Source of the DNA: Ensifer sp. IC3342
Lineage (GTDB): Bacteria > Pseudomonadota > Alphaproteobacteria > Rhizobiales > Rhizobiaceae
Length of the DNA stretch: 64,000 nt
Reading direction: 5' to 3'
NCBI RefSeq assembly: GCF_020193655.1
Contig: NZ_JADYVE010000005.1
Span: 62,001 to 126,000, forward strand
Shown: piece by piece, positions 1-64,000 of the stretch
How positions within the stretch are numbered: position 1 is the stretch's first letter
Layout: every line of letters begins with the position of its first letter
Notes under the pieces: model-generated
Told to the model about the DNA's origin: nothing
What the model saw: only the letters and a program-made list of their open reading frames with translations
Database searches by the model: none
Translations under genes and position numbers: made by a program

Positions 1-395
1 TGCCGCTTTTTAGCGTCATGGCCGGCCGCGGGTTCTCCCACCAGGAAGAGGCTCTCGGCAACGGCGATTGGGCCGTGCTGTTTACCCCGCAAGGACAGGT
101 CGACGACATTCGCATGTCGTCCGGGGACATGGATCTCGACGGATGGCCGGATCCGGCGCGCCAGCTCGATCTGACCGATCTCGATCCGCCGGAGCCGATG
201 GTGCGCATCCTCGCCGCGCTCGAGAAGATGGAAGCCGGCGAAGTGCTTTTCGCCCTGCTCTCGCGCGAGCCGCTGTTTCTCTATCCGGAACTTGCGAAGC
301 GCGGTCATCGCTGGGCAGGAAACTTCGATGTGACCGGTGAGGTCTATCGCATCCTCATTCGCGCCGGAAAGCCAGGTCATCATGTCGGCGCCTGA
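1..395 (+). CDS. DUF2249 domain protein (probably 5'-truncated by the window edge)
   Basis: The reading frame is open to the left edge. The first ATG is at 18 and has no visible ribosome binding site, so the real start probably lies outside the window. The last ~75 residues (LDLTDLDPPEPM ... TGEVYRILIRAG) have the look of DUF2249, a small domain found in denitrification and NO-response clusters, often beside NnrS and hemerythrin-like proteins. No biochemical role is established for this domain. The end overlaps the next gene by 14 bp, so the two are probably co-transcribed. Family call from motif memory, moderate confidence; the function within the nir module is inference. Confidence 0.6.
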   Translation, partial: PLFSVMAGRGFSHQEEALGNGDWAVLFTPQGQVDDIRMSSGDMDLDGWPDPARQLDLTDLDPPEPMVRILAALEKMEAGEVLFALLSREPLFLYPELAKRGHRWAGNFDVTGEVYRILIRAGKPGHHVGA

Positions 396-702
396 TTGCG
401 AGGAACTGCCTGATACGGAGGAGCTGGTGGAGCGCATCCGCGACGCACTGCGGATCGTCATCGATCCGGAACTGGGATCGAACGTCGTCGATCTCGGTTT
501 GATCTATGACATCGAGGTGCTGGAAGGCGGCGTCGTGCGCATCACCATGACGACGACCGTCAAGGGCTGCCCGGCGACGGCCTTCCTCAAGGAGGCCGTG
601 CAGAACTGCGTCTGGTATGTCCCCGGCGTCGAATATGCCGAGGTGCGGCTGACCTACGAGCCGCCCTGGACGCCGGACAGGATGGCCACGGCTACTGCCT
701 GA
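382..702 (+). CDS. MIP18/DUF59 family Fe-S cluster assembly-type protein
   Basis: A 106-residue protein of the DUF59/MIP18 (SufT/PaaD-like) family. The diagnostic stretch is IRDALRIVIDPELGSNVVDL, followed by MTTTVKGCPATAFLKEAV, which contains the usual conserved Cys in a small turn. Relatives help mature or deliver iron-sulfur clusters. The ATG at 382 is chosen over an upstream in-frame codon at 337 because it gives the usual family length. It overlaps the DUF2249 gene by 14 bp, and both lie in a nitrite/NO-reduction neighbourhood. A role in repairing or building Fe-S proteins during NO stress would fit but is inferred only from position. Confidence 0.8.
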   Translation: MSAPDCEELPDTEELVERIRDALRIVIDPELGSNVVDLGLIYDIEVLEGGVVRITMTTTVKGCPATAFLKEAVQNCVWYVPGVEYAEVRLTYEPPWTPDRMATATA

Positions 703-749
703 TTTTCCTATATCGGAATCGATGTAAGGAAACATGCAGTGGCCGCCAA

Positions 750-764
750 CACTTCATCGAAGTG
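750..764. terminator. Short hairpin between convergent genes
   Basis: CACTTC and GAAGTG form 6-bp arms around a 3-nt loop in the 73-bp gap between the DUF59 gene and the convergent metalloprotease gene. No U-tract follows on either strand, so a terminator role is tentative. Confidence 0.25.
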
Positions 765-775
765 GGCAAACCGGC

Positions 776-2257
776 TTAGAGAACGAAGTAACCCTTCTGC
801 ATGGCAATGGCATCATCGAGGTGAATGGCGAAATCCGCCTTCCTGTCGCCGTTGACGTCGCCATAAATATAGGTGTCGGACGCCGTGCGATCATAGCGCA
901 GCTCGCCTTTGCCGCCGGAAAAAGCGGCTGTTCCAACGAAGACGAATGCCTGGTTCCCCGTCGCCGCCGTGTTGGCGTCGATCGCTGAAAGGTCGATCCT
1001 GTCCGATTGCGAGGCGACGAAATCGTAGATCGTGTCGCGGCCGGTGGTGGCGACGGTCGTTTCCGCGAGCGACTTGAAGAGAAACTTGTCGGCTCCAGTT
1101 CCGCCGGTCAGCCTGTCCGCTCCGGCGCCGCCATAAAGACTGTCATTGCCGACGCCGCCGTCGAGCAAGTCGTTGCCGCGATCGCCGCTCAGCACGTCGT
1201 TGCCGGCGTAACCGCGTAGCGTGTTGGCGGCCTGATTGCCGGTGATCGAATCGCTCGCCGATCCGCCCAGTACGTTTTCGATCAGCGAGCGCGTGTCGCC
1301 ATGATAAAGCAGGGCATTGAAGATATTGCCGCGCGCGAAGCCGTCGTTCGGGCCGCCGCCGAGATAGGCAAGCTGGTCGGCGCTGAAGGTCGAGGCCTGC
1401 CCGGGACGCAAATCGATCTTGAGCCCGGTTTTGTAGGCCGAGAGATCGTAAGTATCATTGCCGCCGCCATCCCAGACTGTGGCGAAAATCCGGTTGGCGC
1501 CTGGGGCGATGGCGGTTGCGCCGTTGACCAGCGTGGCGCCGCTGTCCGGTGTCCATTTGTAGACGGTGTTACCGCTGTTGGTCGTGAAGTCGGCGCCGTA
1601 CATCTCCTGCAGCGCGGCGATGTCGGCCATCATGAAGGTTTGCGGAGCGCCGAAGCGCTCGTACCAGTAGGCATTGCCGGAGCCGATGAAGCCGCTGTAG
1701 GTCATCACCGAAAATTCGATCGAATTGTATTGCGCAGGCAGCGCCCCGAAGTCGTCGGCCTCATGCCCGTGCGACAGGCCAAGCGCGTGTCCAAGCTCGT
1801 GAAGCAGCGTATGCCAGGCGTAGTTTCCGGCGACCGGCGTGCGGTAGTCGTTGACGGTGCCGGCATAGCGGGTGCCGAACCAGACGTCGCCGGCTTCAGC
1901 ATTTGTACCCGGGTAATAGGCGTAGGCCGTCTGCGGCACGCTCGACTGCGCAAATCGGACTGTCGCGGTGTTGGCGCTGCCGAGGGCGAAGCTGGCGTTG
2001 GTGAAGCCTTCGACCGAGAAGCCGTCATTGGCGGCGGAACCGAAGGATTGCTCCATGGCGAACAGCGCGGCGTTTTTCTGAGCGGCCGATACGGCAGCAA
2101 AGCCGCTGTTCTTTTCCCCGCTGTAGCTGTAGCTGCCGGCGGCTGTGGGAAAGGCATAGGTGATCGTGCCGTTCCAGGCGATATTCGAGAGGACCCCGTC
2201 AATCAGGCCGTTCCCGGTCGGCTTCACAATTTTGATGGATTTGCCCGTTCCGCTCAT
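776..2257 (-). CDS. Secreted serralysin/matrixin-like zinc metalloprotease with RTX repeats
   Basis: A 493-residue protein with the metzincin motif HELGHALGLSHG at about residues 153-164 and a Met-turn (SVMTY) about 30 residues later. A run of glycine/aspartate nonapeptides (GNDVLSGDRGNDLLDGG and neighbours, about 335-395) follows, typical of calcium-binding RTX proteins. There is no Sec signal; the C-terminal ~100 residues (TIYDFVASQSDRIDLSAID ...) resemble the peptidase M10 serralysin C-terminal domain, which serves type I secretion. The start at 2257 has a GGGA at 7 nt and is preferred over 2305. No type I exporter genes are nearby. It is convergent with the DUF59 gene and divergent from the small exported protein at 2368. 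Confidence 0.85.
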   Translation of the reverse strand: MSGTGKSIKIVKPTGNGLIDGVLSNIAWNGTITYAFPTAAGSYSYSGEKNSGFAAVSAAQKNAALFAMEQSFGSAANDGFSVEGFTNASFALGSANTATVRFAQSSVPQTAYAYYPGTNAEAGDVWFGTRYAGTVNDYRTPVAGNYAWHTLLHELGHALGLSHGHEADDFGALPAQYNSIEFSVMTYSGFIGSGNAYWYERFGAPQTFMMADIAALQEMYGADFTTNSGNTVYKWTPDSGATLVNGATAIAPGANRIFATVWDGGGNDTYDLSAYKTGLKIDLRPGQASTFSADQLAYLGGGPNDGFARGNIFNALLYHGDTRSLIENVLGGSASDSITGNQAANTLRGYAGNDVLSGDRGNDLLDGGVGNDSLYGGAGADRLTGGTGADKFLFKSLAETTVATTGRDTIYDFVASQSDRIDLSAIDANTAATGNQAFVFVGTAAFSGGKGELRYDRTASDTYIYGDVNGDRKADFAIHLDDAIAMQKGYFVL

Positions 2258-2367
2258 GCAAATTCCCGATCTTGACGTGCTGGCGCCTACTCGCGTCCGG
2301 GACAATAGCCGCCGCGAGATACGATTCTCATAAGCGGATCGTTAAAATTGGAGACGTTTTTGTGGCC

Positions 2368-2619
2368 ATGCATGGAATATTGAAATCGGTCGGATTCGCC
2401 ATCCTCGTGATGGGCCTGTCGACCACTGTGCAAGGCGCAACGAAAATAGGCGGGGTAGAGATGCAGAAGCCTCCGGATCCTGAAGTTGCCGTCAGGTCGG
2501 AGTTCGAACGGGTGAAGGCGAAGAACACGGTCGAGGCCTATGAACGCTTCATCCGCCGCCACCCGGACCACGCCCTGGCCGAGGAAGCGCGCAAGGCGCT
2601 GTTGCGACTGAAGCAATAG
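2368..2619 (+). CDS. Small exported protein with a TPR-like segment
   Basis: An 83-residue protein. Residues 1-24 form a Sec-type signal peptide (MHGILKSVGFAILVMGLSTT, ending VQGA). The mature part contains EAYERFIRRHPDHALAEEARKALLRL, which reads like one tetratricopeptide helix pair as found in caspase-like or outer-membrane-assembly proteins. The ATG at 2368 is chosen because it starts the signal peptide; a longer frame exists from 2272. It is divergent from the RTX protease and ends just before a strong hairpin. The function is unknown. Confidence 0.6.
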   Translation: MHGILKSVGFAILVMGLSTTVQGATKIGGVEMQKPPDPEVAVRSEFERVKAKNTVEAYERFIRRHPDHALAEEARKALLRLKQ

Positions 2620-2624
2620 ATGGG

Positions 2625-2651
2625 GGCCGGCGGGCGCTGCCGCCGCCGGCC
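2625..2651. terminator. GC-rich hairpin between convergent genes
   Basis: GGCCGGCGG (2625-2633) pairs perfectly with CCGCCGGCC (2643-2651) across a 9-nt loop. It sits between the 3' ends of the small exported protein gene and nnrS, where a bidirectional terminator would be expected. No U-tract is evident. Confidence 0.5.
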
Positions 2652-2686
2652 AGAACTACGAAGTTCGACGGAGCTACGAGCGGATC

Positions 2687-3910
2687 TCAGCCCGCGTCGC
2701 GTGGCGAGCGGCGGTTGCGCACCAGCATCGGTCCATATTCCAGGCAGAACAGCGTGAATGCGCCTATCCACAAGGCGCCCGATGCGGCGGCGAGCACGTG
2801 GTAATGGGACGGCACGATTTCCGCGAAAGGCCGCACCAGCGCCGCCCCGATGATCGCCACGTAGGATGCGCTGGTGATGGGCGACGCGGTCAACGGCCGG
2901 CCAGTGTGCCCCCGGCTTGCGCGGGTCATCACCGCCAGCATCATGCATGCCATGACGCCGACGGTCAGGATGTGCATCACCGGATATTCCCCGAGTGCGC
3001 CGAGCGCGCCTGCGGCAATCCCGGCGAATCCCAGCGGCACGAAGGTGTAGGCGACGTGCAGCACGACGAGCAGCCGCTCGCGAAAGGTCGTCCAGCCGCG
3101 CCAGCGAACCAGGCGGGCAATGTGAAGCAAGGATGCGACCGTCGCGATTGCGGCAGTGAACACATGTTCCGGCGCCAGCGCCCAGGAGGCGAGTGCCGCA
3201 ATGCCCGTCAGGATGGCGGCCGTGTCGAAGCGGTTATATGGCGTCGGAAAATCGCTGCGGCCGAACTTGTTCAGCCAGTTGCGCGTGAAGCTCGGCAGAA
3301 TCCGTCCCCCGACGATCATGATCAGCATGACGTAGGCTCCGATCGCGAGCCTTGCCGCGGTATCGACATTGGCGTCCGCGAGCACCGCAACGTGGAAGTG
3401 CACGTTGGCACAGGAGAGAAGCACCAGCCCGCCGATAACCTTCAGGTCCTTCCATTTCCGGCCCGCGATCACTTCACGGGCGCAGATCGCCAGTAGCGTC
3501 GGCAGAAACAGTGCCTCGATGACGGCCGCCAGCATCAGGCCGAGAAAATCCGTCGAGAGCAGTGCCAACCGGCCAGCTAGCCAGAGGCCGAAGAGCCCGG
3601 CGAGCGGCAGGCCGGACACGGGAAGCCTTCCGGTCCAGTTCGGCACCGCGGTCAGAAGAAAGCCCGCAAGCACGGCGGACGAGAAGCCGAACAACATTTC
3701 ATGGGCATGCCAGTGCGCGGCGCCATAGGTCCCGGCGATATCGATGCCCGTGCTCAGTGCCGCGATCCATGCCGCCATCGCGCCGATGGCCCAGAGACCC
3801 GCCCCGAGAAAGAACGGTCTGAAGCCATAGGAGAAGAGAACGGGCCCGGTGGTGGCAAGCCCGCGCGGTATGCCGCCGCGGGGCGGCGATTTGCTGCGCA
3901 TATGAAACAT
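2687..3910 (-). CDS. nnrS: NnrS family integral membrane protein
   Basis: A 407-residue polytopic membrane protein with about 12 hydrophobic segments. Features typical of NnrS (heme- and copper-containing proteins linked to NO tolerance) are FSYGFRPFFLGAG near the N-terminus, the AHWHAHEMLFGF histidine cluster, VPNWTG, a conserved NVHFHVAV, and GGRILPSFTRNWL. The start at 3910 is supported by AGGA about 9 nt upstream; the 98-residue extension from 4204 runs through the promoter region and is rejected. Divergent from nirK, with two NnrR/FNR-type boxes between, the nearer about 72 bp from this start. Confidence 0.92.
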   Translation of the reverse strand: MFHMRSKSPPRGGIPRGLATTGPVLFSYGFRPFFLGAGLWAIGAMAAWIAALSTGIDIAGTYGAAHWHAHEMLFGFSSAVLAGFLLTAVPNWTGRLPVSGLPLAGLFGLWLAGRLALLSTDFLGLMLAAVIEALFLPTLLAICAREVIAGRKWKDLKVIGGLVLLSCANVHFHVAVLADANVDTAARLAIGAYVMLIMIVGGRILPSFTRNWLNKFGRSDFPTPYNRFDTAAILTGIAALASWALAPEHVFTAAIATVASLLHIARLVRWRGWTTFRERLLVVLHVAYTFVPLGFAGIAAGALGALGEYPVMHILTVGVMACMMLAVMTRASRGHTGRPLTASPITSASYVAIIGAALVRPFAEIVPSHYHVLAAASGALWIGAFTLFCLEYGPMLVRNRRSPRDAG

Positions 3911-4271
3911 GTCCGATCCTATCTGCGGGATCCCGACCGATATCGAGATGGCACCGAGTACCACGGGAGCGGGTCCATTCTTTGCGAAAACGCAAGTATT
4001 GGCGCGCTTTGCTAAAACGCAAGTATTGGCGAAGGTGCGACAAAGTGCGCACGCGATTTTTCCAAAATACGCAAAGCGGCAAGAAACGTTTGTTCCAAGA
4101 CAAAGATGCCGATTGGATCTGGTTCTACTTGGAATACGAACGCTGAAAGAGCAGCGGTCAAAGCAACGGTGAGCCGGCCGTGGGGGCAATGGCAACCGTA
4201 ACACGTTGAATATCGGCTTGATCTTTCGACAGCCAATCCCGGCGTCGTGACCATGCCCAAGGAGAGCGATG
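3911..4271. other. nnrS-nirK divergent intergenic region
   Basis: This 361-bp gap carries the two regulator boxes at 3982-4022 (see that entry) and no supported gene. The long leader from the boxes to nirK (about 250 bp) is otherwise without a clear hairpin or second box. Short frames across it on either strand read through the boxes and look like chance ORFs. Confidence 0.6.
3982..4022. promoter_or_regulatory. Tandem NnrR/FNR-type boxes
   Basis: TTGCGAAAACGCAA at 3982-3995 is a perfect inverted repeat of the NnrR/DNR type. TTGCTAAAACGCAA at 4009-4022 is the same with one change. Each box is followed by GTATTGGCG, so the unit is a 23-bp direct repeat with a 27-bp period. They lie between divergent nnrS and nirK. 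With the usual -41.5 placement the left box would give an nnrS transcript with a leader of a few tens of nt, and the right box a nirK leader of about 210 nt. NnrR is encoded at 6535. Binding is inferred from the motif. Confidence 0.75.
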
Positions 4272-5405
4272 ATGAGTGAACAGCTTCAGATGACTCGCAG
4301 GACGGTTCTCGCCGGCGCGGCTTTCGCAGGCGCCTTGACGCCACTCTTGCAGACCGCGACGGCGCAGGCGGCGCCCGCAGCCGCGGCAGCCACTCCGCCG
4401 GTCGATATCTCGACCTTGCCGCGCGTGAAGGTGGACCTCGTTACTCCGCCATTCGTCCATGCTCATGACCAGGTGGCCAAGACCGGCCCCCGCATCGTCG
4501 AATTCACGATGACCATTCAGGAAAAGAAGCTCGTGATCGACGGCGACGGAACGGAGATCAATGCCATGACCTTCAATGGCTCGGTGCCGGGGCCGCTGAT
4601 GGTCGTGCACGAGGGCGATTATGTCGAACTCACGCTGATCAACCCGGACACCAACACTCTGTTGCACAATATCGACTTTCACGCCGCCACCGGTGCGCTC
4701 GGCGGTGGCGGCCTGACGAAGGTCAATCCCGGCGAGGAGGCAGTTCTGCGCTTCAAGGCAACCAAGTCGGGCGTGTTCGTCTACCATTGCGCGCCGGAAG
4801 GCATGGTTCCCTGGCACGTCACCTCGGGCATGAACGGCGCAATCATGGTGTTGCCGCGCGACGGCCTAAAGGACGAAAAGGGCCAGCCGCTCACCTATGA
4901 TCGCGTCTACTATGTCGGCGAGCAGGACTTCTATGTGCCGCGCGACGAGGCCGGCAATTACAAGAAGTATGAAACTCCCGGCGATGCCTACGAGGACACG
5001 GTCAAGGCCATGCGCACGCTGACCCCGACGCACGTCGTCTTCAACGGTGCGGTCGGGGCGCTTACCGGCGAGAACGCGCTGACCGCCGCCGTCGGCGAAA
5101 AGGTGCTGATCATCCATTCGCAGGCGAACCGCGATACGCGGCCGCACCTGATCGGCGGGCATGGTGACTATGTCTGGGCGACCGGCAAGTTCCGCAATCC
5201 GCCCGAGCTCGACCAAGAGACATGGCTCATCCCCGGTGGCACGGCGGGCGCGGCCTTCTACACATTCCGGCAGCCAGGCATCTATGCCTATGTCAACCAC
5301 AATCTGATCGAAGCGTTCGAACTCGGCGCGGCCGGCCATTTCAAGGTCACCGGCGAATGGGACGACGATCTGATGACGTCGGTGGTCAAGCCGGCATCGA
5401 TGTAA
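4272..5405 (+). CDS. nirK: Copper-containing nitrite reductase (NO-forming)
   Basis: Reduces nitrite to nitric oxide in the periplasm. A Tat signal ([11 protein letters not shown]) precedes the Ala-rich cleavage region. Numbering from the ATG at 4269, copper ligands are all visible: type 1 H133, C174, H183 and M188 ([18 protein letters not shown]), and type 2 H138, H173 and H344 ([17 protein letters not shown]). The presumed catalytic Asp136 and His293 are present. Two ATGs are adjacent (4269, 4272); GGAGA at 4261 fits the second better. Followed by nirV and nnrR, and preceded by NnrR-type boxes. Length and motifs are normal for the two-domain NirK class. Confidence 0.97.
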
Positions 5406-5488
5406 GTTGATACTTACGAAGCGCCGCCGCGGGGGCATCAAGCGTCCTCGCGTCGGCCGCGACAAATGTCCCATCCGGAAACCAAGCC

Positions 5489-6403
5489 ATGAGCGAGAAG
5501 AACCGGGAAACTTCGCCGTCGATCTTGTCGCTGACCGTGCCGGCGGCCCTGCTCGTCGCGCTCGGCGTGACACTGTCGGCGAAACTCGGCCTGTTCGATC
5601 CGGTGGGGCCGGTCTCTGGCCTTGCGATCAAAGGGCCGGAGACCGTCGTCATAGAACCGCGACAGATGCGCTATCGCGCCGAAGGGCACTTCCTGAAAAG
5701 GGGTTTGGCCGTTGACGCGCCTCTGGTCGATGCTGCGCTCAGGGCGCCGTTTGCGATCACCAAGTACCAGGTGAGCCGCGGTGAATATCGCCGTTGCGTC
5801 GAGGATGGCGCCTGCGAGGCGCCGGAGGCCGGGGACGGCGGCGAGGACGTGCCGGTCACTGGCGTCAACTACAGCGACGCAGAGAACTACGCCAAGTGGC
5901 TTACAGCGCAGACAGGAGAGGTCTGGCGACTTCCGACCGACGAGCAATGGGCCTTCGCCGCCGGCAGCAAATTTCCCGACGATGCGCTGGGGATCGACGC
6001 CGAAAGCGATAATCCGGCGCTCCGCTGGCTCGCCGACTACGAGCGTGAGGCAAGCCGCCAGAAGTCGCCCGATCCGCGGCCTCAGCCGCGCGGTACATTT
6101 GGCGAGAACGAATATGGCGTGGCGGATGTCGGCGGCAACGTCTGGGAATGGACCAGGACCTGCCATCGCCGTGTGGCGATCGGTGATCGCGGCGAGGTGC
6201 TGAAGGAACAGCCGGCCTGCGGCATCTATGTGGTCGATGGCAAGCACCGCGCGTCGATGAGTTTCTTCGTGCGCGAGCCGAAGAGCGGCGGCTGCGCCGT
6301 CGGCGTTCCGCCAGACAATCTCGGCTTCCGCCTGGTGCGCGACGATCGCTGGTACGCCCGTTTGCTCTATGCCTTCGAACGGCGTCGCGAGGGTGCGGTA
6401 TGA
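5489..6403 (+). CDS. nirV: NirV, SUMF1/FGE-fold protein of the nirK operon
   Basis: A 304-residue protein with an N-terminal membrane anchor or signal (about residues 11-32) and a formylglycine-generating-enzyme-like domain (about 48-295; WRLPTDEQWAFAAG, YGVADVGGNVWEWTRTC, LGFRLVRDD). The paired C-terminal cysteines that make FGE catalytic are not present in the expected C-x4-C arrangement, so formylglycine synthesis is unlikely. NirV accompanies nirK in many denitrifiers, and its exact role is unresolved. It starts 83 bp after nirK, and its stop codon overlaps an in-frame ATG (6400) of the nnrR frame. Confidence 0.9.
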   Translation: MSEKNRETSPSILSLTVPAALLVALGVTLSAKLGLFDPVGPVSGLAIKGPETVVIEPRQMRYRAEGHFLKRGLAVDAPLVDAALRAPFAITKYQVSRGEYRRCVEDGACEAPEAGDGGEDVPVTGVNYSDAENYAKWLTAQTGEVWRLPTDEQWAFAAGSKFPDDALGIDAESDNPALRWLADYEREASRQKSPDPRPQPRGTFGENEYGVADVGGNVWEWTRTCHRRVAIGDRGEVLKEQPACGIYVVDGKHRASMSFFVREPKSGGCAVGVPPDNLGFRLVRDDRWYARLLYAFERRREGAV

Positions 6404-6534
6404 CAGCGCACATGCCGTCCGGGCCGGCCGTTGAGGCCTGCGCGGACGACAAGGACGCGGGTCAGTCCTTTCTTGCTCCGGTGCTGTATGGTATAGCAGC
6501 CGCCATATCGGAACGGCAGAAGACAAGGAACGAC

Positions 6535-7236
6535 GTGGCCGCGCTCGACCGTACACTCGTAAAATCACTCCCATTGTTTCAGAAGATGAGCGACCAGGAG
6601 CTCGATCAGTTGCTGGCGCACGCGACCGTCCGGCGTGTCCCGCAAAACGAGGCGGTGTTCGAGCAGGGAGGTACGGCGGATTTCTTCTACCTGCTGCTGC
6701 ATGGACGCCTGAAGGTGACCCAGGTCACGCGGGACGGTCAGCAGATCATCGTTCGTGTCGTCAATCCCGGCGATCTCTTCGGCTTTGCCCGTGCGCTTCA
6801 GCGCAACGATTATCCCGGAACCGCGACGTCGGCGACCGAAAGCCTGGTGCTCGCCTGGCCGACGGAGCTCTGGAGCGTCTTCGTCGAGATGAACCCGCAT
6901 CTTGCTGTCAACGCCATGCATACGATCGGCCAACGGCTGGACGAGGCACATACTCGGATCCGGGAAATGTCGACCGAGGAAGTCGAGCGGCGCGTCGCGC
7001 ATGCGGTGCTGCGGCTCGCCGAAAAGGCCGGCCGCCGGGAGGAGAGCGGGGTCCGCATCGATTTTCCGATCTCCCGGCAGGATATCGCCGAAATGACCGG
7101 CACGACGCTGCATACCGTCTCGCGAATCTTGAGCGCCTGGGAAGGACGGGGTCTCGTCCAAGGCGGCAGGCAGAAACTCGTCCTGTGCGACATCGCCGGC
7201 CTCAAGCGTTTGGCCGAACAGGTTGAAGAACGATAA
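6535..7236 (+). CDS. nnrR: Crp/Fnr-family regulator NnrR
   Basis: A 233-residue regulator with a cyclic-nucleotide-binding-type sensor domain (about 10-130), dimer helix, and a C-terminal HTH in which HTVSRILSAWEGRG is the recognition segment. It lacks the FNR cysteine cluster, as expected for the NnrR/DNR group, which activates nirK, nor and nnrS in response to NO. Start choice: GTG at 6535 has AAGGAA 4 nt upstream and gives the normal family length. An in-frame ATG at 6400 overlaps the nirV stop (ATGA) and would add 45 residues of no recognised homology. Its likely targets are the boxes at 3982-4022. Confidence 0.88.
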   Translation: MAALDRTLVKSLPLFQKMSDQELDQLLAHATVRRVPQNEAVFEQGGTADFFYLLLHGRLKVTQVTRDGQQIIVRVVNPGDLFGFARALQRNDYPGTATSATESLVLAWPTELWSVFVEMNPHLAVNAMHTIGQRLDEAHTRIREMSTEEVERRVAHAVLRLAEKAGRREESGVRIDFPISRQDIAEMTGTTLHTVSRILSAWEGRGLVQGGRQKLVLCDIAGLKRLAEQVEER

Positions 7237-7293
7237 GCTTTACGGAATCGATGCCGGGATGCGTTCGATTGGCTTAGCCACAAACGTCTTCCT

Positions 7294-8103
7294 TCAGCTC
7301 GACGGCTTGCTTGCCCGGATCGCGTAGCGGTGCTGGCTCTTGCGCGCGAGCGCCTTGAAAAAATTCCAGTTTCTCGCCTGCGTCCGATGGATTTCGCTGA
7401 GATCCATGTCGATCTTAACGTCGACGAATCCGGCCTTGCGCAGGAGGTCGGCCACCTCTTCGGCGCGCGCGCCTTGCGAGAAGTGAACACGGGAGAGGAT
7501 GCTCCGGTGGGTCTCCATCATCTCGCGCGATCCGGATGGCGTGTCCGCCTTGAGAAGCCCGGCGCGCTGGCCCCAGGCGCTGAGTTCTGAGAACAGCCGC
7601 TCCAGCGCATTCGTGTTGACGAAGTCACCGTCGACGATCAGCAGCCTGCCGCCCGGTTTCAAGACGCGCAGCCATTCCGCAAAGGCTGCAGACGGATCGA
7701 CCAGCGTCCAGACCAGATGCCGGTTCACGACGGCGTCGTAGTGCTCATTCGGTTCCATCGTGTTTTCGGCGTCGCCCATGCGGAACGAAATCTTGCGCCG
7801 ACGCTCGCGCGCCTTGTTGCGCGCGCGCTCGAGCATGGGTTCGGCCCAGTCGAGGCCGGTCACCCGGAAGCCGAGGTCGTCGAGCAGGTGCGAGACGACG
7901 CCGGTGCCGCTCGCGAGATCCAGCGCCATGCGGCCTTCGCCCTCGCCGAGATGGCGCCGGATCAGCCGGTGCCACGCCGCGCGCTCTTCCTCGGAGAAAA
8001 TCTCGTGCCCGGGGGAGAGGTCGAAGGTTGCCGCACGCTCGGACCAATAGGCCTTGATTTCGTCGCGAAGACTATAGTTCCGCCGCTCTGCCACGTCGCT
8101 CAT
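7294..8103 (-). CDS. SAM-dependent class I methyltransferase
   Basis: A 269-residue methyltransferase of the UbiE/Methyltransf_11-25 type. Motif I is LDLASGTG (about residues 61-68), followed by VTGLDWAEPML (acidic motif II), GDAENTMEP, and the post-motif LRVLKPGGRLLIVDGDF. The substrate cannot be read from the sequence. The ATG at 8103 is chosen for its AGG at the right spacing; an upstream extension to 8274 would cover the divergent promoter. It is divergent from the iron-type ABC operon with the iron-box match in the shared region, which suggests co-regulation and perhaps modification of the imported ligand. Confidence 0.85.
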   Translation of the reverse strand: MSDVAERRNYSLRDEIKAYWSERAATFDLSPGHEIFSEEERAAWHRLIRRHLGEGEGRMALDLASGTGVVSHLLDDLGFRVTGLDWAEPMLERARNKARERRRKISFRMGDAENTMEPNEHYDAVVNRHLVWTLVDPSAAFAEWLRVLKPGGRLLIVDGDFVNTNALERLFSELSAWGQRAGLLKADTPSGSREMMETHRSILSRVHFSQGARAEEVADLLRKAGFVDVKIDMDLSEIHRTQARNWNFFKALARKSQHRYAIRASKPSS

Positions 8104-8215
8104 ATCGACCTCGTCCGCATTGCCCACCTTATTCTGTGCATGTCGTTGCCCCCGAAACCGCTGCACACTTTCGGGCGACATGCGGCGGTTTGGAAGCGTT
8201 CTAAAAGATAAATGT

Positions 8216-8230
8216 TGACGGATAAAGTCA
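8216..8230. promoter_or_regulatory. RirA-type iron-responsive operator match (TGA-N9-TCA)
   Basis: TGACGGATAAAGTCA fits the iron-responsive operator consensus of the rhizobial Fe-S regulator RirA. It lies 44 bp before the first binding-protein gene, partly overlapping a TTGACG -35-like word at 8215, where a bound repressor would block transcription. The consensus is short and occurs by chance, so the placement in front of an iron-type importer is the main support. Confidence 0.5.
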
Positions 8231-8273
8231 TGAAATATTAGATCGCCCCAATTTTTCAGCGGAGCGAAGAACA

Positions 8274-9407
8274 ATGAGGCTTTTCAACAGGGTGGCCACC
8301 GCCGCCATGGTTTCGTGCGTCCTTTTTACGACCCCGGCCTTGGCTGAAACGGTCAAAATCCGGGACGTCACGGGCCGTGATGTCGAGGTCGAGGTGCCGG
8401 TCGAGGACGTGATTCTCGGCGAAGGGCGCCAGATCTATTTCCTCGCCGCGCTCGACCGGGAAGAGCCTTTCAAGCGCGTCGTCGGCTGGCGCGACGACCT
8501 GGCCAAGGCCGACCCCGAGAGCTATGCTGCCTATCTCGCTAAATATCCCGACATCGCCAAGCTGCCGGCTTTCGGCGGCATGAAGGACGGAACCTTCGAC
8601 ATAGAGCAGGCCGTGTCGCTGAAGCCGGACGTCATCCTGATGAATGTCGACGCCAAGACGGCGACGGAGGAAGCCGGTTACATCGAAAAGCTCCGCAAGG
8701 TCGGCATTCCGCTCGTCTACGTCGATTTTCGCGAGAAGCCGATGGAAAACACCGAACCGAGCATGCGCATCATGGGCAAGCTCATCGGCAAGGAGGAAAA
8801 GGCCGAGGAATTCATCAAGTTCCGCGCCGACAATATCGCCAAGGTGACCGACGTACTCGCCAAGGCCGACGCGAAAAAGCCGCTCGTCTTTGTCGAACGC
8901 GCCGGCGGCTATTCCGACGATTGCTGCATGTCCTTCGGCAATGAGAATTTCGGCAAGATGGTCGAACTCGCCGGCGGCGTGAACATGGCGAAGGACATCA
9001 TCCCGGGGACGTTCGGCACGGTAAATCCGGAGCAGATTATCGCCGCGAACCCGGACCAGATCATCATCACTGGCGGCAACTGGCAGGGTTACGTGCCCGG
9101 CGGCGCCTGGGTCGGTGTCGGCTACGGTGCCGACGAGACGGAAGCACGCCGAAAGCTTGAGAATCTGACCAAGCGTCCGGCCTTCACCGGCGTCAAAGCC
9201 GTCAAGGACGGCAACGTCCATGCCATCTGGCACCAGTTCTACAACAACCCCTACCAGTTCGTCGCCATCCAGCAGATCGCCAAGTGGCTGCATCCGGATC
9301 TGTTCCAGGGTCTCGATCCCGAGGCGACGTTCAAGGAACTGCATGAGCGCTTTCTGCCGCTTCCCTATAAGGGCGGCTACTTCGTCTCGCTTAACGTCGG
9401 ACAATAA
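8274..9407 (+). CDS. ABC transporter substrate-binding protein, iron/siderophore/heme type (first of two)
   Basis: A 377-residue periplasmic binding protein of the TroA/FecB class. Signal peptide about 1-25 (cleavage after PALA). Typical segments are DVTGRDVEVEVP, a central LKPDVILMNVD, NPDQIIITGGNW, and VKDGNVHAIWHQF. Residues C217-C218 form an adjacent cysteine pair (SDDCCMSFG), which is unusual for the class and is matched in the next protein. It is followed at 48 bp by a paralogous binding protein, then a FecCD permease and an ATPase. The ligand is probably an iron chelate or heme; the sequence does not decide. Confidence 0.85.
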   Translation: MRLFNRVATAAMVSCVLFTTPALAETVKIRDVTGRDVEVEVPVEDVILGEGRQIYFLAALDREEPFKRVVGWRDDLAKADPESYAAYLAKYPDIAKLPAFGGMKDGTFDIEQAVSLKPDVILMNVDAKTATEEAGYIEKLRKVGIPLVYVDFREKPMENTEPSMRIMGKLIGKEEKAEEFIKFRADNIAKVTDVLAKADAKKPLVFVERAGGYSDDCCMSFGNENFGKMVELAGGVNMAKDIIPGTFGTVNPEQIIAANPDQIIITGGNWQGYVPGGAWVGVGYGADETEARRKLENLTKRPAFTGVKAVKDGNVHAIWHQFYNNPYQFVAIQQIAKWLHPDLFQGLDPEATFKELHERFLPLPYKGGYFVSLNVGQ

Positions 9408-9413
9408 CGGATC

Positions 9414-9436
9414 GGGCGCCGGAGCCCCCGGCGCCC
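9414..9436 (+). terminator. Intercistronic hairpin between two binding-protein genes
   Basis: GGGCGCCGG (9414-9422) pairs perfectly with CCGGCGCCC (9428-9436) over a 5-nt loop, immediately after the stop of the first binding-protein gene. It is followed by TTATC rather than a U-run. It could partly terminate or protect the upstream mRNA, which would give the first binding protein in excess over the membrane components. Confidence 0.5.
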
Positions 9437-9454
9437 TTATCAAGAGGGTTGCAT

Positions 9455-10594
9455 ATGTCGCTGTTCAAGGGACTTTTCCCGGCGCTGGTCGCCGTCGCGG
9501 CGCTCATCGCTGCACCGGCGATGGCCGCGGAAATCACCGATGTCACCGGTCGGCGGGTCGAACTCGAACTCCCGGCCAAGCGGGTCCTGCTGGGCGAGGC
9601 GCGGCAGATCCATGTGGCGGCGGCACTGAAGGGCGAGCACGTTTTCGACACGATCGTCGGGTGGCGTGATGACCTCATCAAGAAGGATCCGGATTCCTAC
9701 GCGGCCTATCGCGAACGCTTTCCGGCGATCGCGGACCTGCCGCTGTTCGGCTATATCCCAAGCGGCGATTTCAGCCTGGAAGCAGCGATTGCGCTGAAGC
9801 CGGATGTGCTGACGCTCAATCTCGAGGCGCAGCAGGCGGTCGAGGAATCCGGCTTCATTGAAAAGGCGGCCGCGGCCGGTATCGCAGTCGTCTTTCTCGA
9901 CTTCCGCGTCGATCCGGCGAAGAACAGCGTGAAATCCGTCGAAATTCTCGGCGAACTTTTTGGCGCGAAGCAACGCGCGAAGGAATTCATCGCGTGGCGT
10001 CAGGCCCAGATCTCGCTGGTGACCGACCGCTTGGCGGCGGCCGGCGTGGTCGCGCGCCCGAAGGTCTTCATCGAACGCTCGCCTGGCATCACCGGTGAAA
10101 CCGCCTGCTGCAGGACGTTTGGACCTGCCAATTTCGGCGAGATGGTGGAAAAGGCGGGCGGCCACAATATCGGCTCGGATGTGGCCACAACTACCTTCGT
10201 TGATCTCAACCCTGAACAACTCATCATCGCCGATCCGAACCATGTGATCGTGACCGGCAGCAACTGGGCGGCCGAGTCCGACATCAACCAGTTCGTCAAT
10301 GTCGGCCGCGGCGCGGATCCGGCGGCGGCCCGGGAAAGGCTTTCGGCCCTGATGCAGCGCCCGGGCTTCACCACGCTCAAGGCGGTGAAAGAGGGCAGGG
10401 TGCACGCCGTCTGGCACCAGTTCTACGGTGCACCTTACGAATTCGTGCCGATCCAGCAATTTGCGAAGTGGTTCCACCCCGAGCTCTTTGCCGACATCGA
10501 TCCTGACCGGACATTCCGCGAGTTCCACGAGAAATTCCTGCCGGTCGCCTATCGGCCGGGCTATTTCGTCTCGCTTCCGCAAGGGGGTGAATGA
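9455..10594 (+). CDS. ABC transporter substrate-binding protein, iron/siderophore/heme type (second of two)
   Basis: A 379-residue paralogue of the preceding protein with the same layout: signal peptide (about 1-25, ending AMAA), DVTGRRVELELP, VGWRDDLIKKDPDSYAAY, LKPDVLTLNLE, NPEQLIIADPNHVIVTGSNW, and HAVWHQFYGAPY. The Cys pair recurs at C218-C219 (GETACCRTFG). The ATG at 9455 has AGAGGG upstream; a TTG two codons earlier is less likely. It overlaps the permease start by 4 bp (ATGA). Two binding proteins for a single permease/ATPase set suggest two ligands or a relay; this is inference. Confidence 0.85.
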   Translation: MSLFKGLFPALVAVAALIAAPAMAAEITDVTGRRVELELPAKRVLLGEARQIHVAAALKGEHVFDTIVGWRDDLIKKDPDSYAAYRERFPAIADLPLFGYIPSGDFSLEAAIALKPDVLTLNLEAQQAVEESGFIEKAAAAGIAVVFLDFRVDPAKNSVKSVEILGELFGAKQRAKEFIAWRQAQISLVTDRLAAAGVVARPKVFIERSPGITGETACCRTFGPANFGEMVEKAGGHNIGSDVATTTFVDLNPEQLIIADPNHVIVTGSNWAAESDINQFVNVGRGADPAAARERLSALMQRPGFTTLKAVKEGRVHAVWHQFYGAPYEFVPIQQFAKWFHPELFADIDPDRTFREFHEKFLPVAYRPGYFVSLPQGGE

Positions 10595-11661
10595 TGGTTG
10601 CGGCGGTGGGAGAATTCTCCGGCGTCGAGGGGCGCGGGCGTTACCGCGCCCTCGTGCTGCGCCGGTTGTTGCTGATCTCCGGTCTAGTCACGGCGCTCTT
10701 CGTATCGGTGGCGGTCGACATGGCGCTCGGGCCCGCGAACTATCCGCTCGCCGACGTGCTTGCGGCCCTGTTCCGGCCGGAGACGGTCGGCGACCAGCTT
10801 CGCGTGGTGATCTGGGACATCCGCATGCCGATTGCGCTGATGGCGATCACCGTCGGGGCGTCGCTCTCGGTGGCGGGCGCGCAGATGCAGACGATCCTCG
10901 CCAACCCGCTGGCAAGCCCCTTCACGCTCGGCATTTCCGCTGCCGCCGGCTTCGGCGCGGCGCTCGGTCTCGTTGCCGGTGTCGCGATCTTTCCCGTCGC
11001 AATTCACTACATAGTCCCGATCAATGCCTTCCTGATGGCAATGGTGGCGGCACTCTTCATTCATTTCGCCTCGACCATGCGCGGCGTGACGGTCGAGACG
11101 ATCGTGCTCCTCGGCATCGCCCTCGTCTTCACCTTCAACGCGGCTCTGTCGCTGCTTGAATATCTGGCCTCCGAGCAGGCGCTCGCCGCCGTCGTGTTCT
11201 GGACCATGGGGAGCCTCACCAAGGCGACATGGCCGAAGGTCTGGATCACCAGCGCCGTGCTCCTCGTCGCAGTCCCGCTCTTTGCGCGCCACGTCTGGGC
11301 GCTGACGGCGCTGAGACTTGGCGATGACAAGGCGGCGAGCTTTGGCATCAATGTCCGCCGCCTGCGGCTCGAAACCATGCTGACGGTCAGCCTGCTTGCG
11401 GCAATCCCCGTCTCCTTCGTCGGCACCATAGGTTTTGTCGGTCTCGTGGGCCCGCATATCGCCCGCATGCTGGTCGGCGAGGATCAGCGCTTCTTCCTGC
11501 CGGCTTCCGTTCTCTGCGGTGCGCTTCTGCTTTCGGTGACGTCCGTCGTCAGCAAGATGCTCATCCCCGGCGCGGTGCTGCCGATCGGCATCATCACGGC
11601 GCTCGTCGGTGTTCCCTTCTTCTTTGTGCTGATTTTCACCAACAGGAGACGGTCATGGTAG
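10591..11661 (+). CDS. FecCD-family ABC permease
   Basis: A 356-residue inner-membrane permease of the FecCD/BtuC family with about ten transmembrane segments. Family hallmarks are ANPLASPFTLGISAAAGFGA, GAQMQTILANPLA, and the C-terminal FVGLVGPHIARMLVG coupling region. It probably works as a homodimer because only one permease gene is present. It starts inside the stop of the second binding-protein gene and overlaps the ATPase gene by 7 bp, so translation of the operon is likely coupled. Confidence 0.92.
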   Translation: MMVAAVGEFSGVEGRGRYRALVLRRLLLISGLVTALFVSVAVDMALGPANYPLADVLAALFRPETVGDQLRVVIWDIRMPIALMAITVGASLSVAGAQMQTILANPLASPFTLGISAAAGFGAALGLVAGVAIFPVAIHYIVPINAFLMAMVAALFIHFASTMRGVTVETIVLLGIALVFTFNAALSLLEYLASEQALAAVVFWTMGSLTKATWPKVWITSAVLLVAVPLFARHVWALTALRLGDDKAASFGINVRRLRLETMLTVSLLAAIPVSFVGTIGFVGLVGPHIARMLVGEDQRFFLPASVLCGALLLSVTSVVSKMLIPGAVLPIGIITALVGVPFFFVLIFTNRRRSW

Positions 11662-12416
11662 CCCTGACGCTGGAAAGGCTTGGCGCGACATACGGCCGGC
11701 GCGTGGTGCTGTCCGACGTCAACACCGGCATGTTGCGGGGTGGCGGTCTGACCGCCGTCATCGGTCCGAATGCCGCCGGCAAGTCGACGCTCTTCAAGCG
11801 CATCGCCGGCCTTGCCGCCGGCCCCGGCCTCGTCCATCTCTCCGATACGGTCAAGGGGCCCGAGGCGATCTGTTACATGCCGCAGGACACCGGGGCCAAT
11901 GCAGTGTTGACCGTCTACGAGTCGGTGCTGCTCTCGGCCAAGCAGGGATCCGGCTGGAAGGTCAAGGACGGCGAGCTTGCGGAAATCGACCGGGTGCTTG
12001 CCGCGCTCAGGATCGATGATCTGGCCTTCCGCGGGCTCGGCGAGCTCTCCGGCGGGCAGCGCCAGCTCGTCTCGATCGCGCAGGCGCTGGTGCGCAAGCC
12101 GGAAGTCCTGCTGATGGACGAGCCGACGTCGGCGCTCGATCTCTTCCGCCAGATCGAGGTTCTTGGCTTCATGAAGCGGTTGTCGGCGCAATCCGGGATG
12201 GCGGTGCTGATCGCCTTGCACGACCTCAATCACGCGCTTCGCTACTGCGACGACACCATCGTGATCAGCAACGGATCGGTGGTCGCCAGCGGCCCGACGC
12301 CGGAGGTGATCACGACCGAGATGCTGAAATCCGTCTATCGCGTTGAAGCCCGCGTCGAGGCCTGTTCCATGGGCCGCCCGGTCGTCATCGTCGACGATTC
12401 CATCCAGGCCGCTTGA
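11655..12416 (+). CDS. ABC transporter ATP-binding protein of the iron-type importer
   Basis: A 253-residue FepC/BtuD-type ATPase. Walker A is GPNAAGKST (37-45), the signature is LSGGQRQLVSIAQAL, Walker B is [12 protein letters not shown], and the switch histidine lies in LIALHDLNHALRYCD. It completes the SBP-SBP-permease-ATPase operon. The last residues (MGRPVVIVDDSIQAA) are typical of the C-terminal strand seen in siderophore ATPases. The gene overlaps the permease gene by 7 bp. Substrate specificity would follow the binding proteins. Confidence 0.93.
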   Translation: MVALTLERLGATYGRRVVLSDVNTGMLRGGGLTAVIGPNAAGKSTLFKRIAGLAAGPGLVHLSDTVKGPEAICYMPQDTGANAVLTVYESVLLSAKQGSGWKVKDGELAEIDRVLAALRIDDLAFRGLGELSGGQRQLVSIAQALVRKPEVLLMDEPTSALDLFRQIEVLGFMKRLSAQSGMAVLIALHDLNHALRYCDDTIVISNGSVVASGPTPEVITTEMLKSVYRVEARVEACSMGRPVVIVDDSIQAA

Positions 12417-13013
12417 CTGCCGGTCAACGGACCGAGAGCCGCAAGAATGCGTCCGTCCGGGTTTCCGGAGGATTGACGCGTCGCTGCCGCAGCAGCGATT
12501 GATGCTCCGTTGCGGCTGGCGGGGAAACCATTTCACATTTTTGCCGCTCGATGATCGAGACAAACAGTGTCTTGCCCCATGAGTGAGGCGAGCTGCTTGC
12601 CGATGGTCTTGGCCCAGGGCCAGAACGACCTCGCGTCAAGCACGGGAAGGGAGCGCCTGTCCCCCTGTTCCGCCCGACGGCTCGTGGTCACCGGCGTTAT
12701 TCGAAGGCGCATCCGGCGACTGCAATCCGTTTCGGGCAGTGCGCCCTACGGCCCAGCTTCCAAGTAAATCTATCTGCGAACTGAATTGATTTCTTGCCGC
12801 TGCAATGTGGTTGATCTATATAACGTATATCTAAGGTGCCCAGTGAGCGTATGAGCCGGCGCGACGCGCGACCGCCGTTACAGCGCCGCGCGTCCTATCA
12901 GACGTGCTGAAGGACGCTGTAGCACTTTGAATTACTGCATGTTTCTGCACTTGAATCGGCTACGATTCAAGGAAACATGGCAGAGCAAAAGTCTTTCTCG
13001 AAGGCGATGCCTC
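12417..13013. other. 597-bp intergenic region with a RIME copy and an AT-rich dyad
   Basis: No gene is supported here; the short frames lack ribosome binding sites and family resemblance. It contains an ATATA-ACG-TATAT perfect dyad at 12818-12830, in the only AT-rich stretch, and a full RIME-like element at 12879-12982. The dyad could be an operator or part of the promoter for the Rrf2 gene at 13014, with the repeat placed in its leader. Confidence 0.5.
12879..12982. repeat. RIME-like two-hairpin repeat, copy A
   Basis: Two adjacent hairpins: the first runs TACAGCGCCGCGCGTC ... GGACGCTGTAGC, the second GCATGTTTC ... GAAACATGGC with an inner AATC/GATT pairing. The spacer CACTTTGAAT is shared with the other copies in this window. 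Matches the Rhizobium-specific intergenic mosaic elements by structure and wording. Confidence 0.85.
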
Positions 13014-13484
13014 ATGCTGACAAAAAAAGGGAAATACGGTCTGAAGGCAATGGTTGATCTTGCCCAGCTTCAGCCGGGGGAAACGGCGTTTATCACCGAC
13101 ATCGCCGTTCGAAACAATTTGCCGAAGAAATTCCTCGACACGATCATGCTGGAACTCCGGAACGCCGGGTTCCTTCGTTCCAAGAAGGGGCCCGGGGGCG
13201 GTTATTCGCTGGCGCGTGCGGCGGCTGAAATCCGCGTCGGCCAGGTGATCCGCACCCTCGACGGCCCGCTCGCACCGATCCGCTGTGCCAGCCGCACGGC
13301 CTTCGAGGCCTGCGACGACTGTCGGGATCCGGAAACCTGTCACGTGCGGCGCTCGATGATGGTCGTGCGCGATGCCATGGCAGGGATCCTCGACAACATG
13401 ACGCTCGAACAGTTCGCCGCCGGTGAGAAGGAAGTGGGTGAGAAGGAAGAGACCGTGGCAGCGCTTCGCAGCGAAGCCGGTTGA
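13014..13484 (+). CDS. Rrf2-family transcriptional regulator with a four-cysteine motif
   Basis: A 156-residue Rrf2 protein. The winged helix is LTKKGKYGLKAMVDLA ... IAVRNNLPKKFLDTIMLEL with the wing KKGPGGGYSLAR. C91, C100, C103 and C109 (C-x8-C-x2-C-x5-C) could bind an Fe-S cluster as in IscR, NsrR or RirA, although the spacing differs from IscR. The start at 13014 is chosen because it begins the conserved MLTKKGKYGL; a 29-residue extension would run into the RIME copy. The target is unknown. The neighbours are an iron-type importer on one side and the Amadori-type cluster on the other. Confidence 0.85.
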   Translation: MLTKKGKYGLKAMVDLAQLQPGETAFITDIAVRNNLPKKFLDTIMLELRNAGFLRSKKGPGGGYSLARAAAEIRVGQVIRTLDGPLAPIRCASRTAFEACDDCRDPETCHVRRSMMVVRDAMAGILDNMTLEQFAAGEKEVGEKEETVAALRSEAG

Positions 13485-13685
13485 GGTCTTACCTGCCCCT
13501 TCGTAGTGAACAACCGGACTGATGTTCGACGGTTTGAACCGAGCCGTGTGTTTTGTCGTTTGGCGCTCCGGTTGCTAAGCGGTGGTCTGAGCGGGAGCCC
13601 TCGGACCCGCAGAACTTCACCATCATTCATCACGGAATCGCATCGTCTCATCTAATCGTTTCATGATTCGCATCTGGCATCGGCC

Positions 13686-13730
13686 TTGACTCCTGCCGGT
13701 GCACCTTTACACATACAGTTGTCAGACATC
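13686..13730 (+). promoter_or_regulatory. Putative promoter and GntR operator of the transporter operon
   Basis: TTGACT at 13686-13691 and TACACA at 13708-13713 are spaced 16 bp, as a weak sigma70-like pair. GTTGTCAGACATC at 13718-13730 follows directly and shares TTGTCAGACA exactly with the site at 20773-20785 before the GntR gene, and closely resembles the site at 20645-20657. The position just downstream of the -10 suits repression. The binding regulator is presumed to be the GntR protein at 20820. Confidence 0.5.
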
Positions 13731-13776
13731 TTACATAAAGAGGGATCGTGGCTGACGGATCGAAGAGGAGGATCAT

Positions 13777-14604
13777 GTGAATAAGCTCATCGCACGACTT
13801 GCCATCGGGGTTGCATTCGTAGCTGCCGCAGTCTCTGCCCATGCCGGAGAGACGTTAGACCGCGTCATGGAAAAGAAGGCGATGGTCGTCGCAACCAACA
13901 GCGGCTGGCCGCCCCAGAGCTACCTGGACGACAACAACGAGATGGTCGGGTTCGACATCGATGTCTCGCGTGAGATCGCCAAGCGCCTCGGCGTCGAGGT
14001 GAGCTTCGAGACGCCGGACTGGGCGACGCTCACCGGTGGCCGTTGGCAGGGGCGCTACGACCTCGGCGTCGGCTCGGTGACACCCACCAAGGCGCGCGCC
14101 CAGGTTATCGATTTCGCCGGCATCTATTACTACAGCCCGTACGTCTACGTCCTGCACAAGGACAGCGAGGCGAAGTCGATCGACGATCTGAAGGGCAAGG
14201 TTATCGGCGTCGAGACGGCGACAACCTCGGAAGACTTCATCAACCGCCGGCTTGAAATCGACGCGCCGGGCTTGCCGCCGATCGAGTACAAACTGGAGCC
14301 GGGCGAGGTGCGGACCTTTGCCGACTCGATGCTACCCTTCGATGACCTGCGCCTCGGCAACGGTGTGCGCCTCGATGCGGTGATCGCACCTGAGCAGACC
14401 GCGCTCAACGCAATCAAGAACGGCTATCCGCTACGCGTGATGGATGGCGAATACGCCTTCAAGGAGCCGCTGGTCGTCATCGCCGAGAAAGTCGATCCGG
14501 AATGGACCGAAAAGGTCGGCGGCATCATCGAAGAGATGAAGAAGGACGGAACGCTGGCGACGCTTACCACCAAGTGGTACGGCAAGGACTACAGCGCGGA
14601 CTGA
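13777..14604 (+). CDS. Amino-acid-type ABC transporter substrate-binding protein
   Basis: A 275-residue periplasmic SBP_bac_3 protein. Signal peptide about 1-23 (cleavage after SAHA). Family segments are NSGWPPQSYLDDNNEMVGFDIDV, DLGVGSVTPTKARAQVIDFAG, and a C-terminal MKKDGTLATLTTKWYGKDY. It starts with GTG at 13777: GAGGAGG is 5-11 nt upstream and the overlapping ATG at 13774 is followed at once by a stop. It heads an operon with an FAD oxidoreductase, permease, DMT exporter and ATPase. From the linked FrlB/FrlD-type genes, fructosyl-amino acids (Amadori compounds) are the likely ligands; this is inference. Confidence 0.88.
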   Translation: MNKLIARLAIGVAFVAAAVSAHAGETLDRVMEKKAMVVATNSGWPPQSYLDDNNEMVGFDIDVSREIAKRLGVEVSFETPDWATLTGGRWQGRYDLGVGSVTPTKARAQVIDFAGIYYYSPYVYVLHKDSEAKSIDDLKGKVIGVETATTSEDFINRRLEIDAPGLPPIEYKLEPGEVRTFADSMLPFDDLRLGNGVRLDAVIAPEQTALNAIKNGYPLRVMDGEYAFKEPLVVIAEKVDPEWTEKVGGIIEEMKKDGTLATLTTKWYGKDYSAD

Positions 14605-14610
14605 CAGGGT

Positions 14611-14637
14611 GGGCGCGGGCGTTATTCGCTCGCGCCC
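14611..14637 (+). terminator. Intercistronic hairpin after the binding-protein gene
   Basis: GGGCGCG (14611-14617) pairs with CGCGCCC (14631-14637). It lies seven bases after the binding-protein stop codon and before the oxidoreductase start, followed by CTCTGCATTTTT. It may act as a partial terminator or 3' stabiliser that keeps binding-protein mRNA more abundant than the rest of the operon. Confidence 0.45.
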
Positions 14638-14665
14638 TCTGCATTTTTCAGCGGACCGGCACGGC

Positions 14666-15946
14666 ATGACCTACCCAGACAGCTATTACAGACGAACCAT
14701 GGCGGACCAGACGGTGCGCCGGTCGCTCGCAGGCAACGTGGACTGCGACACCGTTATCATCGGCGGGGGCCTCGCGGGCCTCACCACGGCACTGCAGCTT
14801 GCGCGGGGCGGGCAGGCGGTTGCCATCCTGGAGGCCGAGAGCGTCGGGTTCGGAGCTTCCGGCCGTAACGGAGGCTTCGTCAGTCCCGGTTATGCGACCG
14901 GCAGCGCCGAGATCGCACGGATTGCCGGCGAGGATGCCGCCCGCCGCCTCCATCTGATGTCGATCGAAGGTATGGACTTCGTGCGTGAGACGATCGAGGC
15001 ACTGGCGATCCGCGATGCCCTGCCGACAAGCGGGATCACAAGCGTGCTGCGCTATGAGGACGGTGCCAGCCTGAAGGCGCATGCGGAGAAAATGCATCGG
15101 CTGTACGACTACGAACTCGACTATCTCGACTGCGATCAGGTGCGTTCGGTGTTGAAGTCAAAGCGCTATTTCCAGGCGCTGCGCGACAGTCGGGCGTTCC
15201 ACATGCATCCGCTCAACTATTTGCGTGCGCTTGCCGGCGAGATCGAGCGCCTCGGCGGCATGATCTACGAATCCTCTGCTGCGACGAAGGTGGTGCTCGA
15301 CGGCGCCGAGAAGCGGATCTTGACCGCGGGTGGCGAGGTTCGGGCCCGCACCGTCGTCTTCACGACGGGCGGCTACACTGGACCGCTTCATGGCAGGCTC
15401 AAGCGCGCCTTCCTGCCGATCGCGACCTACGTGATGGTCAGCGAGGAAGCGCCCGATCTCATCGCTTCGGCGATCACGACCGGCGACGCGATCGGCGATA
15501 ACCGCCGTGCTGGAGATTATTACCGCGTCGTCGACGGCGGAAAGCGCCTGCTGTGGGGTGGGCGTATCACAACTCGCGCCGCCTCGACGGGTGCGCTCGT
15601 ACGGGAGCTTCGGGCGGAGATGGTTGGTACCTATCCGCAGCTTTCCGGCCTGAAGACTGAGCTCGCCTGGTCGGGTCTCATGTCCTATGCGCGGCACCTG
15701 ATGCCCCAGATCGGCCGGATGAGCCCCGGCGTATGGTACTGCACGGCGTTTGGCGGCCATGGGCTCAACACGACGGCAATCGGCGGCAGGGTCGTCGCCG
15801 AGGGCATCCTCGGCCAATCGGAGCGCTACAAGCTTTATCAGCCGTTCGGGCTCGTGTGGGCGGGCGGGCTTGCCGGCCTGGCCGTCGCCCAACTCACCTA
15901 TTGGAAACTCCAGGCGCAGGACTGGTGGCGCGAACGCGCCGCCTGA
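14666..15946 (+). CDS. FAD-dependent amine/amino-acid oxidase (DAO family)
   Basis: A 426-residue flavoprotein of the DAO/PuuB-OrdL type. The ADP-binding motif GGGLAG is at 33-38 (VIIGGGLAGLTTALQLARGG), then GFGASGRNGGFVSPGY, and a C-terminal FGGHGLNTTAIGGRVVAEG. The N-terminal MTYPDSYY is typical of this group and supports ATG 14666. Such enzymes oxidise secondary amines; some relatives are amadoriases that cleave fructosyl-amino acids. Embedded between the binding protein and permease of an importer and linked to FrlB/FrlD-like genes, an oxidative deglycation role is plausible. The hydrophobic C-terminus (WAGGLAGLAVAQLTYW) might bind membrane. Confidence 0.82.
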   Translation: MTYPDSYYRRTMADQTVRRSLAGNVDCDTVIIGGGLAGLTTALQLARGGQAVAILEAESVGFGASGRNGGFVSPGYATGSAEIARIAGEDAARRLHLMSIEGMDFVRETIEALAIRDALPTSGITSVLRYEDGASLKAHAEKMHRLYDYELDYLDCDQVRSVLKSKRYFQALRDSRAFHMHPLNYLRALAGEIERLGGMIYESSAATKVVLDGAEKRILTAGGEVRARTVVFTTGGYTGPLHGRLKRAFLPIATYVMVSEEAPDLIASAITTGDAIGDNRRAGDYYRVVDGGKRLLWGGRITTRAASTGALVRELRAEMVGTYPQLSGLKTELAWSGLMSYARHLMPQIGRMSPGVWYCTAFGGHGLNTTAIGGRVVAEGILGQSERYKLYQPFGLVWAGGLAGLAVAQLTYWKLQAQDWWRERAA

Positions 15947-15965
15947 GACAGGGAAGACCACAACC

Positions 15966-16937
15966 ATGATCGGTCGATTGATCCTCACCTATCCGGAAGC
16001 ATCGCGGCGCGCCGGCGCCCTTCTTGTGCTCGCGCTCGTGACACTTGCGCTTTACCAACTCGGGATCAGCTCCGCCTGGATCGGCCGGTTGCTGCCGGCG
16101 TCGCAAGGCTGGCTCGGGGAAAATCCGGCGGCCGGTCGCCTCGTCTCGGCACTCCTGATCGCGCTGATCGTGGCGGCGAACTGGAAGGCGCTACGCCAAC
16201 TTTCCCGTCGTCAGCAGATTGTCGCCGTTTGGGCCGAACTCTTCGCGCTCCTAATGTTGTTCTTCTATTCCTTCGATCTATCCTTCGCCTTCATCGCAAA
16301 GAAGATCGGATTCCTCGTCTCACAGGGCGTCATTACGACCCTCTACATCTCGGCGATTTCCATTGTGATCGCGACGGTCATTGCGCTTGCCGGCGCCATT
16401 GCGAAGCTCTCCACCAACGGCGTCGTCTACGGGCTCGCTACCTTCTACACCTCGCTGTTCCGCGGCCTTCCGCTGCTCATGCAAATCTACATCATCTATC
16501 TCGGCTTGCCTCAGGTCGGCTACGTGATCAGCGCCGTTCCCGCCGGCATCCTGGCGCTCTCGCTCTGCTACGGCGCCTACATGACCGAGATCTTCCGCGC
16601 CGGCATCGAGAGCATTCCACGCGGCCAGACGGAAGGCGCGACCGCGCTCGGTCTCAGCCCCGCCCAGACAATGGGCCTCGTGATCCTGCCTCAGGCGATG
16701 CGCGTCATCATCCCGCCTACCGGCAACCAGTTCATCGCGATGCTGAAGGACTCCTCACTTGTTTCGGTCGTCGGCGTCTGGGAAATCATGTACCTCGCGC
16801 GTACCCAAGGTCAGACGGAGTTCCGCCACATCGAGATGCTGATCACCGCTTCGATGATCTACTGGATCCTCTCGATCTGCCTCGAATATTGCCAGGCGCG
16901 CATCGAGGAACGCTTCGGACGCTTCGATGTCCGCTGA
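15966..16937 (+). CDS. Amino-acid ABC transporter permease (HisM/GltK type)
   Basis: A 323-residue inner-membrane permease. The N-terminal ~95 residues add two or three extra membrane segments to the usual ~220-residue core. The core has TTLYISAISIVIATVIALAG, the signature YTSLFRGLPLLMQIYIIYLG, and the EAA loop EGATALGLSPAQTMGLVILPQAMRVIIPP. The ATG at 15966 is used; the frame extends upstream inside the oxidoreductase gene but without resemblance. It overlaps the exporter gene by 11 bp. It forms the membrane part of the importer with the SBP at 13777 and the ATPase at 17832. Confidence 0.92.
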   Translation: MIGRLILTYPEASRRAGALLVLALVTLALYQLGISSAWIGRLLPASQGWLGENPAAGRLVSALLIALIVAANWKALRQLSRRQQIVAVWAELFALLMLFFYSFDLSFAFIAKKIGFLVSQGVITTLYISAISIVIATVIALAGAIAKLSTNGVVYGLATFYTSLFRGLPLLMQIYIIYLGLPQVGYVISAVPAGILALSLCYGAYMTEIFRAGIESIPRGQTEGATALGLSPAQTMGLVILPQAMRVIIPPTGNQFIAMLKDSSLVSVVGVWEIMYLARTQGQTEFRHIEMLITASMIYWILSICLEYCQARIEERFGRFDVR

Positions 16938-17814
16938 CGTCTCCTCCGCGGGTGCCGACGGTGCGGCGCCCGCGCCCGCCAACGGGCGGGCCGCGCTCGT
17001 GGTGCTTTTAGCCTTCGCCGTCTTTTCCGGCACGGATGCCATCGTGAAGGTGCTTGCAGTCGGAATCGCGGCGCCGCAGGTGACGTTTCTGGTAACGGCG
17101 GCGGCGCTGTTCATCCTCTTCTGTCATGCAGGCGTCGTTGGCCGCCTCCGACGGCTCGTGCCGCGCCAGCCCGGTCTCGCCCTGCTGCGTGCACTTCTTC
17201 TAGCCGGCGACACCTTGCTCATCCACTATGCCTTTGCGGCCCTGCCGCTCGCCGAGGCCTATCTGCTTGCCTTCCTGACGCCGATTCTTGTGGCGATGCT
17301 CGGATTTGTACTGCTTGGCGAGCGGCTTTCGCCGATCGGCTGGGCAGGCGTGGTGATCGGCTTCGCTGGCGTAACGGTGGCGCTGAAGCCCGGTGTCGCG
17401 CCGCTTAACCTCGGCCATGCTGCCGCCGTCGGCTCGGCGGTTCTTTTCGCGCTCTCGCTCGTTCTCCTGCGCCGGGCGAAGACGGCGGAGACTGACGAGG
17501 CGCTCGTCGCGAGCCTGCTCGTCGTTCTGACGCCGCTTTCGCTCGGCGCGGCCCTCATCGGCGGCGGCATCGTCCCCGTCAGCGCGCAAGACTTCGCGCT
17601 TGCGTTCGCCGGCGGTGCGTTGCTTCTTGGCGGCCACGCTCTGCTGGTCCGGGCGTTCCGCATCGGAGAAGCCTCGGTTGTCGCCCCCTTCCAGTACAGC
17701 CAGATCGTCTGGGGCGGCCTCTACGGCGTGCTCCTCTTCTCAACACCCCTCGAATTCCACACGCTGGCTGGCGCCGGAATCATCGTCCTGTCCGGCTGGC
17801 TCGTGCTCAAATGA
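16927..17814 (+). CDS. EamA/DMT-superfamily transporter
   Basis: A 295-residue membrane protein with ten predicted segments and two EamA repeats. Typical segments are [48 protein letters not shown], and [19 protein letters not shown]. The family exports amino acids, nucleotide bases and related small molecules. It starts within the permease gene and ends 4 bp into the alternative ATPase start, so it is translated as part of the ABC operon. It could relieve excess amino acid or amine released by deglycation; that role is inference. Confidence 0.88.
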
Positions 17815-17831
17815 CATCCGGGAGACTCATC

Positions 17832-18584
17832 ATGCCCACGTCCACCGAAGGACTGTCGGAAATCCAGCTTCGCGGCGTTCACAAATGGTACGGCCACTAC
17901 CATGCGCTTGACGACATAAACCTCTCGATCGCCCCCCGCGAAAAAGTCGTGATCTGCGGCCCCTCCGGCTCAGGAAAGTCGACGCTCATCCGCTGCGTCA
18001 ATCGTCTGGAGACGCATGAAAGCGGCCGGATCGTTGTCGCTGGCGTCGAGCTAGATCATGACGAGAAGCGGGTGGATGCGATCCGCCGCGAGGTCGGCAT
18101 GGTCTTTCAGCAGTTCAACCTCTTTCCGCATCTGACAATCCTCGAAAACTGCACGCTGGCACCGATGTGGGTGAAAAAGATGCCGAAGAAGGAGGCGCGC
18201 GAGATCGCGATGCATTTCCTTGAGCGTGTACGCATTCCCGAACAGGCCAACAAATATCCGGGGCAGCTGTCCGGCGGCCAGCAGCAGCGCGTCGCGATCG
18301 CCCGCGCGCTCTGCATGAATCCACGCGTCATGCTCTTCGATGAGCCGACCTCTGCGCTCGATCCGGAGATGGTCAAGGAAGTGCTCGATACAATGGTGGC
18401 GCTTGCCGGCGAGGGCATGACGATGGTCTGCGTCACGCACGAGATGGGCTTTGCCCGCCAGGTTGCCGACCGCGTGATCTTCATGGACCGCGGCCGGATC
18501 GTCGAAGAGGGGACGCCGGACGAGTTCTTCGCGCGCCCCAGGACGGAACGTGCGAGCATTTTCCTGAGCCAGCTCCTCCATTGA
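17832..18584 (+). CDS. Amino-acid ABC transporter ATP-binding protein (HisP/GlnQ type)
   Basis: A 250-residue ATPase. Walker [10 protein letters not shown] (43-51), the [16 protein letters not shown]-loop typical of polar amino acid importers, signature [15 protein letters not shown], Walker [15 protein letters not shown], and [16 protein letters not shown]. The ATG at 17832 has GGGAGA upstream and is preferred over the ATG at 17811, which overlaps the exporter stop. It completes the importer. It ends 25 bp from the convergent kinase gene. Confidence 0.93.
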
Positions 18585-18608
18585 AGCCGATCCGGCGCCT
18601 CCCACGGC

Positions 18609-19421
18609 CTAGAATGGCAAAGGCTCCTGCGGAAAACCGCCGACATGGGTGCAGGTCTCGGCGGCCCAGTCCCGACCGGCCTCCAGACATGCGGAAAGCG
18701 GCTTGCCAGCGACTTGGGCTGCAAGAAACGCAGCGATGAAGCTGTCGCCGGCACCCGTTGTATCGACGACCGCGACTGGCGTGATGCCGGCTTCGACGCG
18801 GATAATCCCGTCGGTTGCCATTGAACCCTTCGATCCGCGCGTGACGACGGCGATACGGGCGCCCTGCGCCAGAAGTTCAGCCGCGATCTGCTCCGCCGCC
18901 GCCTCGTCGGGACCGGCCGAGGCGAAGGCGATGGCAAGCCCCGCGACTCCGAGGTCGTCCGGGTTGGCGTTCACCGAAACGTCCTGCGACAGGCTGACCC
19001 CTTCCGCCGCCAGCCTGCGCCTGAGCGCGCCCCCGTCGTCCATCCAGCCGATATGGACATGGTCGAACGTCTTCAGCACAGCCACCTCCGCGTCGTCCGG
19101 TGCATAGCCGGCACAGACGCCAAAATCCTCGTAGGAGATGATGCGCTCGCCCGACGGCAGCACGTCGATATCAGTGTAGGCCGTGACGCCCGACCGCTCC
19201 TGAAGGTGATCCACGGCCACGCCCTTGCTCTGCAGCAAGCGGCGCGTTCGCACGCCGTCTGCATCACGCCCGACGGCACCGAAGTAGTGGGCGACATGCC
19301 ACATTCGGGCGAGTTGTACTGCAACGTTCACGGCGTTGCCGCCGACGAGTGACTGCGAGAGGGGCGGCTGGAAGCGGTCGATGCAATTGTCGCCGACAGT
19401 GGCGAATCGAAGGGGTTTCAT
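18609..19421 (-). CDS. PfkB-family kinase, fructoselysine 6-kinase (FrlD)-like
   Basis: A 270-residue ribokinase-family enzyme. It resembles FrlD closely in landmarks: TVGDNCIDRF, GGNAVNVAVQLARM, GVTAYTDIDV, and the signature VDTTGAGDSFIAAFL with the catalytic Asp226. FrlD phosphorylates the sugar of fructosyl-amino acids at C6. The start at 19421 has GAGG upstream. It is downstream of the FrlB-like gene on the same strand, with a hairpin and a RIME copy between them. The substrate is probably an Amadori compound; fructoselysine itself is not proven. Confidence 0.85.
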   Translation of the reverse strand: MKPLRFATVGDNCIDRFQPPLSQSLVGGNAVNVAVQLARMWHVAHYFGAVGRDADGVRTRRLLQSKGVAVDHLQERSGVTAYTDIDVLPSGERIISYEDFGVCAGYAPDDAEVAVLKTFDHVHIGWMDDGGALRRRLAAEGVSLSQDVSVNANPDDLGVAGLAIAFASAGPDEAAAEQIAAELLAQGARIAVVTRGSKGSMATDGIIRVEAGITPVAVVDTTGAGDSFIAAFLAAQVAGKPLSACLEAGRDWAAETCTHVGGFPQEPLPF

Positions 19422-19448
19422 GCGGGCCCTCGTGATCGGACAATAAAG

Positions 19449-19476
19449 CCGCGAATGCGATGATGTGCATTCGCGG
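19449..19476 (-). terminator. Hairpin between FrlB-like and FrlD-like genes
   Basis: CCGCGAATGC (19449-19458) pairs perfectly with GCATTCGCGG (19467-19476) around an 8-nt loop. It sits immediately upstream of the kinase gene's ribosome binding region and directly beside RIME copy B, so it may modulate expression of the kinase relative to the deglycase. Confidence 0.5.
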
Positions 19477-19479
19477 CGA

Positions 19480-19562
19480 CTGCATGATTCCTTAAACCAT
19501 GCAGAGACTCAAAGCTGTACACCGACCCTTGCGCGTCTGATTAGACGCGCGGCGCTGTAGTC
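19480..19562. repeat. RIME-like repeat, copy B
   Basis: Contains the GCATG ... CATGC hairpin in a degenerate form, followed by the second hairpin ending in GACGCGCGGCGCTGTAG. The orientation is opposite to copy A. It lies inside the presumed deglycase-kinase transcription unit rather than between operons. Confidence 0.8.
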
Positions 19563-19586
19563 GCCTCGGGAGTCTAGCATCCGCGG

Positions 19587-20600
19587 TCAGTAGGCGACGC
19601 GCTTATAGTAGCGGCGAGTCGTGAGCGGATGGTTGCGCATGACCTCGAGATGGGCACTGATGCGTTCGAGCACGGTCGCGAGCAGGACCGGCGAGACGAG
19701 AGCGCGGACCTCGGAGGAAATACCGGGCAGCGCAAAATCCGCCGTGTCGAGTACCGTCAGCTTGTCAGTGTAGTTCGGCGCGAAGTTCTCGACGCGTTCG
19801 GCGAGCGGGCGGAGCGCATCCTCGCCCTTGAAGAGGATGACACTGACGCCCTTTTCGATCAGTTCCAGAGTGCCATGGAAGAAGTCGGAGGCATGCACCG
19901 GACGGGTGCGGATCCATTGCATCTCCTCCAGAATGCACATGCCGTAGTAGAAGGCCTGCGGCCATACGTTCCCAGCGCCGGTGATGATGTGATAGTCGGA
20001 CCCTGCGAGGATCTTCGCGAAGGCCCCGGCCTTAGGCTCGTAGGCGCGTTTCACCTCCAGCAGCAGTTCCGGCATCCTTGCCAATTCGGCGACGATCCCC
20101 TCGTGGTTCGCGATCTCGCCGCGCTGCTTCAGGATGGCGAGTGCGATGAAGAGCGACTGCAGATAGAAGGACTCGCAGGACGTGTCGTCTTCGGCGAAGT
20201 TGACGAAGACATGATCGCCGCCCTTGCCCAATGGCGTATTCTCGTGGCCGACGAGCGTAATGACGGTCGCCCCGGTCTCCTTGAGCTTGCCAAGCAACGC
20301 CACGCTCTCTTTCGTCGTGCCGGAGAGCGACGGTATCACGACGATCGACTTCTCAGTCAGATGCGCGCAGCCCGTAACGACGAGTTCGGCCGGCATGTCG
20401 AGGAAGGCGGGGAAGCGCGAACGCCGTTGCAGCAGCTGAGCGGCCGGCTGCATCAGAATCGCCGCTCCGCCGGTGCCGAGAAAGAAGATATTTTCGGCGC
20501 CGGCCGAAAGGCAGGAGGCAATCACCGCTTCGAGGCGCTTCTGCAGCGCGATAGCCTCCGACTGTATGCGGAGAAATCTCTGTTCGTCAAAATTCAGCAT
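19587..20600 (-). CDS. SIS-domain deglycase, FrlB-like (fructosyl-amino acid 6-phosphate deglycase)
   Basis: A 337-residue protein with two SIS domains (first: IFFLGTGGAAIL, VIPSLSGTTKES; second: YHIITGAGNVWPQAFYYG and VHASDFFHGTLELIE). The C-terminal HPLTTRRYYKRVAY is a hallmark of the FrlB group, which splits fructosyl-amino acid 6-phosphates into glucose 6-phosphate and amino acid. The ATG at 20600 starts the conserved region; the longer frame from 20663 would cover the operator at 20645-20657. Paired with the FrlD-like kinase at 18609 and probably controlled by the GntR protein at 20820. Confidence 0.85.
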   Translation of the reverse strand: MLNFDEQRFLRIQSEAIALQKRLEAVIASCLSAGAENIFFLGTGGAAILMQPAAQLLQRRSRFPAFLDMPAELVVTGCAHLTEKSIVVIPSLSGTTKESVALLGKLKETGATVITLVGHENTPLGKGGDHVFVNFAEDDTSCESFYLQSLFIALAILKQRGEIANHEGIVAELARMPELLLEVKRAYEPKAGAFAKILAGSDYHIITGAGNVWPQAFYYGMCILEEMQWIRTRPVHASDFFHGTLELIEKGVSVILFKGEDALRPLAERVENFAPNYTDKLTVLDTADFALPGISSEVRALVSPVLLATVLERISAHLEVMRNHPLTTRRYYKRVAY

Positions 20601-20644
20601 GGTCCTGCTCTCGGTAAAACGGATGGTGATCGTCGGAAGCCGAT

Positions 20645-20657
20645 GTTGTAAGACAAC
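20645..20657 (-). promoter_or_regulatory. Operator-like palindrome before the FrlB-like gene
   Basis: GTTGTAAGACAAC is an inverted repeat (GTTGT-N3-ACAAC) 45-57 bp upstream of the deglycase start. It differs at only a few positions from the words at 13718-13730 and 20773-20785. Together they suggest a common repressor. Confidence 0.55.
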
Positions 20658-20772
20658 TGACATCTCGACGGCAGCGTGTCAAGCCACACCCTTCTGATTT
20701 CCGTTGCAGTTTCCTGTAACAGCAAAATGCTCCTCTGAAGTGAACGCACTTCATTCGCTTGACCTCCGCGAA

Positions 20773-20785
20773 TTTGTCAGACAAG
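20773..20785 (+). promoter_or_regulatory. Operator-like palindrome before the GntR gene
   Basis: TTTGTCAGACAAG lies 35-47 bp upstream of the GntR/UTRA regulator start. It is near-perfectly symmetric (CTTGTC TGACAAA on the other strand) and shares TTGTCAGACA with the site at 13718-13730. The location suggests autoregulation. Confidence 0.55.
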
Positions 20786-20819
20786 AACAGGGCGAGATCA
20801 TTCTTGCCGGAGGCCCGCC

Positions 20820-21551
20820 ATGGACGAACCCCTTCGCGATTCGCGTACCCTGGCCATCCAGCTTCGTGACCGCATCGCCGATCTCATCCACGGCGAGGGC
20901 CTGAAGCCGGGCGACAAGCTGCCGACCGAGGCGCAACTGACCCAACGCTTCAAGATCTCCCGGCCTGCGCTGCGCGAGGCGCTGAAGCTGCTGGAACAGG
21001 ATGGCCTCATCTACGTCGAGCACGGCCGGGGCCGCTTCGTCTCGGCGATCTCAGCCGTACACGTCGACCGGCCTATTACCGTCTTCGAGAGCGTGACCGA
21101 CATGGCGCACCATTACGGCTACAGGCCGCTCAACAAGGTGCTCTCGATCGCCGAGGAGACCCCTGACAAGCACGTGGCCGCACAGCTTCAACTGACGGCG
21201 ACAGACCGGGTCATCCGCATCGAACGGCTGCGGTTGCAGGGCGACGAGCCGATCCTCTATTGCCTCGATTACGTGCCGCGCAGCATCATTCCGGCCAGGC
21301 TCTATGACATCGACTGGAGCGGTTCGCTGCTTTCCCTGCTGGAGGAATACAAGAACCGGCCGCGCATGTCGGCTGCCACGGTCTCTGCCGTCATGCTGCC
21401 CGACGAGGTCGTCCAGCGCAACGACCTGCGCGATTTCGGACCGGCGCTGCTCATCACCGAGACCTGCTTCAATGCTGCCGGCACGCCAGTGAACTACGCG
21501 ATCGACTATCACCGCGGCAGCCATTTCTCCTTCAGCCTCGTGCGCAAGTGA
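20820..21551 (+). CDS. GntR-family (HutC/UTRA) regulator, FrlR-like
   Basis: A 243-residue regulator. The N-terminal winged helix includes KPGDKLPTEAQLTQRFKISRPALREALKLLEQDGLIYVEHGRGRF in family form, and the C-terminal UTRA effector domain (about 85-240) includes DRVIRIERLRLQGDEPILY and ending NYAIDYHRGSHFSFSLVRK. A GGAGG sits 7 nt before the ATG. UTRA domains bind phosphorylated sugars, amines or related ligands, which suits a fructosyl-amino acid phosphate. It is divergent from the FrlB-like gene; three related palindromes in the cluster are its candidate sites. Confidence 0.88.
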   Translation: MDEPLRDSRTLAIQLRDRIADLIHGEGLKPGDKLPTEAQLTQRFKISRPALREALKLLEQDGLIYVEHGRGRFVSAISAVHVDRPITVFESVTDMAHHYGYRPLNKVLSIAEETPDKHVAAQLQLTATDRVIRIERLRLQGDEPILYCLDYVPRSIIPARLYDIDWSGSLLSLLEEYKNRPRMSAATVSAVMLPDEVVQRNDLRDFGPALLITETCFNAAGTPVNYAIDYHRGSHFSFSLVRK

Positions 21552-21590
21552 CTTGGCGAAAACTGCCGAGGTAGGAGGATCAATATCCTG

Positions 21591-21680
21591 CTGCATGATT
21601 TCTTAAATCGGAACAAAAACAGCAGCGCTCGAAGCGCTACGGCGTCCTTTACACGTCTGAGATGCGCGGCGCTTTAGTCG
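21591..21680. repeat. RIME-like repeat, copy C
   Basis: CTGCATGATTTCTTAAATCGG begins a degenerate first hairpin, followed by AGCGCTACGGCGTCC and a second half ending GATGCGCGGCGCTTTAG. It is more diverged than copies A, D, E and H and overlaps the 3' end of the GXWXG gene by seven bases. Confidence 0.7.
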
Positions 21681-22204
21681 TACCGAAGCGATGGATTGGG
21701 ATCATCCACGTAGTCGAGTTGAAAGAAGAAGTATCTGTCGTCTCCCTCCAGGACCATTACCCCGAGCACCCTCTTAGGATCGATCCTTCGGAAATGGTCG
21801 ACGATGGGCTTGCGGTCGTAGAGCATGGCCGCGCTGGTCCCCTTTCGGAAGCGGGACGTCAGCAGAGTAGCTGTCGGGCTTTGCGCTCGCAAATATTTGG
21901 CCAAATGGGAGAACAAATTCCGCGCGGCGGTGGTACGACCTAGCCGATGGAAGCGAAGGGCCAGACGAAGCGGGATTGGAGATGGATCGACCGGCACGAG
22001 GCGGTTGCCATATGTATTGAACAACAGAGCGTCGGCGCGCATATCGGCGCGGAAGCGTTTGCCGAACCAGCCCAGGTTCTCCAGCACCCCGTCCAGCGGA
22101 TGCCCGGTCGGAATTCCACGCCCTTTCCAAAGCCCGACCATCTCGGTCACCGACACCGCATCCAGGCTATCGAAGTAGGCGAGAGCCTCATGCTGGGAGT
22201 GCAT
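21674..22204 (-). CDS. GXWXG/DUF4334 domain protein
   Basis: A 176-residue protein. The N-terminal half carries MVGLWKGRGIPTGHPLDGVLENLGWFGKRF, which contains the GxWxG motif (GLWKG). The C-terminal half (AAMLYDRKPIVDHFRRID ... VLGVMVLEGDDRYFFFQLD) reads as DUF4334. This two-domain combination is a known bacterial family of unknown function with a lipocalin-like fold prediction. ATG 22204 has AAGGG 8 nt upstream; ATG 22246 is an alternative. It stands alone between GntR and a broken gene, with a RIME copy at its end. Confidence 0.8.
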   Translation of the reverse strand: MHSQHEALAYFDSLDAVSVTEMVGLWKGRGIPTGHPLDGVLENLGWFGKRFRADMRADALLFNTYGNRLVPVDPSPIPLRLALRFHRLGRTTAARNLFSHLAKYLRAQSPTATLLTSRFRKGTSAAMLYDRKPIVDHFRRIDPKRVLGVMVLEGDDRYFFFQLDYVDDPNPSLRYD

Positions 22205-22461
22205 CTTGATGCCCTTACTCAACGACGTGCCCAAGTCGTTACACATGCCGCGTTTACCTAGGGCGCGCCTGCTTGAACGTCCATACTCCCGTCTTGACTC
22301 GGGCGGCATGCTCCGTTCGCTGCGAATGCATGTTTCTTCAAACCGGCGCCGATTAGGATAGACGTGCAGCAATAACAAGCGCTAGAGCTGCCTTCGCGAG
22401 TCCCATGAGACGCGCTGCGCTGAGGGCCGGCCGTTGACACAGGCCAGTCTGTAGGCGTCAG

Positions 22462-23504
22462 ATGAATTGGGAACTGCGCTCCCGGCGCTTCCCGAACGCA
22501 AGGTTCCACGCAGGAGAGCGGTTTCCCGGCGGCGTTCCGATTCTGCAGGAGCGGCATGTGGTGTTCCTCGTTCAACCCAGGCTGGTCAACGAGCCGTTCG
22601 GCGATGCAGGTCTCCTGCTTGATTTCACTTTCAAGTCGCGTGCGATCCTGTTCGATCTCGGCGACCTGTCTCCTCTCCCGGCTGGCACCGTTTCCAAGAT
22701 CCGGCACGTATTCGTGTCTCACATGCATATGGATCATTTCGCAGGCTTCGACCGGCTGCTCCGGTTTTTTCTCAACCGGGCGGCAGAGCTTCAAATATTC
22801 GGTCCTCCCCGGCCTGACAGACTCCGTCGAGGCAAAGCTGCGATCCTACACGTGGAATCTTCCCAACGAGACTTCCGAGGATTTCTCGATCGTTGCGGCA
22901 GAGTGGAATCTCAAGGACGAACTGACGCGATCACAGTTCAGGGCACGCAACAGATTCGGTCGCGAAACGCTCGGTGTCGAGGTGCTGGCCCTCCCGCGCC
23001 TCCTCGTAGAACCCGACTTCCACGTCGAAGCGATCGAGCTCGATCACGGGATTCCATGCCTGGCATTTGCGTTTCAGGAGAGCCTGCGGGTAAACGTGCA
23101 CAAGGCGGTGCTGGATCGGCTTGGCCTCCCCTGTGGGGGCCTGGTTGCCGGAGGCCAAGCGTCTCGTGAGGTCTCGCGGGGACCCAGGCGCGATCGTGCA
23201 AATTCCCGGCCACCGCGACATGAATCTGGGCGACCTCCTCAGTGCCAGGGCGCTTGTCACAGGCCCCGGAGAACTACGCAACCTGGCATTCACCGACGCG
23301 AACGTCTCGCGCTTGCTTGCGTTGGCGAGCGGGTCGGACTACCTCTTCGTCGAGGGCTGCTTCCTTGATGAGGACAAGGCCATTGCAGCTTCCAAAAGGC
23401 ACTTGACCGCATTGCAGGCGGGCAGCATCGCCGCAGCCGCGCGGGTAGCAAGGTCCGTTCCCATGCATTTCTCACCGCGCTATCTCGGTCGGAACAATCT
23501 CTAA
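22462..23504 (+). pseudogene. Metallo-beta-lactamase-fold hydrolase (RNase Z-like), broken by two frameshifts
   Basis: Three consecutive frames together spell one MBL-fold protein of about 345 residues. Frame 1 gives the start through [23 protein letters not shown] (HxHxDH zinc motif). Frame 2 continues [24 protein letters not shown] ... [17 protein letters not shown]. Frame 3 continues [13 protein letters not shown] ... LFVEGCFLDEDKAIAASKRHLTALQAG and PMHFSPRY. The breaks fall exactly at two CCCC runs, 22807-22810 and 23128-23131; removing one C at each restores the frame. The rest appears undecayed, so the shifts are recent, tolerated, or sequencing errors. Confidence 0.8.
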
Positions 23505-23623
23505 TCGATGAGTTCCGGGCAGGCCTTGCCAGCAGAGCTCCTGATGCGGATCCTTGAGCCGAACGGACGACAATTGACACGACTGGTATAAATCAGAGCC
23601 GACGCCCGCCCGGCTGGACCAAG

Positions 23624-24838
23624 TCAAAGGATTCCGTTGCGAGGCGGTGCCACTTCGTTGAGGTGATAGTTGCCGACGACGTGAAATTTCCATCGCACCG
23701 GATCGTGCAGCGTGTGGGTGCGCGCATTGCGCCAGTAGCGGTCGAGATTGAGTGCGACCTTCGTCGAGGTGGTGCCGGCAAGCTCGAACAGCGTGTTGCT
23801 GGCGTCAAGTGCAACCTCGGTCGTCAGGACCCTGGCGGTCGTGACGGCAAGGCTCGCTTCGCTTGCGTGTTGCTCGGTCGGATCGATTTGGGCGGCGTCG
23901 ACCTTTTTTCCCGCATGTTCGACGACCGCCGTGGCCGCTTCCAGGCGGACGGCGATCTCGCCGACACGGGCGATCGTCAGCGGGTCCTCCGACACCTTTT
24001 CGACGCCGCTGTCCATCCGGGGCTGCGCCCTATTGCGGATGAAATCGACGGTCTCCCGGAAGGCGGCGCGCGCGATACCGAGGTCAACGCCGGCATGGAT
24101 GAGCTGGCCGACGGAATCGATGGTGCTGCGTCGTTCGAAGCCGCGACGGTGCCTGACGACGGACCCGGCGTTCACATAGACGTTCTGCAAAATGATCGTG
24201 CCGCTGCCGGTGACGCGCTGTCCGAAACTGTCCCAGTCGTCGATGATCTCAACACCGTCGGTGCCGCGCGGGACGAAGGACATGGAGAGCTGGTCGGCGG
24301 GATCGAGCGCGAAAATGGCGATCCAATCGGCAAAGAGAATACCGGTCGAATAATGTTTGCGGCCATTTATGCGATAACCGCCACCATCTTCGCGAAGTCG
24401 TGTGTTGTGGCTCACGGTCTCCGTCCCGGTTTCGGCAAGCGCACTGCCGAACCGGTCGCCGGCAAGCGCGCGGCCGAAAAAGGACTTCTTCTGCTCCTCT
24501 GTCCCATCGTGACGGAGCGCCTCCAGGACATAGAAATGGTTCTGGGGAATCTGGCCGATCGAACTGTCGGCCTCGGAAAGGATCGCGGTAACCTCGGCAA
24601 GCACCGCGTTCGAAGCATCGATCCCGTCATAGTCGGATGGAACGCTGATCGCTAGCAGGCCGGATTGCGCAAGCTGATCGACTTCCTCATAGGGAAGAAC
24701 GCGCTCCAGGTCGCGTTCGCTGGCGCGTTCCGCAAACCGGCTTGCCAGCTCTCTTGCAACCGCTAAGGCCTCTTCCTCGCTCTCGATGCGCTGCGCGGGC
24801 GGCCTCGTCTTCTCGGCGAACTGCGAGATGGTTCCCAT
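23624..24838 (-). CDS. Acyl-CoA-dehydrogenase-family flavoprotein, SfnB/DszC type
   Basis: A 404-residue protein with the acyl-CoA dehydrogenase fold: N-terminal helical domain (LPYEEVDQLAQSGLLAISVPSDYDGID), middle beta domain (FGSALAETGTETVSHNTRL, KHYSTGILFADWIAIFA) and C-terminal helices with HDPVRWKFHVVGNY. These landmarks are those of SfnB and DszC relatives, which act on sulfones or other organosulfur compounds with reduced flavin rather than on acyl-CoA. The start at 24838 is followed by MGTISQFAEK. It is divergent from the FAD/NAD(P) protein at 25594. A desulfurisation role is inferred from family and from the second organosulfur operon at 35.6 kb. Confidence 0.8.
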   Translation of the reverse strand: MGTISQFAEKTRPPAQRIESEEEALAVARELASRFAERASERDLERVLPYEEVDQLAQSGLLAISVPSDYDGIDASNAVLAEVTAILSEADSSIGQIPQNHFYVLEALRHDGTEEQKKSFFGRALAGDRFGSALAETGTETVSHNTRLREDGGGYRINGRKHYSTGILFADWIAIFALDPADQLSMSFVPRGTDGVEIIDDWDSFGQRVTGSGTIILQNVYVNAGSVVRHRRGFERRSTIDSVGQLIHAGVDLGIARAAFRETVDFIRNRAQPRMDSGVEKVSEDPLTIARVGEIAVRLEAATAVVEHAGKKVDAAQIDPTEQHASEASLAVTTARVLTTEVALDASNTLFELAGTTSTKVALNLDRYWRNARTHTLHDPVRWKFHVVGNYHLNEVAPPRNGIL

Positions 24839-24983
24839 ATCGATCCTCCGTGGATCGCAAATAGGTCCTGGATCGCATCAATCCAGGACCATCGCGATCG
24901 ATTCCAAGAACTTCGCTGCGGGCGGAAACCGCCTCTCACTTTCCGCAACGTCTCCGACATCGGCCGGTATCAGTGAACGATCA

Positions 24984-25017
24984 TCTTACATGTGGTAAGA
25001 AAGCTTGTTCTATAGAA
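24984..25017. promoter_or_regulatory. Candidate operators upstream of the SfnB-like gene
   Basis: TCTTAC-ATGTG-GTAAGA (24984-25000) has 6-bp arms with a 5-nt spacer, and TTCTATAGAA (25008-25017) is a perfect 10-bp palindrome. They are 146-179 bp from the SfnB-like start, in an AT-rich stretch. No regulator gene is adjacent; the role is inference. Confidence 0.35.
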
Positions 25018-25382
25018 TTTATGGATATTGGACTTTCTTTGCTTCGCTCGGACCGAGCTTCGTTCATAGTATGAAGCACGAACCGTATTCTTTCATCCGC
25101 CAAATATCGGCCCCGTTGCGAGAAAGGAGACTGTGTTCGCACGGCGCTGACGTCGTTTGGGCACCGATGACGAGGGGAATCGTGGTTTGATTTCAATCGG
25201 AAAGAGCGCGCTGCGCTCCCCCGCGCCAACGGCACGAAGACAAGCGGCTGAACAAAATGCTTGATGATCGGCCCCTTTGTCATAAAATACTAACTTGATA
25301 GACTATGCCGTATAACGATGGCCAAGAGCCGAAGTGCCAGGCTAGCCAAAGGAGCGGAGACTTCGCGGGAGGCATGCGGCAG

Positions 25383-25488
25383 CTGCATGTTTCCTCAAAT
25401 CGTAGCCGATTTAAGGACAAAACATGCAGCAATTCAAAGTGCTATAGCGTCCTTTGCGCGTCTGATAAGACGCGCGGCGCTGTAGTCG
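25383..25488. repeat. RIME-like two-hairpin repeat, copy D
   Basis: Complete copy in inverse orientation to copy A: CTGCATGTTTCC ... AACATGCAG, the shared link AATTCAAAGTGCT, then the second hairpin ending GACGCGCGGCGCTGTAG. Little diverged from copies E and H. Confidence 0.88.
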
Positions 25489-25593
25489 AGACATCCCTGA
25501 AAATTCAAACGGCAGCTATTTGTGTGTCTCAAGGTCCTGCGTAGGGGTTGCCCATGACTGGTCCGGCTGCGGCCGGGGCGCAAAGGAGCTCAC

Positions 25594-27000
25594 ATGACTG
25601 TGCACGGATTGTTTGCAGCGAAGCCGTCCGCGGCGGCCGACCTGTCGTCGAAGCCTGAGATTGCTATCGTCGGGCGTGGATTTTCGGGCATCATGATGGC
25701 GATCGCCCTCATGAAGTCGATCCGGGTCTCCTTCCATTTGACAATGTACGATCCGCACCCGTCGATCAGCGGTGGCCAAGCCCTCTCTTCGGCGCAGAGC
25801 ATGGAGATCCTCAACAGCCGCGTGCGTGATCTTTCGGTTGCCGCCGGGCAGCCAGACGACTTCAACGACTGGCTTTGCACCAACGGCGAATTCCGTGCGG
25901 CGGTGCCGGCAGCGATCCCCGGCTTCCAGCAGATTTTCGTGCCAAAGGGCATTTTCAGCGATTATGTCCATCAGCGTTTCTCCGAGGCGCTTGCGCGCCG
26001 TTCCGATATCACGGTGAAGTTTTCCCATGAGCCGGTCCGTGCGCTGCGCAAGCTCGCGACGGGCCGCTTCACGCTCGTTCACGATGGCGGAACCGACGAA
26101 AGCGATGTCGTCGTGCTCGCTACTGGCTTTGGCGTCAGGGCGCGCGACGTCGAGATTCCCGATGGGGACCGGCCGGTCGTAAGAGCCCGCCGGCTCGTCG
26201 ATCCGCGCCACGCCGTTCTGCTCGGCAGCGGCATTCGCGTCGTGGACCAGTTGTTCCAGATGCGCGACAGCGGCTACGCAGGCAAGATCACGCTGCTCTC
26301 GCGACATGGTTTCCTGCCGCAGACGCATACGCGCCTGTCGGCGGCGCCGAGCTTCCCAGTCGACCCGATGCCGTCGTCCCTCAGGGAGATCGTCCGGTTC
26401 GTCCGCGAGGCCTGCGCCGATGCCGAGGCCAAGGGGCAGAGCTGGCAATCGGCGATGAACGGGCTTCGCCGCCGCGCCCGTTCGCTCTGGCAGGCACTTC
26501 CTGCGCGGGAGAAGCGCCAGTTCAACCGGCATCTGCGCGCCATTTACGACAGCCACAGAAACCGCCTGCCGGCGGCCGTGCACGCCCGTCTCCAGCAGGA
26601 GCTTGCCGAAGGGCGGACCGTGCTTCGCCGCGGATGGGCCGGGCGGCGCGTGCCGGAAGGACTGATGGTCCGCTGGTCCGGTCAGCCGGCGGAAGAAGTC
26701 CTGCGGGCCGATCAGGTAATCGACTGCCGCTGCTCGGCGCCGGACCTGCAGGCCCCGCTGTTCCAAAGCCTTTTTTCCGGCGGACTGGCCATGCCGGACG
26801 AGCTCGAACTCGGCATTGCCGCCAGCCCTACCGGAGAGGTGCTCGGCAGCGGCGGCCGCACGCCGAACCTCTTTGCGATCGGGCCGCTCGGCGTGGGTAG
26901 CCTCCCCGACATCGACCTCGTTCCGGAGATCGTCACCCAGACCTATGCGGCGGCACGCCTGATCGCGACCGGCAAACGCCTGGCACTGAAAGCGGGATAG
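25594..27000 (+). CDS. FAD/NAD(P)-binding protein (FAD_NAD_binding_9-like), paralogue 1
   Basis: A 468-residue flavoprotein. The dinucleotide motif is IAIVGRGFSGIMMAIAL (about 23-39), then MYDPHPSISGGQALSS, VPKGIFSDYVHQRF, VVVLATGFG, and a second nucleotide-binding turn VLLGSGIRVVDQLFQM. The central region (SWQSAMNGLRRRARSLWQALPAREKRQFNRHLRAIYDSHRNRLP) and the late AIGPLGVGSLPDIDLVPEI are shared in pattern with the protein at 41145. The start has AGGAG at 7 nt. The family is usually annotated as a hydroxyacylglutathione-hydrolase-like or oxidoreductase protein of unknown reaction. The divergent SfnB-like gene suggests organosulfur metabolism. Confidence 0.8.
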   Translation: MTVHGLFAAKPSAAADLSSKPEIAIVGRGFSGIMMAIALMKSIRVSFHLTMYDPHPSISGGQALSSAQSMEILNSRVRDLSVAAGQPDDFNDWLCTNGEFRAAVPAAIPGFQQIFVPKGIFSDYVHQRFSEALARRSDITVKFSHEPVRALRKLATGRFTLVHDGGTDESDVVVLATGFGVRARDVEIPDGDRPVVRARRLVDPRHAVLLGSGIRVVDQLFQMRDSGYAGKITLLSRHGFLPQTHTRLSAAPSFPVDPMPSSLREIVRFVREACADAEAKGQSWQSAMNGLRRRARSLWQALPAREKRQFNRHLRAIYDSHRNRLPAAVHARLQQELAEGRTVLRRGWAGRRVPEGLMVRWSGQPAEEVLRADQVIDCRCSAPDLQAPLFQSLFSGGLAMPDELELGIAASPTGEVLGSGGRTPNLFAIGPLGVGSLPDIDLVPEIVTQTYAAARLIATGKRLALKAG

Positions 27001-27182
27001 ATCACCGGTTCCGCGCCGCGACACTCCTAGCTGCTCGAGCAGCCGCGTCTTGAGTGATCGCTTTGGTCGCTTGCTGCGCATTTTTCATTACTGAAAAACC
27101 TCCTGCGGAATCGAAGCTTCTGATCGCCGCGCGACCAGTGGCATAGTCGCCAGCATTGCTCCATGACTGGAAAGGAAATGCC

Positions 27183-28199
27183 ATGCTTGCCAGCGACATC
27201 TCTGCCGTCAGCCGCAGGCCATTGGGCCGCTCCGGCCTGTTGGCCGCGCCCATCGGGCTAGGCTGTTGGGCGATCGGAGGCCATTTCACCCTCAACGGCA
27301 GGCCGGACGGCTGGGGAGAGATCGACGACGAACAGTCGATCCGCGCCATTCATCTGGGGCTCGAGACAGGCGCGTCGCTGATCGACACGGCTGACGCCTA
27401 TGGAACCGGGCACAGCGAGGAGGTCATCGGTCGAGCGCTCCGCGGGCGACGGGGTGACGCTATCATCGCGACCAAGTTCGGATACACCTATGATCGCGTC
27501 GCACGCGCACTCGTCAGCACCGATGTCAGCCCCGCCTATATCGAACGGGCCTGCGCGGCTTCGCTTGCGCGTTTGGCGACCGACTATATCGATCTTTACC
27601 AGATCCATGTCGGGGAGATTCCGGACGATCAGGCGGATGCGGCCGGCGAGGCGCTTGAAAAGTTGGCGGAGAAAGGTGCCATCCGCTTCTGGGGCTGGAG
27701 CACGGACAACGCCGCTGCGGCGAAGCGCATGGTGAAGTTCCCGCATTTCGTCGCGGTTCAGCAGGAACTGAACGTCTTCACGGATGGGCCGGCCATGCTG
27801 GCGATGTGCGAGGGCAATAATCTCGCCAGCCTCAATCGATCGCCGCTCGCGATGGGGTTCCTGACCGGAAAGTTTGGTCCGCAAACGCGGCTGCCCCCAA
27901 GCGACGTGCGCGCTGCCGGCCACAGCTGGGTACGGTTCTTCGAGGACGGACGGCCGCGTGCCGACTATCTCCTCCGTCTCGCACGGGTGCGGGAGTTGCT
28001 TCAGAGCGGAGGCAGGACCCTGGCGCAAGGCGCGCTCGGCTGGATTCTTGCCCGTTCGCCCAACACCTTTCCGATACCCGGCTTCAAAACGGAGGCGCAG
28101 GTGCGTGAAAATCTGGCGGCGCTGGAGAAGGGACCGCTAACGGAAGCGACGGTAGCGGAAATCGATGTGCTTCTTGCGAAGGACGCTGATAACGGATGA
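27183..28199 (+). CDS. Aldo/keto reductase
   Basis: A 338-residue TIM-barrel oxidoreductase, NADPH-type. The catalytic Asp and Tyr are in LIDTADAYGTGHSEEVIG, the Lys in IIATKFGYTYD, and the His in IDLYQIHVGEIPDD, so the tetrad is complete. Late NADPH-binding segments include TLAQGALGWILARSPNTFPIPGFKTEAQVRENL. The ATG at 27183 has AAGGAAA upstream and starts the conserved RRPLGRSGLLAAPIGLGCWAIGG region. It is monocistronic on the available evidence, 183 bp after the FAD/NAD(P) protein. The substrate is unknown. Confidence 0.92.
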   Translation: MLASDISAVSRRPLGRSGLLAAPIGLGCWAIGGHFTLNGRPDGWGEIDDEQSIRAIHLGLETGASLIDTADAYGTGHSEEVIGRALRGRRGDAIIATKFGYTYDRVARALVSTDVSPAYIERACAASLARLATDYIDLYQIHVGEIPDDQADAAGEALEKLAEKGAIRFWGWSTDNAAAAKRMVKFPHFVAVQQELNVFTDGPAMLAMCEGNNLASLNRSPLAMGFLTGKFGPQTRLPPSDVRAAGHSWVRFFEDGRPRADYLLRLARVRELLQSGGRTLAQGALGWILARSPNTFPIPGFKTEAQVRENLAALEKGPLTEATVAEIDVLLAKDADNG

Positions 28200-28626
28200 T
28201 TTTTCTGCGGAGCGCTTCGGCAATGAGAACGCGATGCGGCCGCCTCCTGTGGCCACGCGCTTACGACATCGCACCGGACCGAAGGATCGAACCGCCGGCG
28301 CGGCGAAGAAGATGCTCTTGAAAAGTGTTGCATTCCCGCAACGGCCCCGAGGTGATTTCTGCAATCCGAAATTGTGCCTTTGCAGATCGGCCGGTCTCGT
28401 GTATGGTTACCTCATCTCGCAATTCAAATCAGAGGAGGCGTGAAATGAATCCTGTTCTCGTGATTATGCGCCTCTCTGGCGGGACGGCTGGCAGCACCAC
28501 GATGTATCGCACATCTTGCTCGAGCCGATTTAGCTTCCGGGGTCTCTAAGTCCCGGATTTTTGCCGATTGGCGCTTTCCCATTTGACCTGACGTGACCGG
28601 CTGACGGAGCGACTGTTCGCATTTCC
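28200..28626. other. 427-bp intergenic region before the DUF1127 gene
   Basis: Apart from the doubtful 34-codon frame at 28445-28549, it holds no supported gene. GGAGG at 28434-28438 precedes that frame. No RIME copy or strong inverted repeat is seen. Confidence 0.4.
28445..28549 (+). CDS. Possible 34-residue leader or small protein
   Basis: The frame MNPVLVIMRLSGGTAGSTTM... has a strong ribosome binding site (GAGGAGGCG, 5-8 nt before the ATG) and stops at 28549. It has no recognisable family. It precedes the DUF1127 gene by 78 bp and could be a leader peptide or chance ORF. Kept only because of the ribosome binding site. Confidence 0.25.
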   Translation: MNPVLVIMRLSGGTAGSTTMYRTSCSSRFSFRGL

Positions 28627-28935
28627 GTGTCCGCATCCGCACGTCTATTCGACCTTCGAGAGGACCTGGCCGCGTTGCCGCGCCGGGACGGAAAAATCAT
28701 GCGTGAAGCACAATTTTTAGTTGCTGATACCCTCGCCGCAACGATCGATGACCTGTGCCAAAAATTCGGCGTCTGGAAGACCGCGCGTGCGCTGATACTG
28801 GCCGCTTGGAGACATCGTCAGACGACGAACCAGGTCTCCCATCTGTCGGATCGCATGCGCCGTGACATCGGCCTTCCGGACGGTGAGCCCGGGCTCCTGG
28901 AGGCCAGATTTTCCCTTTGGGATCTTCGGCTTTGA
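28627..28935 (+). CDS. DUF1127 (YjiS-like) family small protein
   Basis: A 102-residue protein whose C-terminal part, ILAAWRHRQTTNQVSHLSDRMRRDIGL, is the DUF1127 signature (ending LSDRxLxDIGL in the family). Rhizobial relatives act in RNA turnover or phosphate/carbon control, but that is known only for a few. It starts with GTG at 28627, with no strong ribosome binding site; an in-frame ATG at 28699 would leave 78 residues and still keep the domain. No clear operon partner. Confidence 0.7.
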   Translation: MSASARLFDLREDLAALPRRDGKIMREAQFLVADTLAATIDDLCQKFGVWKTARALILAAWRHRQTTNQVSHLSDRMRRDIGLPDGEPGLLEARFSLWDLRL

Positions 28936-29200
28936 GGCGCCCTCTTAAGCAGGACGGCGATCGTGATCGGGGTGGAGGGGCGTCCCAGGCGCCCCTCCTT
29001 CCAGTATCCATTTCTGGCGCTTAACGCCCAACCGTTCACCAAGGCTGAACGTGTGACGCGGTCCCGCTTCGAAAGCTCAGCCCAAGAACGCGCACCGGCG
29101 TTCCAGAGCTCACGCGGACCTCATTTCACCATCGCGGAACAGATCGCCTGGGGAACTGATCTTGAGGTGCGGCGTTTCCCACCGTCGGCGGAGATCTGCG

Positions 29201-30589
29201 ATGTGGGCCTTGCGGGTGGTAATCGTTTGCGTGGCGGCCATAATTGTGGCAGCAGGTGCGTTCTTTTTTCTGGCGTGGCGTTCCGAAATTCCCGAGGACG
29301 CCTCGGCGGCAGAGGCCACGTTCGCTCCGGAACTCGTCGGGAAGGGAGCGCAACTGGCGGCGCTTGGCAATTGCATCGCCTGCCACACCGTCCCCGGAAA
29401 ACCGGCATTTTCCGGCGGCCTTGGCGTGCCGACGCCATTTGGGACGATTTACTCCACCAACATCACGCCCGATCGTGAGACCGGCATTGGCGGCTGGAGC
29501 GAAGAGGCGTTCCAGCGTGCCATGAACGAAGGTGTCGATCGGAGGGGCAGCCATCTCTATCCGGCATTCCCCTACGATCATTTCACGCATGTCTCGGCAG
29601 AGGACAATCGCGCTCTCTATGCCTTTCTGATGACGCGCCCCGCGGTAAAGGCCGAAGCGCCGCAGAACGATCTCCAGTTTCCTCTCACGTACCGGCCCCT
29701 GCTTGCCGCCTGGAAGCTCGCCTTCTTCGACAGGGGTGAGCTCGAACCGGATACCAGCCAGAGTGAGGCATGGACGCGCGGGCGCTATCTTGCCGAGGGT
29801 CTCGGACACTGCGGCGCCTGCCACACTCCCCGAAACGCCTTCGGCGCCGAAGACCGCGACCAGTATTTTGGCGGTGGCGAGGCCGAGGGCTGGCAGGCTT
29901 ATGCGATCAACAAGGATTCCAAGGCGCCGATTCCATGGGACGAGCAAAGCCTGGCCTTTTACCTTCGCAACGGCTGGCACGAATTCCACGGCGTTTCGCG
30001 TGGCCCCATGACCGAGGTCACCGGCAATCTCTCGGGCCTTCCGGATAGCGACATCATGGCGATCGCCACCTATGTCACGTCGATCATGGGCGATCCCACG
30101 CCCGAACGCGGGCAAAGAGCGGCGCAACTGCGCGAGCAGTTCGAAGGGGACTACTTCGAACAGGCGGCCGATAGCCAGAGTTCTCCTGTGAGTGCTTCCG
30201 GCGGCAGTCCCGGCGAGGCGATTTATGTAGCTGCCTGTGCAAGTTGTCACGAGGGCCAGCGGCGCCAGCCCTTCGGGGGACTGAACTTCGATCTGAGTAC
30301 TGCTGTCAATGCGCCGAACCCGCAAAATATAGTCAACGTCGTGCTGTTCGGCCTTCCGCCGGCCGACGGCGAGGCGAGCGCGGTGATGCCGGCCTTCCGG
30401 CATCTGCTCAGCGATCAGCAGGTGGCCGACGTTCTCACCTACATGCGCGAGCGGTTCTCCGAGGAGCAGCCTTGGGCCGGGCTCGTGGAGCTGATCGCCA
30501 ATACCCGTTCCGGCGCGCACAAGGTCACCATCCGGCCGTCGGACGGCATTGAAAGGGCGCCGCACAACGTCGGGGCCGAGGAGGGATGA
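29201..30589 (+). CDS. Triheme membrane cytochrome c subunit of a molybdenum dehydrogenase
   Basis: A 462-residue protein with an N-terminal membrane anchor (WALRVVIVCVAAIIVAAGAFFFLAW) and three CxxCH heme sites at about 58-62 (CIACH), 204-208 (CGACH) and 346-350 (CASCH). It is typical of the cytochrome subunits that pass electrons from alcohol, gluconate or molybdenum-hydroxylase enzymes to the respiratory chain. The ATG at 29201 has GGAG 8 nt upstream. Its stop overlaps the start of the 2Fe-2S subunit gene (ATGATG), so the three genes form one translationally coupled operon. Confidence 0.92.
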   Translation: MWALRVVIVCVAAIIVAAGAFFFLAWRSEIPEDASAAEATFAPELVGKGAQLAALGNCIACHTVPGKPAFSGGLGVPTPFGTIYSTNITPDRETGIGGWSEEAFQRAMNEGVDRRGSHLYPAFPYDHFTHVSAEDNRALYAFLMTRPAVKAEAPQNDLQFPLTYRPLLAAWKLAFFDRGELEPDTSQSEAWTRGRYLAEGLGHCGACHTPRNAFGAEDRDQYFGGGEAEGWQAYAINKDSKAPIPWDEQSLAFYLRNGWHEFHGVSRGPMTEVTGNLSGLPDSDIMAIATYVTSIMGDPTPERGQRAAQLREQFEGDYFEQAADSQSSPVSASGGSPGEAIYVAACASCHEGQRRQPFGGLNFDLSTAVNAPNPQNIVNVVLFGLPPADGEASAVMPAFRHLLSDQQVADVLTYMRERFSEEQPWAGLVELIANTRSGAHKVTIRPSDGIERAPHNVGAEEG

Positions 30590-31089
30590 TGAGCATTTCG
30601 CTGACAGTCAATGGCAGCCCGCATCAGGTCGATGTCGATCCGGCGACGCCTCTGCTTTACGTCCTTCGCGACGACCTCGCCCTGAACGGCGCCAAATACG
30701 GCTGCGGGCTCGGCCAGTGCGGATCCTGCACCGTGGTGATGGATGGCGAGGCGGTGCTTTCCTGCATGGTGCCGGTCATGCTGGTCGAAGGCCGCGAAAT
30801 CACCACCATCGAGGGCCTGGGCACGATCGACGAGCCCGGACCTTTGCAGCAGGCTTTCATCGAGCTGCAGGCGGCGCAGTGCGGCTATTGCATTCCAGGC
30901 ATGATGATGAGTGCGCATGCGCTCTTGCGCCGGAAGCCGCGGCCGAGCGACGCGGAGATCCGCGAGGCGCTGACGACGAATCTCTGTCGTTGCGGCACAC
31001 ATATGCGGATTCTGGCAGCAATCCGGCGGGCAGGCGAATTGATGCAGGCCGCGTCGTTGCCTGAAGCCGATGAAGGGAGGGCAGGCTAA
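30586..31089 (+). CDS. 2Fe-2S subunit of a xanthine-oxidase-family dehydrogenase (IorA/NicA type)
   Basis: A 167-residue protein with both clusters of the family: plant-type C40, C45, C48 and C60 (GCGLGQCGSCTV) and the helical-domain cysteines C99, C102, C134 and C136 (AAQCGYCIPGM, TNLCRCGTHM). It transfers electrons from the molybdenum subunit encoded next to the cytochrome encoded before. No FAD subunit gene is present, as in isoquinoline 1-oxidoreductase and nicotinate hydroxylase systems. It overlaps both neighbours by a few bases. Confidence 0.94.
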   Translation: MMSISLTVNGSPHQVDVDPATPLLYVLRDDLALNGAKYGCGLGQCGSCTVVMDGEAVLSCMVPVMLVEGREITTIEGLGTIDEPGPLQQAFIELQAAQCGYCIPGMMMSAHALLRRKPRPSDAEIREALTTNLCRCGTHMRILAAIRRAGELMQAASLPEADEGRAG

Positions 31090-33332
31090 TGGGCATTCTC
31101 CAGCACGAAATCACGCGCCGCACTGTGATCGTCGGCACTGGCGGGCTTGTTGTCAGTTTTTCGCTCGGCCGCGCTTTTGCCCAGGCGCCCGCGACACCGC
31201 CGGCCCCACCGGCACCGCCCGCGTCCTTGCCCGGCAGCCTTGACGATGACCGCTTCCTCGATTCCTGGATCCGGATCGACCCTGACAATTCCGTCACCGT
31301 CTTCACCGGCAAGGCGGAACTCGGCCAAGGCATCCGCACCGCCCTTCTGCAGGTTGCCGCGGAGGAACTGGAGGTGGACCCCGCAGAGATCGAGTTCGTC
31401 ACGGCGGATACGGGCCGCACGCCAAACGAAGGGTTCACGGCCGGCAGCCAGTCGATGCAAAACAGCGGCACTGCCATCAGGAACGCCGCGGCACAGGTGC
31501 GCGCGTTGCTTCTGGCGGAAGCCACCAAGCGCTTCGGGGTCGCGGTCGCGGAACTCAGGGCCGAAAACAAATCCGTGCTTGCAAAGGATGGGAGACGCGT
31601 GAGCTATGGCGAGCTTGTTTCCGGCCAGATGCTGCACGTGGAGGCGCAGCCGCAGTCGTCCTTGAAGCAGCCCGGGACCTTCCGCGTGATGGGCAAGCCG
31701 CTCCCGCGTGTCGATATCCCGGCGAAGGTGACGGGCCAGCCCGCCTATGTGCATGATCTGCGCCTGGACGGCATGCTGCATGCACGCGTCGTGCGTCCCC
31801 CGAGCCCGGCAGCTACGCTGACGGAACTCGATCAGGGCGCGGCCGAGAGGATGCCCGGCGTCGTTTCCGTCATGCGCGACGGCAACTTCCTCGCGGTCGT
31901 CGCCGAGAAAGAATTCCAGGCGGTGAGCGCCATGCGGGCTCTGGCAGCGGGAGCGCGGTGGCAGGAACGCGATACCCTTCCTGACCAGACCACCCTGCCG
32001 GCAGTCCTTCAAGGGCTCGAACGCGAGGTCGGTACCGTCGCGGAGGCGGGCGCGCTGTCGTCCGACGGCAAGGTGTTCGAGGCGACCTACACGCGGCCCT
32101 ATCAGATCCACGGCTCGATCGGCCCGTCCTGTGCCGTCGCGCAGATGAAGGCGGATGGCACATTGGACGTCTGGTCGCATACCCAAGGGGTCTTTCCTGA
32201 CCGCGAGGCGATCGCCGAAATGCTGGCGATGCCGGAAGAAAAGGTCCATGTCATCCACATGGAAGGATCGGGGTGTTATGGGCACAATGGTGCCGACGAC
32301 GCGGCTGCCGACGCGGCGCTCATCGCCAGCAAAATCCCCGGCAAGCCCGTGCGCGTTCAGTGGATGCGCGAGCAGGAGCACAGTTGGGAGCCTTATGGCC
32401 CCGCGATGCTGATGAAAGTCAGTGCGACGCTCGACGATCAAGGCAGGATCGCGAGCTGGGCCTATGATCTCTGGAGCAACACGCACTCCACGCGTCCCGG
32501 CGGGGCCGGTGCGCTGCTCGCAGCGCGTCACAAGGCTCAAGCGTTCCAGCCGGAGCCGGCCGAGCTTAGAATCAGCCCCTCCGGCAACGGCGACCGAAAC
32601 GCCAATCCGCTCTACACTATTCCGAACAAGCGCGTGCTCTGGCACTTCCTGCCCGACATGCCGCTACGCGTCTCGGCGCTCCGGGCGCTGGGCGGCTACG
32701 CCAACGTCTTCGCGATCGAAAGCACGATCGACGAACTGGCACTGATGGCCGAAGTCGATCCGGTCGAATTCCGGCTCAGCCACATGGAGGATCCGCGGGC
32801 GCGTGCCGTCATCGAACTGGCTGCGGAGCGCTTCGGCTGGGACAAGGCGCAAATGCCGAGGAATCGCGGCCGCGGCTTCGCCTTTGCCCGCTACAAGAAT
32901 CTCGCCGCCTATCTGGCGGTTGCGATGGAAGCGGAAGTCGAGCCGGAAACCGGCCGCGTGCGCGTCGCGCGCGTCGTGTCCGCCATCGACAGTGGCGAGA
33001 TCGTCAACCCGGACGGCATCCGCAACCAGACGGAGGGCGGCATCCTGCAATCGATCAGCTGGACGCTCTACGAGGCCGTGGCATTCGACAGGACGAGGAT
33101 CACCAGCACCGATTGGTCGAGCTATCCGATCCTTCGTTTCGCCAGCGTCCCGGACAGTGTCGAAGTCCATATCGTCGACCGCCCCGGCGAACCCTTCCTC
33201 GGGACAGGCGAGGCGGCCCAGGGACCTGCGGCGGCGGCTGTCGCCAACGCGATCAGAAACGCCACAGGCAAGCGTCTCTATGATCTGCCCTTCACCAGAG
33301 ATCGAATACGAAACGCCATCGGCGGCGCTTGA
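31089..33332 (+). CDS. Molybdopterin-binding large subunit (IorB-type aldehyde/N-heterocycle dehydrogenase)
   Basis: A 747-residue subunit with a Tat-like signal (ITRRTVIVGTGGLVVSFSLG), so the enzyme acts in the periplasm. The molybdenum-binding segments are visible: GKAELGQGIRTALLQVAAEEL, GSQSMQNSGTAIRNAAAQ, MEGSGCYGHNGADDAAADAAL, SALRALGGYANVFAIES and the final GTGEAAQGPAAAAVANAI, where the Glu is the presumed catalytic base. IorB-type enzymes hydroxylate N-heterocycles or oxidise aldehydes. The substrate is not readable. The next genes are a convergent LysR regulator and an SDR. Confidence 0.92.
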   Translation: MGILQHEITRRTVIVGTGGLVVSFSLGRAFAQAPATPPAPPAPPASLPGSLDDDRFLDSWIRIDPDNSVTVFTGKAELGQGIRTALLQVAAEELEVDPAEIEFVTADTGRTPNEGFTAGSQSMQNSGTAIRNAAAQVRALLLAEATKRFGVAVAELRAENKSVLAKDGRRVSYGELVSGQMLHVEAQPQSSLKQPGTFRVMGKPLPRVDIPAKVTGQPAYVHDLRLDGMLHARVVRPPSPAATLTELDQGAAERMPGVVSVMRDGNFLAVVAEKEFQAVSAMRALAAGARWQERDTLPDQTTLPAVLQGLEREVGTVAEAGALSSDGKVFEATYTRPYQIHGSIGPSCAVAQMKADGTLDVWSHTQGVFPDREAIAEMLAMPEEKVHVIHMEGSGCYGHNGADDAAADAALIASKIPGKPVRVQWMREQEHSWEPYGPAMLMKVSATLDDQGRIASWAYDLWSNTHSTRPGGAGALLAARHKAQAFQPEPAELRISPSGNGDRNANPLYTIPNKRVLWHFLPDMPLRVSALRALGGYANVFAIESTIDELALMAEVDPVEFRLSHMEDPRARAVIELAAERFGWDKAQMPRNRGRGFAFARYKNLAAYLAVAMEAEVEPETGRVRVARVVSAIDSGEIVNPDGIRNQTEGGILQSISWTLYEAVAFDRTRITSTDWSSYPILRFASVPDSVEVHIVDRPGEPFLGTGEAAQGPAAAAVANAIRNATGKRLYDLPFTRDRIRNAIGGA

Positions 33333-33354
33333 TCGATCAGGCAGGTCTTGGCGG

Positions 33355-34254
33355 TCATTGTCGCCTTGCGGCCTGGCCGAGCAACCAGTCTCGAAGCCTT
33401 TTCACCTGATCCGGCTTCCGGGATGCTCTGGGATATACGATGTAGAAGCCGAGATCGTCGCGCAGCTTTATGTCGAGCGGACTGCAGAGCCGTCCGGCGG
33501 CGATGTCATCGTTGACCAGGGCATCGCTGGCAAGGGCCACGCCCTGACCGGCTATCGCCGCGTCGATGGCGAGCGACGTATGGGAGAATTTGAGTGATTT
33601 GATGCTCCGCGCATCAGCGTGTACGCCGGCATGTTCCAGGAAAACCGGCCACATCCCATGTGCATCATGGAGCAAGACGTGGCGGGTCAAGTCTGCTGCA
33701 GTTCGGATTGGAACATCGTCCACGAGAGTGGGTTTGCATACGGCAAGAAGCGTGGTCGGAAAGAGCAGTTCACCACGAAGCCCCGGTCCGAGAGGCGGCT
33801 TTGTATGGCGCACGGCGATGTCCACGCCATCGCTTTGGAAGTTCGCGAAGGCATTTGCCGCCAGAACCTGGACTTCCAGGTCCGCGTTGGCATTCGAAAA
33901 TCCGTTCAGGCGCGGGATCAGCCACTTGGTCGCGAAAGAGGGCGTCACGCTTACCGTAAGCGTCGTCTTCGAGGGCCGCAGCTCTTCGGTCGCATCGGAG
34001 ATCAGGGACAATGCCCGCTGAACCGGCTTCAGGTAGCGCCGGCCTGCTTCGGTAAGGTCAAGTCCTCGCGGCAGCCGGTCGAAGAGCTTGACTTCCAGAT
34101 GCTCCTCCAGCGCCCGGACCTGTTGCGCAACGGCACCCTGGGTGACGCCGAGTTCTTCCGCAGCGAGCCGGAAATTCAGATGACGCGCAGAGCTTTCGAA
34201 CATCCTGAGCGCGTTGAGCGGCGGAAATTTATAGGGGCTCTTTCCACCGGTCAT
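33355..34254 (-). CDS. LysR-family transcriptional regulator (GcvA-like)
   Basis: A 299-residue regulator. The N-terminal HTH is FPPLNALRMFESSARHLNFRLAAEELGVTQGAVAQQVRALEEHLEVKLFDR, with the GcvA-type PPLNALR start. The C-terminal periplasmic-binding-like domain includes TVSVTPSFATKWLIPRL and VDIAVRHTKPPL. It is convergent with the molybdenum dehydrogenase (22-bp gap) and divergent from the SDR gene at 34362, which makes the SDR its most likely target. The intergenic gap is 107 bp. Confidence 0.92.
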   Translation of the reverse strand: MTGGKSPYKFPPLNALRMFESSARHLNFRLAAEELGVTQGAVAQQVRALEEHLEVKLFDRLPRGLDLTEAGRRYLKPVQRALSLISDATEELRPSKTTLTVSVTPSFATKWLIPRLNGFSNANADLEVQVLAANAFANFQSDGVDIAVRHTKPPLGPGLRGELLFPTTLLAVCKPTLVDDVPIRTAADLTRHVLLHDAHGMWPVFLEHAGVHADARSIKSLKFSHTSLAIDAAIAGQGVALASDALVNDDIAAGRLCSPLDIKLRDDLGFYIVYPRASRKPDQVKRLRDWLLGQAARRQ

Positions 34255-34361
34255 CCAATAGTTTTCCTACAGGCTCGTGCGTGTATTTCTGTTTAGTCGC
34301 CGCGCACCCTTTATGTCAAAATTTGCCGGGCTCTTGAACGAACGTCCTGAAAGGAAATGAC

Positions 34362-35066
34362 ATGGCTATGGAGAAGGTCGCGCTGGTTGCGGCAGGCGGG
34401 AGCGGCATGGGGGCAGAGGCTGCGCGCCGGCTCGCCGCCGATGGCTACAAGGTTGCTATCCTCTCTTCCTCGGGCAAGGGCGAAGCGCTGGCAAAGGAGC
34501 TCGGCGGTCTGGGCGTCACGGGCTCGAACCAGTCGAATGAAGACCTGAAGCGGCTTGTCGATCTCGCCGTTGCAACGTGGGGCCGCATCGACGTGCTGGT
34601 CAACAGCGCCGGCCATGGCCCGCGCGCTCCGATCCTCGAAATCACCGACGAAGACTGGCACCGCGGGATGGACACGTACCTGATGAACGTGATCCGGCCG
34701 ACGCGCCTCGTCACGCCCGTGATGCAGAACCAGAAGTCCGGAGCGATCATCAATATCTCCACGGCATGGGCATTCGAACCGAGCGCCATGTTCCCGACGT
34801 CGGCGGTGTTCCGCGCGGGGCTTGCCGCATACACCAAGATTTTCGCCGACACCTATGCCAGTGAGAATATCCGGATGAACAACGTTCTCCCCGGCTGGAT
34901 CGACAGCCTGCCGGCGACCGAGGAGCGTCGCGACAGTGTGCCCATGAAGCGCTACGGAACGAGCGCCGAGATTGCCGCCACCGTTGCCTTCCTCGCCTCG
35001 GAGGGCGCGGCCTATATCACCGGCCAGAACATCCGGGTCGACGGCGGCCTCATGCGCTCCGTCTAG
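34362..35066 (+). CDS. Short-chain dehydrogenase/reductase with a degenerate active site
   Basis: A 234-residue Rossmann protein. The cofactor motif is AAGGSGMGAEAARRLA (the TGxxxGxG equivalent), NSAG is present, and the PGWIDS region and terminal VDGGLMRS are normal. The catalytic YxxxK, expected after NISTAWAFEPSA, reads S-x3-R (TSAVFRAGL), so both Tyr and Lys are missing. It may use another residue, be non-catalytic, or bind a ligand only. RBS AAGGA 8 nt before ATG. Divergent from the LysR gene. Confidence 0.85.
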   Translation: MAMEKVALVAAGGSGMGAEAARRLAADGYKVAILSSSGKGEALAKELGGLGVTGSNQSNEDLKRLVDLAVATWGRIDVLVNSAGHGPRAPILEITDEDWHRGMDTYLMNVIRPTRLVTPVMQNQKSGAIINISTAWAFEPSAMFPTSAVFRAGLAAYTKIFADTYASENIRMNNVLPGWIDSLPATEERRDSVPMKRYGTSAEIAATVAFLASEGAAYITGQNIRVDGGLMRSV

Positions 35067-35097
35067 GGCGGATCATGATTATACGCGGGTGTTGATA

Positions 35098-35322
35098 CCC
35101 CCTCTGCCCTGCCGGGCATCTCCCCCACAAGGGGGGAGATTGGCAAGTGGCGATGTCCCACTCAGCTAATGAGCGTCTGCGCGCGGCGTTTGATGAGCCT
35201 GTGCGCGCAAAGTTGCATTGGGAGACCTCGGCATTTGCGACTTCGCTGTCGATCAGCGCCTTGCTTCTGGCCCATCTCCCCCCTTGTGGGGGAGATGTCC
35301 GGCAGGGCAGAGGGGGGTGCCG
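35098..35322. repeat. Long inverted-repeat element (~50-bp arms, ~125-bp centre)
   Basis: The left arm (35098-35143) begins CCCCCTCTGCCCTGCC and the right arm (35277-35322) is nearly its exact complement. Each arm itself contains a hairpin, ATCTCCCCC ... GGGGGAGAT. The centre (35144-35276) has no convincing gene. The structure resembles palindromic rhizobial intergenic elements and could be a small mobile (MITE-like) element. No flanking target duplication is obvious. The 35067-35628 gap otherwise contains only the palindrome at 35563. Confidence 0.75.
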
Positions 35323-35562
35323 CCATCGGGCAGCTCAGGAGGCCAAATCCGTGCCCCCTGAGTACGACAAGCCAACCAATTTTCCTAAGGCTCGGCCGGC
35401 GCAGCGATCGTCGCGCCCGCAGCGCCGCTTCGACAGGGCAGACGACGGCCCGGGCGTATCAGGGGAAAAGCCTGTCATTCACCTGCCGCCAAGATGGCTG
35501 CAGACAGCTGCGGCATCAGGGCAAACTCTTCTCCTTTACCCATGCGAAATAGAACCGCGTTC

Positions 35563-35584
35563 CTATAATTCATAAAAATTATAG
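35563..35584. promoter_or_regulatory. Perfect palindrome before the organosulfur operon
   Basis: CTATAATT (35563-35570) and AATTATAG (35577-35584) are perfect 8-bp arms separated by CATAAA. The site is 45-66 bp before the FMN reductase gene in an AT-rich island. It fits a LysR-type ATA-N-TAT dyad such as those bound by CysB/Cbl-like sulfur regulators, though no such regulator is encoded nearby. Confidence 0.5.
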
Positions 35585-35628
35585 ATTTAGATTGATCGCA
35601 TCTGAAACGGCTTCGACGGAGGTCAACG

Positions 35629-36186
35629 ATGCCGGACAAAAGAGTGGTCGGAATTTCGGGAAATATCACGCGCCCGTCCAAGACCCGGACTTTCATCGAT
35701 CATATCGTCCACCGGCTTGCAATGAGCGTCGGAGCCTCGGCACAGACGTTCGACATCGAGGACTTCGGCCCTTCTCTGGCGAGCGCCAGACGGTTGGACG
35801 ATCTCGCTCCCGAAGCGCGCTACATCGTCAACCAGGCGATCACGGCTGACGTGCTGGTCGTCGGTTCGCCGACGTTCAAAGGCAGCTACACCGGACTGTT
35901 CAAGCACTGCTTCGATCTCTTCGACCCCTCATCGCTGCGCGGCAAGCCGGTCATCCTGGCGGCAACCGGCGGCGGCGAGCGTCATTCGCTGATCGTCGAG
36001 CACCAGCTGCGGCCGCTGTTCGGCTTCTTTGAAGCGCTGGCAATGCCGACGGCAATCTACGCGTCGGACAAGGACTTCGTGGACGGCGCCCTGATCTCGG
36101 AAGCGATCCATGCGCGGGTCGGGCAGGCGGTCGAGGAAGCAACGCGAGTCCTCGGGCACTCCGACCGGCGAAGCATCGCCGCTTAG
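35629..36186 (+). CDS. NAD(P)H-dependent FMN reductase (SsuE/MsuE-like)
   Basis: A 185-residue flavodoxin-like reductase. The N-terminal VVGISGNITRPSKTRTFIDHI is the phosphate-binding loop, and GSPTFKGSYTGLFKHCFDLFD and ILAATGGGERHSLIVEHQLRPLFGFFEA are SsuE/MsuE landmarks. It supplies reduced FMN to the monooxygenase encoded 78 bp downstream. GGAGG lies 6 nt before the ATG. It heads an operon with a flavin monooxygenase and an SsuCAB-type importer, probably induced when sulfate is scarce. Confidence 0.92.
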   Translation: MPDKRVVGISGNITRPSKTRTFIDHIVHRLAMSVGASAQTFDIEDFGPSLASARRLDDLAPEARYIVNQAITADVLVVGSPTFKGSYTGLFKHCFDLFDPSSLRGKPVILAATGGGERHSLIVEHQLRPLFGFFEALAMPTAIYASDKDFVDGALISEAIHARVGQAVEEATRVLGHSDRRSIAA

Positions 36187-36264
36187 TGCGCCGAGCCGGA
36201 ATCCAGAATCATAAAACAAGCACTCATTCATGGCCGACCGGCCGAAAACTCTCGGAGAGGTTCA

Positions 36265-37614
36265 ATGACGAGAAAGATCAAACTCGGCGCTTTTCTGCCC
36301 GGTGGCGGCCAGCATATCGCCGCCTGGAGGCACCCGGAAGCTCCGGCAGACGGGGCCACAAGTTTCGAGTTTCACCGGAAGCTTGCGCAGACGGCCGAAC
36401 GTGGCCTGTTCGACGCTTATTTCCTGGCGGACAATCTCTCGGTCGGGCTCGGGGGGCGTGAGGGTGGCAACGCTAAGATCGCGGGGTTCGAACCGGTCAC
36501 GCTGTTTGCTGCGCTCGCACCGCTGACCACACATCTCGGCTTCATCGCAACTGCGTCGACGACCTATGAAGAGCCCTATACGCTCGCCCGGAAATTTGCG
36601 TCGCTCGACCTTCTTTCCAACGGCCGGGCTGGGTGGAACGTGGTGACGTCGGCGGGCGATGAGACGGCTCGTAACTTCAACAGGCAGACGCAGCCGACCC
36701 ACGCCGAGCGCTATGAGCGCGCTCACGAGCACGTCGAAACGGTGAAGGCGCTCTGGGATAGCTGGGAGGACGACGCCTTCATCCGTGACAAGGCGACCGG
36801 CCGTTTCTTCGACGCCGGACGCGTCCACGACATCAATCACCGGGGCAAGCATTTCTCGGTGAAAGGGCCGCTCAACGTGCCGCGCTCGATACAGGGCCAC
36901 CCGGTGGTCGTCCAGGCGGGACAATCCGAAGACGGACGCGGGCTTGCCGCGGCGACCGCGGAAGTGATCTTCACCGCCCATCAGAATCTCGGTTCCGCCC
37001 AGGAGTTCTACCGGGACATCAAGGCACGCGTTCGACGCGCCGGACGCAATCCCGAACACGTGTTGATCATGCCGGGAGTTGCCCCCTTTGTCGGCCGTAC
37101 GGAAGAAGAAGCGCGCAGCAAATGCGAGCGGCTGAACGAGCTCATCGTTCCTGAAGACGGCGTCGCCCTGCTCAACGGACTGACCGGCGGAACGCTCGAC
37201 CTGACGGGATATCCGCTCGACGGTCCGCTGCCCGTCAGTCAGGAGACCGAAGGCATGAAGAGCCGCCAGGCGCTGATCCGCAAGATCGCCGACGAGCACG
37301 GTTTCACGATCCGGCAGCTTTACCAGTGGATCGCGACGGCGCGGGGTCACTACACCGTCGTCGGCAGCGTCGAGCAGGTTGCCGATCAGCTCGAGGAGTG
37401 GTTCCGCAACGAAGCCGCGGACGGATTCAACATCCTGCCGCCGTGGCTCCCCGGGGCGCTCGACGACTTTGTCGACCTGGTGATCCCCGAACTGCAGCGA
37501 CGGGGGCTGTTCCGGACCGCATACGAAGGCCGCACGTTTCGTGAAAACCTCGGCCTCCCCAGGCCGGAAAATCCGTGGACGCAATCGCGCGAGACCGTTC
37601 AGGCCGCCGAATGA
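36265..37614 (+). CDS. FMNH2-dependent monooxygenase, NtaA/SnaA/DszA family
   Basis: A 449-residue luciferase-like TIM-barrel monooxygenase. Landmarks are IKLGAFLPGGGQHIAAWRHP, LFDAYFLADN, TTYEEPYTLARKFASLDLLSNGRAGWNVVTS, NFNRQTQPTHAERYERAHE and VVVQAGQSEDGRGLAA. Members split C-S or C-N bonds of sulfones, sulfonates or nitrilotriacetate. The linked SsuE-like reductase and sulfonate-type ABC genes favour an organosulfur substrate, possibly a sulfone also related to the SfnB-like protein at 23.6 kb. RBS AGAGG upstream. Confidence 0.9.
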   Translation: MTRKIKLGAFLPGGGQHIAAWRHPEAPADGATSFEFHRKLAQTAERGLFDAYFLADNLSVGLGGREGGNAKIAGFEPVTLFAALAPLTTHLGFIATASTTYEEPYTLARKFASLDLLSNGRAGWNVVTSAGDETARNFNRQTQPTHAERYERAHEHVETVKALWDSWEDDAFIRDKATGRFFDAGRVHDINHRGKHFSVKGPLNVPRSIQGHPVVVQAGQSEDGRGLAAATAEVIFTAHQNLGSAQEFYRDIKARVRRAGRNPEHVLIMPGVAPFVGRTEEEARSKCERLNELIVPEDGVALLNGLTGGTLDLTGYPLDGPLPVSQETEGMKSRQALIRKIADEHGFTIRQLYQWIATARGHYTVVGSVEQVADQLEEWFRNEAADGFNILPPWLPGALDDFVDLVIPELQRRGLFRTAYEGRTFRENLGLPRPENPWTQSRETVQAAE

Positions 37615-37635
37615 AACGCCAAGGAGGCCAAGCAG

Positions 37636-38481
37636 ATGAGCTTGCAAGATATCGACAGATCGATCATCGCCAACGGCGGCGCCAGTGGCGTGAAGGCCGA
37701 AGAATATCTGCAGCGGGCCGGCGTAAAACTTCGCCATTGGCTGTCGCGCTACGGACTGCTGGCTGCCTTTCTCGTTTTCTGGCAGGCTGCCAGCAGCAGC
37801 GGTTGGGTCAATCCGGCCGTTTTCCCGCCGATCGACGCGATCCTTTCTGCCATGTGGAGAGGCGTCTTCGGCGGAGCCTTGCTCGACGATATCGCCATCA
37901 GCCTTCAACGATCCGGCCTGGCATTCGTGGCTGCGGTGGTGGTGGCGATACCGCTCGGCCTGTTCATGGGACAGGTGCGCCCGATCGAGCAGGCGCTTGA
38001 CCCGATCCTTCAGCTCTTCAGGCAGACATCAGCGCTCGCGCTTTATCCGGTGTTCATCCTGTTGCTCGGGCTCGGTGAGGCATCCAAGGTTTTCGTGATC
38101 TTCTGGGCAACATTGTTCCCGCTGCTTCTGAACACGATTAGCGGGGTCAAAGAAGTCGATTCGAAGCTGATCGAGATGGCGCGCGTCTACGGAGCATCTC
38201 GGTCAACCGTATTCCGGCGTGTCGTCCTGCCTGGAGCCATTCCCTCCATTTTTGTCGGCCTGCGATTGAGCGCCACGACCGCGCTTTTGTTGCTGATCGC
38301 CTCCGAGATGATCGGCGCGAACAAGGGGGTCGGCTTCCAGGTTATGAACGCCCAGTACAACTTCCAGATACCGCTGATGTTCGCGGCGATCTTCATTCTG
38401 GCCGGGCTCGGGCTCATCGCCAACTACGCGCTCGTCTTTGCGCAACGCCGCCTGTGCCGCTGGAGCGACGTTTCGATCTAG
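37636..38481 (+). CDS. ABC transporter permease (SsuC/TauC type)
   Basis: A 281-residue inner-membrane permease with about six segments. The N-terminal part is soluble (first ~35 residues), then LLAAFLVFWQAASSSGW, the conserved LQRSGLAFVAAVVVAIPLGLFMG, LDPILQLFRQTSALALYPVFILLLG, and the EAA loop MARVYGASRSTVFRRVVLPGAIPSIFVGLR. RBS GGAGG 9 nt upstream. It belongs to the sulfonate/nitrate/taurine importer class and is encoded with binding protein and ATPase in the order C-A-B. Confidence 0.92.
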   Translation: MSLQDIDRSIIANGGASGVKAEEYLQRAGVKLRHWLSRYGLLAAFLVFWQAASSSGWVNPAVFPPIDAILSAMWRGVFGGALLDDIAISLQRSGLAFVAAVVVAIPLGLFMGQVRPIEQALDPILQLFRQTSALALYPVFILLLGLGEASKVFVIFWATLFPLLLNTISGVKEVDSKLIEMARVYGASRSTVFRRVVLPGAIPSIFVGLRLSATTALLLLIASEMIGANKGVGFQVMNAQYNFQIPLMFAAIFILAGLGLIANYALVFAQRRLCRWSDVSI

Positions 38482-38525
38482 CGGCGCGAAAAAACATCCC
38501 CCTCTTCAAAAGGAAAGACGAACAT

Positions 38526-39515
38526 ATGACCATCTCCATTCGCTCCCTCGGCCTTGGCACCCTGTTTGCCATCGGCCTCTCCGGATATGCCGCGGCGCAG
38601 TCGCCCGATCAGGTAACCCTGCGCTACCTCGCCAGCCACGGCAGCATCTCGGCGCACGAGTTCGCGTCCGAACTTGGCTACTTCGATGGGCTGGGCATCA
38701 AGCTCGAGAACGTCGGCTATGCGAGCGGCGGTCCGGAATCGCTCTTCGGACTCGCATCCGGCAGCGTCGACATCGGCTCGGCGGCAACCTCGGCCGTCAT
38801 CAACTCGATTGCCAGCGGCAACGATTTCGTCGCCGCCTATCCGACCAACGGCATCAATGAGCAGGTGAAGAGCATCTTCTACGTGCTTGAAGACAGCCCG
38901 ATCAAATCCATCGAGGATATCGCCGGCAAGACCATTGCGGTGAACACGCTCGGCGCCCACCTCGACTATGCGATACGGGAAGCGCTGCACAGCAAGGGCT
39001 TGCCGCAGAATGCCGCCAACCTCGTTACCGTGCCCGGTCCGCAACTTGAGCAGACGTTGCGCTCGAAGCAGGTCGATATCGCGGCTGTCGGATACTGGCA
39101 GGCAACGTTCAACGGCCAGATCGTGGAGAATGGCGGCGTACGCGCAGTCTTCGATGATACCGACGTCCTTGGCGAGCTTGCCGGCGGCTTTGCCGTTCTC
39201 CGCCGCGACTTTGTCGAGGAACACCCGGAAGCGGCCAGGAATTTTGTCGAACAGTCTGCCCGGGCGGCCGACTGGTCGAGAGAGAATCCGGAAGAAGCAC
39301 GGGCGCTGCTTGCAAAAATTCTCGAAAAACGCGGCGAGAATGGCGCACTCGCGAAGCACTGGACCGGCTTCGGGCTGCGGCCGGGCGCGCGTGCGATCGA
39401 AAGAGACCTGGACTTCTGGATCGGCGTTCTCGAGCGCGAGGGCAGCCTGCCTCAGGGCGAGTACAAGGCATCCGATCTTCTGCTCCAGACCACCGCCAGC
39501 GCGGCTGCAAACTGA
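38526..39515 (+). CDS. ABC transporter substrate-binding protein (SsuA/TauA type)
   Basis: A 329-residue periplasmic protein of the NMT1/SsuA-like group. Signal peptide about 1-23 (cleavage after YAAAQ region). Landmarks are LRYLASHGSISAHEFASELGYFDGLGIKLENVGYASGGPESLFGLASGSVDIGSAATSAV in family form, IAGKTIAVNTLGAHLDYAIREAL, and VDIAAVGYWQ. ATG 38526 has AAAGGAAA upstream; the longer frame from 38454 overlaps the permease gene. The ligand is probably a sulfonate or sulfone, inferred from the operon. Confidence 0.92.
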   Translation: MTISIRSLGLGTLFAIGLSGYAAAQSPDQVTLRYLASHGSISAHEFASELGYFDGLGIKLENVGYASGGPESLFGLASGSVDIGSAATSAVINSIASGNDFVAAYPTNGINEQVKSIFYVLEDSPIKSIEDIAGKTIAVNTLGAHLDYAIREALHSKGLPQNAANLVTVPGPQLEQTLRSKQVDIAAVGYWQATFNGQIVENGGVRAVFDDTDVLGELAGGFAVLRRDFVEEHPEAARNFVEQSARAADWSRENPEEARALLAKILEKRGENGALAKHWTGFGLRPGARAIERDLDFWIGVLEREGSLPQGEYKASDLLLQTTASAAAN

Positions 39516-39524
39516 GGTCCAGCC

Positions 39525-40295
39525 ATGGGAGATGTCCAGACTTTGCGAAAAGGGGAGATTGCGCTGCGCGATCTCTCGAAATCTTTCCAGATCGGCGGAC
39601 GTTCGCTCAGAGTTTTGAGGAACGTGAATCTGGATATCCGCTCGGGCGAGTGCCTCGCAATCGTCGGGGCCAGCGGATCGGGCAAGACGACATTGCTGCG
39701 CATCCTGGCGGGCCTCGAGGCAGCAGATGCCGGAAAGGTGCTCATCGACAAGGAGCCTGTCAGAGGCGTTGGCAACGAACGCGCCGTTATCTTCCAGGAG
39801 CCACGCCTGCTTCCCTGGCAGACGGTGCTAGAGAACGTCGCCTTCGGGCTGGAGGTGAGAGGCGGCCATGCCCGTCACGCCAAGGAGCGCGCGCGCCACT
39901 ACATCTCCCTGGTAGGACTGGCCGAATTTGCGGACGCCTACCCCAAGCAGCTCTCAGGCGGCATGGCGCAAAGGGTCGGTATAGCGCGGGCGCTGACGGT
40001 CCAGCCGGAGATCCTGCTGCTTGACGAGCCATTTGGCGCGCTCGATGCGATGACAAAACTGACGATGCAGGAGGAGCTGGAGCGAATATGGCGGGATGAG
40101 AACGTAACGATGGTTCTCGTCACGCACGATCTCGAGGAAGCGGTCTACCTCGCAGACCGCGTCCTGGTTCTTCCGAAGAACAAGGACAGCAGCCCGAAGA
40201 TCATCGAGATCGATCTTGCCCGGCCACGTGATCGAAGCGAGGCGGGTTTCGTCCAGTACCGCAAGGATTTGCTCCGCGAGTTTGGGCTGCACTGA
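39525..40295 (+). CDS. ABC transporter ATP-binding protein (SsuB/TauB type)
   Basis: A 256-residue ATPase. Walker A GASGSGKTT (48-56), Q-loop FQEPRLLPWQTVLENVAFGLEV (typical of SsuB), signature LSGGMAQRVGIARAL, Walker B ILLLDEPFGALDAMT, and switch VLVTHDLEEAVYLADRV. It follows the binding protein gene by 9 bp and ends the operon just before RIME copy E, whose hairpins may terminate or protect the transcript. Confidence 0.94.
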   Translation: MGDVQTLRKGEIALRDLSKSFQIGGRSLRVLRNVNLDIRSGECLAIVGASGSGKTTLLRILAGLEAADAGKVLIDKEPVRGVGNERAVIFQEPRLLPWQTVLENVAFGLEVRGGHARHAKERARHYISLVGLAEFADAYPKQLSGGMAQRVGIARALTVQPEILLLDEPFGALDAMTKLTMQEELERIWRDENVTMVLVTHDLEEAVYLADRVLVLPKNKDSSPKIIEIDLARPRDRSEAGFVQYRKDLLREFGLH

Positions 40296-40299
40296 GCCG

Positions 40300-40399
40300 C
40301 TACAGCGCCGTGCGTCTTTCCAGACGCACAAGGACGCTGTAGCACTTTGAATCGCTGCATGTTTCCTTAAATCGAGTACGATTCAAGGAAACATGCAGT
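40300..40399. repeat. RIME-like two-hairpin repeat, copy E
   Basis: Complete copy in the same orientation as copy A: CTACAGCGCCGTGCGTC ... GGACGCTGTAG, link CACTTTGAATCG, then GCATGTTTCCTTAAATCG pairing with CGATTCAAGGAAACATGC. It starts five bases after the SsuB-type stop codon. Confidence 0.88.
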
Positions 40400-40442
40400 A
40401 GTCTCGCGCGGCTGATTTCGGGTGGACGTCGATACCGAGCTG

Positions 40443-40470
40443 GTTTCACAGTTCGTTGGAACTGTGAAAC
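40443..40470 (-). terminator. Perfect 12-bp-arm hairpin, 3' of the lipoprotein gene
   Basis: GTTTCACAGTTC (40443-40454) and GAACTGTGAAAC (40459-40470) pair perfectly over GTTG. It lies 28 bp beyond the stop of the small lipoprotein gene on its strand and also faces the end of the organosulfur operon, so it may serve both. Confidence 0.55.
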
Positions 40471-40497
40471 GCTCTCCGAGAGAAAAACCCGCCTGCT

Positions 40498-40662
40498 TTA
40501 GAAGGCGATTTGAACTCCACCCGTGCCGGTCGTGGTGAAATCAGGCTCGGGGTAGGCACCCTGCCATTGCGCATAGGTCGTGTTGACGTCGCCTGTGCCG
40601 GTGCTTGCGCATCCTGAAAGTGCCAGAAGCGCTATCGCCGCAATCAGAAATTTAAGAGGCAT
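40498..40662 (-). CDS. Small 54-residue lipoprotein
   Basis: On the minus strand the frame from 40662 reads MPLKFLIAAIALLALSGCAS, a compact signal peptide ending in a clear lipobox (LSGC), so the protein should be lipidated at Cys18. The mature 37 residues are polar and rich in Thr, Gly and Gln. GGAG lies 6 nt before the ATG. It is short, which makes it easy to miss. Flanked by RIME copies E and F and followed by a perfect hairpin. It resembles the small entericidin-like or hypothetical lipoproteins of rhizobia only in layout; the function is unknown. Confidence 0.75.
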   Translation of the reverse strand: MPLKFLIAAIALLALSGCASTGTGDVNTTYAQWQGAYPEPDFTTTGTGGVQIAF

Positions 40663-40907
40663 GGTATTCTCCTATCACGGGAGATCGCCCAGGCCTCAAG
40701 GGCCAGCTCCAAATTTTCCCTCAAATCATCTGCGATGGCAAGCGGGTCCGTGCACGTTCAGGCAGTCGTCTTAATTGAATTTCAGCTTTTCCGAGCGGCA
40801 CGGCGCGACGACGATATGGCCACCCGTAAGCGGGCCAGCCATCGTGCCCGAGGACGCGATCGGCATCTCCCCAGCGGCGGTGGGGCTGGCTCCCTTGCGC
40901 GGTATTG

Positions 40908-41011
40908 CTACAGCGCCGCGCGTCTTTTCAGACGCAAAAGGGACGCTGTAGCACGTTGAATCGCGCATGTTTTTGTCCTTAGATCGAGTACGATTTAGGG
41001 AAACATGCCGT
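40908..41011. repeat. RIME-like two-hairpin repeat, copy F
   Basis: Same orientation as copies A and E: CTACAGCGCCGCGCGTC ... GGGACGCTGTAGC, link CACGTTGAATCG, then GCATGTTTTTG ... AAACATGCC. It lies between the lipoprotein gene promoter side and the FAD/NAD(P) gene, ending about 130 bp before that start. Confidence 0.85.
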
Positions 41012-41144
41012 AGCGCCCGGCAAGCAGGTGGCGGCGCACGCCATTGACAAATTCTTGACACGGGGCGAGCCTCCGCAGGACGCGGTGAAGAAGATCGCCA
41101 AGATGTGCGCCGTTACCGGAGCGGAGGGACGCGAGGTGACTATC

Positions 41145-42608
41145 GTGAGCGGGGGGTGCCCCACGGTCGTTATCATTGGCGGCGGTTTTACCGGGGCGGT
41201 CGTCGCTGCAACTCTCGCACGCGACAAAAGTATGGAAGAGTGGCAGATCGCGGTCTTCGAGCCGCGCGAACGTCTCGGCTGCGGCCTTGCCTACGACACC
41301 GACGATCCGGCGCATCGGGTCAATGTGCCGGCTGGGCGCATGAGCCTCGACCCGGACGACGCCGACCATTTCGTCCGCTGGATGGAACTTCGGGGCGAGC
41401 CGCGCGACGATAGGGATGCGCGGGCGCCGGACGGCCATCTCTATCCGCGCCGTGGCCTTTTCGGCCGCTATGTCGCCGATGCCGTGGCGCCGCATCTCGG
41501 CAACGGCCGCATCATCCACCACCGGCAGCGGGTGATCAGCGTGGAGCGGCGTGGCGAAGATTGGGAAATCCGGGATGACGTCGGCACGACGGTTCGTGCC
41601 GACATACTGATCATCGCAACCACACATCCGGCCCCGGCGGTCCCGGCGGGCATCGATGACGTATTGCGGGGGCACCCGCGCTATGTATCGAATACCACTC
41701 TACCTGACGCTCTTTCGGCGATCCGCCCCGACGACCACGTCCTGATCATAGGCACCGGCCTCACGGCGGCGGACGTCATCGCTTCCTTGCGCACGACCGG
41801 GCGGACGGGGCCGATCACCGCCTATTCCCGGCGCGGCCTCCGCTCGCGCGGGCACCCGGCCCAAGCCCAGGACCCGTACGGAGACTTCACGGCGGCGCCG
41901 TCGCGAGCCGCGACTGAACTTCTCGTGCGCGTGCGGCGGGCGGTCGCCGACGCCGAAGCGGACGGCTTTTCCTGGCATGCGGTGTTCGATGCGCTGCGCA
42001 GCCAAGGCGGGGAGATCTGGCGCAGCCTGCCAGTCACGGAACGGCGGCGGCTGATACGCCATCTGCGCCCATTCTGGGACGTTCACCGCTTTCGCATCGC
42101 GCCGCAGATCGATGCCATCGTCAGAGCCGGACTGCAGTCGGGCGACATTCGCATTCTGGCGGGTCGGATCGATCGGATCGAGAGAAACGGCGACGAGATC
42201 GCCGCAACGTTCCGGCGACGCCACGGAGCCGGGATCGAGCGCTGGAATGTCGATGCCGTGGTAATCACCACCGGACCGGCACACAAATCCGTCTTGAAAA
42301 GCCAGCCCTGGCTCGAAACGCTTTCAGCCGACGGCTACCTGCAGCCGGATGCCGTCGGGCTTGGCCTTGCCTGCAGCGAGACAAGCCGGGCGCTCGACAG
42401 GCAGGGCCGGGAGATGGAGACGCTCTTCATCGCCGGACCGCTCGCCCGCGGGACCTTCGGGGAGTTGATGGGCCTGCCGCAGGTCAACGATCACGCCATC
42501 TTCGTGGCGGAGCAGGTGGCTGCACTCGCCCGCGGGCGAGGAGCGGCGGAAGCCGCCCAACAGCGAGATGACGGATCGGAAGAATTGCAGTCTGCATCGA
42601 TAAGTTAA
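41145..42608 (+). CDS. FAD/NAD(P)-binding protein (FAD_NAD_binding_9-like), paralogue 2
   Basis: A 487-residue flavoprotein sharing architecture with the protein at 25594. VVIIGGGFTGAVVAATLA opens the FAD site, then FEPRERLGCGLAYDTDDPAHRVNVPAGRMS-type region, LIIATTHP, VLIIGTGLTAADVIASL, FSWHAVFDALRSQGGEIWRSLPVTERRRLIRHLRPFWDVHRFRI-type core and FIAGPLARGTFGELMGLPQV. Start: GTG 41145 has GAGGTGAC upstream; ATG 41103 and an even earlier frame start (41028) are possible. Relatives are annotated only broadly. Proximity to the organosulfur operon, like the SfnB link of paralogue 1, hints at sulfur metabolism. Confidence 0.8.
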   Translation: MSGGCPTVVIIGGGFTGAVVAATLARDKSMEEWQIAVFEPRERLGCGLAYDTDDPAHRVNVPAGRMSLDPDDADHFVRWMELRGEPRDDRDARAPDGHLYPRRGLFGRYVADAVAPHLGNGRIIHHRQRVISVERRGEDWEIRDDVGTTVRADILIIATTHPAPAVPAGIDDVLRGHPRYVSNTTLPDALSAIRPDDHVLIIGTGLTAADVIASLRTTGRTGPITAYSRRGLRSRGHPAQAQDPYGDFTAAPSRAATELLVRVRRAVADAEADGFSWHAVFDALRSQGGEIWRSLPVTERRRLIRHLRPFWDVHRFRIAPQIDAIVRAGLQSGDIRILAGRIDRIERNGDEIAATFRRRHGAGIERWNVDAVVITTGPAHKSVLKSQPWLETLSADGYLQPDAVGLGLACSETSRALDRQGREMETLFIAGPLARGTFGELMGLPQVNDHAIFVAEQVAALARGRGAAEAAQQRDDGSEELQSASIS

Positions 42609-42683
42609 AGCAGGATGCGAGCGGAAAACCGCGCTTAGCGGGCGGTCACGAGACCGCGCTGTGATCTGGGCCGCCGGCAGCCC

Positions 42684-42726
42684 ACAGCGCCGCGCGTCTT
42701 ATCAGACGCGCAAAGCACGCTGTACT
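42684..42726. repeat. RIME-like half element, copy G
   Basis: Only the first hairpin remains: CACAGCGCCGCGCGTC, TTATCA, GACGCGC, and CACGCTGTAC. It ends at the stop codon of the convergent isomerase gene. The second hairpin is absent, so this is either a deletion derivative or a monomer form. Confidence 0.75.
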
Positions 42727-42727
42727 G

Positions 42728-43672
42728 TCAGCGTTCGCCGCTCAGCTGCTCGATGCAGAAGCGCAGCGTCGTCGCGGAGGTGGCGACGGCCCTGTCGGCA
42801 TCGAGGGCATAGTCCTCGTTCTCGATACTGATCACATCGTCATAGCCAACCTCCCTGAGGGCCATGAGAATCTCCAGCCAGCCGCGGACCGGCGTGCCGT
42901 GGCCGAGCGAGACGAAATTCCATGATCGTCCGCGGACCGGCAGCACGTGCTTCGGGTCGAGCAGACCGTCGATACGGGCCTGCGGTTCGATGCGGGTATC
43001 CTTGCCATGGACGTGGTAGATGCAGTCGCCGATCGCGCGGATCGCGGACACCGGATCGCCGCCCATCCAGATCAGGTGGCTCGGATCGAAATTGACGCCG
43101 ACGGTCGGGCCGACGGCGTCCCGCAATCGAAAGAAGCTCTCGACATTGTAGACGGCCTGGCGGCCATGTTGCTCGACGCAGAGGCGGAGCTCCTTTTTCT
43201 CTGCGGCCGCCGCATAATCCTTCCAGAAGGGGATGACGCGCTCGGACCATTGCCATTCGAGCATCGCCATCGCTTCCGGTGGCCAGGAGGAGGTGATCCA
43301 GTTGGGGCAGATATCGCCCGGGCCGCCGGCCGGCAGGCCGGACATCATGACGACGCGTCGAACGCCGAGCAGCGTCGCGAGTTCCAGTGCGCCATAGGCG
43401 AGATCAGTGTCCTTCGCCCCGCTCTCACCCGGATGCAATTGGTTTCCGGAACAGTTGAGCGCGGAGATTTCGAGATTGCGGTCACGCAGCATGCCAAGGA
43501 GCCGATCGCGGGCCGTGCCGCTCGCAAGCAATTCGGCAATGTCGACATGCGGCGCGCTCGACCAGCCGCCGAGCCCGAATTCGACGCAGGAGAGCCCAAG
43601 TTCGGCGGCGCGGTCGAGGCAGGCTTCTAGCGAGAGCGCCGCGAAGCTGTCGGTGTTCAGGCCGATTTTCAT
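42728..43672 (-). CDS. Sugar phosphate isomerase/epimerase (AP_endonuc_2 TIM barrel)
   Basis: A 314-residue TIM-barrel protein of the xylose-isomerase-like superfamily. Metal-binding positions are suggested by LCVEQHG (Glu), VGVNFDPSHLIWMG (Asp/His), YHVHGKDT (His) and DVISIENEDY (Glu). It starts MKIGLNTDSFAALSLEACLDRAAELG. The gene follows a Gfo/Idh/MocA dehydrogenase gene (28-bp gap) on the same strand, a pairing usual in inositol or uncommon-sugar catabolism. No transporter or regulator is adjacent, so the substrate is open. Confidence 0.88.
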   Translation of the reverse strand: MKIGLNTDSFAALSLEACLDRAAELGLSCVEFGLGGWSSAPHVDIAELLASGTARDRLLGMLRDRNLEISALNCSGNQLHPGESGAKDTDLAYGALELATLLGVRRVVMMSGLPAGGPGDICPNWITSSWPPEAMAMLEWQWSERVIPFWKDYAAAAEKKELRLCVEQHGRQAVYNVESFFRLRDAVGPTVGVNFDPSHLIWMGGDPVSAIRAIGDCIYHVHGKDTRIEPQARIDGLLDPKHVLPVRGRSWNFVSLGHGTPVRGWLEILMALREVGYDDVISIENEDYALDADRAVATSATTLRFCIEQLSGER

Positions 43673-43700
43673 CTGTCCCTCCCGATCGACACGATGGCCG

Positions 43701-44873
43701 TTAATCGGCGTGCGAAACCTTCACCGGCGCCCCGGTATCCGCGGCCAACTGGATCGCGTCGAGGATCTGCGCGGCGCGCAGGCCGTCGAGCGTCGATCCG
43801 TTCTGCATCGGATGGCTCTCGGCGACCGCCTCGAGAAACTCGTGGATCATGAATCCGAACACTTCCGCGTAGCCGATCGCTACGCCGTCATGGGGAACGG
43901 GGAGCAAGTCGGAGTAGGGAAGGGCCGGGTTGTTCGCGACCAGCGCAAAGGGCGATTGTCCGCTGCCGTCGAAGCGCGCGATTTCGTAATGGGCCGGCAG
44001 GCGGGAATTGTAGCGCAGCGCACCCTTCGTCCCGGTGATCGAGACGGAAAGCGTATTGCCCATGCCGACCGCCACCCGGCTCGCCAGAAACATGCCCTGG
44101 CAGCCGTTTTCGAATCGAAGCAGGGCGGACACGACATCGTCGTTGTCGACCGGCCTCTTTTCGGGGCTGAGCGCAACCTTGTCGTGGCCGATGCCAGCGG
44201 CCGCCGGCAGAAAGCGCTCCTTGACGGAAATCGTGCCGATGGCGCCAGCGACCTCGGAGACTTCTCCGCAAAGAAAGCGAGCCGTGTCGATGGAATGGGT
44301 TCCGAGATCGAGCAGCGCCCCGGCGCCGGCGCGGCTGCGCTCATACCGCCAGCTGTGCGGCAGGTTGGGATCGGCGGCGTATTCGCTTTCGTACTGGACC
44401 AGAAGATTGACGAGATCGCCTATCTCTCCTGCGGCGATGATATCGCGTATTGCCGCAACGGCCGGAATGCGCCGGTAGTTGAAGACCGTTGCGGAGACGA
44501 CCGGCGATGCCTTCGCGACGCGATGGATGCGCAGCGCCTCCTCGGCATTCAGCGCAAGCGGCTTCTCGCAGATAACGTGCTTTCCGGCGGCGATCGCTGC
44601 CAGCGTCACCTCCGCATGAAGCGCGTTCGGCAGACAGACACTGACGATGCCGATGTCGGGATCAGCGAGGACCGCGTTGAGGTCGGTCTGCGTCTTTTCG
44701 AAGCCCCAGGTTGCGGCGAGACGGCGAGCGAGCGTCTCGTTGCCGTCGCAGGCGGTCGCAAGGCGAAGACCGGCGATGCGGTTCTCGAAGCGCGGCAGAT
44801 TCGTTCGGTAGCCGAACGCGTGCGCGGCACCGATCATGCCGGCACCAATGATGGCGATAGCGTTCCCCTTCAT
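43701..44873 (-). CDS. Gfo/Idh/MocA family oxidoreductase
   Basis: A 390-residue NAD(P)-dependent sugar dehydrogenase. The Rossmann motif is IAIIGAGMIGAAHAFGY, followed by the family segments IGIVSVCLPNALHAEVTLAAIAAGKHVICEKPLAL (EKP carries the catalytic Lys) and a C-terminal substrate domain with DLGTHSIDTARFLCG, where the Asp/His pair acts in proton transfer. ATG 44873 has GGAG upstream; 44942 is rejected as too long. It is upstream of the TIM-barrel isomerase in a two-gene unit. Confidence 0.92.
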   Translation of the reverse strand: MKGNAIAIIGAGMIGAAHAFGYRTNLPRFENRIAGLRLATACDGNETLARRLAATWGFEKTQTDLNAVLADPDIGIVSVCLPNALHAEVTLAAIAAGKHVICEKPLALNAEEALRIHRVAKASPVVSATVFNYRRIPAVAAIRDIIAAGEIGDLVNLLVQYESEYAADPNLPHSWRYERSRAGAGALLDLGTHSIDTARFLCGEVSEVAGAIGTISVKERFLPAAAGIGHDKVALSPEKRPVDNDDVVSALLRFENGCQGMFLASRVAVGMGNTLSVSITGTKGALRYNSRLPAHYEIARFDGSGQSPFALVANNPALPYSDLLPVPHDGVAIGYAEVFGFMIHEFLEAVAESHPMQNGSTLDGLRAAQILDAIQLAADTGAPVKVSHAD

Positions 44874-45002
44874 GTTCTCCTCCGGAGAAGAGGTGCAGCA
44901 GAACCGCGCAATTAGCGTATGGGAGCACTCCGGTAACGTCAATCAAAGCCGCTTCGACACGATCCGCCGCGTGTGCGCCGATAGGCCGCGCGCACGTCGT
45001 GG

Positions 45003-46367
45003 TCATGACGCAACGGGGGGCCTGGGTCGGGCGAAATCCGGGTTGAGCGGAGGCAGCGCCGCGGGTCTCGCGGTCGCGCTTAAATGGGAGCGCAGCCAGT
45101 TCCGGCGGGCGGTGCTCAGCCCTCTTCGCAACGCCCCGAAGTCAGTCGTCGTCCGACCCTCGGATGGCTTGCCGTAGAGTGCCCGTTGGTGCTCGGCGAA
45201 GAGACGCTGCGTCGCCGTGTCCGCGAAGCGGTCGAGCCAGCGCGAAAGCGGCAGGTTGCCGGTCTTTCGCGACCAGGCGTCGAGGGCTCGGCCGAGGCGT
45301 GTCAGGTCGTGATCCCGGCACGCCTGTTCGATGCGCCGGAAATATTCCCGTTCCGAGTCGAGCCGGCGGCGATGATACGCCTCGCCCCAGGCCTCCGCGC
45401 GGCTCAGGAGTTGGGCGGCCAGCCGGATGACTGCGGTGGCAACAATGGTTGCGGCAGCGACGCCTGCCCAAAGCCGCCAATCGAATGGGGGCTTCTCCGG
45501 CTCCGGTGCCGGCGGGCCAAGCCCGGTATCCACTGTCGGCGCGGCGGCGACAGTGACCGCGACCATCGGCGCTTCCGCCTGTTCGATGTTTCCTGTCCGA
45601 GGATCGAACCATTCGACGGCGATTGCCGGGAGCCGATAGGACCCGGCTTGCGCGAAGACATAGGTTGCCGTGTCCTTACGAACCCCGGCCACGGGCTCTC
45701 CCCGGGGCGTCCGTTCCTCCGAAAGCGCCGGGTCGTGGACATAAACCCGAGCGCCCACCGGCGATGCGAAGTTCGGTTCCGGAATCATCATGGCATCGAG
45801 CCCCTCGGCTCGGACGGTGATCGTTCTCACCAGTGCGTCGCCGGCATGGAGGCCGCTCGCATCGCGGTCGAGCGCCTGGTCGATCGTGACTTTCACGGCG
45901 GTGACGCCGTCGGCGCCGCCCGGCGCGGCCTCGACGGTAAATTTGAGTGGCGGGAGTGTGAGCTTGCCTTGGGTGAGCTGGCCCGGCACAGCGGCAAAAC
46001 CGAAGGGAATTTCGGCTGGCGGCAAGACATAGTCGCCGGCGGTCTGAGGCGTCACGGCATAGCTCTTGCGGATGCCCGAAAAGCTTTCGCCGTTCACGGT
46101 TTCGTTGAGGTTCACGCCGCTTCCGTCAGGGATCGTCACGACGGCGCCGGAAAGATTGAACAGCGGAAACTGAGGCGGGGCCATGAAATAGTTGGGAACG
46201 AAGACATCGACGTCGATATGGACTTCCTGGCCGGTATAGAGCGTACCCTTGGTCACAAGTGTTGCGCGGGCGAACGGATCGGCGGCAGAGGCGGCACCCG
46301 TAGGTAGAAGCCCGCACGCGAGCAGAGCGAACGTCAAAACGAAGAAACCGGCCACGGCCCGGATCAC
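45003..46367 (-). CDS. BatD-like membrane protein of the MoxR operon
   Basis: A 454-residue protein with a Sec signal (VIRAVAGFFVLTFALLACGLLPTGAASA), a large periplasmic beta-rich region (about 30-310; TGQEVHIDVDVFVPNYF, SYAVTPQTAGDYVLPPAEI), a membrane helix (LWAGVAAATIVATAVIRLAAQLL) and a cytosolic helical tail with RLGRALDAWSRKTGNLPLSRW. GTG 46367 is chosen because it overlaps the stop of the upstream gene (GTGA). BatD-type proteins accompany von Willebrand-domain proteins and MoxR chaperones; aerotolerance is the historical label, and envelope-stress or enzyme-maturation roles are proposed. Confidence 0.8.
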   Translation of the reverse strand: MIRAVAGFFVLTFALLACGLLPTGAASAADPFARATLVTKGTLYTGQEVHIDVDVFVPNYFMAPPQFPLFNLSGAVVTIPDGSGVNLNETVNGESFSGIRKSYAVTPQTAGDYVLPPAEIPFGFAAVPGQLTQGKLTLPPLKFTVEAAPGGADGVTAVKVTIDQALDRDASGLHAGDALVRTITVRAEGLDAMMIPEPNFASPVGARVYVHDPALSEERTPRGEPVAGVRKDTATYVFAQAGSYRLPAIAVEWFDPRTGNIEQAEAPMVAVTVAAAPTVDTGLGPPAPEPEKPPFDWRLWAGVAAATIVATAVIRLAAQLLSRAEAWGEAYHRRRLDSEREYFRRIEQACRDHDLTRLGRALDAWSRKTGNLPLSRWLDRFADTATQRLFAEHQRALYGKPSEGRTTTDFGALRRGLSTARRNWLRSHLSATARPAALPPLNPDFARPRPPVAS

Positions 46368-47938
46368 GGCTTGCGCTCCTTCGCCTCGATGGCGAACTTT
46401 CGGGCAAGCAGGTCGGCCGGCGACACCTGGATGTTGCGCATCCACATATCGGCAGTCTGTTCTGCTGCCTGGATAAGGCCCTCCTTGCCTTTCTCGCCCT
46501 TCTCGTCGATCTGGATCTGGTCGGGAGGAAGGTCCGCCCCCTGTTCTTGCTGCTCCTCCTCTTCTTGCTTCTGCTTGTCTTTATCCCGCTTCTCAGCGAG
46601 CGCCAGGTTCGCCTTCGCTTCGGCCCAGTCAGGACGGAGCCGCAAGGCCTGCTCGTAGGCGGCGATCGCTTCCTTCGGCTTGTCGAGATGCATCAGCGCA
46701 TTGGCCTGATTGTAGTAGCTTTCGGCCGTGTCCTCTTGCGCAAAGGCGTCGATCGCCTCCTGGAAACGCCCGGCGCGGTAGAGCGCGACGCCGCGCCAGG
46801 CGGGATCGGCGAATCGCGTGGCCGCGCTCTGAAAATCTCCCTGTTCGAAAGCACGGCGGCCCTGTTGGTCCGGCGTGAACCACATGTCGCTGAAACGGCT
46901 CTCGGCAGCCTCGGCCTTGCCGCCCGAAAGCGTCAATCCCGCAACCAGCAGGAAGCCGGCCCAGCGCAGCGTCCAGCCGCGTCGGAACCAGAGCACAGCG
47001 AAAAGCGCGATCGGGATCGTCAGCCACCAGCCGGCATCACGCCAGCGGGTCTGTCCTTCCGATACCTTCTCAGAGAAGGCGGACTGGATGCGCCGGACGA
47101 TCCAGCGGACATCGCTGTCGTCGAGCGCCGCAGTCGCGACCTGAACGCTCGAGCTACCCTGCAGCGCTTTGAGCGCGTCGATATCGAGGCGCGCGTGGAC
47201 GCGCCCGCCGGACGCATCGGCAATGTAGCCCCCGTCGGCACTCTTGACGGGGCCGCCTTCCGCCGTGCCGATCCCGAGCACAATCAGATCGTTGCGACCC
47301 CCGTATTGCTCGAAGGCTGGAAACGCCTCGCGTTCGACGCCGTCGGTCAAAAAGAGGATCGTGCCCGGGACGGTCTCATTGGCGAGACCCGCTTCGACGG
47401 TTTCGAGCGCTTTAGCCGTGTCCTTGCCCTCAACCGGCATGATGCGCGGGGAAAGCGCAGCAAGGTAGGTTCTGACAAGCGCGGCGTCGTCGGTTAAAGG
47501 CAGCACCATGTGAGCCGAACCGGCATAGGCGAAGAGCGCCGTACGCGCGCCTTTTCGAAGGTCAAGAATGTCCTGCACCTTCAGCTTAGCGCGTTCGAGC
47601 CGCGTCGGCGACACATCCGTCGCGTTCATCGTTGCGGTGAGATCGATGGCGATCGCAAGCGGTGCCGTATCCTCGACGAAGGGCGGACGTTCGCGCTCCC
47701 AGGTCGGGCCGGCCGCCGCAATTGCAGCAACGGCGATCAGTGCCGCGGTCAGGTGCACGGGGCGAAAGCGATGCGAACCGCCGCGGTCGATCAACAGATG
47801 ATCGAGCAGATGCGGCGCAATCATGCCTTTCCAGCGCGAGTGGATATCGGTGCGGCGGCCGATCAGCCGGACAAGGAGCGGCGCCGCAAGCAGGGCGAGC
47901 AGCCACCAGGGTCTGAGGAAGTGGAAGTCCGCAATCAT
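46364..47938 (-). CDS. von Willebrand factor A protein with TPR tail (BatB/BatC fusion type)
   Basis: A 524-residue inner-membrane protein. It has two N-terminal membrane segments (FLRPWWLLALLAAPLLVRLIG and the FRPVHLTAALIAVAAIAAAG region), a vWA domain with the metal site DLTATMNATDV (Dx[ST]xT rather than DxSxS) and ILFLTDGVE, then two more membrane segments near 315-345, TPR repeats (SYYNQANALMHLDKPKEAIAAYEQALRLRPDWAEAKANLAL), and a KQEEEEQQEQG low-complexity linker. It combines BatB and BatC. It overlaps both neighbours by 4 bp. Confidence 0.88.
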   Translation of the reverse strand: MIADFHFLRPWWLLALLAAPLLVRLIGRRTDIHSRWKGMIAPHLLDHLLIDRGGSHRFRPVHLTAALIAVAAIAAAGPTWERERPPFVEDTAPLAIAIDLTATMNATDVSPTRLERAKLKVQDILDLRKGARTALFAYAGSAHMVLPLTDDAALVRTYLAALSPRIMPVEGKDTAKALETVEAGLANETVPGTILFLTDGVEREAFPAFEQYGGRNDLIVLGIGTAEGGPVKSADGGYIADASGGRVHARLDIDALKALQGSSSVQVATAALDDSDVRWIVRRIQSAFSEKVSEGQTRWRDAGWWLTIPIALFAVLWFRRGWTLRWAGFLLVAGLTLSGGKAEAAESRFSDMWFTPDQQGRRAFEQGDFQSAATRFADPAWRGVALYRAGRFQEAIDAFAQEDTAESYYNQANALMHLDKPKEAIAAYEQALRLRPDWAEAKANLALAEKRDKDKQKQEEEEQQEQGADLPPDQIQIDEKGEKGKEGLIQAAEQTADMWMRNIQVSPADLLARKFAIEAKERKP

Positions 47939-48939
47939 CTGCTGCCCTCGCTTGCCGGGCGTCGGGCGCCTCGTGTGGAGAGCAGCCACATGATGGCGTG
48001 ATAGGCGACGACGATGATGAGCGATGCACCCAGCGGATAGTGGAACAGCTCGATGCGCGGCCGCCAAGAAAGCGTCTTCTGGTTTGCCGGCGTCAGTTGG
48101 TCGAGCAGCCCGTAAATGGTTTCGAGCCCGACCTGATCCTGGCCGAAGAAATAGTGGCCGCCGGTCTTCGTTGCGATCTGCTGGAGCTCGGCGGTGTCGA
48201 GCTTCTGTTCTCCCTCCGCATGGGGATCGCCGATCCCGATCGCGTGGATGGTGATGCGGCGTTCGCCGGCGATATCGGCCGCCTTGTCTGGCGGCATTCT
48301 GCTGGCGGTATCGTTGCCATCGGTCAAGAGGATGAGGACCTTTTCGGGCGCTTGGCTCTGGTCGAACATCTTGATGGCGAGGCCGATGGCGTCGCCGAGC
48401 GCCGTGCGAGGCCCGGCCATGCCGGGCAGGCTATCGACGAGCATCGCCTTCACGGTCCGATGATCCAGCGTGAAGGGAACGAGCGGATAGGGCGCGTCGC
48501 CGAAGGCAATGAGGCCGAGGCGATCGCTCGGCCTGCGGCCGATGAACTCGGCGACGACCTTATGGACTGCGTCGACGCGGGGCTGGATGTTCCCGTCGGA
48601 ATCGCGGAAATCGCGCGTGTCCATCGATTGTGAAAGGTCGATGGCAAGCATCAGATCGCGCTGTGGTTCGGTCTTTTCGATCGGCGGCTCGATGAATTGC
48701 GGACGTGCCAGCGCCAGCACGATCAGTCCCCAGCAAACGGGCGCGATCAGCTTCTGCCCGAGGTTGGATCGCGGCACTACCGAACCTTCCGTGGCGCCGA
48801 CGCCCGCCGCGTCGATAATATCCTTGAAGAAGGGGACTCGAACGGCCGGCGTGTGCTCGCGATAGGGCGGAAAAAGCCACCAGACGAGGAACGGCAGCGG
48901 CAGGAGAAAGAGCAGCCAGGGCTGGTCAAGCACGTACAT
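47935..48939 (-). CDS. von Willebrand factor A protein (BatA type)
   Basis: A 334-residue inner-membrane protein. The vWA domain has an intact MIDAS start DLSQSMDTRDF, the Thr in GPRTALGDAIGLAIK and Asp in VLILLTDGNDTAS. Membrane segments occur at the N-terminus (LLFLLPLPFLVWWLF), before the vWA domain (KLIAPVCWGLIVLALARPQF) and at the C-terminus (LGASLIIVVAYHAIMWLL). It overlaps the next BatB-type gene by 4 bp and the DUF4381 gene by 14 bp, so the operon is tightly coupled. Probable partner of BatB in the membrane. Confidence 0.9.
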   Translation of the reverse strand: MYVLDQPWLLFLLPLPFLVWWLFPPYREHTPAVRVPFFKDIIDAAGVGATEGSVVPRSNLGQKLIAPVCWGLIVLALARPQFIEPPIEKTEPQRDLMLAIDLSQSMDTRDFRDSDGNIQPRVDAVHKVVAEFIGRRPSDRLGLIAFGDAPYPLVPFTLDHRTVKAMLVDSLPGMAGPRTALGDAIGLAIKMFDQSQAPEKVLILLTDGNDTASRMPPDKAADIAGERRITIHAIGIGDPHAEGEQKLDTAELQQIATKTGGHYFFGQDQVGLETIYGLLDQLTPANQKTLSWRPRIELFHYPLGASLIIVVAYHAIMWLLSTRGARRPASEGSR

Positions 48940-49456
48940 CGTGGCCCTCGATCCATTGCCGGGCTGCCAGAGCGTAGCCGCGTGCCTTCTTTTCGTCGGT
49001 CAGCCGCAACGCCTCCTCGCCACGATATTCCGCCTCCTCGAAGAATCGGGCGGATTCGGGCGAAAGGCCTGCTCCGCCCGAGCGCGCGCTAAGAAACCCG
49101 ACCCAGAGCGGTCCATTCAGATCAGCGACGGTCTCGCGCGGCCAGGCGGCAAGCGCCACACGTTTCAAAAGGGGCGGCAGCTCAGCAAGTGCCGTGCCGC
49201 GTGTCGCGGGGTCGGCGAGATACCGTTCAATCCGTGCAAGCTCGGAGAGTGCCTCGCGGCGATAGCGATTGGTGGCGCGACGGCGAAGCCAGAGCCACGA
49301 GGCGGCGATGACAGCCAAGAGAATGACGGCGCCAAGCACCGCCCAGCCCCATGTCTGCGGCAGCATCGAGACTGGTGCCGGCAATGCGAGGTCCGCCAGA
49401 TCCCGCAGCGTTGCTGCAAGGGCGGGATCGGTTGTGGCGGGCAAGGCGGGTTCCAT
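48926..49456 (-). CDS. DUF4381 domain protein
   Basis: A 176-residue single-pass membrane protein. A short N-terminal segment carries LRDLADLALPAPVSMLPQTWGW, followed by the membrane helix (AVLGAVILLAVIAASWLWL) and a cytosolic helical region with RREALSELARIERYLADP and WPRETVADLNGPLWVGFL. This is the DUF4381 pattern found only in MoxR-vWA operons. ATG 49456 has GGAGG upstream, which is itself within the end of the DUF58 gene; the ATG at 49480 is less likely. Specific function unknown. Confidence 0.85.
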   Translation of the reverse strand: MEPALPATTDPALAATLRDLADLALPAPVSMLPQTWGWAVLGAVILLAVIAASWLWLRRRATNRYRREALSELARIERYLADPATRGTALAELPPLLKRVALAAWPRETVADLNGPLWVGFLSARSGGAGLSPESARFFEEAEYRGEEALRLTDEKKARGYALAARQWIEGHDVRA

Positions 49457-49458
49457 CG

Positions 49459-50454
49459 CTATCGCCTCCTTTGCCGCCATCCGAGCTGCCCCAGAAGACG
49501 CCGGAGCTGTGGCGCGACCTCTTCGGCGGCCGACAGCGGCAGCATCGGCAGCCCCATTTCCTGCTGCCAGGCGCGGAGCGCCCGGCCACGTTTGCGCGCG
49601 AAGCTGTCGATCGCCTCGCGCACGTTACCGCGCCCGAGCTGCAGTTCCGCCTGAAGCGCGCCGCCGCTGACGACGATGTCGCCCTTGCGTGGCAATTCGA
49701 GCAGGAACGGGTCGTAGATCAGAATGACAATGACGTCGTTGCGCATCGATAGATTGAGCAGAATCTCGCGCGTGTCGAGGCCATAGCCGTCAAAGTCGCT
49801 GATTAGGATGACGAGGTGATCGTGCTTGGCGATGGCGGCGACCGTCGACAGCACGAGATCAAGCTGGTCCGCTCCCCGCGCGGTTTCGGACGCAGCGTGG
49901 AGCGACGTATTGTGCTTGGCGATCGCATCCGCAAAACGGATGACCGCCTCGCGGCTGCGATGCGGACGGACCTCGTCGACCGTTTCGTCGCCGAAGACGA
50001 AGCCGCCGACGCGGTCGCCGAGCGCCATCACGCGCCAGGCGCAAAGTGCCGCGGTCTGTGCTGCCGCAACGGATTTCATCGCACGGCGACTGCCGAAAAA
50101 CATGTTCATTCTCTGGTCGACGACGATCAGCGCCGGCCGGTCCTTCTCCTCGTCATAGACACGGACGGCCGGCTTGCCGGTACGCGCCGTCACACGCCAG
50201 TCGATCGTGCGGATGTCGTCGCCGGGGAGATAGTCGCGTAACTCCTCGAAAGAGAGACCGCGCCCACGCATGCGCGATTCGTGGCGTCCGGCGAGCAGCC
50301 GGCGAACAGGCGCATTGCGCAGAAATGTCAGGTCGCAGGCGGTCGCTTCCAGCCCGATCAGTTCGTCGATCGAGGTATAGACGCCCGAACCCGCTCCACT
50401 CTGCGTCCGCGCGATCCCTTTCGATCGGGCAAAAGCCGGTATGGATATGCCCAT
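49459..50454 (-). CDS. DUF58 domain protein
   Basis: A 331-residue cytosolic protein. The DUF58 core is LAGRHESRMRGRGLSFEELRDYLPGDDIRTIDWRVTARTGKPAVRVYDEEKDRPALIVVDQRMNMFFGS in family form, with a vWA-like fold (LVILISDFDGYGLDT). ATG 50454 has GGGAGA upstream; the 80-residue extension to 50694 lies inside the MoxR gene. In such operons DUF58 proteins link the AAA+ MoxR protein to the membrane vWA proteins. It is followed by the DUF4381 gene with translational overlap. Confidence 0.9.
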   Translation of the reverse strand: MGISIPAFARSKGIARTQSGAGSGVYTSIDELIGLEATACDLTFLRNAPVRRLLAGRHESRMRGRGLSFEELRDYLPGDDIRTIDWRVTARTGKPAVRVYDEEKDRPALIVVDQRMNMFFGSRRAMKSVAAAQTAALCAWRVMALGDRVGGFVFGDETVDEVRPHRSREAVIRFADAIAKHNTSLHAASETARGADQLDLVLSTVAAIAKHDHLVILISDFDGYGLDTREILLNLSMRNDVIVILIYDPFLLELPRKGDIVVSGGALQAELQLGRGNVREAIDSFARKRGRALRAWQQEMGLPMLPLSAAEEVAPQLRRLLGQLGWRQRRR

Positions 50455-50468
50455 GGCGGTCTCCCATC

Positions 50469-51440
50469 CTATGCCACGGCGACCTGTTCCACGATCCTGC
50501 CGATGACCTGGTTGGCGGAAATGCCGCTCGCATGCGCCTCGTAGGAGAGCACGAGCCGGTGCCGGAAGACATCGTGGACCGTCGCCTGCACGTCGTCCGG
50601 CGTTACGAAGTCGCGCCCCTTCAGCCAGGCATGCGCCCGCGATACCTTGTCGAGGCCGATGACGCCGCGCGGGCTGACGCCCACCTGGATCCATTTGCTG
50701 AGTTCTTTGTCGAGCCTGTCCGGATAGCGCGTCGCCATTACCAGGGCGACGATGTAGTTCTCGATCGCCTCGGACACGGTGACGGCGGAAATCTCTTCGC
50801 GGGCGGTGAAGACGGCATCCTGCGCGAGCTTCCCGGCCGCGTGGCCGTCGGCCTTTGTCGCAGTCTCCTCGGAACGCACGAGCCGCATGATGTCGGCTTC
50901 CGACTTTGCGTCCGGATAGTCGACCTGCACATGCATCAGGAATCGGTCGAGCTGCGCTTCGGGAAGCGGATAGGTTCCCTCCTGCTCGATCGGGTTCTGC
51001 GTCGCCATCACCAGGAACAGATCGGGTAGGCCGTGGCTCTTGCCGCCGATGGTGACCTGCCGCTCCTCCATCGCTTCGAGCAGCGCCGATTGTACCTTCG
51101 CCGGGGCGCGATTGACTTCGTCGGCAAGCACCAGGTTGGCGAAGAGCGGCCCCTCCTGGAAGCGGAACTCGCCCTTTCCGCCTTTGGTGAAATAGATTTC
51201 GGAGCCGGTGATGTCGGCCGGCAGAAGGTCGGGTGTAAACTGGATGCGCGATAGTCTGGCGTCGAGGTTCTTCGCCATGGTCTTGATGGCGCGTGTCTTG
51301 GCGAGGCCGGGCAATCCTTCAACGAGCAGGTGGCCGTTGCTGATGAGAGCGAGCAGCAGGCGCTCGATCATGCCTTGCTGGCCGACGATCGCTGCGCCGA
51401 TCCGCTTGCCCAGTTGCTCGATGTCGTCGCGCGCACCCAT
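50469..51440 (-). CDS. MoxR-family AAA+ ATPase
   Basis: A 323-residue AAA+ protein. Walker A is GLPGLAKTRAIKT, Walker B is LVLADEVNRAPAKVQSALLEAMEERQ, sensor 1 is LVMATQNPIEQEGTYPLPEAQLDRF, and sensor 2 is in the C-terminal helical lid (SPRGVIGLDKVSRAHAWLKG). It heads the six-gene operon MoxR-DUF58-DUF4381-BatA-BatB/C-BatD. MoxR proteins act as chaperones in assembling metal enzymes or envelope complexes; the client here is unknown. No client enzyme gene is adjacent. Confidence 0.95.
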   Translation of the reverse strand: MGARDDIEQLGKRIGAAIVGQQGMIERLLLALISNGHLLVEGLPGLAKTRAIKTMAKNLDARLSRIQFTPDLLPADITGSEIYFTKGGKGEFRFQEGPLFANLVLADEVNRAPAKVQSALLEAMEERQVTIGGKSHGLPDLFLVMATQNPIEQEGTYPLPEAQLDRFLMHVQVDYPDAKSEADIMRLVRSEETATKADGHAAGKLAQDAVFTAREEISAVTVSEAIENYIVALVMATRYPDRLDKELSKWIQVGVSPRGVIGLDKVSRAHAWLKGRDFVTPDDVQATVHDVFRHRLVLSYEAHASGISANQVIGRIVEQVAVA

Positions 51441-51786
51441 CAGACTTTGCCCCTTCGTCCAATTGCGACCGGTTTTACTTTCGTTATCATAGAGCTTAGC
51501 GAGCCGAGAACGGATCGGAAGAACGTAACAGTAACGAAGGCCGGGGGAAGGTTCAATTTTGGGCGTTCAGTAAGTCGCTCCTGACCTTCGTAGCCGTAAC
51601 GTACTTGGAGGGCAGGCGATCGCGACTACTGCATGTCTTTGTCCTTAAATCGACCTCGATTTAAGGACAAAGACATGCAGCAATTCAAAGTGCTACAGCG
51701 TCCTTTGCGCGTCTGATAAGTCGCGCGGCGCTGCAGAGTATGGTGGCTAGGTCGGACTGTGTGCTGCAAGGTCGATGAGGTGAGGC
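51441..51786. other. 346-bp divergent intergenic region
   Basis: It separates the MoxR operon from the FGE-like gene. RIME copy H occupies 51629-51736. The AT-richer stretch near 51470-51550 (ACTTTCGTTATCATAG) could hold the MoxR promoter. No gene is supported. Confidence 0.5.
51629..51736. repeat. RIME-like two-hairpin repeat, copy H
   Basis: Complete copy, inverse orientation like copy D. The first hairpin has very long perfect arms: CTGCATGTCTTTGTCCTTAA pairs with its complement across AATCGACCTCGATT. Then AATTCAAAGTGCTACAGCG and the second hairpin ending GTCGCGCGGCGCTGCAG. Confidence 0.9.
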
Positions 51787-52758
51787 ATGAACATTCCGCT
51801 CAATCGATCCGCGGGCGATGAAACGCCGACGGCGATCGCTGCCCGCGAACAGGTCTGGATCGAAGGCGGCACCTTCGTCATGGGATCGGACCATCACTAT
51901 CCCGAAGAAGCTCCGGCGCATCCGGTGAAAGTGGATGGATTCTGGATCGACGTCGCGCCTGTTACCAATCGGCAGTTCGCGGAATTCGTCGAGGCCACCG
52001 GCTACGTGACGCTCGCGGAAAGGCCCTCCGACCCGAATGACTATCCGGGTGCGCCGGCGCACATGCTGAAAGCCGGATCGGTCGTTTTCGATCCGCCGAA
52101 GCGGATAACCAGCCGTGAACCGTCACAATGGTGGCATTTCAAGTTCGGGGCGAACTGGCGCCGGCCATACGGAGGCCTGAGCAATTTGCGCGGAAAACTC
52201 GACTACCCGGTCGTGCAGATCGCCCATGCCGACGCCAAGGCCTATGCGGCCTGGGCGGGCAAGGATCTGCCGACCGAGGCCGAATGGGAGTTCGCCGCCA
52301 AGGGCGGCCTCGAAGGCGCGGAATTTGCCTGGGGCGATGAACTTGTTCCGGACGGCCGGTTCATGGCCAATACCTGGCACGGTGTTTTTCCGACCGAAAA
52401 TCTCAAGCCCGATGGCTTCGAACGGACGTCGCCGGTCGGCAGTTTCCCGCCGAACGGTTACGGACTCTACGACATGATTGGCAATGTCTGGGAATGGACG
52501 AACGACTATTGGGCCTCCGCTCATCCCGCACCGGCCCAAAAGGCCTGCTGCATCCCCGCCAATCCGCGCGGGGGCAGCGCTAAAGAAAGCTTCGACCCCG
52601 CGCAGCCGCAGATCCGTATCGCCAGGCGGGTGGTCAAGGGCGGATCGCATCTCTGCGCGCCGAACTACTGCCGGCGTTACCGGCCGGCGGCGCGCCACCC
52701 TCAGGAAGAGAACTCGGCGACGACCCATATCGGATTCCGTTGCGTGCGACGGCCGTAA
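51787..52758 (+). CDS. Formylglycine-generating enzyme (SUMF1) homologue with both catalytic cysteines
   Basis: A 323-residue protein, FGE-sulfatase domain over nearly its full length: WIEGGTFVMGSDHHYPEEAPAHPVKVDGFWIDVAPVTNRQFAEFV-type N-terminus, LPTEAEWEFAAKGG, YGLYDMIGNVWEWTNDYW, and VVKGGSHLCAPNYCRRYRPAAR. C290 and C295 keep the C-x4-C spacing of the copper-binding catalytic pair of true FGEs, which convert a sulfatase Cys to formylglycine. No signal peptide, so it acts in the cytosol. No sulfatase gene is in the window. GAGGTGAGGC precedes the ATG. Confidence 0.9.
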   Translation: MNIPLNRSAGDETPTAIAAREQVWIEGGTFVMGSDHHYPEEAPAHPVKVDGFWIDVAPVTNRQFAEFVEATGYVTLAERPSDPNDYPGAPAHMLKAGSVVFDPPKRITSREPSQWWHFKFGANWRRPYGGLSNLRGKLDYPVVQIAHADAKAYAAWAGKDLPTEAEWEFAAKGGLEGAEFAWGDELVPDGRFMANTWHGVFPTENLKPDGFERTSPVGSFPPNGYGLYDMIGNVWEWTNDYWASAHPAPAQKACCIPANPRGGSAKESFDPAQPQIRIARRVVKGGSHLCAPNYCRRYRPAARHPQEENSATTHIGFRCVRRP

Positions 52759-53031
52759 CGCCCGGTTGCCGCGGCCCCGATGGGCAATTCCTCGGCCGAC
52801 ACGAGGGGGCATTGAAGCTGCCGACCGGGCAACGACACTCGCGCCGCAGTCCAGTCGGAGCTATGCCGCGCAGATGATGGCGCGCCCCCATCAGCGACCG
52901 CACGGGCGCGCGACTTCCACGGCAGGTTGCGGGCACGCCTTACCCTTTCGGCAGTTCTGGCTTATATTAGAAGGGATCGATTGGGCGCAAAATCATCGCG
53001 ATCCAAAGAAACTCTGAGGTTGTGGCGGCGA

Positions 53032-54399
53032 ATGTCCCGAATCCTCATCCTGCTCATGACATTGATATCGGCGTTCGCGTTTCCTGCCCCGTCCGCTTCC
53101 GAAGCCGAGCGCCGGGCGATCGTCCTGCATGTGGACGGCGCGATCAGTCCGGCGACCGCTGAATATGTGACGCGTGGCCTTGAACGGGCCGAGGCGCGTG
53201 GCGTCTCTCTCGTCATATTGCAGATGGACACGCCCGGCGGCCTCGACACGTCGATGCGTGACATCATCCGCGCCATCCTCGATTCTTCCGTACCGGTCGC
53301 AAGTTTCGTGGCGCCGAGCGGGGCGAGGGCGGCGAGCGCCGGGACCTATATCCTCTATGCGAGCCATATCGCGGCGATGGCCCCGGGCACCAATCTCGGC
53401 GCGGCAACGCCCATTGCCATCGGCGGTGGACTGTTCGGCGGCGATGAAGAGGGCGACAAGGATGGTTCCGGTGAGGCTGACAAGCTAAGTGGCGCGAAGC
53501 AACCGGCCAATGCCGGCGAAGCAAAAATGATCAACGACGCGGTCGCCTATATCCGCGGCCTCGCCGAGCTGCGCAATCGCAACGCCGACTGGGCGGAGCG
53601 CGCGGTGCGCGAGGCAGCGAGCCTTTCATCGAATGCCGCCGTTCGCGAAAAGGTCATCGATTTCACTGCCGCGACGATCGGCGATCTCCTGAAGCAGGCA
53701 CATGGCCGCACGGTCCGTGTCGGCCAGGCCGATGTCCGCCTCGATACGGCGGGCCTCGCCGTCGAGGACGTTCTCCCGGATTGGCGGACCCGCCTCCTGT
53801 CTGTGATCACCGATCCCAATGTCGCCCTGCTTCTGATGATTATCGGCATCTACGGTCTGATCTTCGAGTTTCTGGCGCCGGGAACGGTCCTGCCCGGCAC
53901 GATCGGCGGTATAAGCCTCCTGCTCGGCCTCTACGCACTCGCCGTGCTGCCTGTGAGCTACGCCGGCATCGGACTGATCATCCTCGGGGTGGGGCTGTTG
54001 GTGGCCGAGGCGCACGCGCCGTCGTTCGGGGCGCTCGGACTCGGCGGCGGGGTCGCGCTCGTGCTCGGTGCGGCCATCCTGTTCGACACGGATGTCCCGG
54101 GCCTGCAGGTCTCCTGGCCGGTGCTCGGCGGCGTCGCTATCGCAAGTCTCGCCTTTAGCGCCCTCGTTGCCCGGCTCGCCTTCATCTCGCGCCGGCACAA
54201 GGTCGTCACCGGCGGGGAGCAGATGATCGGCATGTCCGGCACTGTCGATAGCTGGACGGGCGGCACAGGCTACGTCATCGCCCACGGCGAACGTTGGAGA
54301 GCCGTCAGCGGCGAGCCGCTCACCGCGGGCGAAGACGTGACGGTCATTGGCCGCAACGGATTGACGCTGAAAGTCGCGCGCAGTGCGTCGCAAACCTAG
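53032..54399 (+). CDS. nfeD: NfeD family membrane serine protease
   Basis: A 455-residue protein with signal peptide (MSRILILLMTLISAFAFPAP), a ClpP-like protease domain (VLHVDGAISPATAEYVTRGL, LQMDTPGGLDTSMRDII, and APSGARAASAGTYILYASH with the presumed catalytic Ser), four or five membrane segments (about 270-390) and a C-terminal OB-fold NfeD domain (GMSGTVDSWTGG ... DVTVIGRNGLTLKV). It cleaves stomatin-like proteins in known cases. A slipin gene follows, the usual pairing. ATG 53032 starts the signal peptide; the 35-codon extension from 52927 lacks resemblance. Confidence 0.9.
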   Translation: MSRILILLMTLISAFAFPAPSASEAERRAIVLHVDGAISPATAEYVTRGLERAEARGVSLVILQMDTPGGLDTSMRDIIRAILDSSVPVASFVAPSGARAASAGTYILYASHIAAMAPGTNLGAATPIAIGGGLFGGDEEGDKDGSGEADKLSGAKQPANAGEAKMINDAVAYIRGLAELRNRNADWAERAVREAASLSSNAAVREKVIDFTAATIGDLLKQAHGRTVRVGQADVRLDTAGLAVEDVLPDWRTRLLSVITDPNVALLLMIIGIYGLIFEFLAPGTVLPGTIGGISLLLGLYALAVLPVSYAGIGLIILGVGLLVAEAHAPSFGALGLGGGVALVLGAAILFDTDVPGLQVSWPVLGGVAIASLAFSALVARLAFISRRHKVVTGGEQMIGMSGTVDSWTGGTGYVIAHGERWRAVSGEPLTAGEDVTVIGRNGLTLKVARSASQT

Positions 54400-54445
54400 A
54401 GCAGTTCCAGGAAAAGTGTGACGGTTTTCCCTCCGGAATTGCGTG
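54400..54445. repeat. Rhizobial intergenic palindromic element
   Basis: Directly after the nfeD stop: GAGCAGTTCCAGGAAAAGTG and GGTTTTCCCTCCGGAATTGCG, with GGAAAA/TTTTCC inner pairing. The wording resembles a short palindromic element widespread in rhizobial intergenic DNA; this is from memory, not a search. Confidence 0.5.
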
Positions 54446-54455
54446 GTTTCAAAGA

Positions 54456-54500
54456 GTTAGATCATTTCACTGTTTCAATGAAACAGTGAAATGATCTAAC
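54456..54500 (+). terminator. Perfect 22-bp inverted repeat between nfeD and slipin genes
   Basis: The 22-bp arms 54456-54477 and 54479-54500 are exact complements around a single A. In RNA this forms a very stable stem ending about 20 nt before the slipin start, after which comes GGCAGGAGAAGG with the ribosome binding site. It may end or process the nfeD transcript, or tune slipin translation. Confidence 0.65.
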
Positions 54501-54520
54501 GGCCTCGGCAGGAGAAGGTC

Positions 54521-55285
54521 ATGGACATAGTCGGAAGTCTCGCCCCCTTCATCGCGGCGCTTGTGGTGCTGCTTATCGTGATTGCCTACGCGATCAGGAT
54601 CTTGCGTGAATACGAGCGCGGCGTCGTCTTCACGCTGGGCCGGTTCACCGGCGTCAAGGGGCCGGGGCTGATCCTGCTCGTTCCCTATGTCCAGCAGATG
54701 GTGCGGGTCGATCTCAGGACGCGAGTGCTCGATGTACCGAGCCAGGACGTCATTTCCCACGACAACGTTTCGGTCCGCGTCAGCGCGGTCATCTATTTCC
54801 GGGTGATCGACGCGGAAAAATCGACGATCCAGGTCGAGGACTTTATGGCGGCAACGAGCCAGCTCGCCCAGACGACCTTGCGCTCCGTGCTCGGCAAGCA
54901 CGACCTGGACGAGATGCTGGCCGAACGCGACAGGCTCAACGACGATATACAGAAGATACTGGACGTCCAGACGGATGCCTGGGGGATCAAGGTCGCCACC
55001 GTCGAGATCAAGCATGTCGACATCAACGAATCGATGATCCGGGCCATCGCGCGGCAGGCGGAAGCAGAACGCGAACGGCGGGCGAAGGTCATCAACGCTG
55101 AGGGCGAACAGCAGGCGGCGGCGAAGTTGCTCGAGGCGGCGGAAATTCTCGCCCGGCAGCCGCAAGCCATGCAATTGCGTTATCTCAGCACGCTGAACGT
55201 GATCGCCGCTGAAAAGAGCTCGACGATCATCTTTCCGTTCCCGATGGATCTGGCGAATATCCTCGCGAACAAGACGGGCGGTTAA
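54521..55285 (+). CDS. Slipin family SPFH/stomatin-like protein
   Basis: A 254-residue membrane protein. The N-terminal helix ([19 protein letters not shown]) precedes the SPFH domain ([59 protein letters not shown] in family form) and a C-terminal coiled coil ([33 protein letters not shown]). Slipins organise membrane microdomains and are cleaved by the NfeD protease encoded just upstream. GGAGAAGG precedes the ATG. Its 3' end overlaps the QuiC-like gene on the other strand by 4 bp. Confidence 0.93.
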
Positions 55286-57171
55286 TCTCTCGGCAGCCCC
55301 GCCGGCCGCAGCTGTTTCTTCAAAGCGGCGATGCGGAAGATGGCATTGGCGGCGCCGTAGCCGCGGTAGCCGCGTCGCTCCACGATCTCGAAGAAAAATC
55401 CCTCGCCATAGGTCGGACTGTAGAGCTGGAAGTACTCTCCGTGCTCGTCGCGATCGTAGAGAATGTTTGCCTCCTTCAGGCGCTCGATCAGCTCCGGCTC
55501 GAGTGCGAAGCGCGCCTCGATGTCGTCATAGTAGTTCGGCGAGATCGGCAGCGCGCGAAAGCCGTTTGCCCGCAACGCCTCGGCTGCCGCAAAGATGTCG
55601 TTCGTGGCAAAGGCGAGATGCTGGATGCCGGAGCCGAAGGTCTCGGCGATGAAATGCCCTGCAAGCGTGTTGCGGTTTTCGGCGCCGTTCAACGTGATGC
55701 GCAGCGAGCCTGCGTCATTCTCCACCACCTGACTGCGTACCAACCCGGCCGGATCGACGATGTCGACCATCGGCGTCTTATGCACGTCGAGCAGCGAGTT
55801 GTAGAAGAGAAGCCAGGTCAGCATTTCCTCATATTTGACGGTCTGGGCGACATGGTCGACCGAGGCGAGGTCGGCCGGCGTCGTCGACAGGTCATCTTCC
55901 ACCGGCTCGAATTCGATCTCCCAGATGCGCGCCAGCTCGGACTTTTCGTCGAGAAAATAGATGACCCCGCCGCCGACGCCGCGGATCGCCGGCACCGAAA
56001 GCTCGCCGGGGCCGACGGCCTGTGCGAAGGGTTCGGCGCCGAGCGCCTTTGCGCGCTCGACCGTCGCTGTGGCGTCGTCGACCATCAGCCCGAATGCATA
56101 GGCCGACGTGCCGTGCACCAGGTAGGAGGCATTGGCGAACCCCTCGCGCTCCGTATTGACGACCAGATTGATTGCGCCCTGGCGGTAGAGCGCGACGCGT
56201 TTGCTCCTGTGCGTCGCGGTCTTCTGAAAGCCGAGCGTTCTGACCAGCGCCTCCAATTCGGCCGCCTGCTCCTCGTCGGCGGCGAATTCGATGAAGGCGA
56301 CGCCCTTGACCTCTGCGGGCGCCGGCATCGCAGGTACCGACAAGGGTGTGTCCGGTTCGGCGCGCTTGACCTGGTCGCCGAGATAGATCAGCGAGCGGCG
56401 CCCATCGACCGCGATGGCTGCAGCATTGCCGCCGCGGAATTGGTCGTTGAAAATTTCCAGCGACAGATAGCCGTCGTAACCGGTGGCGGCGACCGCGCGC
56501 ATGAAGTCGGTGACCGGAAGATCACCTTCGCCGGGCATGTTGCGGAAATGCCGGCTCCAGTAGAGCAGGTCCATGTCGATCAGCGGCGCATCGGCGAGCT
56601 GGATGATGAAGATTTTTTCTTTCGGGATTGACCGGATCGAATTGACTTCGATCTTGCGGGAAAGCGTGTGGAAACTGTCGAGGATGAGGCCGACATTGGG
56701 GTGGTCGGCGCGCCGGACGATCTCCCAGGCGTCGCGATGATCGTTGATGTGCCGGCCCCAGGCGAGCGCCTCGTAGCCGACCCTGAGGTTTCGCTTCGCC
56801 GCCCGCTCGCCGAGCTCGCGGAAATCGGCCGCCGCGCGGTCGATGCCGCCCTGGGCAGCAGGCGAGACATTGGAGCAGACGAGCACGAGATCCGTGCCAA
56901 GTTCCTGCATCACGTCGAACTTGCGCTCGGCACGGTCGAAGGTTCGCGTGCGAAGCGGTTCCGGCATGCCCTCGAAATCCCGGAACGGCTGGAACAGTGT
57001 GATATCGAGGCCGAAGTCGTGCGCCATGCGGCCGACCTCCCGCGGGCCTTCATCGAAAGCGAGGAAATCGTTCTCGAAGATTTCCACGCCGTCGAACCCG
57101 GCCTTCGCGATTGCCTGCAGTTTGTCCTTGAGATCGCCGCTCAAGGAGACTGTCGCTATCGAGGTTTTCAT
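55282..57171 (-). CDS. quiC: 3-dehydroshikimate dehydratase, QuiC/QsuB-like two-domain enzyme
   Basis: A 629-residue fusion. The N-terminal half (1-270) is an AP-endonuclease-type TIM barrel ([85 protein letters not shown]), which carries dehydroshikimate dehydratase activity in this family. The C-terminal half (290-615) is an HPPD-like vicinal-oxygen-chelate domain ([30 protein letters not shown]). The product would be protocatechuate. The last gene of a TRAP-aroE-quiC operon. Whether the second domain is catalytic or regulatory is not settled here. Confidence 0.88.
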
Positions 57172-57198
57172 GGTCCTGTCCTGTCCACGTTTTGTGCG

Positions 57199-58059
57199 TC
57201 AGCCGGTCAGGGCCCGGAAATGGCCGAGCATCCGTGCTGCGTCGGGCTCGAGCCCGGTAAAGAGTCGAAAGGCGCCGACCGCCTGGAACACGGCCATGCC
57301 GCCGCCGTCGAGCGTGCGGCAGCCGCGCCTTCTCGCTTCTCGGAGCAGCGCCGTTTCCAGCGGGAAATAGACGATCTCGGCGACCCAATGGCGCTCGTTG
57401 AGGAGCTCGGCGTCGAGCGGCAGTCCCGGATATTTCGTCATCCCGGTCGGGGTGGCGTGGATGAGACCCGATGCATCCCGGACCGCGGGAGCGAGATCCG
57501 TGCCGGCCACTATCTCGGCCTCGGGAAAGATGGGCGAAAGCATCTCGGCAAGCGATTGCGCGCGCTCCGGCTCGCGGTCGAAGACAGTAAGCCGCCGCAG
57601 ACCGAGCGAAAGCGCGGCGTAGGCCGTCGCGACACCTGCGCCGCCCGCGCCGAGCTGCACCGCCGAGGCAAGATCCGCATCCGGCAGACCGCGCCGGAAG
57701 CCTTCGGCGAAACCCCACCAGTCCGTGTTGTGGCCGTAGCGCCGGCCGCCCTTGAGCACGACGGTATTGACGGCGCCGAGCCGCCGGGCGTCGGGGGCGA
57801 GCTCGTCGAGAAAGGCAATGATCGCCTGCTTGCAGGGATGGGTGATGTTGAGCCCGGCAAGGCCGCGCCGCTCCGCGTCGGCGATGAGATGCGGCAAATC
57901 ATTCTCCGTCGCGCCCAGCGCATTGAGATCGATCAGCTCGTACTCGTAGCGGAGTCCCTGCGCCGCGCCCTCCGCCACGTGCATCGCCGGTGTCAGTGAG
58001 GCCTGGATGCCAGCGCCGATCAGGCCGGCCTTTAAAGATCTTACGAGCGTATCGGTCAT
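57199..58059 (-). CDS. Shikimate dehydrogenase (catabolic AroE/QuiB-like)
   Basis: A 286-residue enzyme. The shikimate pocket is GIQASLTPAMH, the catalytic Lys is in GLNITHPCKQ (NVTxPxK equivalent) and the Asp in GHNTDWWGF. The NADP domain has QLGAGGAGVATAYAALSLG and DREPERA. It interconverts shikimate (or quinate) and 3-dehydro forms. Because it lies between a TRAP importer and the QuiC-like gene, it is probably catabolic, not the biosynthetic AroE. ATG 58059 is chosen by the GGGA upstream. Gap to quiC is 27 bp. Confidence 0.92.
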   Translation of the reverse strand: MTDTLVRSLKAGLIGAGIQASLTPAMHVAEGAAQGLRYEYELIDLNALGATENDLPHLIADAERRGLAGLNITHPCKQAIIAFLDELAPDARRLGAVNTVVLKGGRRYGHNTDWWGFAEGFRRGLPDADLASAVQLGAGGAGVATAYAALSLGLRRLTVFDREPERAQSLAEMLSPIFPEAEIVAGTDLAPAVRDASGLIHATPTGMTKYPGLPLDAELLNERHWVAEIVYFPLETALLREARRRGCRTLDGGGMAVFQAVGAFRLFTGLEPDAARMLGHFRALTG

Positions 58060-58154
58060 GGTTTCCCGTTCCATGTGCTTTCCGCGCTGACGGCATCCGC
58101 GCCGCCGCTGAGCCGACCCACCTTTCGCGGCAGGCGGGCCGGCGGTTTTTCTCG

Positions 58155-59171
58155 TTACTGGCCGCGTACGGCGCCGATTTCCTTGAAGAGGCTCTGCACC
58201 GTTTCTTGACCGATGTCGGCGCTGAACTTCTCGATCATCGGCTTGACGGCATCGCGCAGCTTCTGCGTTTCCTCCGGGCTGAGTTCGCTGACCTCCATCC
58301 CGGTCTTGCGGATTTCCTCGAGCGCTGCGGCATCCTGCTCGCGCGACACCTTGCGCTGGAAGTCGCGTGCTTCGACCGCGGCCTGCTGCAGGACCGCCTT
58401 CTCCTCGTCATTGAGGCCGTCCCAGAACCTCTTCGAGATCAGCACGATCTGCGGGTTGTACTGGTGACGGGTCAGCGTCATGTATTTCTGCACCTCGTAG
58501 AACTTCGCATTGAGGATGTTTGCGGCCGGGTTTTCCTGTCCGTCGACGGTTCCGGTTTCGAGCGCGGTGTAGAGCTCGGTGTAGGGGAGCGGCACGGCGT
58601 TGGCGCCGAGCGAGTTGAAGAGTTCGACCGGGATCGGCGACTGGATCGTGCGGATCTTCAGGCCCTTGATGTCCTCGAGCTTGGTAACCGGATGACGGTT
58701 GTTGGTAAGATTGCGGAAGCCGAGCTCCCAATAGGCAAGGCCGACGAGGCCGGTGTCGGGCAGGCGCTCGATCAGGCCGGTGCCGAATGGGCCGTCCATC
58801 ACCTTGTCGGCTTCCTCACCGCTGTTGAACAGGAAGGGAAGGTCGACGGCGCCGAATTCCTTGACGTTGCTTGCGAGAATGCCGGCGTTCAGCACCGTCA
58901 TCTCGATGACGCCACCCTGCAGCGCCGAGACGGTCTGGACGTCGCCGCCGAGCGCGCCGCCGGGGAACAGTTTCACCTCGATCTTGCCGCCGCTCTTCTC
59001 GTTTACGAGTTCGGCGAATTTCTCCATGCCGGTCACCTGCGGGTGACCCTTGTTGTTGGCGGAAGCGAATTTGATGGTCTGGTCGCGTATCTCCGCAAGT
59101 GCCGGCCCTGCCGTCAGCAGCGCCAGGGGCAGGGCGAGGCCCAATGCCAGTTTCGTCAATCTGTTCAACAT
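58155..59171 (-). CDS. TRAP transporter substrate-binding protein (DctP type)
   Basis: A 338-residue periplasmic binding protein. Signal peptide about 1-26 (cleavage after PALA). DctP landmarks are FASANNKGHPQVTGMEKFAELVNEKSGGKIEVKLFPGGALGG, GLKIRTIQSPIPVELFNSLGANAVPLPYTELYTALETGTVDGQENP and FYEVQKYMTLTRHQY. The conserved Arg of KIRTIQ should bind the carboxylate. ATG 59171 has GGGAGG upstream; the same frame runs open to 59963 as an artefact. The ligand is likely shikimate, quinate or dehydroshikimate, from the neighbouring genes. Confidence 0.93.
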   Translation of the reverse strand: MLNRLTKLALGLALPLALLTAGPALAEIRDQTIKFASANNKGHPQVTGMEKFAELVNEKSGGKIEVKLFPGGALGGDVQTVSALQGGVIEMTVLNAGILASNVKEFGAVDLPFLFNSGEEADKVMDGPFGTGLIERLPDTGLVGLAYWELGFRNLTNNRHPVTKLEDIKGLKIRTIQSPIPVELFNSLGANAVPLPYTELYTALETGTVDGQENPAANILNAKFYEVQKYMTLTRHQYNPQIVLISKRFWDGLNDEEKAVLQQAAVEARDFQRKVSREQDAAALEEIRKTGMEVSELSPEETQKLRDAVKPMIEKFSADIGQETVQSLFKEIGAVRGQ

Positions 59172-59236
59172 GTTTTCCTCCCAGGTTGGGCCGGTGTTCA
59201 CGCCGGCCGTGTTGACAGTGCTTGAAGCCATGCCCG

Positions 59237-60517
59237 TCAGTGCCCGAACCAGGAGACCGGAACGGTCACCAGCTGAGGGAAGAGGACGAGCAGGAAAAGA
59301 ACGATCAGCTCGGCGATCATAAACGGCATGACGCCCTTCATCAGGTCTTCCATTGACAGTTTCGAGACACCGCAGATGACGTTGAGAACCGTGCCGACGG
59401 GGGGCGTGATGAGGCCGATCGAATTGTTGATGATGAAGAGCACGCCGAAATAGACCGGGTCTATGCCCGCCTGCTTGATGATCGGCATTAGCACCGGCGT
59501 CATAATCAGGATGGTGGGCGTCATGTCCATGGCAGTGCCGACGACGACGACAAGGACCATGATGGCGACGAGGAGCACCGTCTGGTTGTCCATCAACGGT
59601 TCGACGAGGGCGGCGAGCGCGCCCGGTACGTCGGCGACCGTGATCAGCCAGGCCGAGACCGCCGCGCAGGCGACCAGGAACATGACGACGGCGGTGATCT
59701 TGGCGGCCGAGACGAAGACGTGGAAGAGCTGCGCCGGCGGCAGCTCGCGATAGATCACCATCGAGACGAAGAGCGAGTAGACGGCCGCGACCACGCCCGC
59801 TTCGGTCGGCGTGAAGACGCCGAACTTCAGCCCGACGATGATGATCACCGGCAGCATCAGCGCCCAGAAGCTGTCGACGAAAGCCTTGAGGCGCACGGCA
59901 CCGCTCTCTCTCGGCGGCAGTTCGGACTGCTCCTTGCGGGCAACGATGAGCCAGGTGACGCAAAGGGCGGCGGCGATCATCAGCCCCGGGAAAATGCCCG
60001 CGAGGAAGAGCTTGGTGATCGAGACGCCGCCCACCACGCCGTAGAGGATGAAGCCGATCGAGGGCGGGATGATCGGCCCGATGATCGAGGCGGACGCCAG
60101 CAGCCCGCCGGCGCGCGCCGGGTCGTGGCCCGATTTCAGCATCATTGGCAGGAGGAGGGCGCCAAGGGCCGCCGCGTCGGCGACGGCAGAGCCTGAGAGG
60201 CTTGAAAGGATGCAGGCTGCGAAGATCGCGACGAAACCGAGGCCGCCGCGAATATGGCCGACCATCGCCATAGCAAGCGCGACGATGCGGCGGGAAAGGC
60301 CGCCGGTGTTCATGACCTCACCGGCGAGCAGGAAGAAGGGAACCGCCATCAGCGGAAAGCTGTCAGCGCCGTTCAGGACGTTCTGCGCGACGATCTGGGC
60401 GTCGAAGAGCCCGAGATAGAGCATCAGCGCCACGCCGCTCAAGATCAGGGCGAAGGCGATCGGCACGCCGAGTGCCATGGGTCCGAGAAGTGCGCCGAGA
60501 AAGATGGTGACGGTCAT
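59237..60517 (-). CDS. TRAP transporter large permease (DctM type)
   Basis: A 426-residue polytopic membrane protein, about 12 segments. DctM landmarks are GVPIAFALILSGVALMLYLG, FPLMAVPFFLLAGEVMNTGGLSRRIVALAMAMVGHIRGGLG and IIGPIIPPSIGFILYG. ATG 60517 has GGAGG upstream and starts MTVTIFLGALLGPMALG. It lies between the DctQ and DctP genes, 10 bp after DctQ, in the Q-M-P order common in this group. Confidence 0.94.
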   Translation of the reverse strand: MTVTIFLGALLGPMALGVPIAFALILSGVALMLYLGLFDAQIVAQNVLNGADSFPLMAVPFFLLAGEVMNTGGLSRRIVALAMAMVGHIRGGLGFVAIFAACILSSLSGSAVADAAALGALLLPMMLKSGHDPARAGGLLASASIIGPIIPPSIGFILYGVVGGVSITKLFLAGIFPGLMIAAALCVTWLIVARKEQSELPPRESGAVRLKAFVDSFWALMLPVIIIVGLKFGVFTPTEAGVVAAVYSLFVSMVIYRELPPAQLFHVFVSAAKITAVVMFLVACAAVSAWLITVADVPGALAALVEPLMDNQTVLLVAIMVLVVVVGTAMDMTPTILIMTPVLMPIIKQAGIDPVYFGVLFIINNSIGLITPPVGTVLNVICGVSKLSMEDLMKGVMPFMIAELIVLFLLVLFPQLVTVPVSWFGH

Positions 60518-60527
60518 CGTCGCCTCC

Positions 60528-61091
60528 TCAGTGCTTCGGCGAGAGCTGGCCGAGCACGGGCTCGGGCAGATCGTCGAGGGCCGCCTCATCCTCGCTCTCG
60601 CGGACGAGGTCGGCCGTCGTCACGTCGATCCGGCCGGTCGCGATCGCGAGGGCGTCGGAAAGCAGGATCAGGAAGGCCGGAACGCCGAAGGCGATGCCTG
60701 CACCGTAGAAAAACGCCATCGAGATGCCGGTTGCCGGCGCGCCGACATGGAGGTTGATCAGCGTCTGCGTCCAGCTGCCGCTAATCACCAGCCATGTCGC
60801 ACAGAGCATCAGCGCATGGCCGCAAAGCACGGCCAGCTTTGCGGCAGACGGCGGCAAGCGCTTGATGAGGGAGTCCACGCCGAGGTGACTGTGTTCGCGC
60901 ATGGCGACGACGGCGCCGAGAAAGGTGAGCCAGACGAAGAACATCCGCGACAGCTCCTCCGAAACCGTGATCCCCTGGTTGAAGGCGTAGCGCAGGACGA
61001 CATTGCCGAAGACGAGCACGACCATGCCGGCAAGCAGCAGCGCGATCGCCACCTTCAGCGCCAAGAAATAGAAATCGATGATGCGGGCCAT
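60528..61091 (-). CDS. TRAP transporter small permease (DctQ type)
   Basis: A 187-residue membrane protein with four segments (YFLALKVAIALLLAGMVVLVFGNVVLRYAF, FVWLTFLGAVVAMREHSHLGVD, LAVLCGHALMLCATWLVI, and GISMAFFYGAGIAFGVPAFLILLSD). The motif REHSHLGVD is typical of DctQ. ATG 61091 has GGGAGGAG at 4-11 nt; the longer frame to 61220 is rejected. It is the first gene of the TRAP-aroE-quiC operon, divergent from the TetR regulator, which is its probable controller. Confidence 0.92.
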   Translation of the reverse strand: MARIIDFYFLALKVAIALLLAGMVVLVFGNVVLRYAFNQGITVSEELSRMFFVWLTFLGAVVAMREHSHLGVDSLIKRLPPSAAKLAVLCGHALMLCATWLVISGSWTQTLINLHVGAPATGISMAFFYGAGIAFGVPAFLILLSDALAIATGRIDVTTADLVRESEDEAALDDLPEPVLGQLSPKH

Positions 61092-61239
61092 TCGCTCCTC
61101 CCAAAGCGATAGGGCGTACCGGCAGCACGTCGCGACGACGCGCCAGTGGCAGGCCTCCTCCTTGCAACGCGCGGCGGTTCGCCGGCGGCCGTCCCGCGCT
61201 CCTCGGCACGGTTCCGGCATCTGATTTCTAAAATGTACT

Positions 61240-61247
61240 AACTAGTT
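61240..61247. promoter_or_regulatory. Candidate TetR operator core
   Basis: The perfect octamer palindrome AACTAGTT sits in an AT-richer stretch (GTACTAACTAGTTCGAAT) between the TRAP operon start and the TetR gene. TetR-family sites often have such symmetric cores. The site is 149 bp from dctQ and 231 bp from the regulator start, so support is weak. Confidence 0.35.
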
Positions 61248-61477
61248 CGAATGTCAAGCACCGTGCTATTGAAAGAGGATGATAACGTGAATATGACTTG
61301 AGGAATTGCTCTTGCGGGGCACAGCTAGCGGTCGAAAATCGGCAGTCATTTTCGATGAAGTTGACGGTCCCGGATCGCGAGACGCGGCGTTTCGTGCATT
61401 CATCGAGGCGCGTGGGGTCCGCAGGAAATAGGCGTGACGATTCAATGGCCTGTCTGGGCCGGGAAGCAGTGCGGAAA

Positions 61478-62143
61478 ATGGCGGAGCGGCAGGGGAACGG
61501 CAGAAAGAACGATCCGCAAAGGACGCAGGAGGATATCCTTGCGGTAGCGACGGAAGAGTTTTCGACGCACGGGCTGGCCGGCGCGCGGGTGGATGCGATC
61601 GCCGAGCGCACGCGCACCTCGAAGCGGATGATCTATTACTATTTCGGCAGCAAGGAGGGGCTCTATCTCGCCGTGCTCGAGCGCTCCTATCGCAGGATCC
61701 GCACGCTCGAGGCCGATCTCGAACTCGCCAACCTGCCGCCGGAAAAGGCGCTGAGGACCTTGATCGAAACCACCTTCGATCACGATGAGGCCAATCCGGA
61801 TTTCGTCCGTTTGGTGAGCATCGAGAACATCCACCACGCGGCGCATATGCTGCGTTCGGAGGCGATTCGCGAGCTCAATGTCTCGGTCATTCAGATGATC
61901 GAGGCGATCATCGCGCGCGGTCTCGCCGACGGCACCTTTCAGCGCAAGGCCGACCCGATCGATGTTCACATGCTGATCAGCGCCTTCTGCTTCTTCCGTG
62001 TGTCGAACCGCTACACATTCGGCACCATCTTCCGCCGTGACCTCTCGGAAAAGGCGACGATCGAGCGCCACCGCTCGATGATCGCGGATGCGGTCATCAG
62101 CTACCTGAAGTCGGAAGGCGGGCCTTCCACGCCGCCTGGTTAA
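61478..62143 (+). CDS. TetR/AcrR-family regulator
   Basis: A 221-residue regulator. The N-terminal HTH is ILAVATEEFSTHGLAGARVDAIAERTRTSKRMIYYYFGSKEGLYLAVLE in family form. The C-terminal ligand domain includes FVRLVSIENIHHAAHMLRS and VSNRYTFGTIFRRDLS, which resembles the TetR_C_41 group. The start is uncertain: ATG 61478 gives a normal length; ATG 61445 adds 11 residues. It is divergent from dctQ and probably represses the TRAP-aroE-quiC operon until a shikimate-type inducer binds. It overlaps the convergent alcohol dehydrogenase by 4 bp. Confidence 0.88.
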   Translation: MAERQGNGRKNDPQRTQEDILAVATEEFSTHGLAGARVDAIAERTRTSKRMIYYYFGSKEGLYLAVLERSYRRIRTLEADLELANLPPEKALRTLIETTFDHDEANPDFVRLVSIENIHHAAHMLRSEAIRELNVSVIQMIEAIIARGLADGTFQRKADPIDVHMLISAFCFFRVSNRYTFGTIFRRDLSEKATIERHRSMIADAVISYLKSEGGPSTPPG

Positions 62144-63117
62144 GGAACGAGTACGGCTGCGCCGTTCAGCCTGCCGGCGCGAAGATCGGCAAGGGCACGG
62201 TTGGCCTCACCAAGCGGATAGACGATGGTGTGCGTCTTGACGCCTGCTTCTGCCGCGATGGCAAAAAACTCTCGGCCATCCCGGCGCGTGAGGTTGGCAA
62301 CCGAAACCAGTTCGCGTTCGCCCCAAAGCACAGCATAGGGCATGGCGGGAATATCGCTCATGTGGATGCCGCCGCAAACCACCCGTCCGCCCTTGCGCAC
62401 GGCTTTCAGTGCCGCCGGCACAAGGTTTCCGACCGGCGCAAAGATAATCGCCGCGTCGAGCGGCTCCGGCGGCGGCTCGTCCGAACCGCCGGCCCAGGCC
62501 GCGCCGAGGTCGAGGGCGAAGCGCCGTGCCGCAGCATCGTCCGGGCGGGTGAAGGCATAGACCTGCCGGCCCTGCCAGACGCAGATCTGGGCGATGATAT
62601 GAGCGGCGGCGCCAAAGCCGTAGATGCCGATCCTCTTGCCGTCGCCGGCCCGTTTCAGCGACCGCCAGCCGATGAGCCCCGCGCAGAGGAGGGGCGCAAG
62701 CGATACGGGATCGCCGTCGAGATCGAAAGCGTAGTCTGCATCCGCTATGACATCGGTGGCGAAGCCGCCGTCGCGGGTATAACCCGTGAACAGCGGATTG
62801 TCGCAAAGGTTCTCCGCGTTCGACCGGCAATAGAAGCAGTGCTGGCAGGTATGGCCGAGCCAAGGGACCCCGGCGCGCCGACCGATGCGGGCCGGATCGA
62901 CGCCGCTCCCGACCGCTTCGATGATGCCGACGATCTCGTGGCCCGGAACGAGCGGCAGTTTCGGTCGCGGGAGGTCGCCGTCCACCACGTGCAGATCGGT
63001 GCGGCAGACGGCGCAGGCCTCGACGCGCAGCCGGATCTCACCGGCGAGCGGTTCGGGAAGCGGGCGTTCCACCGCTCTCAACGGTTCCCCGATCTTCTCA
63101 AGGACCATCGCGCGCAT
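62140..63117 (-). CDS. Zinc-dependent alcohol dehydrogenase family protein
   Basis: A 325-residue medium-chain dehydrogenase. Catalytic zinc ligands are Cys in EACAVCRTDLHVVDGD and His/Glu in VPGHEIVG; the structural zinc loop is HTCQHCFYCRSNAENLCD (four Cys). The cofactor turn reads IGIYGFGAAAHIIAQ (GxGxxA). It matches the AdhA-like zinc-binding group in length. Isolated: convergent and 4-bp overlapping with tetR, and divergent from the Nudix gene. Substrate unknown. Confidence 0.93.
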   Translation of the reverse strand: MRAMVLEKIGEPLRAVERPLPEPLAGEIRLRVEACAVCRTDLHVVDGDLPRPKLPLVPGHEIVGIIEAVGSGVDPARIGRRAGVPWLGHTCQHCFYCRSNAENLCDNPLFTGYTRDGGFATDVIADADYAFDLDGDPVSLAPLLCAGLIGWRSLKRAGDGKRIGIYGFGAAAHIIAQICVWQGRQVYAFTRPDDAAARRFALDLGAAWAGGSDEPPPEPLDAAIIFAPVGNLVPAALKAVRKGGRVVCGGIHMSDIPAMPYAVLWGERELVSVANLTRRDGREFFAIAAEAGVKTHTIVYPLGEANRALADLRAGRLNGAAVLVP

Positions 63118-63227
63118 CGGCTTTAGCCTCCTTGAAGTTGCAAAAGTCGCGATTGCCGCTCGCTCTGTTCGAAATGCGGCTCAGCAATGATATCCTCCCG
63201 GGCCACGGACGTCGAAAGGGATCGCAA

Positions 63228-63707
63228 ATGCCGAAAAAAAGCGCAGGCATCCTGCTCTACAAATACGACGGCGAGGCGTTGCGTGTCCTGCTTGTTCACC
63301 CGGGCGGTCCCTTCTGGAGCAATAGGGATGCCGGGGCTTGGTCCATCCCGAAGGGGGAATATGACGCGGACGAACAGCCGGAGGCGGCTGCACGGCGCGA
63401 GTTCCTCGAGGAAACCGGCATCGCGATGAACGGGGCGTTGGAGTCCCTTGGCGAGCTGCGCCAGAAAAGCGGCAAGCTCGTCACCGCCTTCGCCGGTGAG
63501 AGCGATGTCGACATCACCGATATCCGCAGCAATATGTTCGAAATGGAATGGCCGCCACACAGCGGCCAGACACAGGCCTTTCCGGAAGTCGATCGCGCCG
63601 GATGGTTCAGCCTACCGGAAGCGCGGGAGAAGATGAACGCGTCCCAGCGGCCATTTCTCGATCGCCTTGAAGCATTGCGTAGCAAGGCGCTGTCGCCGTC
63701 CGAATGA
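63228..63707 (+). CDS. Nudix hydrolase
   Basis: A 159-residue hydrolase with the Nudix box GEYDADEQPEAAARREFLEETGI (G-x5-E-x7-REFLEETGI), residues about 42-64. It is preceded by SAGILLYKYDGEALRVLLVHPGGPFWSNRDAGAWSIPKG, typical of the DUF4916-free 'NUDIX domain, PF00293' proteins that act on diadenosine polyphosphates or related compounds. ATG 63228 has AAAGGG upstream; the frame from 63132 is a longer artefact. Confidence 0.92.
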   Translation: MPKKSAGILLYKYDGEALRVLLVHPGGPFWSNRDAGAWSIPKGEYDADEQPEAAARREFLEETGIAMNGALESLGELRQKSGKLVTAFAGESDVDITDIRSNMFEMEWPPHSGQTQAFPEVDRAGWFSLPEAREKMNASQRPFLDRLEALRSKALSPSE

Positions 63708-63749
63708 CGTTCAGCAAGGGTGGTCAACTCGGGCGCGCGAGCCCGAACG

Positions 63750-64000
63750 TCACTCGGCTTTGACCGCAATCTTCTTCTCGTTGCTCAACGCTTCGACCGT
63801 CTTCGGCAGCCGAACGGTTAGCACGCCCTTTGCGAACGACGCCTCGATCTTGTCGGCATCGACACCGGGCGGCAGCTGGAACGTGCGCTGGAAGGAGCCA
63901 TAACGCCGCTCGGAAAGGAAGCGATCTTTTTCGCGCTCTTCCTTCTCCTCCTTCTTTTCGCCGGCGATCGAGATCACGCCGTTGGCAATCTTCACCTCGA
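63750..64000 (-). CDS. Hsp20/alpha-crystallin family small heat-shock protein (3' part only)
   Basis: The gene runs off the right edge; the visible 83 codons are the C-terminal part of an alpha-crystallin domain: EVKIANGVISIAGEKKEEKEE, then RRYGSFQRTFQLPPGVDADKIEASFAKGVLTVRLPK and the tail. The motif GVLTVRLPK is the domain's last strand. The internal ATG at 63995 is not the real start because the domain continues upstream. Hsp20 proteins bind unfolded proteins under heat stress. Confidence 0.9.
   Translation of the reverse strand, partial: EVKIANGVISIAGEKKEEKEEREKDRFLSERRYGSFQRTFQLPPGVDADKIEASFAKGVLTVRLPKTVEALSNEKKIAVKAE

Follow-up and report, generated by a model that had tools for sequence, protein, structure and literature searches.

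The stretch of DNA analysed here, hereafter the window, comprises 64,000 nucleotides of the Ensifer sp. IC3342 genome and contains a gene cluster for an ABC importer, an oxidase, a kinase, an SIS-domain protein and a GntR-type regulator (Table 1). The PF01266 match of the oxidase was obtained on a longer frame beginning at 14609, and the start given in the table was picked using annotated relatives; the residues listed for the repressor were assigned by mapping onto NagR.

Table 1. Genes, operator words and putative promoter elements of the cluster (window positions)
Feature	Position	Strand	Evidence or remark
Putative -35-like box TTGACT, importer operon promoter	13686-13691	+	33 nt from TTGAC to TTGT
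Operator A, GTTGTCAGACATC	13718-13730	+	before binding-protein gene
Third half-site of operator A (TTACAT)	13731-13736	+	7 nt off the right half of the palindrome
Periplasmic binding protein SBP_bac_3, polar amino-acid/opine importer class	13777-14604	+	Pfam PF00497, 109 bits
FAD-dependent amine oxidase/dehydrogenase, DAO family	14666-15946	+	Pfam PF01266
Amino-acid-type ABC permease	15966-16937	+	PF00528 (longer frame); ATG at 15966
EamA/DMT transporter	16927-17814	+	PF00892
ABC ATPase	17829-18584 (start 17811 or 17829)	+	best model GlnQ, 316 vs 379 bits
PfkB kinase, nearest model fructoselysine 6-kinase	18609-19421	-	NF007321, 160 bits
SIS-domain deglycase-like protein	19587-20600	-	35.7% identity to 2a3n, 29.1% to 3eua
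Operator B, GTTGTAAGACAAC	20645-20657	-	before SIS-kinase operon
Third half-site of operator B (TGTCA, gene's strand)	20658-20662	-	7 nt from the palindrome
Putative -35-like box TTGACA, SIS-kinase promoter	20677-20682	-	26 nt before TTGT
Putative -35-like box TTGACC, gntR promoter	20759-20764	+	15 nt before TTGT
Operator C, TTTGTCAGACAAG	20773-20785	+	gntR promoter; simple palindrome
GntR repressor: winged helix (A38, R48, R52) and UTRA domain (T93, R136, R138, S169)	20820-21551	+	PF00392, 61 bits; PF07702, 110 bits

The EamA/DMT transporter was not found in all relatives, and the ABC ATPase was not found in the cluster of loci L047, L048, L049 and L053. By models and fold search, the oxidase is nearest to glycine/sarcosine/pipecolate-type oxidases. 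For its AlphaFold model (pLDDT 77), the nearest folds among the best 50 of 1399 matches at E <= 0.001 are glycine and sarcosine oxidases, and no amadoriase is found among them; neither this search nor the PDB sequence search supports identifying the oxidase as an amadoriase. An oxidase encoded on an Agrobacterium plasmid is 29% identical to that of the cluster, and the operon around it is dissimilar.

The preliminary description called the SIS protein and the kinase a FrlB/FrlD-type pair. This stands in that the corresponding NCBIfam models score best, namely the FrlD model NF007321 for the kinase (160.1 bits) and the FrlB model NF008481 for the SIS protein (77.4 bits), but both scores are below the cut-offs (247 and 430, respectively), and the SIS protein is nearer to Salmonella 2a3n, its closest solved relative (35.7% over 333 residues), than to FrlB. 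Of its near PDB relatives, one, 3eua, is annotated as a putative fructose-amino-acid-6-phosphate deglycase, and the rest carry general or different names. Residues E226 and H242 of the SIS protein are at catalytic-type positions and match an E and an H, respectively, when aligned to four PDB chains; presumably they correspond to the Glu/His pair E214 and H230 of FraB. The E214A variant of FraB is termed catalytically inactive (PMC12755824, in part). The SIS protein has the Glu/His pair of SIS-type glycated-amino-acid-phosphate deglycases in the broad sense, and it is predicted to cleave a phosphorylated conjugate. The SIS and kinase genes occur together in 81 of the 94 loci. The remaining 13, one of which (L232) lies at a contig end, are without an SIS gene (threshold, at least 62% identity) and/or a kinase gene, where absence refers to the stored stretch around each locus; a nearby kinase gene is missing in 11 loci. 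In twelve loci the importer, oxidase and repressor are kept although the SIS gene (missing in 11) and/or the kinase gene is not present in the stored stretch; both are missing in nine.

The three operator words share the form TTGT-NNN-ACA. Direct reading of the sequence confirms what the preliminary description had reported, namely three words at these positions, with A and C identical over TTGTCAGACA; its range of 35-60 bp to the gene starts also agrees with the centre-to-start distances of 53 (A), 51 (B) and 41 bp (C). The word is unremarkable when only the window is considered: four matches with at most one mismatch are found against 1.82 expected, and 13 of 100 shuffles reach four. In a motif scan of the whole genome (7.42 Mb), as the same description had proposed, the degenerate form TTGTMWKACA is rarer than its reversed control (19 strand-wise matches vs 26). 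Three of its 16 distinct places are inside the 8.1-kb cluster; the binomial P of 7e-7 is only indicative, because the pattern was derived from the sites themselves. Since the word is no commoner than the reversed control, a regulon extending beyond the cluster is unsupported; the remaining matches were judged solely by neighbouring open frames. An inverted repeat, GAAGTG-AACG-CACTTC (20738-20753), shows no conservation in the aligned gntR upstream region.

Comparison of the same promoters in related genomes is decisive and bears out the words. In 80 GntR-orthologue loci, ranging from rhizobia to Microvirga, the exact word is found upstream of the binding-protein gene in 68/77, the deglycase-like gene in 68/71 and the gntR gene in 70/80, where mononucleotide shuffles would give 1.9, 1.0 and 0.7, respectively. 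In the set of aligned relatives, the strains of which partly overlap with these loci, the exact word occurs, counting the window, in 22/23 (A), 22/24 (B) and 22/24 (C) promoters, and words B and C rank first when the aligned region upstream of gntR is read in windows of 11 columns (0.98 vs a column mean of 0.38). The 3-nt GT-AC spacing holds at all three sites and in 206/228 relative promoters, whereas the 4-nt (HutC-type) form is found in 1/78 (A, including the faulty locus L186), 1/71 (B) and 0/80 (C). Genome-wide, TTGTCWGACA has all of its three strand matches inside the cluster in one relative (G075), and 2-3 of 4-16 in eight further relatives. On two Rhizobium plasmids, the SIS-kinase unit is flipped and the sites are retained. 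Six Microvirga loci lack the strict word at gntR, and where an SIS gene was tested, three of four lack it there as well. Because the exact form is kept across diverged promoters, we regard the three near-identical words as conserved switch points.

Each operator also has its own characteristic distance from the first base of TTGAC to the first T of TTGT. At operator A, it is 33 nt in 49/68 relatives and 32-35 nt in 65/68; at B, 26 nt in 56/68, TTGAC being not found in nine; and at C, 15 nt in 69/70. In addition, operators A and B carry a third half-site. ACA lies exactly at +7 from operator A in 63/68 relatives, with other offsets from 4 to 12 giving 0-2/68, and TGT lies exactly 7 nt from operator B in 66/68, with the runner-up, offset 10, reaching 7/68. 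At operator C, a half-site at 7 nt is found in 0/70 relatives and ACA at +6 in 13/70. This third half-site at the two structural operators, with none at gntR, appears to be a new observation; the extra half-site could in part be a promoter element. Suvorova and colleagues reportedly noted extra half-sites near GntR operators, and since two of the three operators carry one and the third does not, the cluster is a clean case for studying their role.

The repressor has the HutC-subfamily architecture, that is, a GntR winged helix followed by UTRA, and at E <= 0.001 in Pfam no FCD domain is found, UTRA standing in its place. Its operators, with 3 nt between GT and AC, depart from the HutC-typical 4 nt; HutC-type sites are mostly of 4 nt, with exceptions, and 3 nt is the FadR type (PMC4494728, in part). 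The recognition helix also scores FadR-like (+9.1; UTRA mean -13.0, FCD mean +12.6), and the wing is UTRA-like. The class score of the DNA-binding domain (+2.9) exceeds those of all 33 other UTRA proteins (maximum 0.1), and its best PDB match is PdhR. A simple swap that joined a FadR DNA-binding domain to UTRA is nevertheless rejected in that simple form, since in the tree the domain falls within the UTRA proteins (support 96/69, on a long branch) despite the helix score. NagR uses two arginines to read the GG of TGGT; of these, Arg48 is conserved in 94/94 loci, and Ala or Ser replaces Arg38 in 94/94. This combination fits a TTGT half-site, position 38 being a weak clue in that 26 of the 33 other UTRA proteins likewise are without Arg. 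The four phosphate ligands of NagR are kept as T/S-R-R-S in 94/94 loci but in only 7/33 other UTRA proteins, and a phosphorylated inducer is therefore favoured. All 13 loci without SIS and/or kinase genes retain these residues too, so the kinase product need not be the inducer everywhere.

The idea of one regulon, already put forward in the preliminary description, is strongly supported by the conservation of the words, the fixed promoter spacing and the operator at gntR itself, and on these grounds a single local regulon under the adjacent repressor is very likely. In the window alone, the number of shuffles that reach the observed count would leave room for chance resemblance or generic promoter sequence; the probability of this is negligible, as the words are kept at fixed places across dozens of diverged promoters and the reversed, 2-nt and 4-nt control forms give only 0-2 per promoter set, although a half-site control, GTTG...CAA, reached 9/80 at gntR. 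Another regulator, such as a FadR-type (FCD) GntR protein, might instead bind the words, with the adjacent UTRA protein controlling something else. The genome has 35 FCD matches, the spacing is of the FadR type as cited above, and the 11-bp core of operator C is also that of the site footprinted for the FCD regulator AlkR, but the UTRA protein itself has a FadR-like helix and contact residues compatible with the word, which stands on the gntR promoter in most relatives. Moreover, in six regions with an SIS paralogue (58-64%), where this GntR orthologue was not found, no copies of the word were found either. We thus consider binding by another regulator highly improbable.

A somewhat unlikely but more serious alternative leaves the regulon and its mechanism unchanged but assumes as substrate a different sugar-amine or an N-substituted amino acid; candidates are Heyns compounds, relatives of opines, and N-alkyl amino acids that the FAD oxidase would mainly handle. 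The kinase and deglycase would serve a related compound. It agrees with the twelve loci that keep importer, oxidase and repressor without SIS and/or kinase genes, with the amino-acid/opine class of the binding protein, with the nearest relatives of the oxidase and with the mere 36% identity of the SIS protein to its nearest solved relative. The best NCBIfam models, fructoselysine 6-kinase and fructoselysine 6-phosphate deglycase, speak for the Amadori substrate even though both matches are below cut-off, as do the name of 3eua and the joint presence of SIS and kinase genes in most loci. The earlier suggestion of Amadori uptake and breakdown thus holds in part: the kinase, the deglycase-like enzyme and the phosphate-type pocket fit it, but twelve loci are incomplete. 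An Amadori compound is a plausible substrate, and the genes most likely under the repressor are gntR itself, those of the importer and those of enzymes that probably degrade glycated amino acids. We rather favour, from the sequences compared here, one repressor acting at three operators for inducible import and kinase-deglycase breakdown of a glycated, most likely Amadori, compound.

Under this regulon model, when the inducer is absent the GntR/UTRA dimer would occupy TTGTC-W-GACAA-type palindromes overlapping the three promoters. From operator A, close to the start point, it would shut off the importer-oxidase operon; from operator B, over the -10 box and start, the deglycase-kinase operon; and from operator C, between the -35 and -10 boxes, its own gene. 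The third half-site at A and B, 7 nt sideways, would give room for a further subunit or dimer, and we therefore propose that repression is tighter at the structural operons than at gntR. The substrate, a glycated amino acid and most likely an Amadori compound (a fructosyl-amino acid), would enter via the importer, and the PfkB kinase would phosphorylate it. Its phosphorylated form would bind the UTRA domain and release the repressor, and would be converted by the SIS enzyme to a sugar phosphate and an amino acid. The FAD oxidase may supply a second, kinase-free route. More tentatively, a HutC-type repressor may have shifted to the FadR register (3 nt, TTGT) through its FadR-like helix, with the 7-nt half-site giving cooperative, tighter control of the structural operons with which rhizobia would import glycated amino acids, oxidise them and break them down by kinase and deglycase, and with the kinase product as inducer; this fuller version is possible but doubtful as a whole. 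The cluster offers a testable regulon that probably lets plant-associated bacteria use glycated amino acids, and the repressor a clean case of a change in GntR operator spacing with the effector domain kept.

Among the matches listed in a literature search on Amadori use, no title or abstract describes this regulon. The cluster resembles the FrlB/FrlD/FrlR systems (frlBONMD-frlP of B. subtilis and frl of E. coli) in combining a kinase, an SIS deglycase, a GntR repressor and ABC import. FrlR carries a UTRA domain, and the B. subtilis frl importer is of the carbohydrate type. FrlR represses and fructosevaline induces (PMC12632257, in part). The present cluster differs in its amino-acid-type importer, its extra FAD oxidase, and an SIS protein and kinase below the FrlB/FrlD cut-offs. 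It resembles Salmonella Gfr in that 2a3n, which we take to be a Gfr deglycase, has the E and H at the same positions. In Gfr, a PTS importer phosphorylates the substrate (PMC12675984, in part), whereas here import is of the ABC type and the kinase is a protein of its own. The likeness to Agrobacterium soc/Amadori-opine (santhopine) catabolism, located on plasmid pAtC58 (PMC4231840, in part), is one of substrate class only. When the operator words were searched literally in the literature, the regulatory matches recognised among those listed were AlkR and CrgA (Pseudomonas). AlkR of P. aeruginosa, a VanR-type GntR protein, protects ATTGTCAGACAAT in footprinting, a site that contains the 11-bp core of operator C; it has an FCD effector domain, an acyl-CoA effector and alkane genes as targets (PMC12042122, in part), and the present repressor differs in having UTRA rather than FCD. 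With NagR and DasR, UTRA repressors of amino-sugar use, it shares the winged helix, the UTRA domain and the four matched phosphate-binding residues, but HutC-type sites mostly have 4 nt and NagR reads GG, whereas the operators of this cluster have 3 nt and TTGT.

The three words that a preliminary description had placed before the importer-oxidase operon, the SIS-kinase operon and gntR (operators A, B and C) are present in the sequence. A and C have the identical stretch TTGTCAGACA, as had been claimed; each of the three matches TTGT-NNN-ACA in direct reading, and the half-sites of B are perfectly palindromic (GTTGT AAG ACAAC). Their count within the window alone is nothing out of the ordinary, and frequency did not distinguish the degenerate word in a whole-genome scan either (19 strand hits versus 26 for the reversed control); what the scan did bring out is that 3 of its 16 distinct genome sites lie in this cluster of 8.1 kb. 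The unusual feature of the words is their position. Counted by strand, TTGTCWGACA occurs 3-16 times in each of nine relatives' genomes, and 2-3 of these hits lie inside the cluster; in one of the genomes (G075) all 3 do. Two-strand TTGTCWGACAA sites also lie outside the cluster in two relatives' genomes (G106 C43:86443; G100 C4:129803 and C5:105455), and are perhaps FCD-type regulator sites or additional targets.

Features of the cluster (positions in the window)
Feature	Position	Strand	Remarks
Binding protein (SBP_bac_3), FAD oxidase (DAO), amino-acid-type permease, EamA transporter, ABC ATPase		plus	left to right
PfkB kinase, SIS protein		minus
GntR/UTRA regulator		plus	divergent from SIS gene
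Operator A	13718-13730		before binding-protein gene
Operator B	20645-20657		before SIS-kinase operon
Operator C	20773-20785		at gntR promoter
Terminator-like hairpin	14611-14637		between binding-protein and oxidase genes
Strong hairpin, GCCGCGAATGC...GCATTCGCGGC, then T's	19448-19477	minus	between SIS and kinase genes
Mutually similar intergenic stretches (by eye)	19440-19570, 21590-21680, 22310-22400		resemble copies of a rhizobial intergenic mosaic repeat

When the same promoters were compared in relatives, using nine regions (L047-L055), 14 named plasmid clusters and the window (23 importer promoters, 24 gntR-side regions), the exact word was found in 22/23 (A), 22/24 (B) and 22/24 (C). A broader set consisted of the best 80 of 136 loci from a GntR-alignment scan of the genome collection, with titles mostly of Rhizobium, Sinorhizobium/Ensifer, Shinella, Mesorhizobium and Microvirga, plus others. 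In this set, the exact word is present in 68 of 77 upstream stretches of the binding-protein gene (200 bp), 68 of 71 of the SIS gene (150 bp) and 70 of 80 of gntR (120 bp), where mononucleotide shuffles would give 1.9, 1.0 and 0.7. No two upstream sequences are identical, but because of the relatedness of the species and the overlap of some strains between the two sets, these counts are not independent events. Control forms (reversed, 2-nt and 4-nt) occur 0-2 times per promoter set, and the other half-site control (GTTG...CAA) gave 3/78, 2/71 and 9/80, respectively. Six Microvirga loci depart from this pattern: most of their gntR and SIS sites are degenerate (e.g. TCGTCTGACAAC), and five of the six carry a strict TTGTCTGACA some 400 bp upstream of the binding-protein match. 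The cluster is very probably the regulon of the adjacent GntR protein.

The distance from TTGAC to the operator is 33 nt at A in 49/68 relatives (32-35 nt in 65/68), 26 nt at B in 56/68 (none was found in 9) and 15 nt at C in 69/70. If TTGAC is the putative -35 element, C would lie between -35 and -10, B over -10 and the start, and A at the start, and a dimer bound at any of them would block polymerase at these predicted promoters. A consensus promoter scan did not call the three putative promoters.

Among the plasmids searched, the closest DNA record is a 2.09-Mb Sinorhizobium terangae plasmid (94.5% identity over 98% of the stretch). SIS relatives (E <= 1e-30) occur in 22 of 151 family genomes, own genome counted, and a GntR orthologue adjoins the SIS gene in nine of the fetched regions (L047-L055). 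Across 94 GntR loci, the binding protein and the oxidase are each present in 92, SIS and kinase each in 83 and both in 81; SIS and/or kinase are absent from the stored stretch in 13, one of which (L232) is at a contig end. Shinella PSBB067, for example, has importer, oxidase and gntR with neither SIS nor kinase nearby. Because such loci exist, the oxidase may be enough in some strains, or the partner genes may be located elsewhere.

In four Ensifer adhaerens loci (L202-L204, L137), the native SIS-kinase pair was not found, operator B is retained and a 60-61% SIS paralogue lies downstream of gntR, which looks like the replacement of one deglycase by another. In L202, the one viewed in wider context, the pair is gone and the genes after gntR form a cluster that includes a 61% SIS paralogue and, by eye, a LacI-like regulator. 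A similar cluster (L057/L058; 61% SIS paralogue, 42% PfkB kinase, LacI-like regulator by eye) lies on another contig, C104, of the window's genome; the GntR word is absent from L057. A further SIS gene (30%) is close to a UTRA regulator at C104:238127.

Both intergenic hairpins were compared with mononucleotide shuffles. The SIS-kinase gap folds at z < -2 in 34 of 68 loci, some relatives having a similar hairpin, and this structure might keep kinase production below that of the deglycase and would thereby hold down a toxic phospho-intermediate. The gap after the binding-protein gene reaches z < -2 in 49 of 79, the window's included, which fits expression of the binding protein above the remaining genes.

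The preliminary description assigned the regulon to uptake and breakdown of Amadori compounds. The SIS protein is 35.7%, 29.1%, 29.6% and 24.4% identical to PDB chains 2a3n, 3eua, 3fkj and 9ou6, and its E226 and H242 align with each of these chains; 3eua, which we take to be B. subtilis FrlB, is named a putative fructose-amino-acid-6-phosphate deglycase, and the other names lack 'deglycase'. From the 16-residue Glu-His spacing, we assume E226 to be the counterpart of FraB E214. The FraB E214A mutant is called catalytically inactive in PMC12755824. In PMC12675984, fructoselysine-6-P is found assigned to GfrE as well as to GfrF. For the PfkB kinase, the top-scoring model is fructoselysine 6-kinase, below its cut-off. 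The predicted oxidase structure (pLDDT 77) resembles glycine oxidase most, and DMGDH and sarcosine oxidase also rank high in the fold search; the model neither shows nor excludes an amadoriase.

The phosphate ligands of NagR, Thr90, Arg133, Arg135 and Ser165 (PMC4333415), align with T93, R136, R138 and S169, and the set T/S-R-R-S is kept in 94/94 loci, including all 13 without SIS and/or kinase. Of the 33 other UTRA proteins, 7 have such a set. Since these residues are kept, the balance tips towards a phosphorylated inducer. Given a kinase, a deglycase-like enzyme and a phosphate-type effector pocket, a glycated amino acid is our best guess for the substrate, and we lean towards an Amadori compound or a close likeness.

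The DNA-binding domain scores +2.9 on a scale separating 29 FCD domains (own genome) from 33 UTRA domains (own genome and class), low within the FCD range but above all other UTRA proteins, which reach at most 0.1. The recognition helix drives this score, the wing is UTRA-like, and a tree of 60 columns places the protein among UTRA proteins. From the scores and the tree, we take the protein to be a repressor of UTRA lineage with a recognition helix that appears to have grown similar to that of FadR. NagR reads two neighbouring guanines through Arg38 and Arg48 (PMC4333415). Here Arg48 is retained in 94/94 loci, the operator being TTGT, and Ala or Ser occupies position 38 in all 94, a weak clue alone because Arg is missing there from 26 of the 33 other UTRA proteins as well.

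A third half-site accompanies two of the operators: ACA exactly 7 nt past the ACA of A in 63/68 relatives, and TGT exactly 7 nt ahead of the TGT of B in 66/68, so that, read on one strand, both have the layout TGTNNNN-TGTCNNACAAC. Neither occurs at C (0/70), and other offsets from 4 to 12 reach at most 2/68 at A, 7/68 at B (offset 10) and 13/70 at C (ACA at 6). This half-site is rather likely to take part in binding.

Among known systems, AlkR, an FCD-type GntR of Pseudomonas, protects ATTGTCAGACAAT (PMC12042122). GT and AC typically lie 3 nt apart in FadR sites, and most HutC operators have 4 nt between them (PMC4494728); our protein has the HutC-type UTRA domain, but the spacing in the operators here is 3 nt. 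In the same paper, Suvorova et al. note that GntR-family sites can have weaker boxes at 7-12 nt from their centre; the extra half-sites here stand at the structural operons, not at the repressor's own gene.
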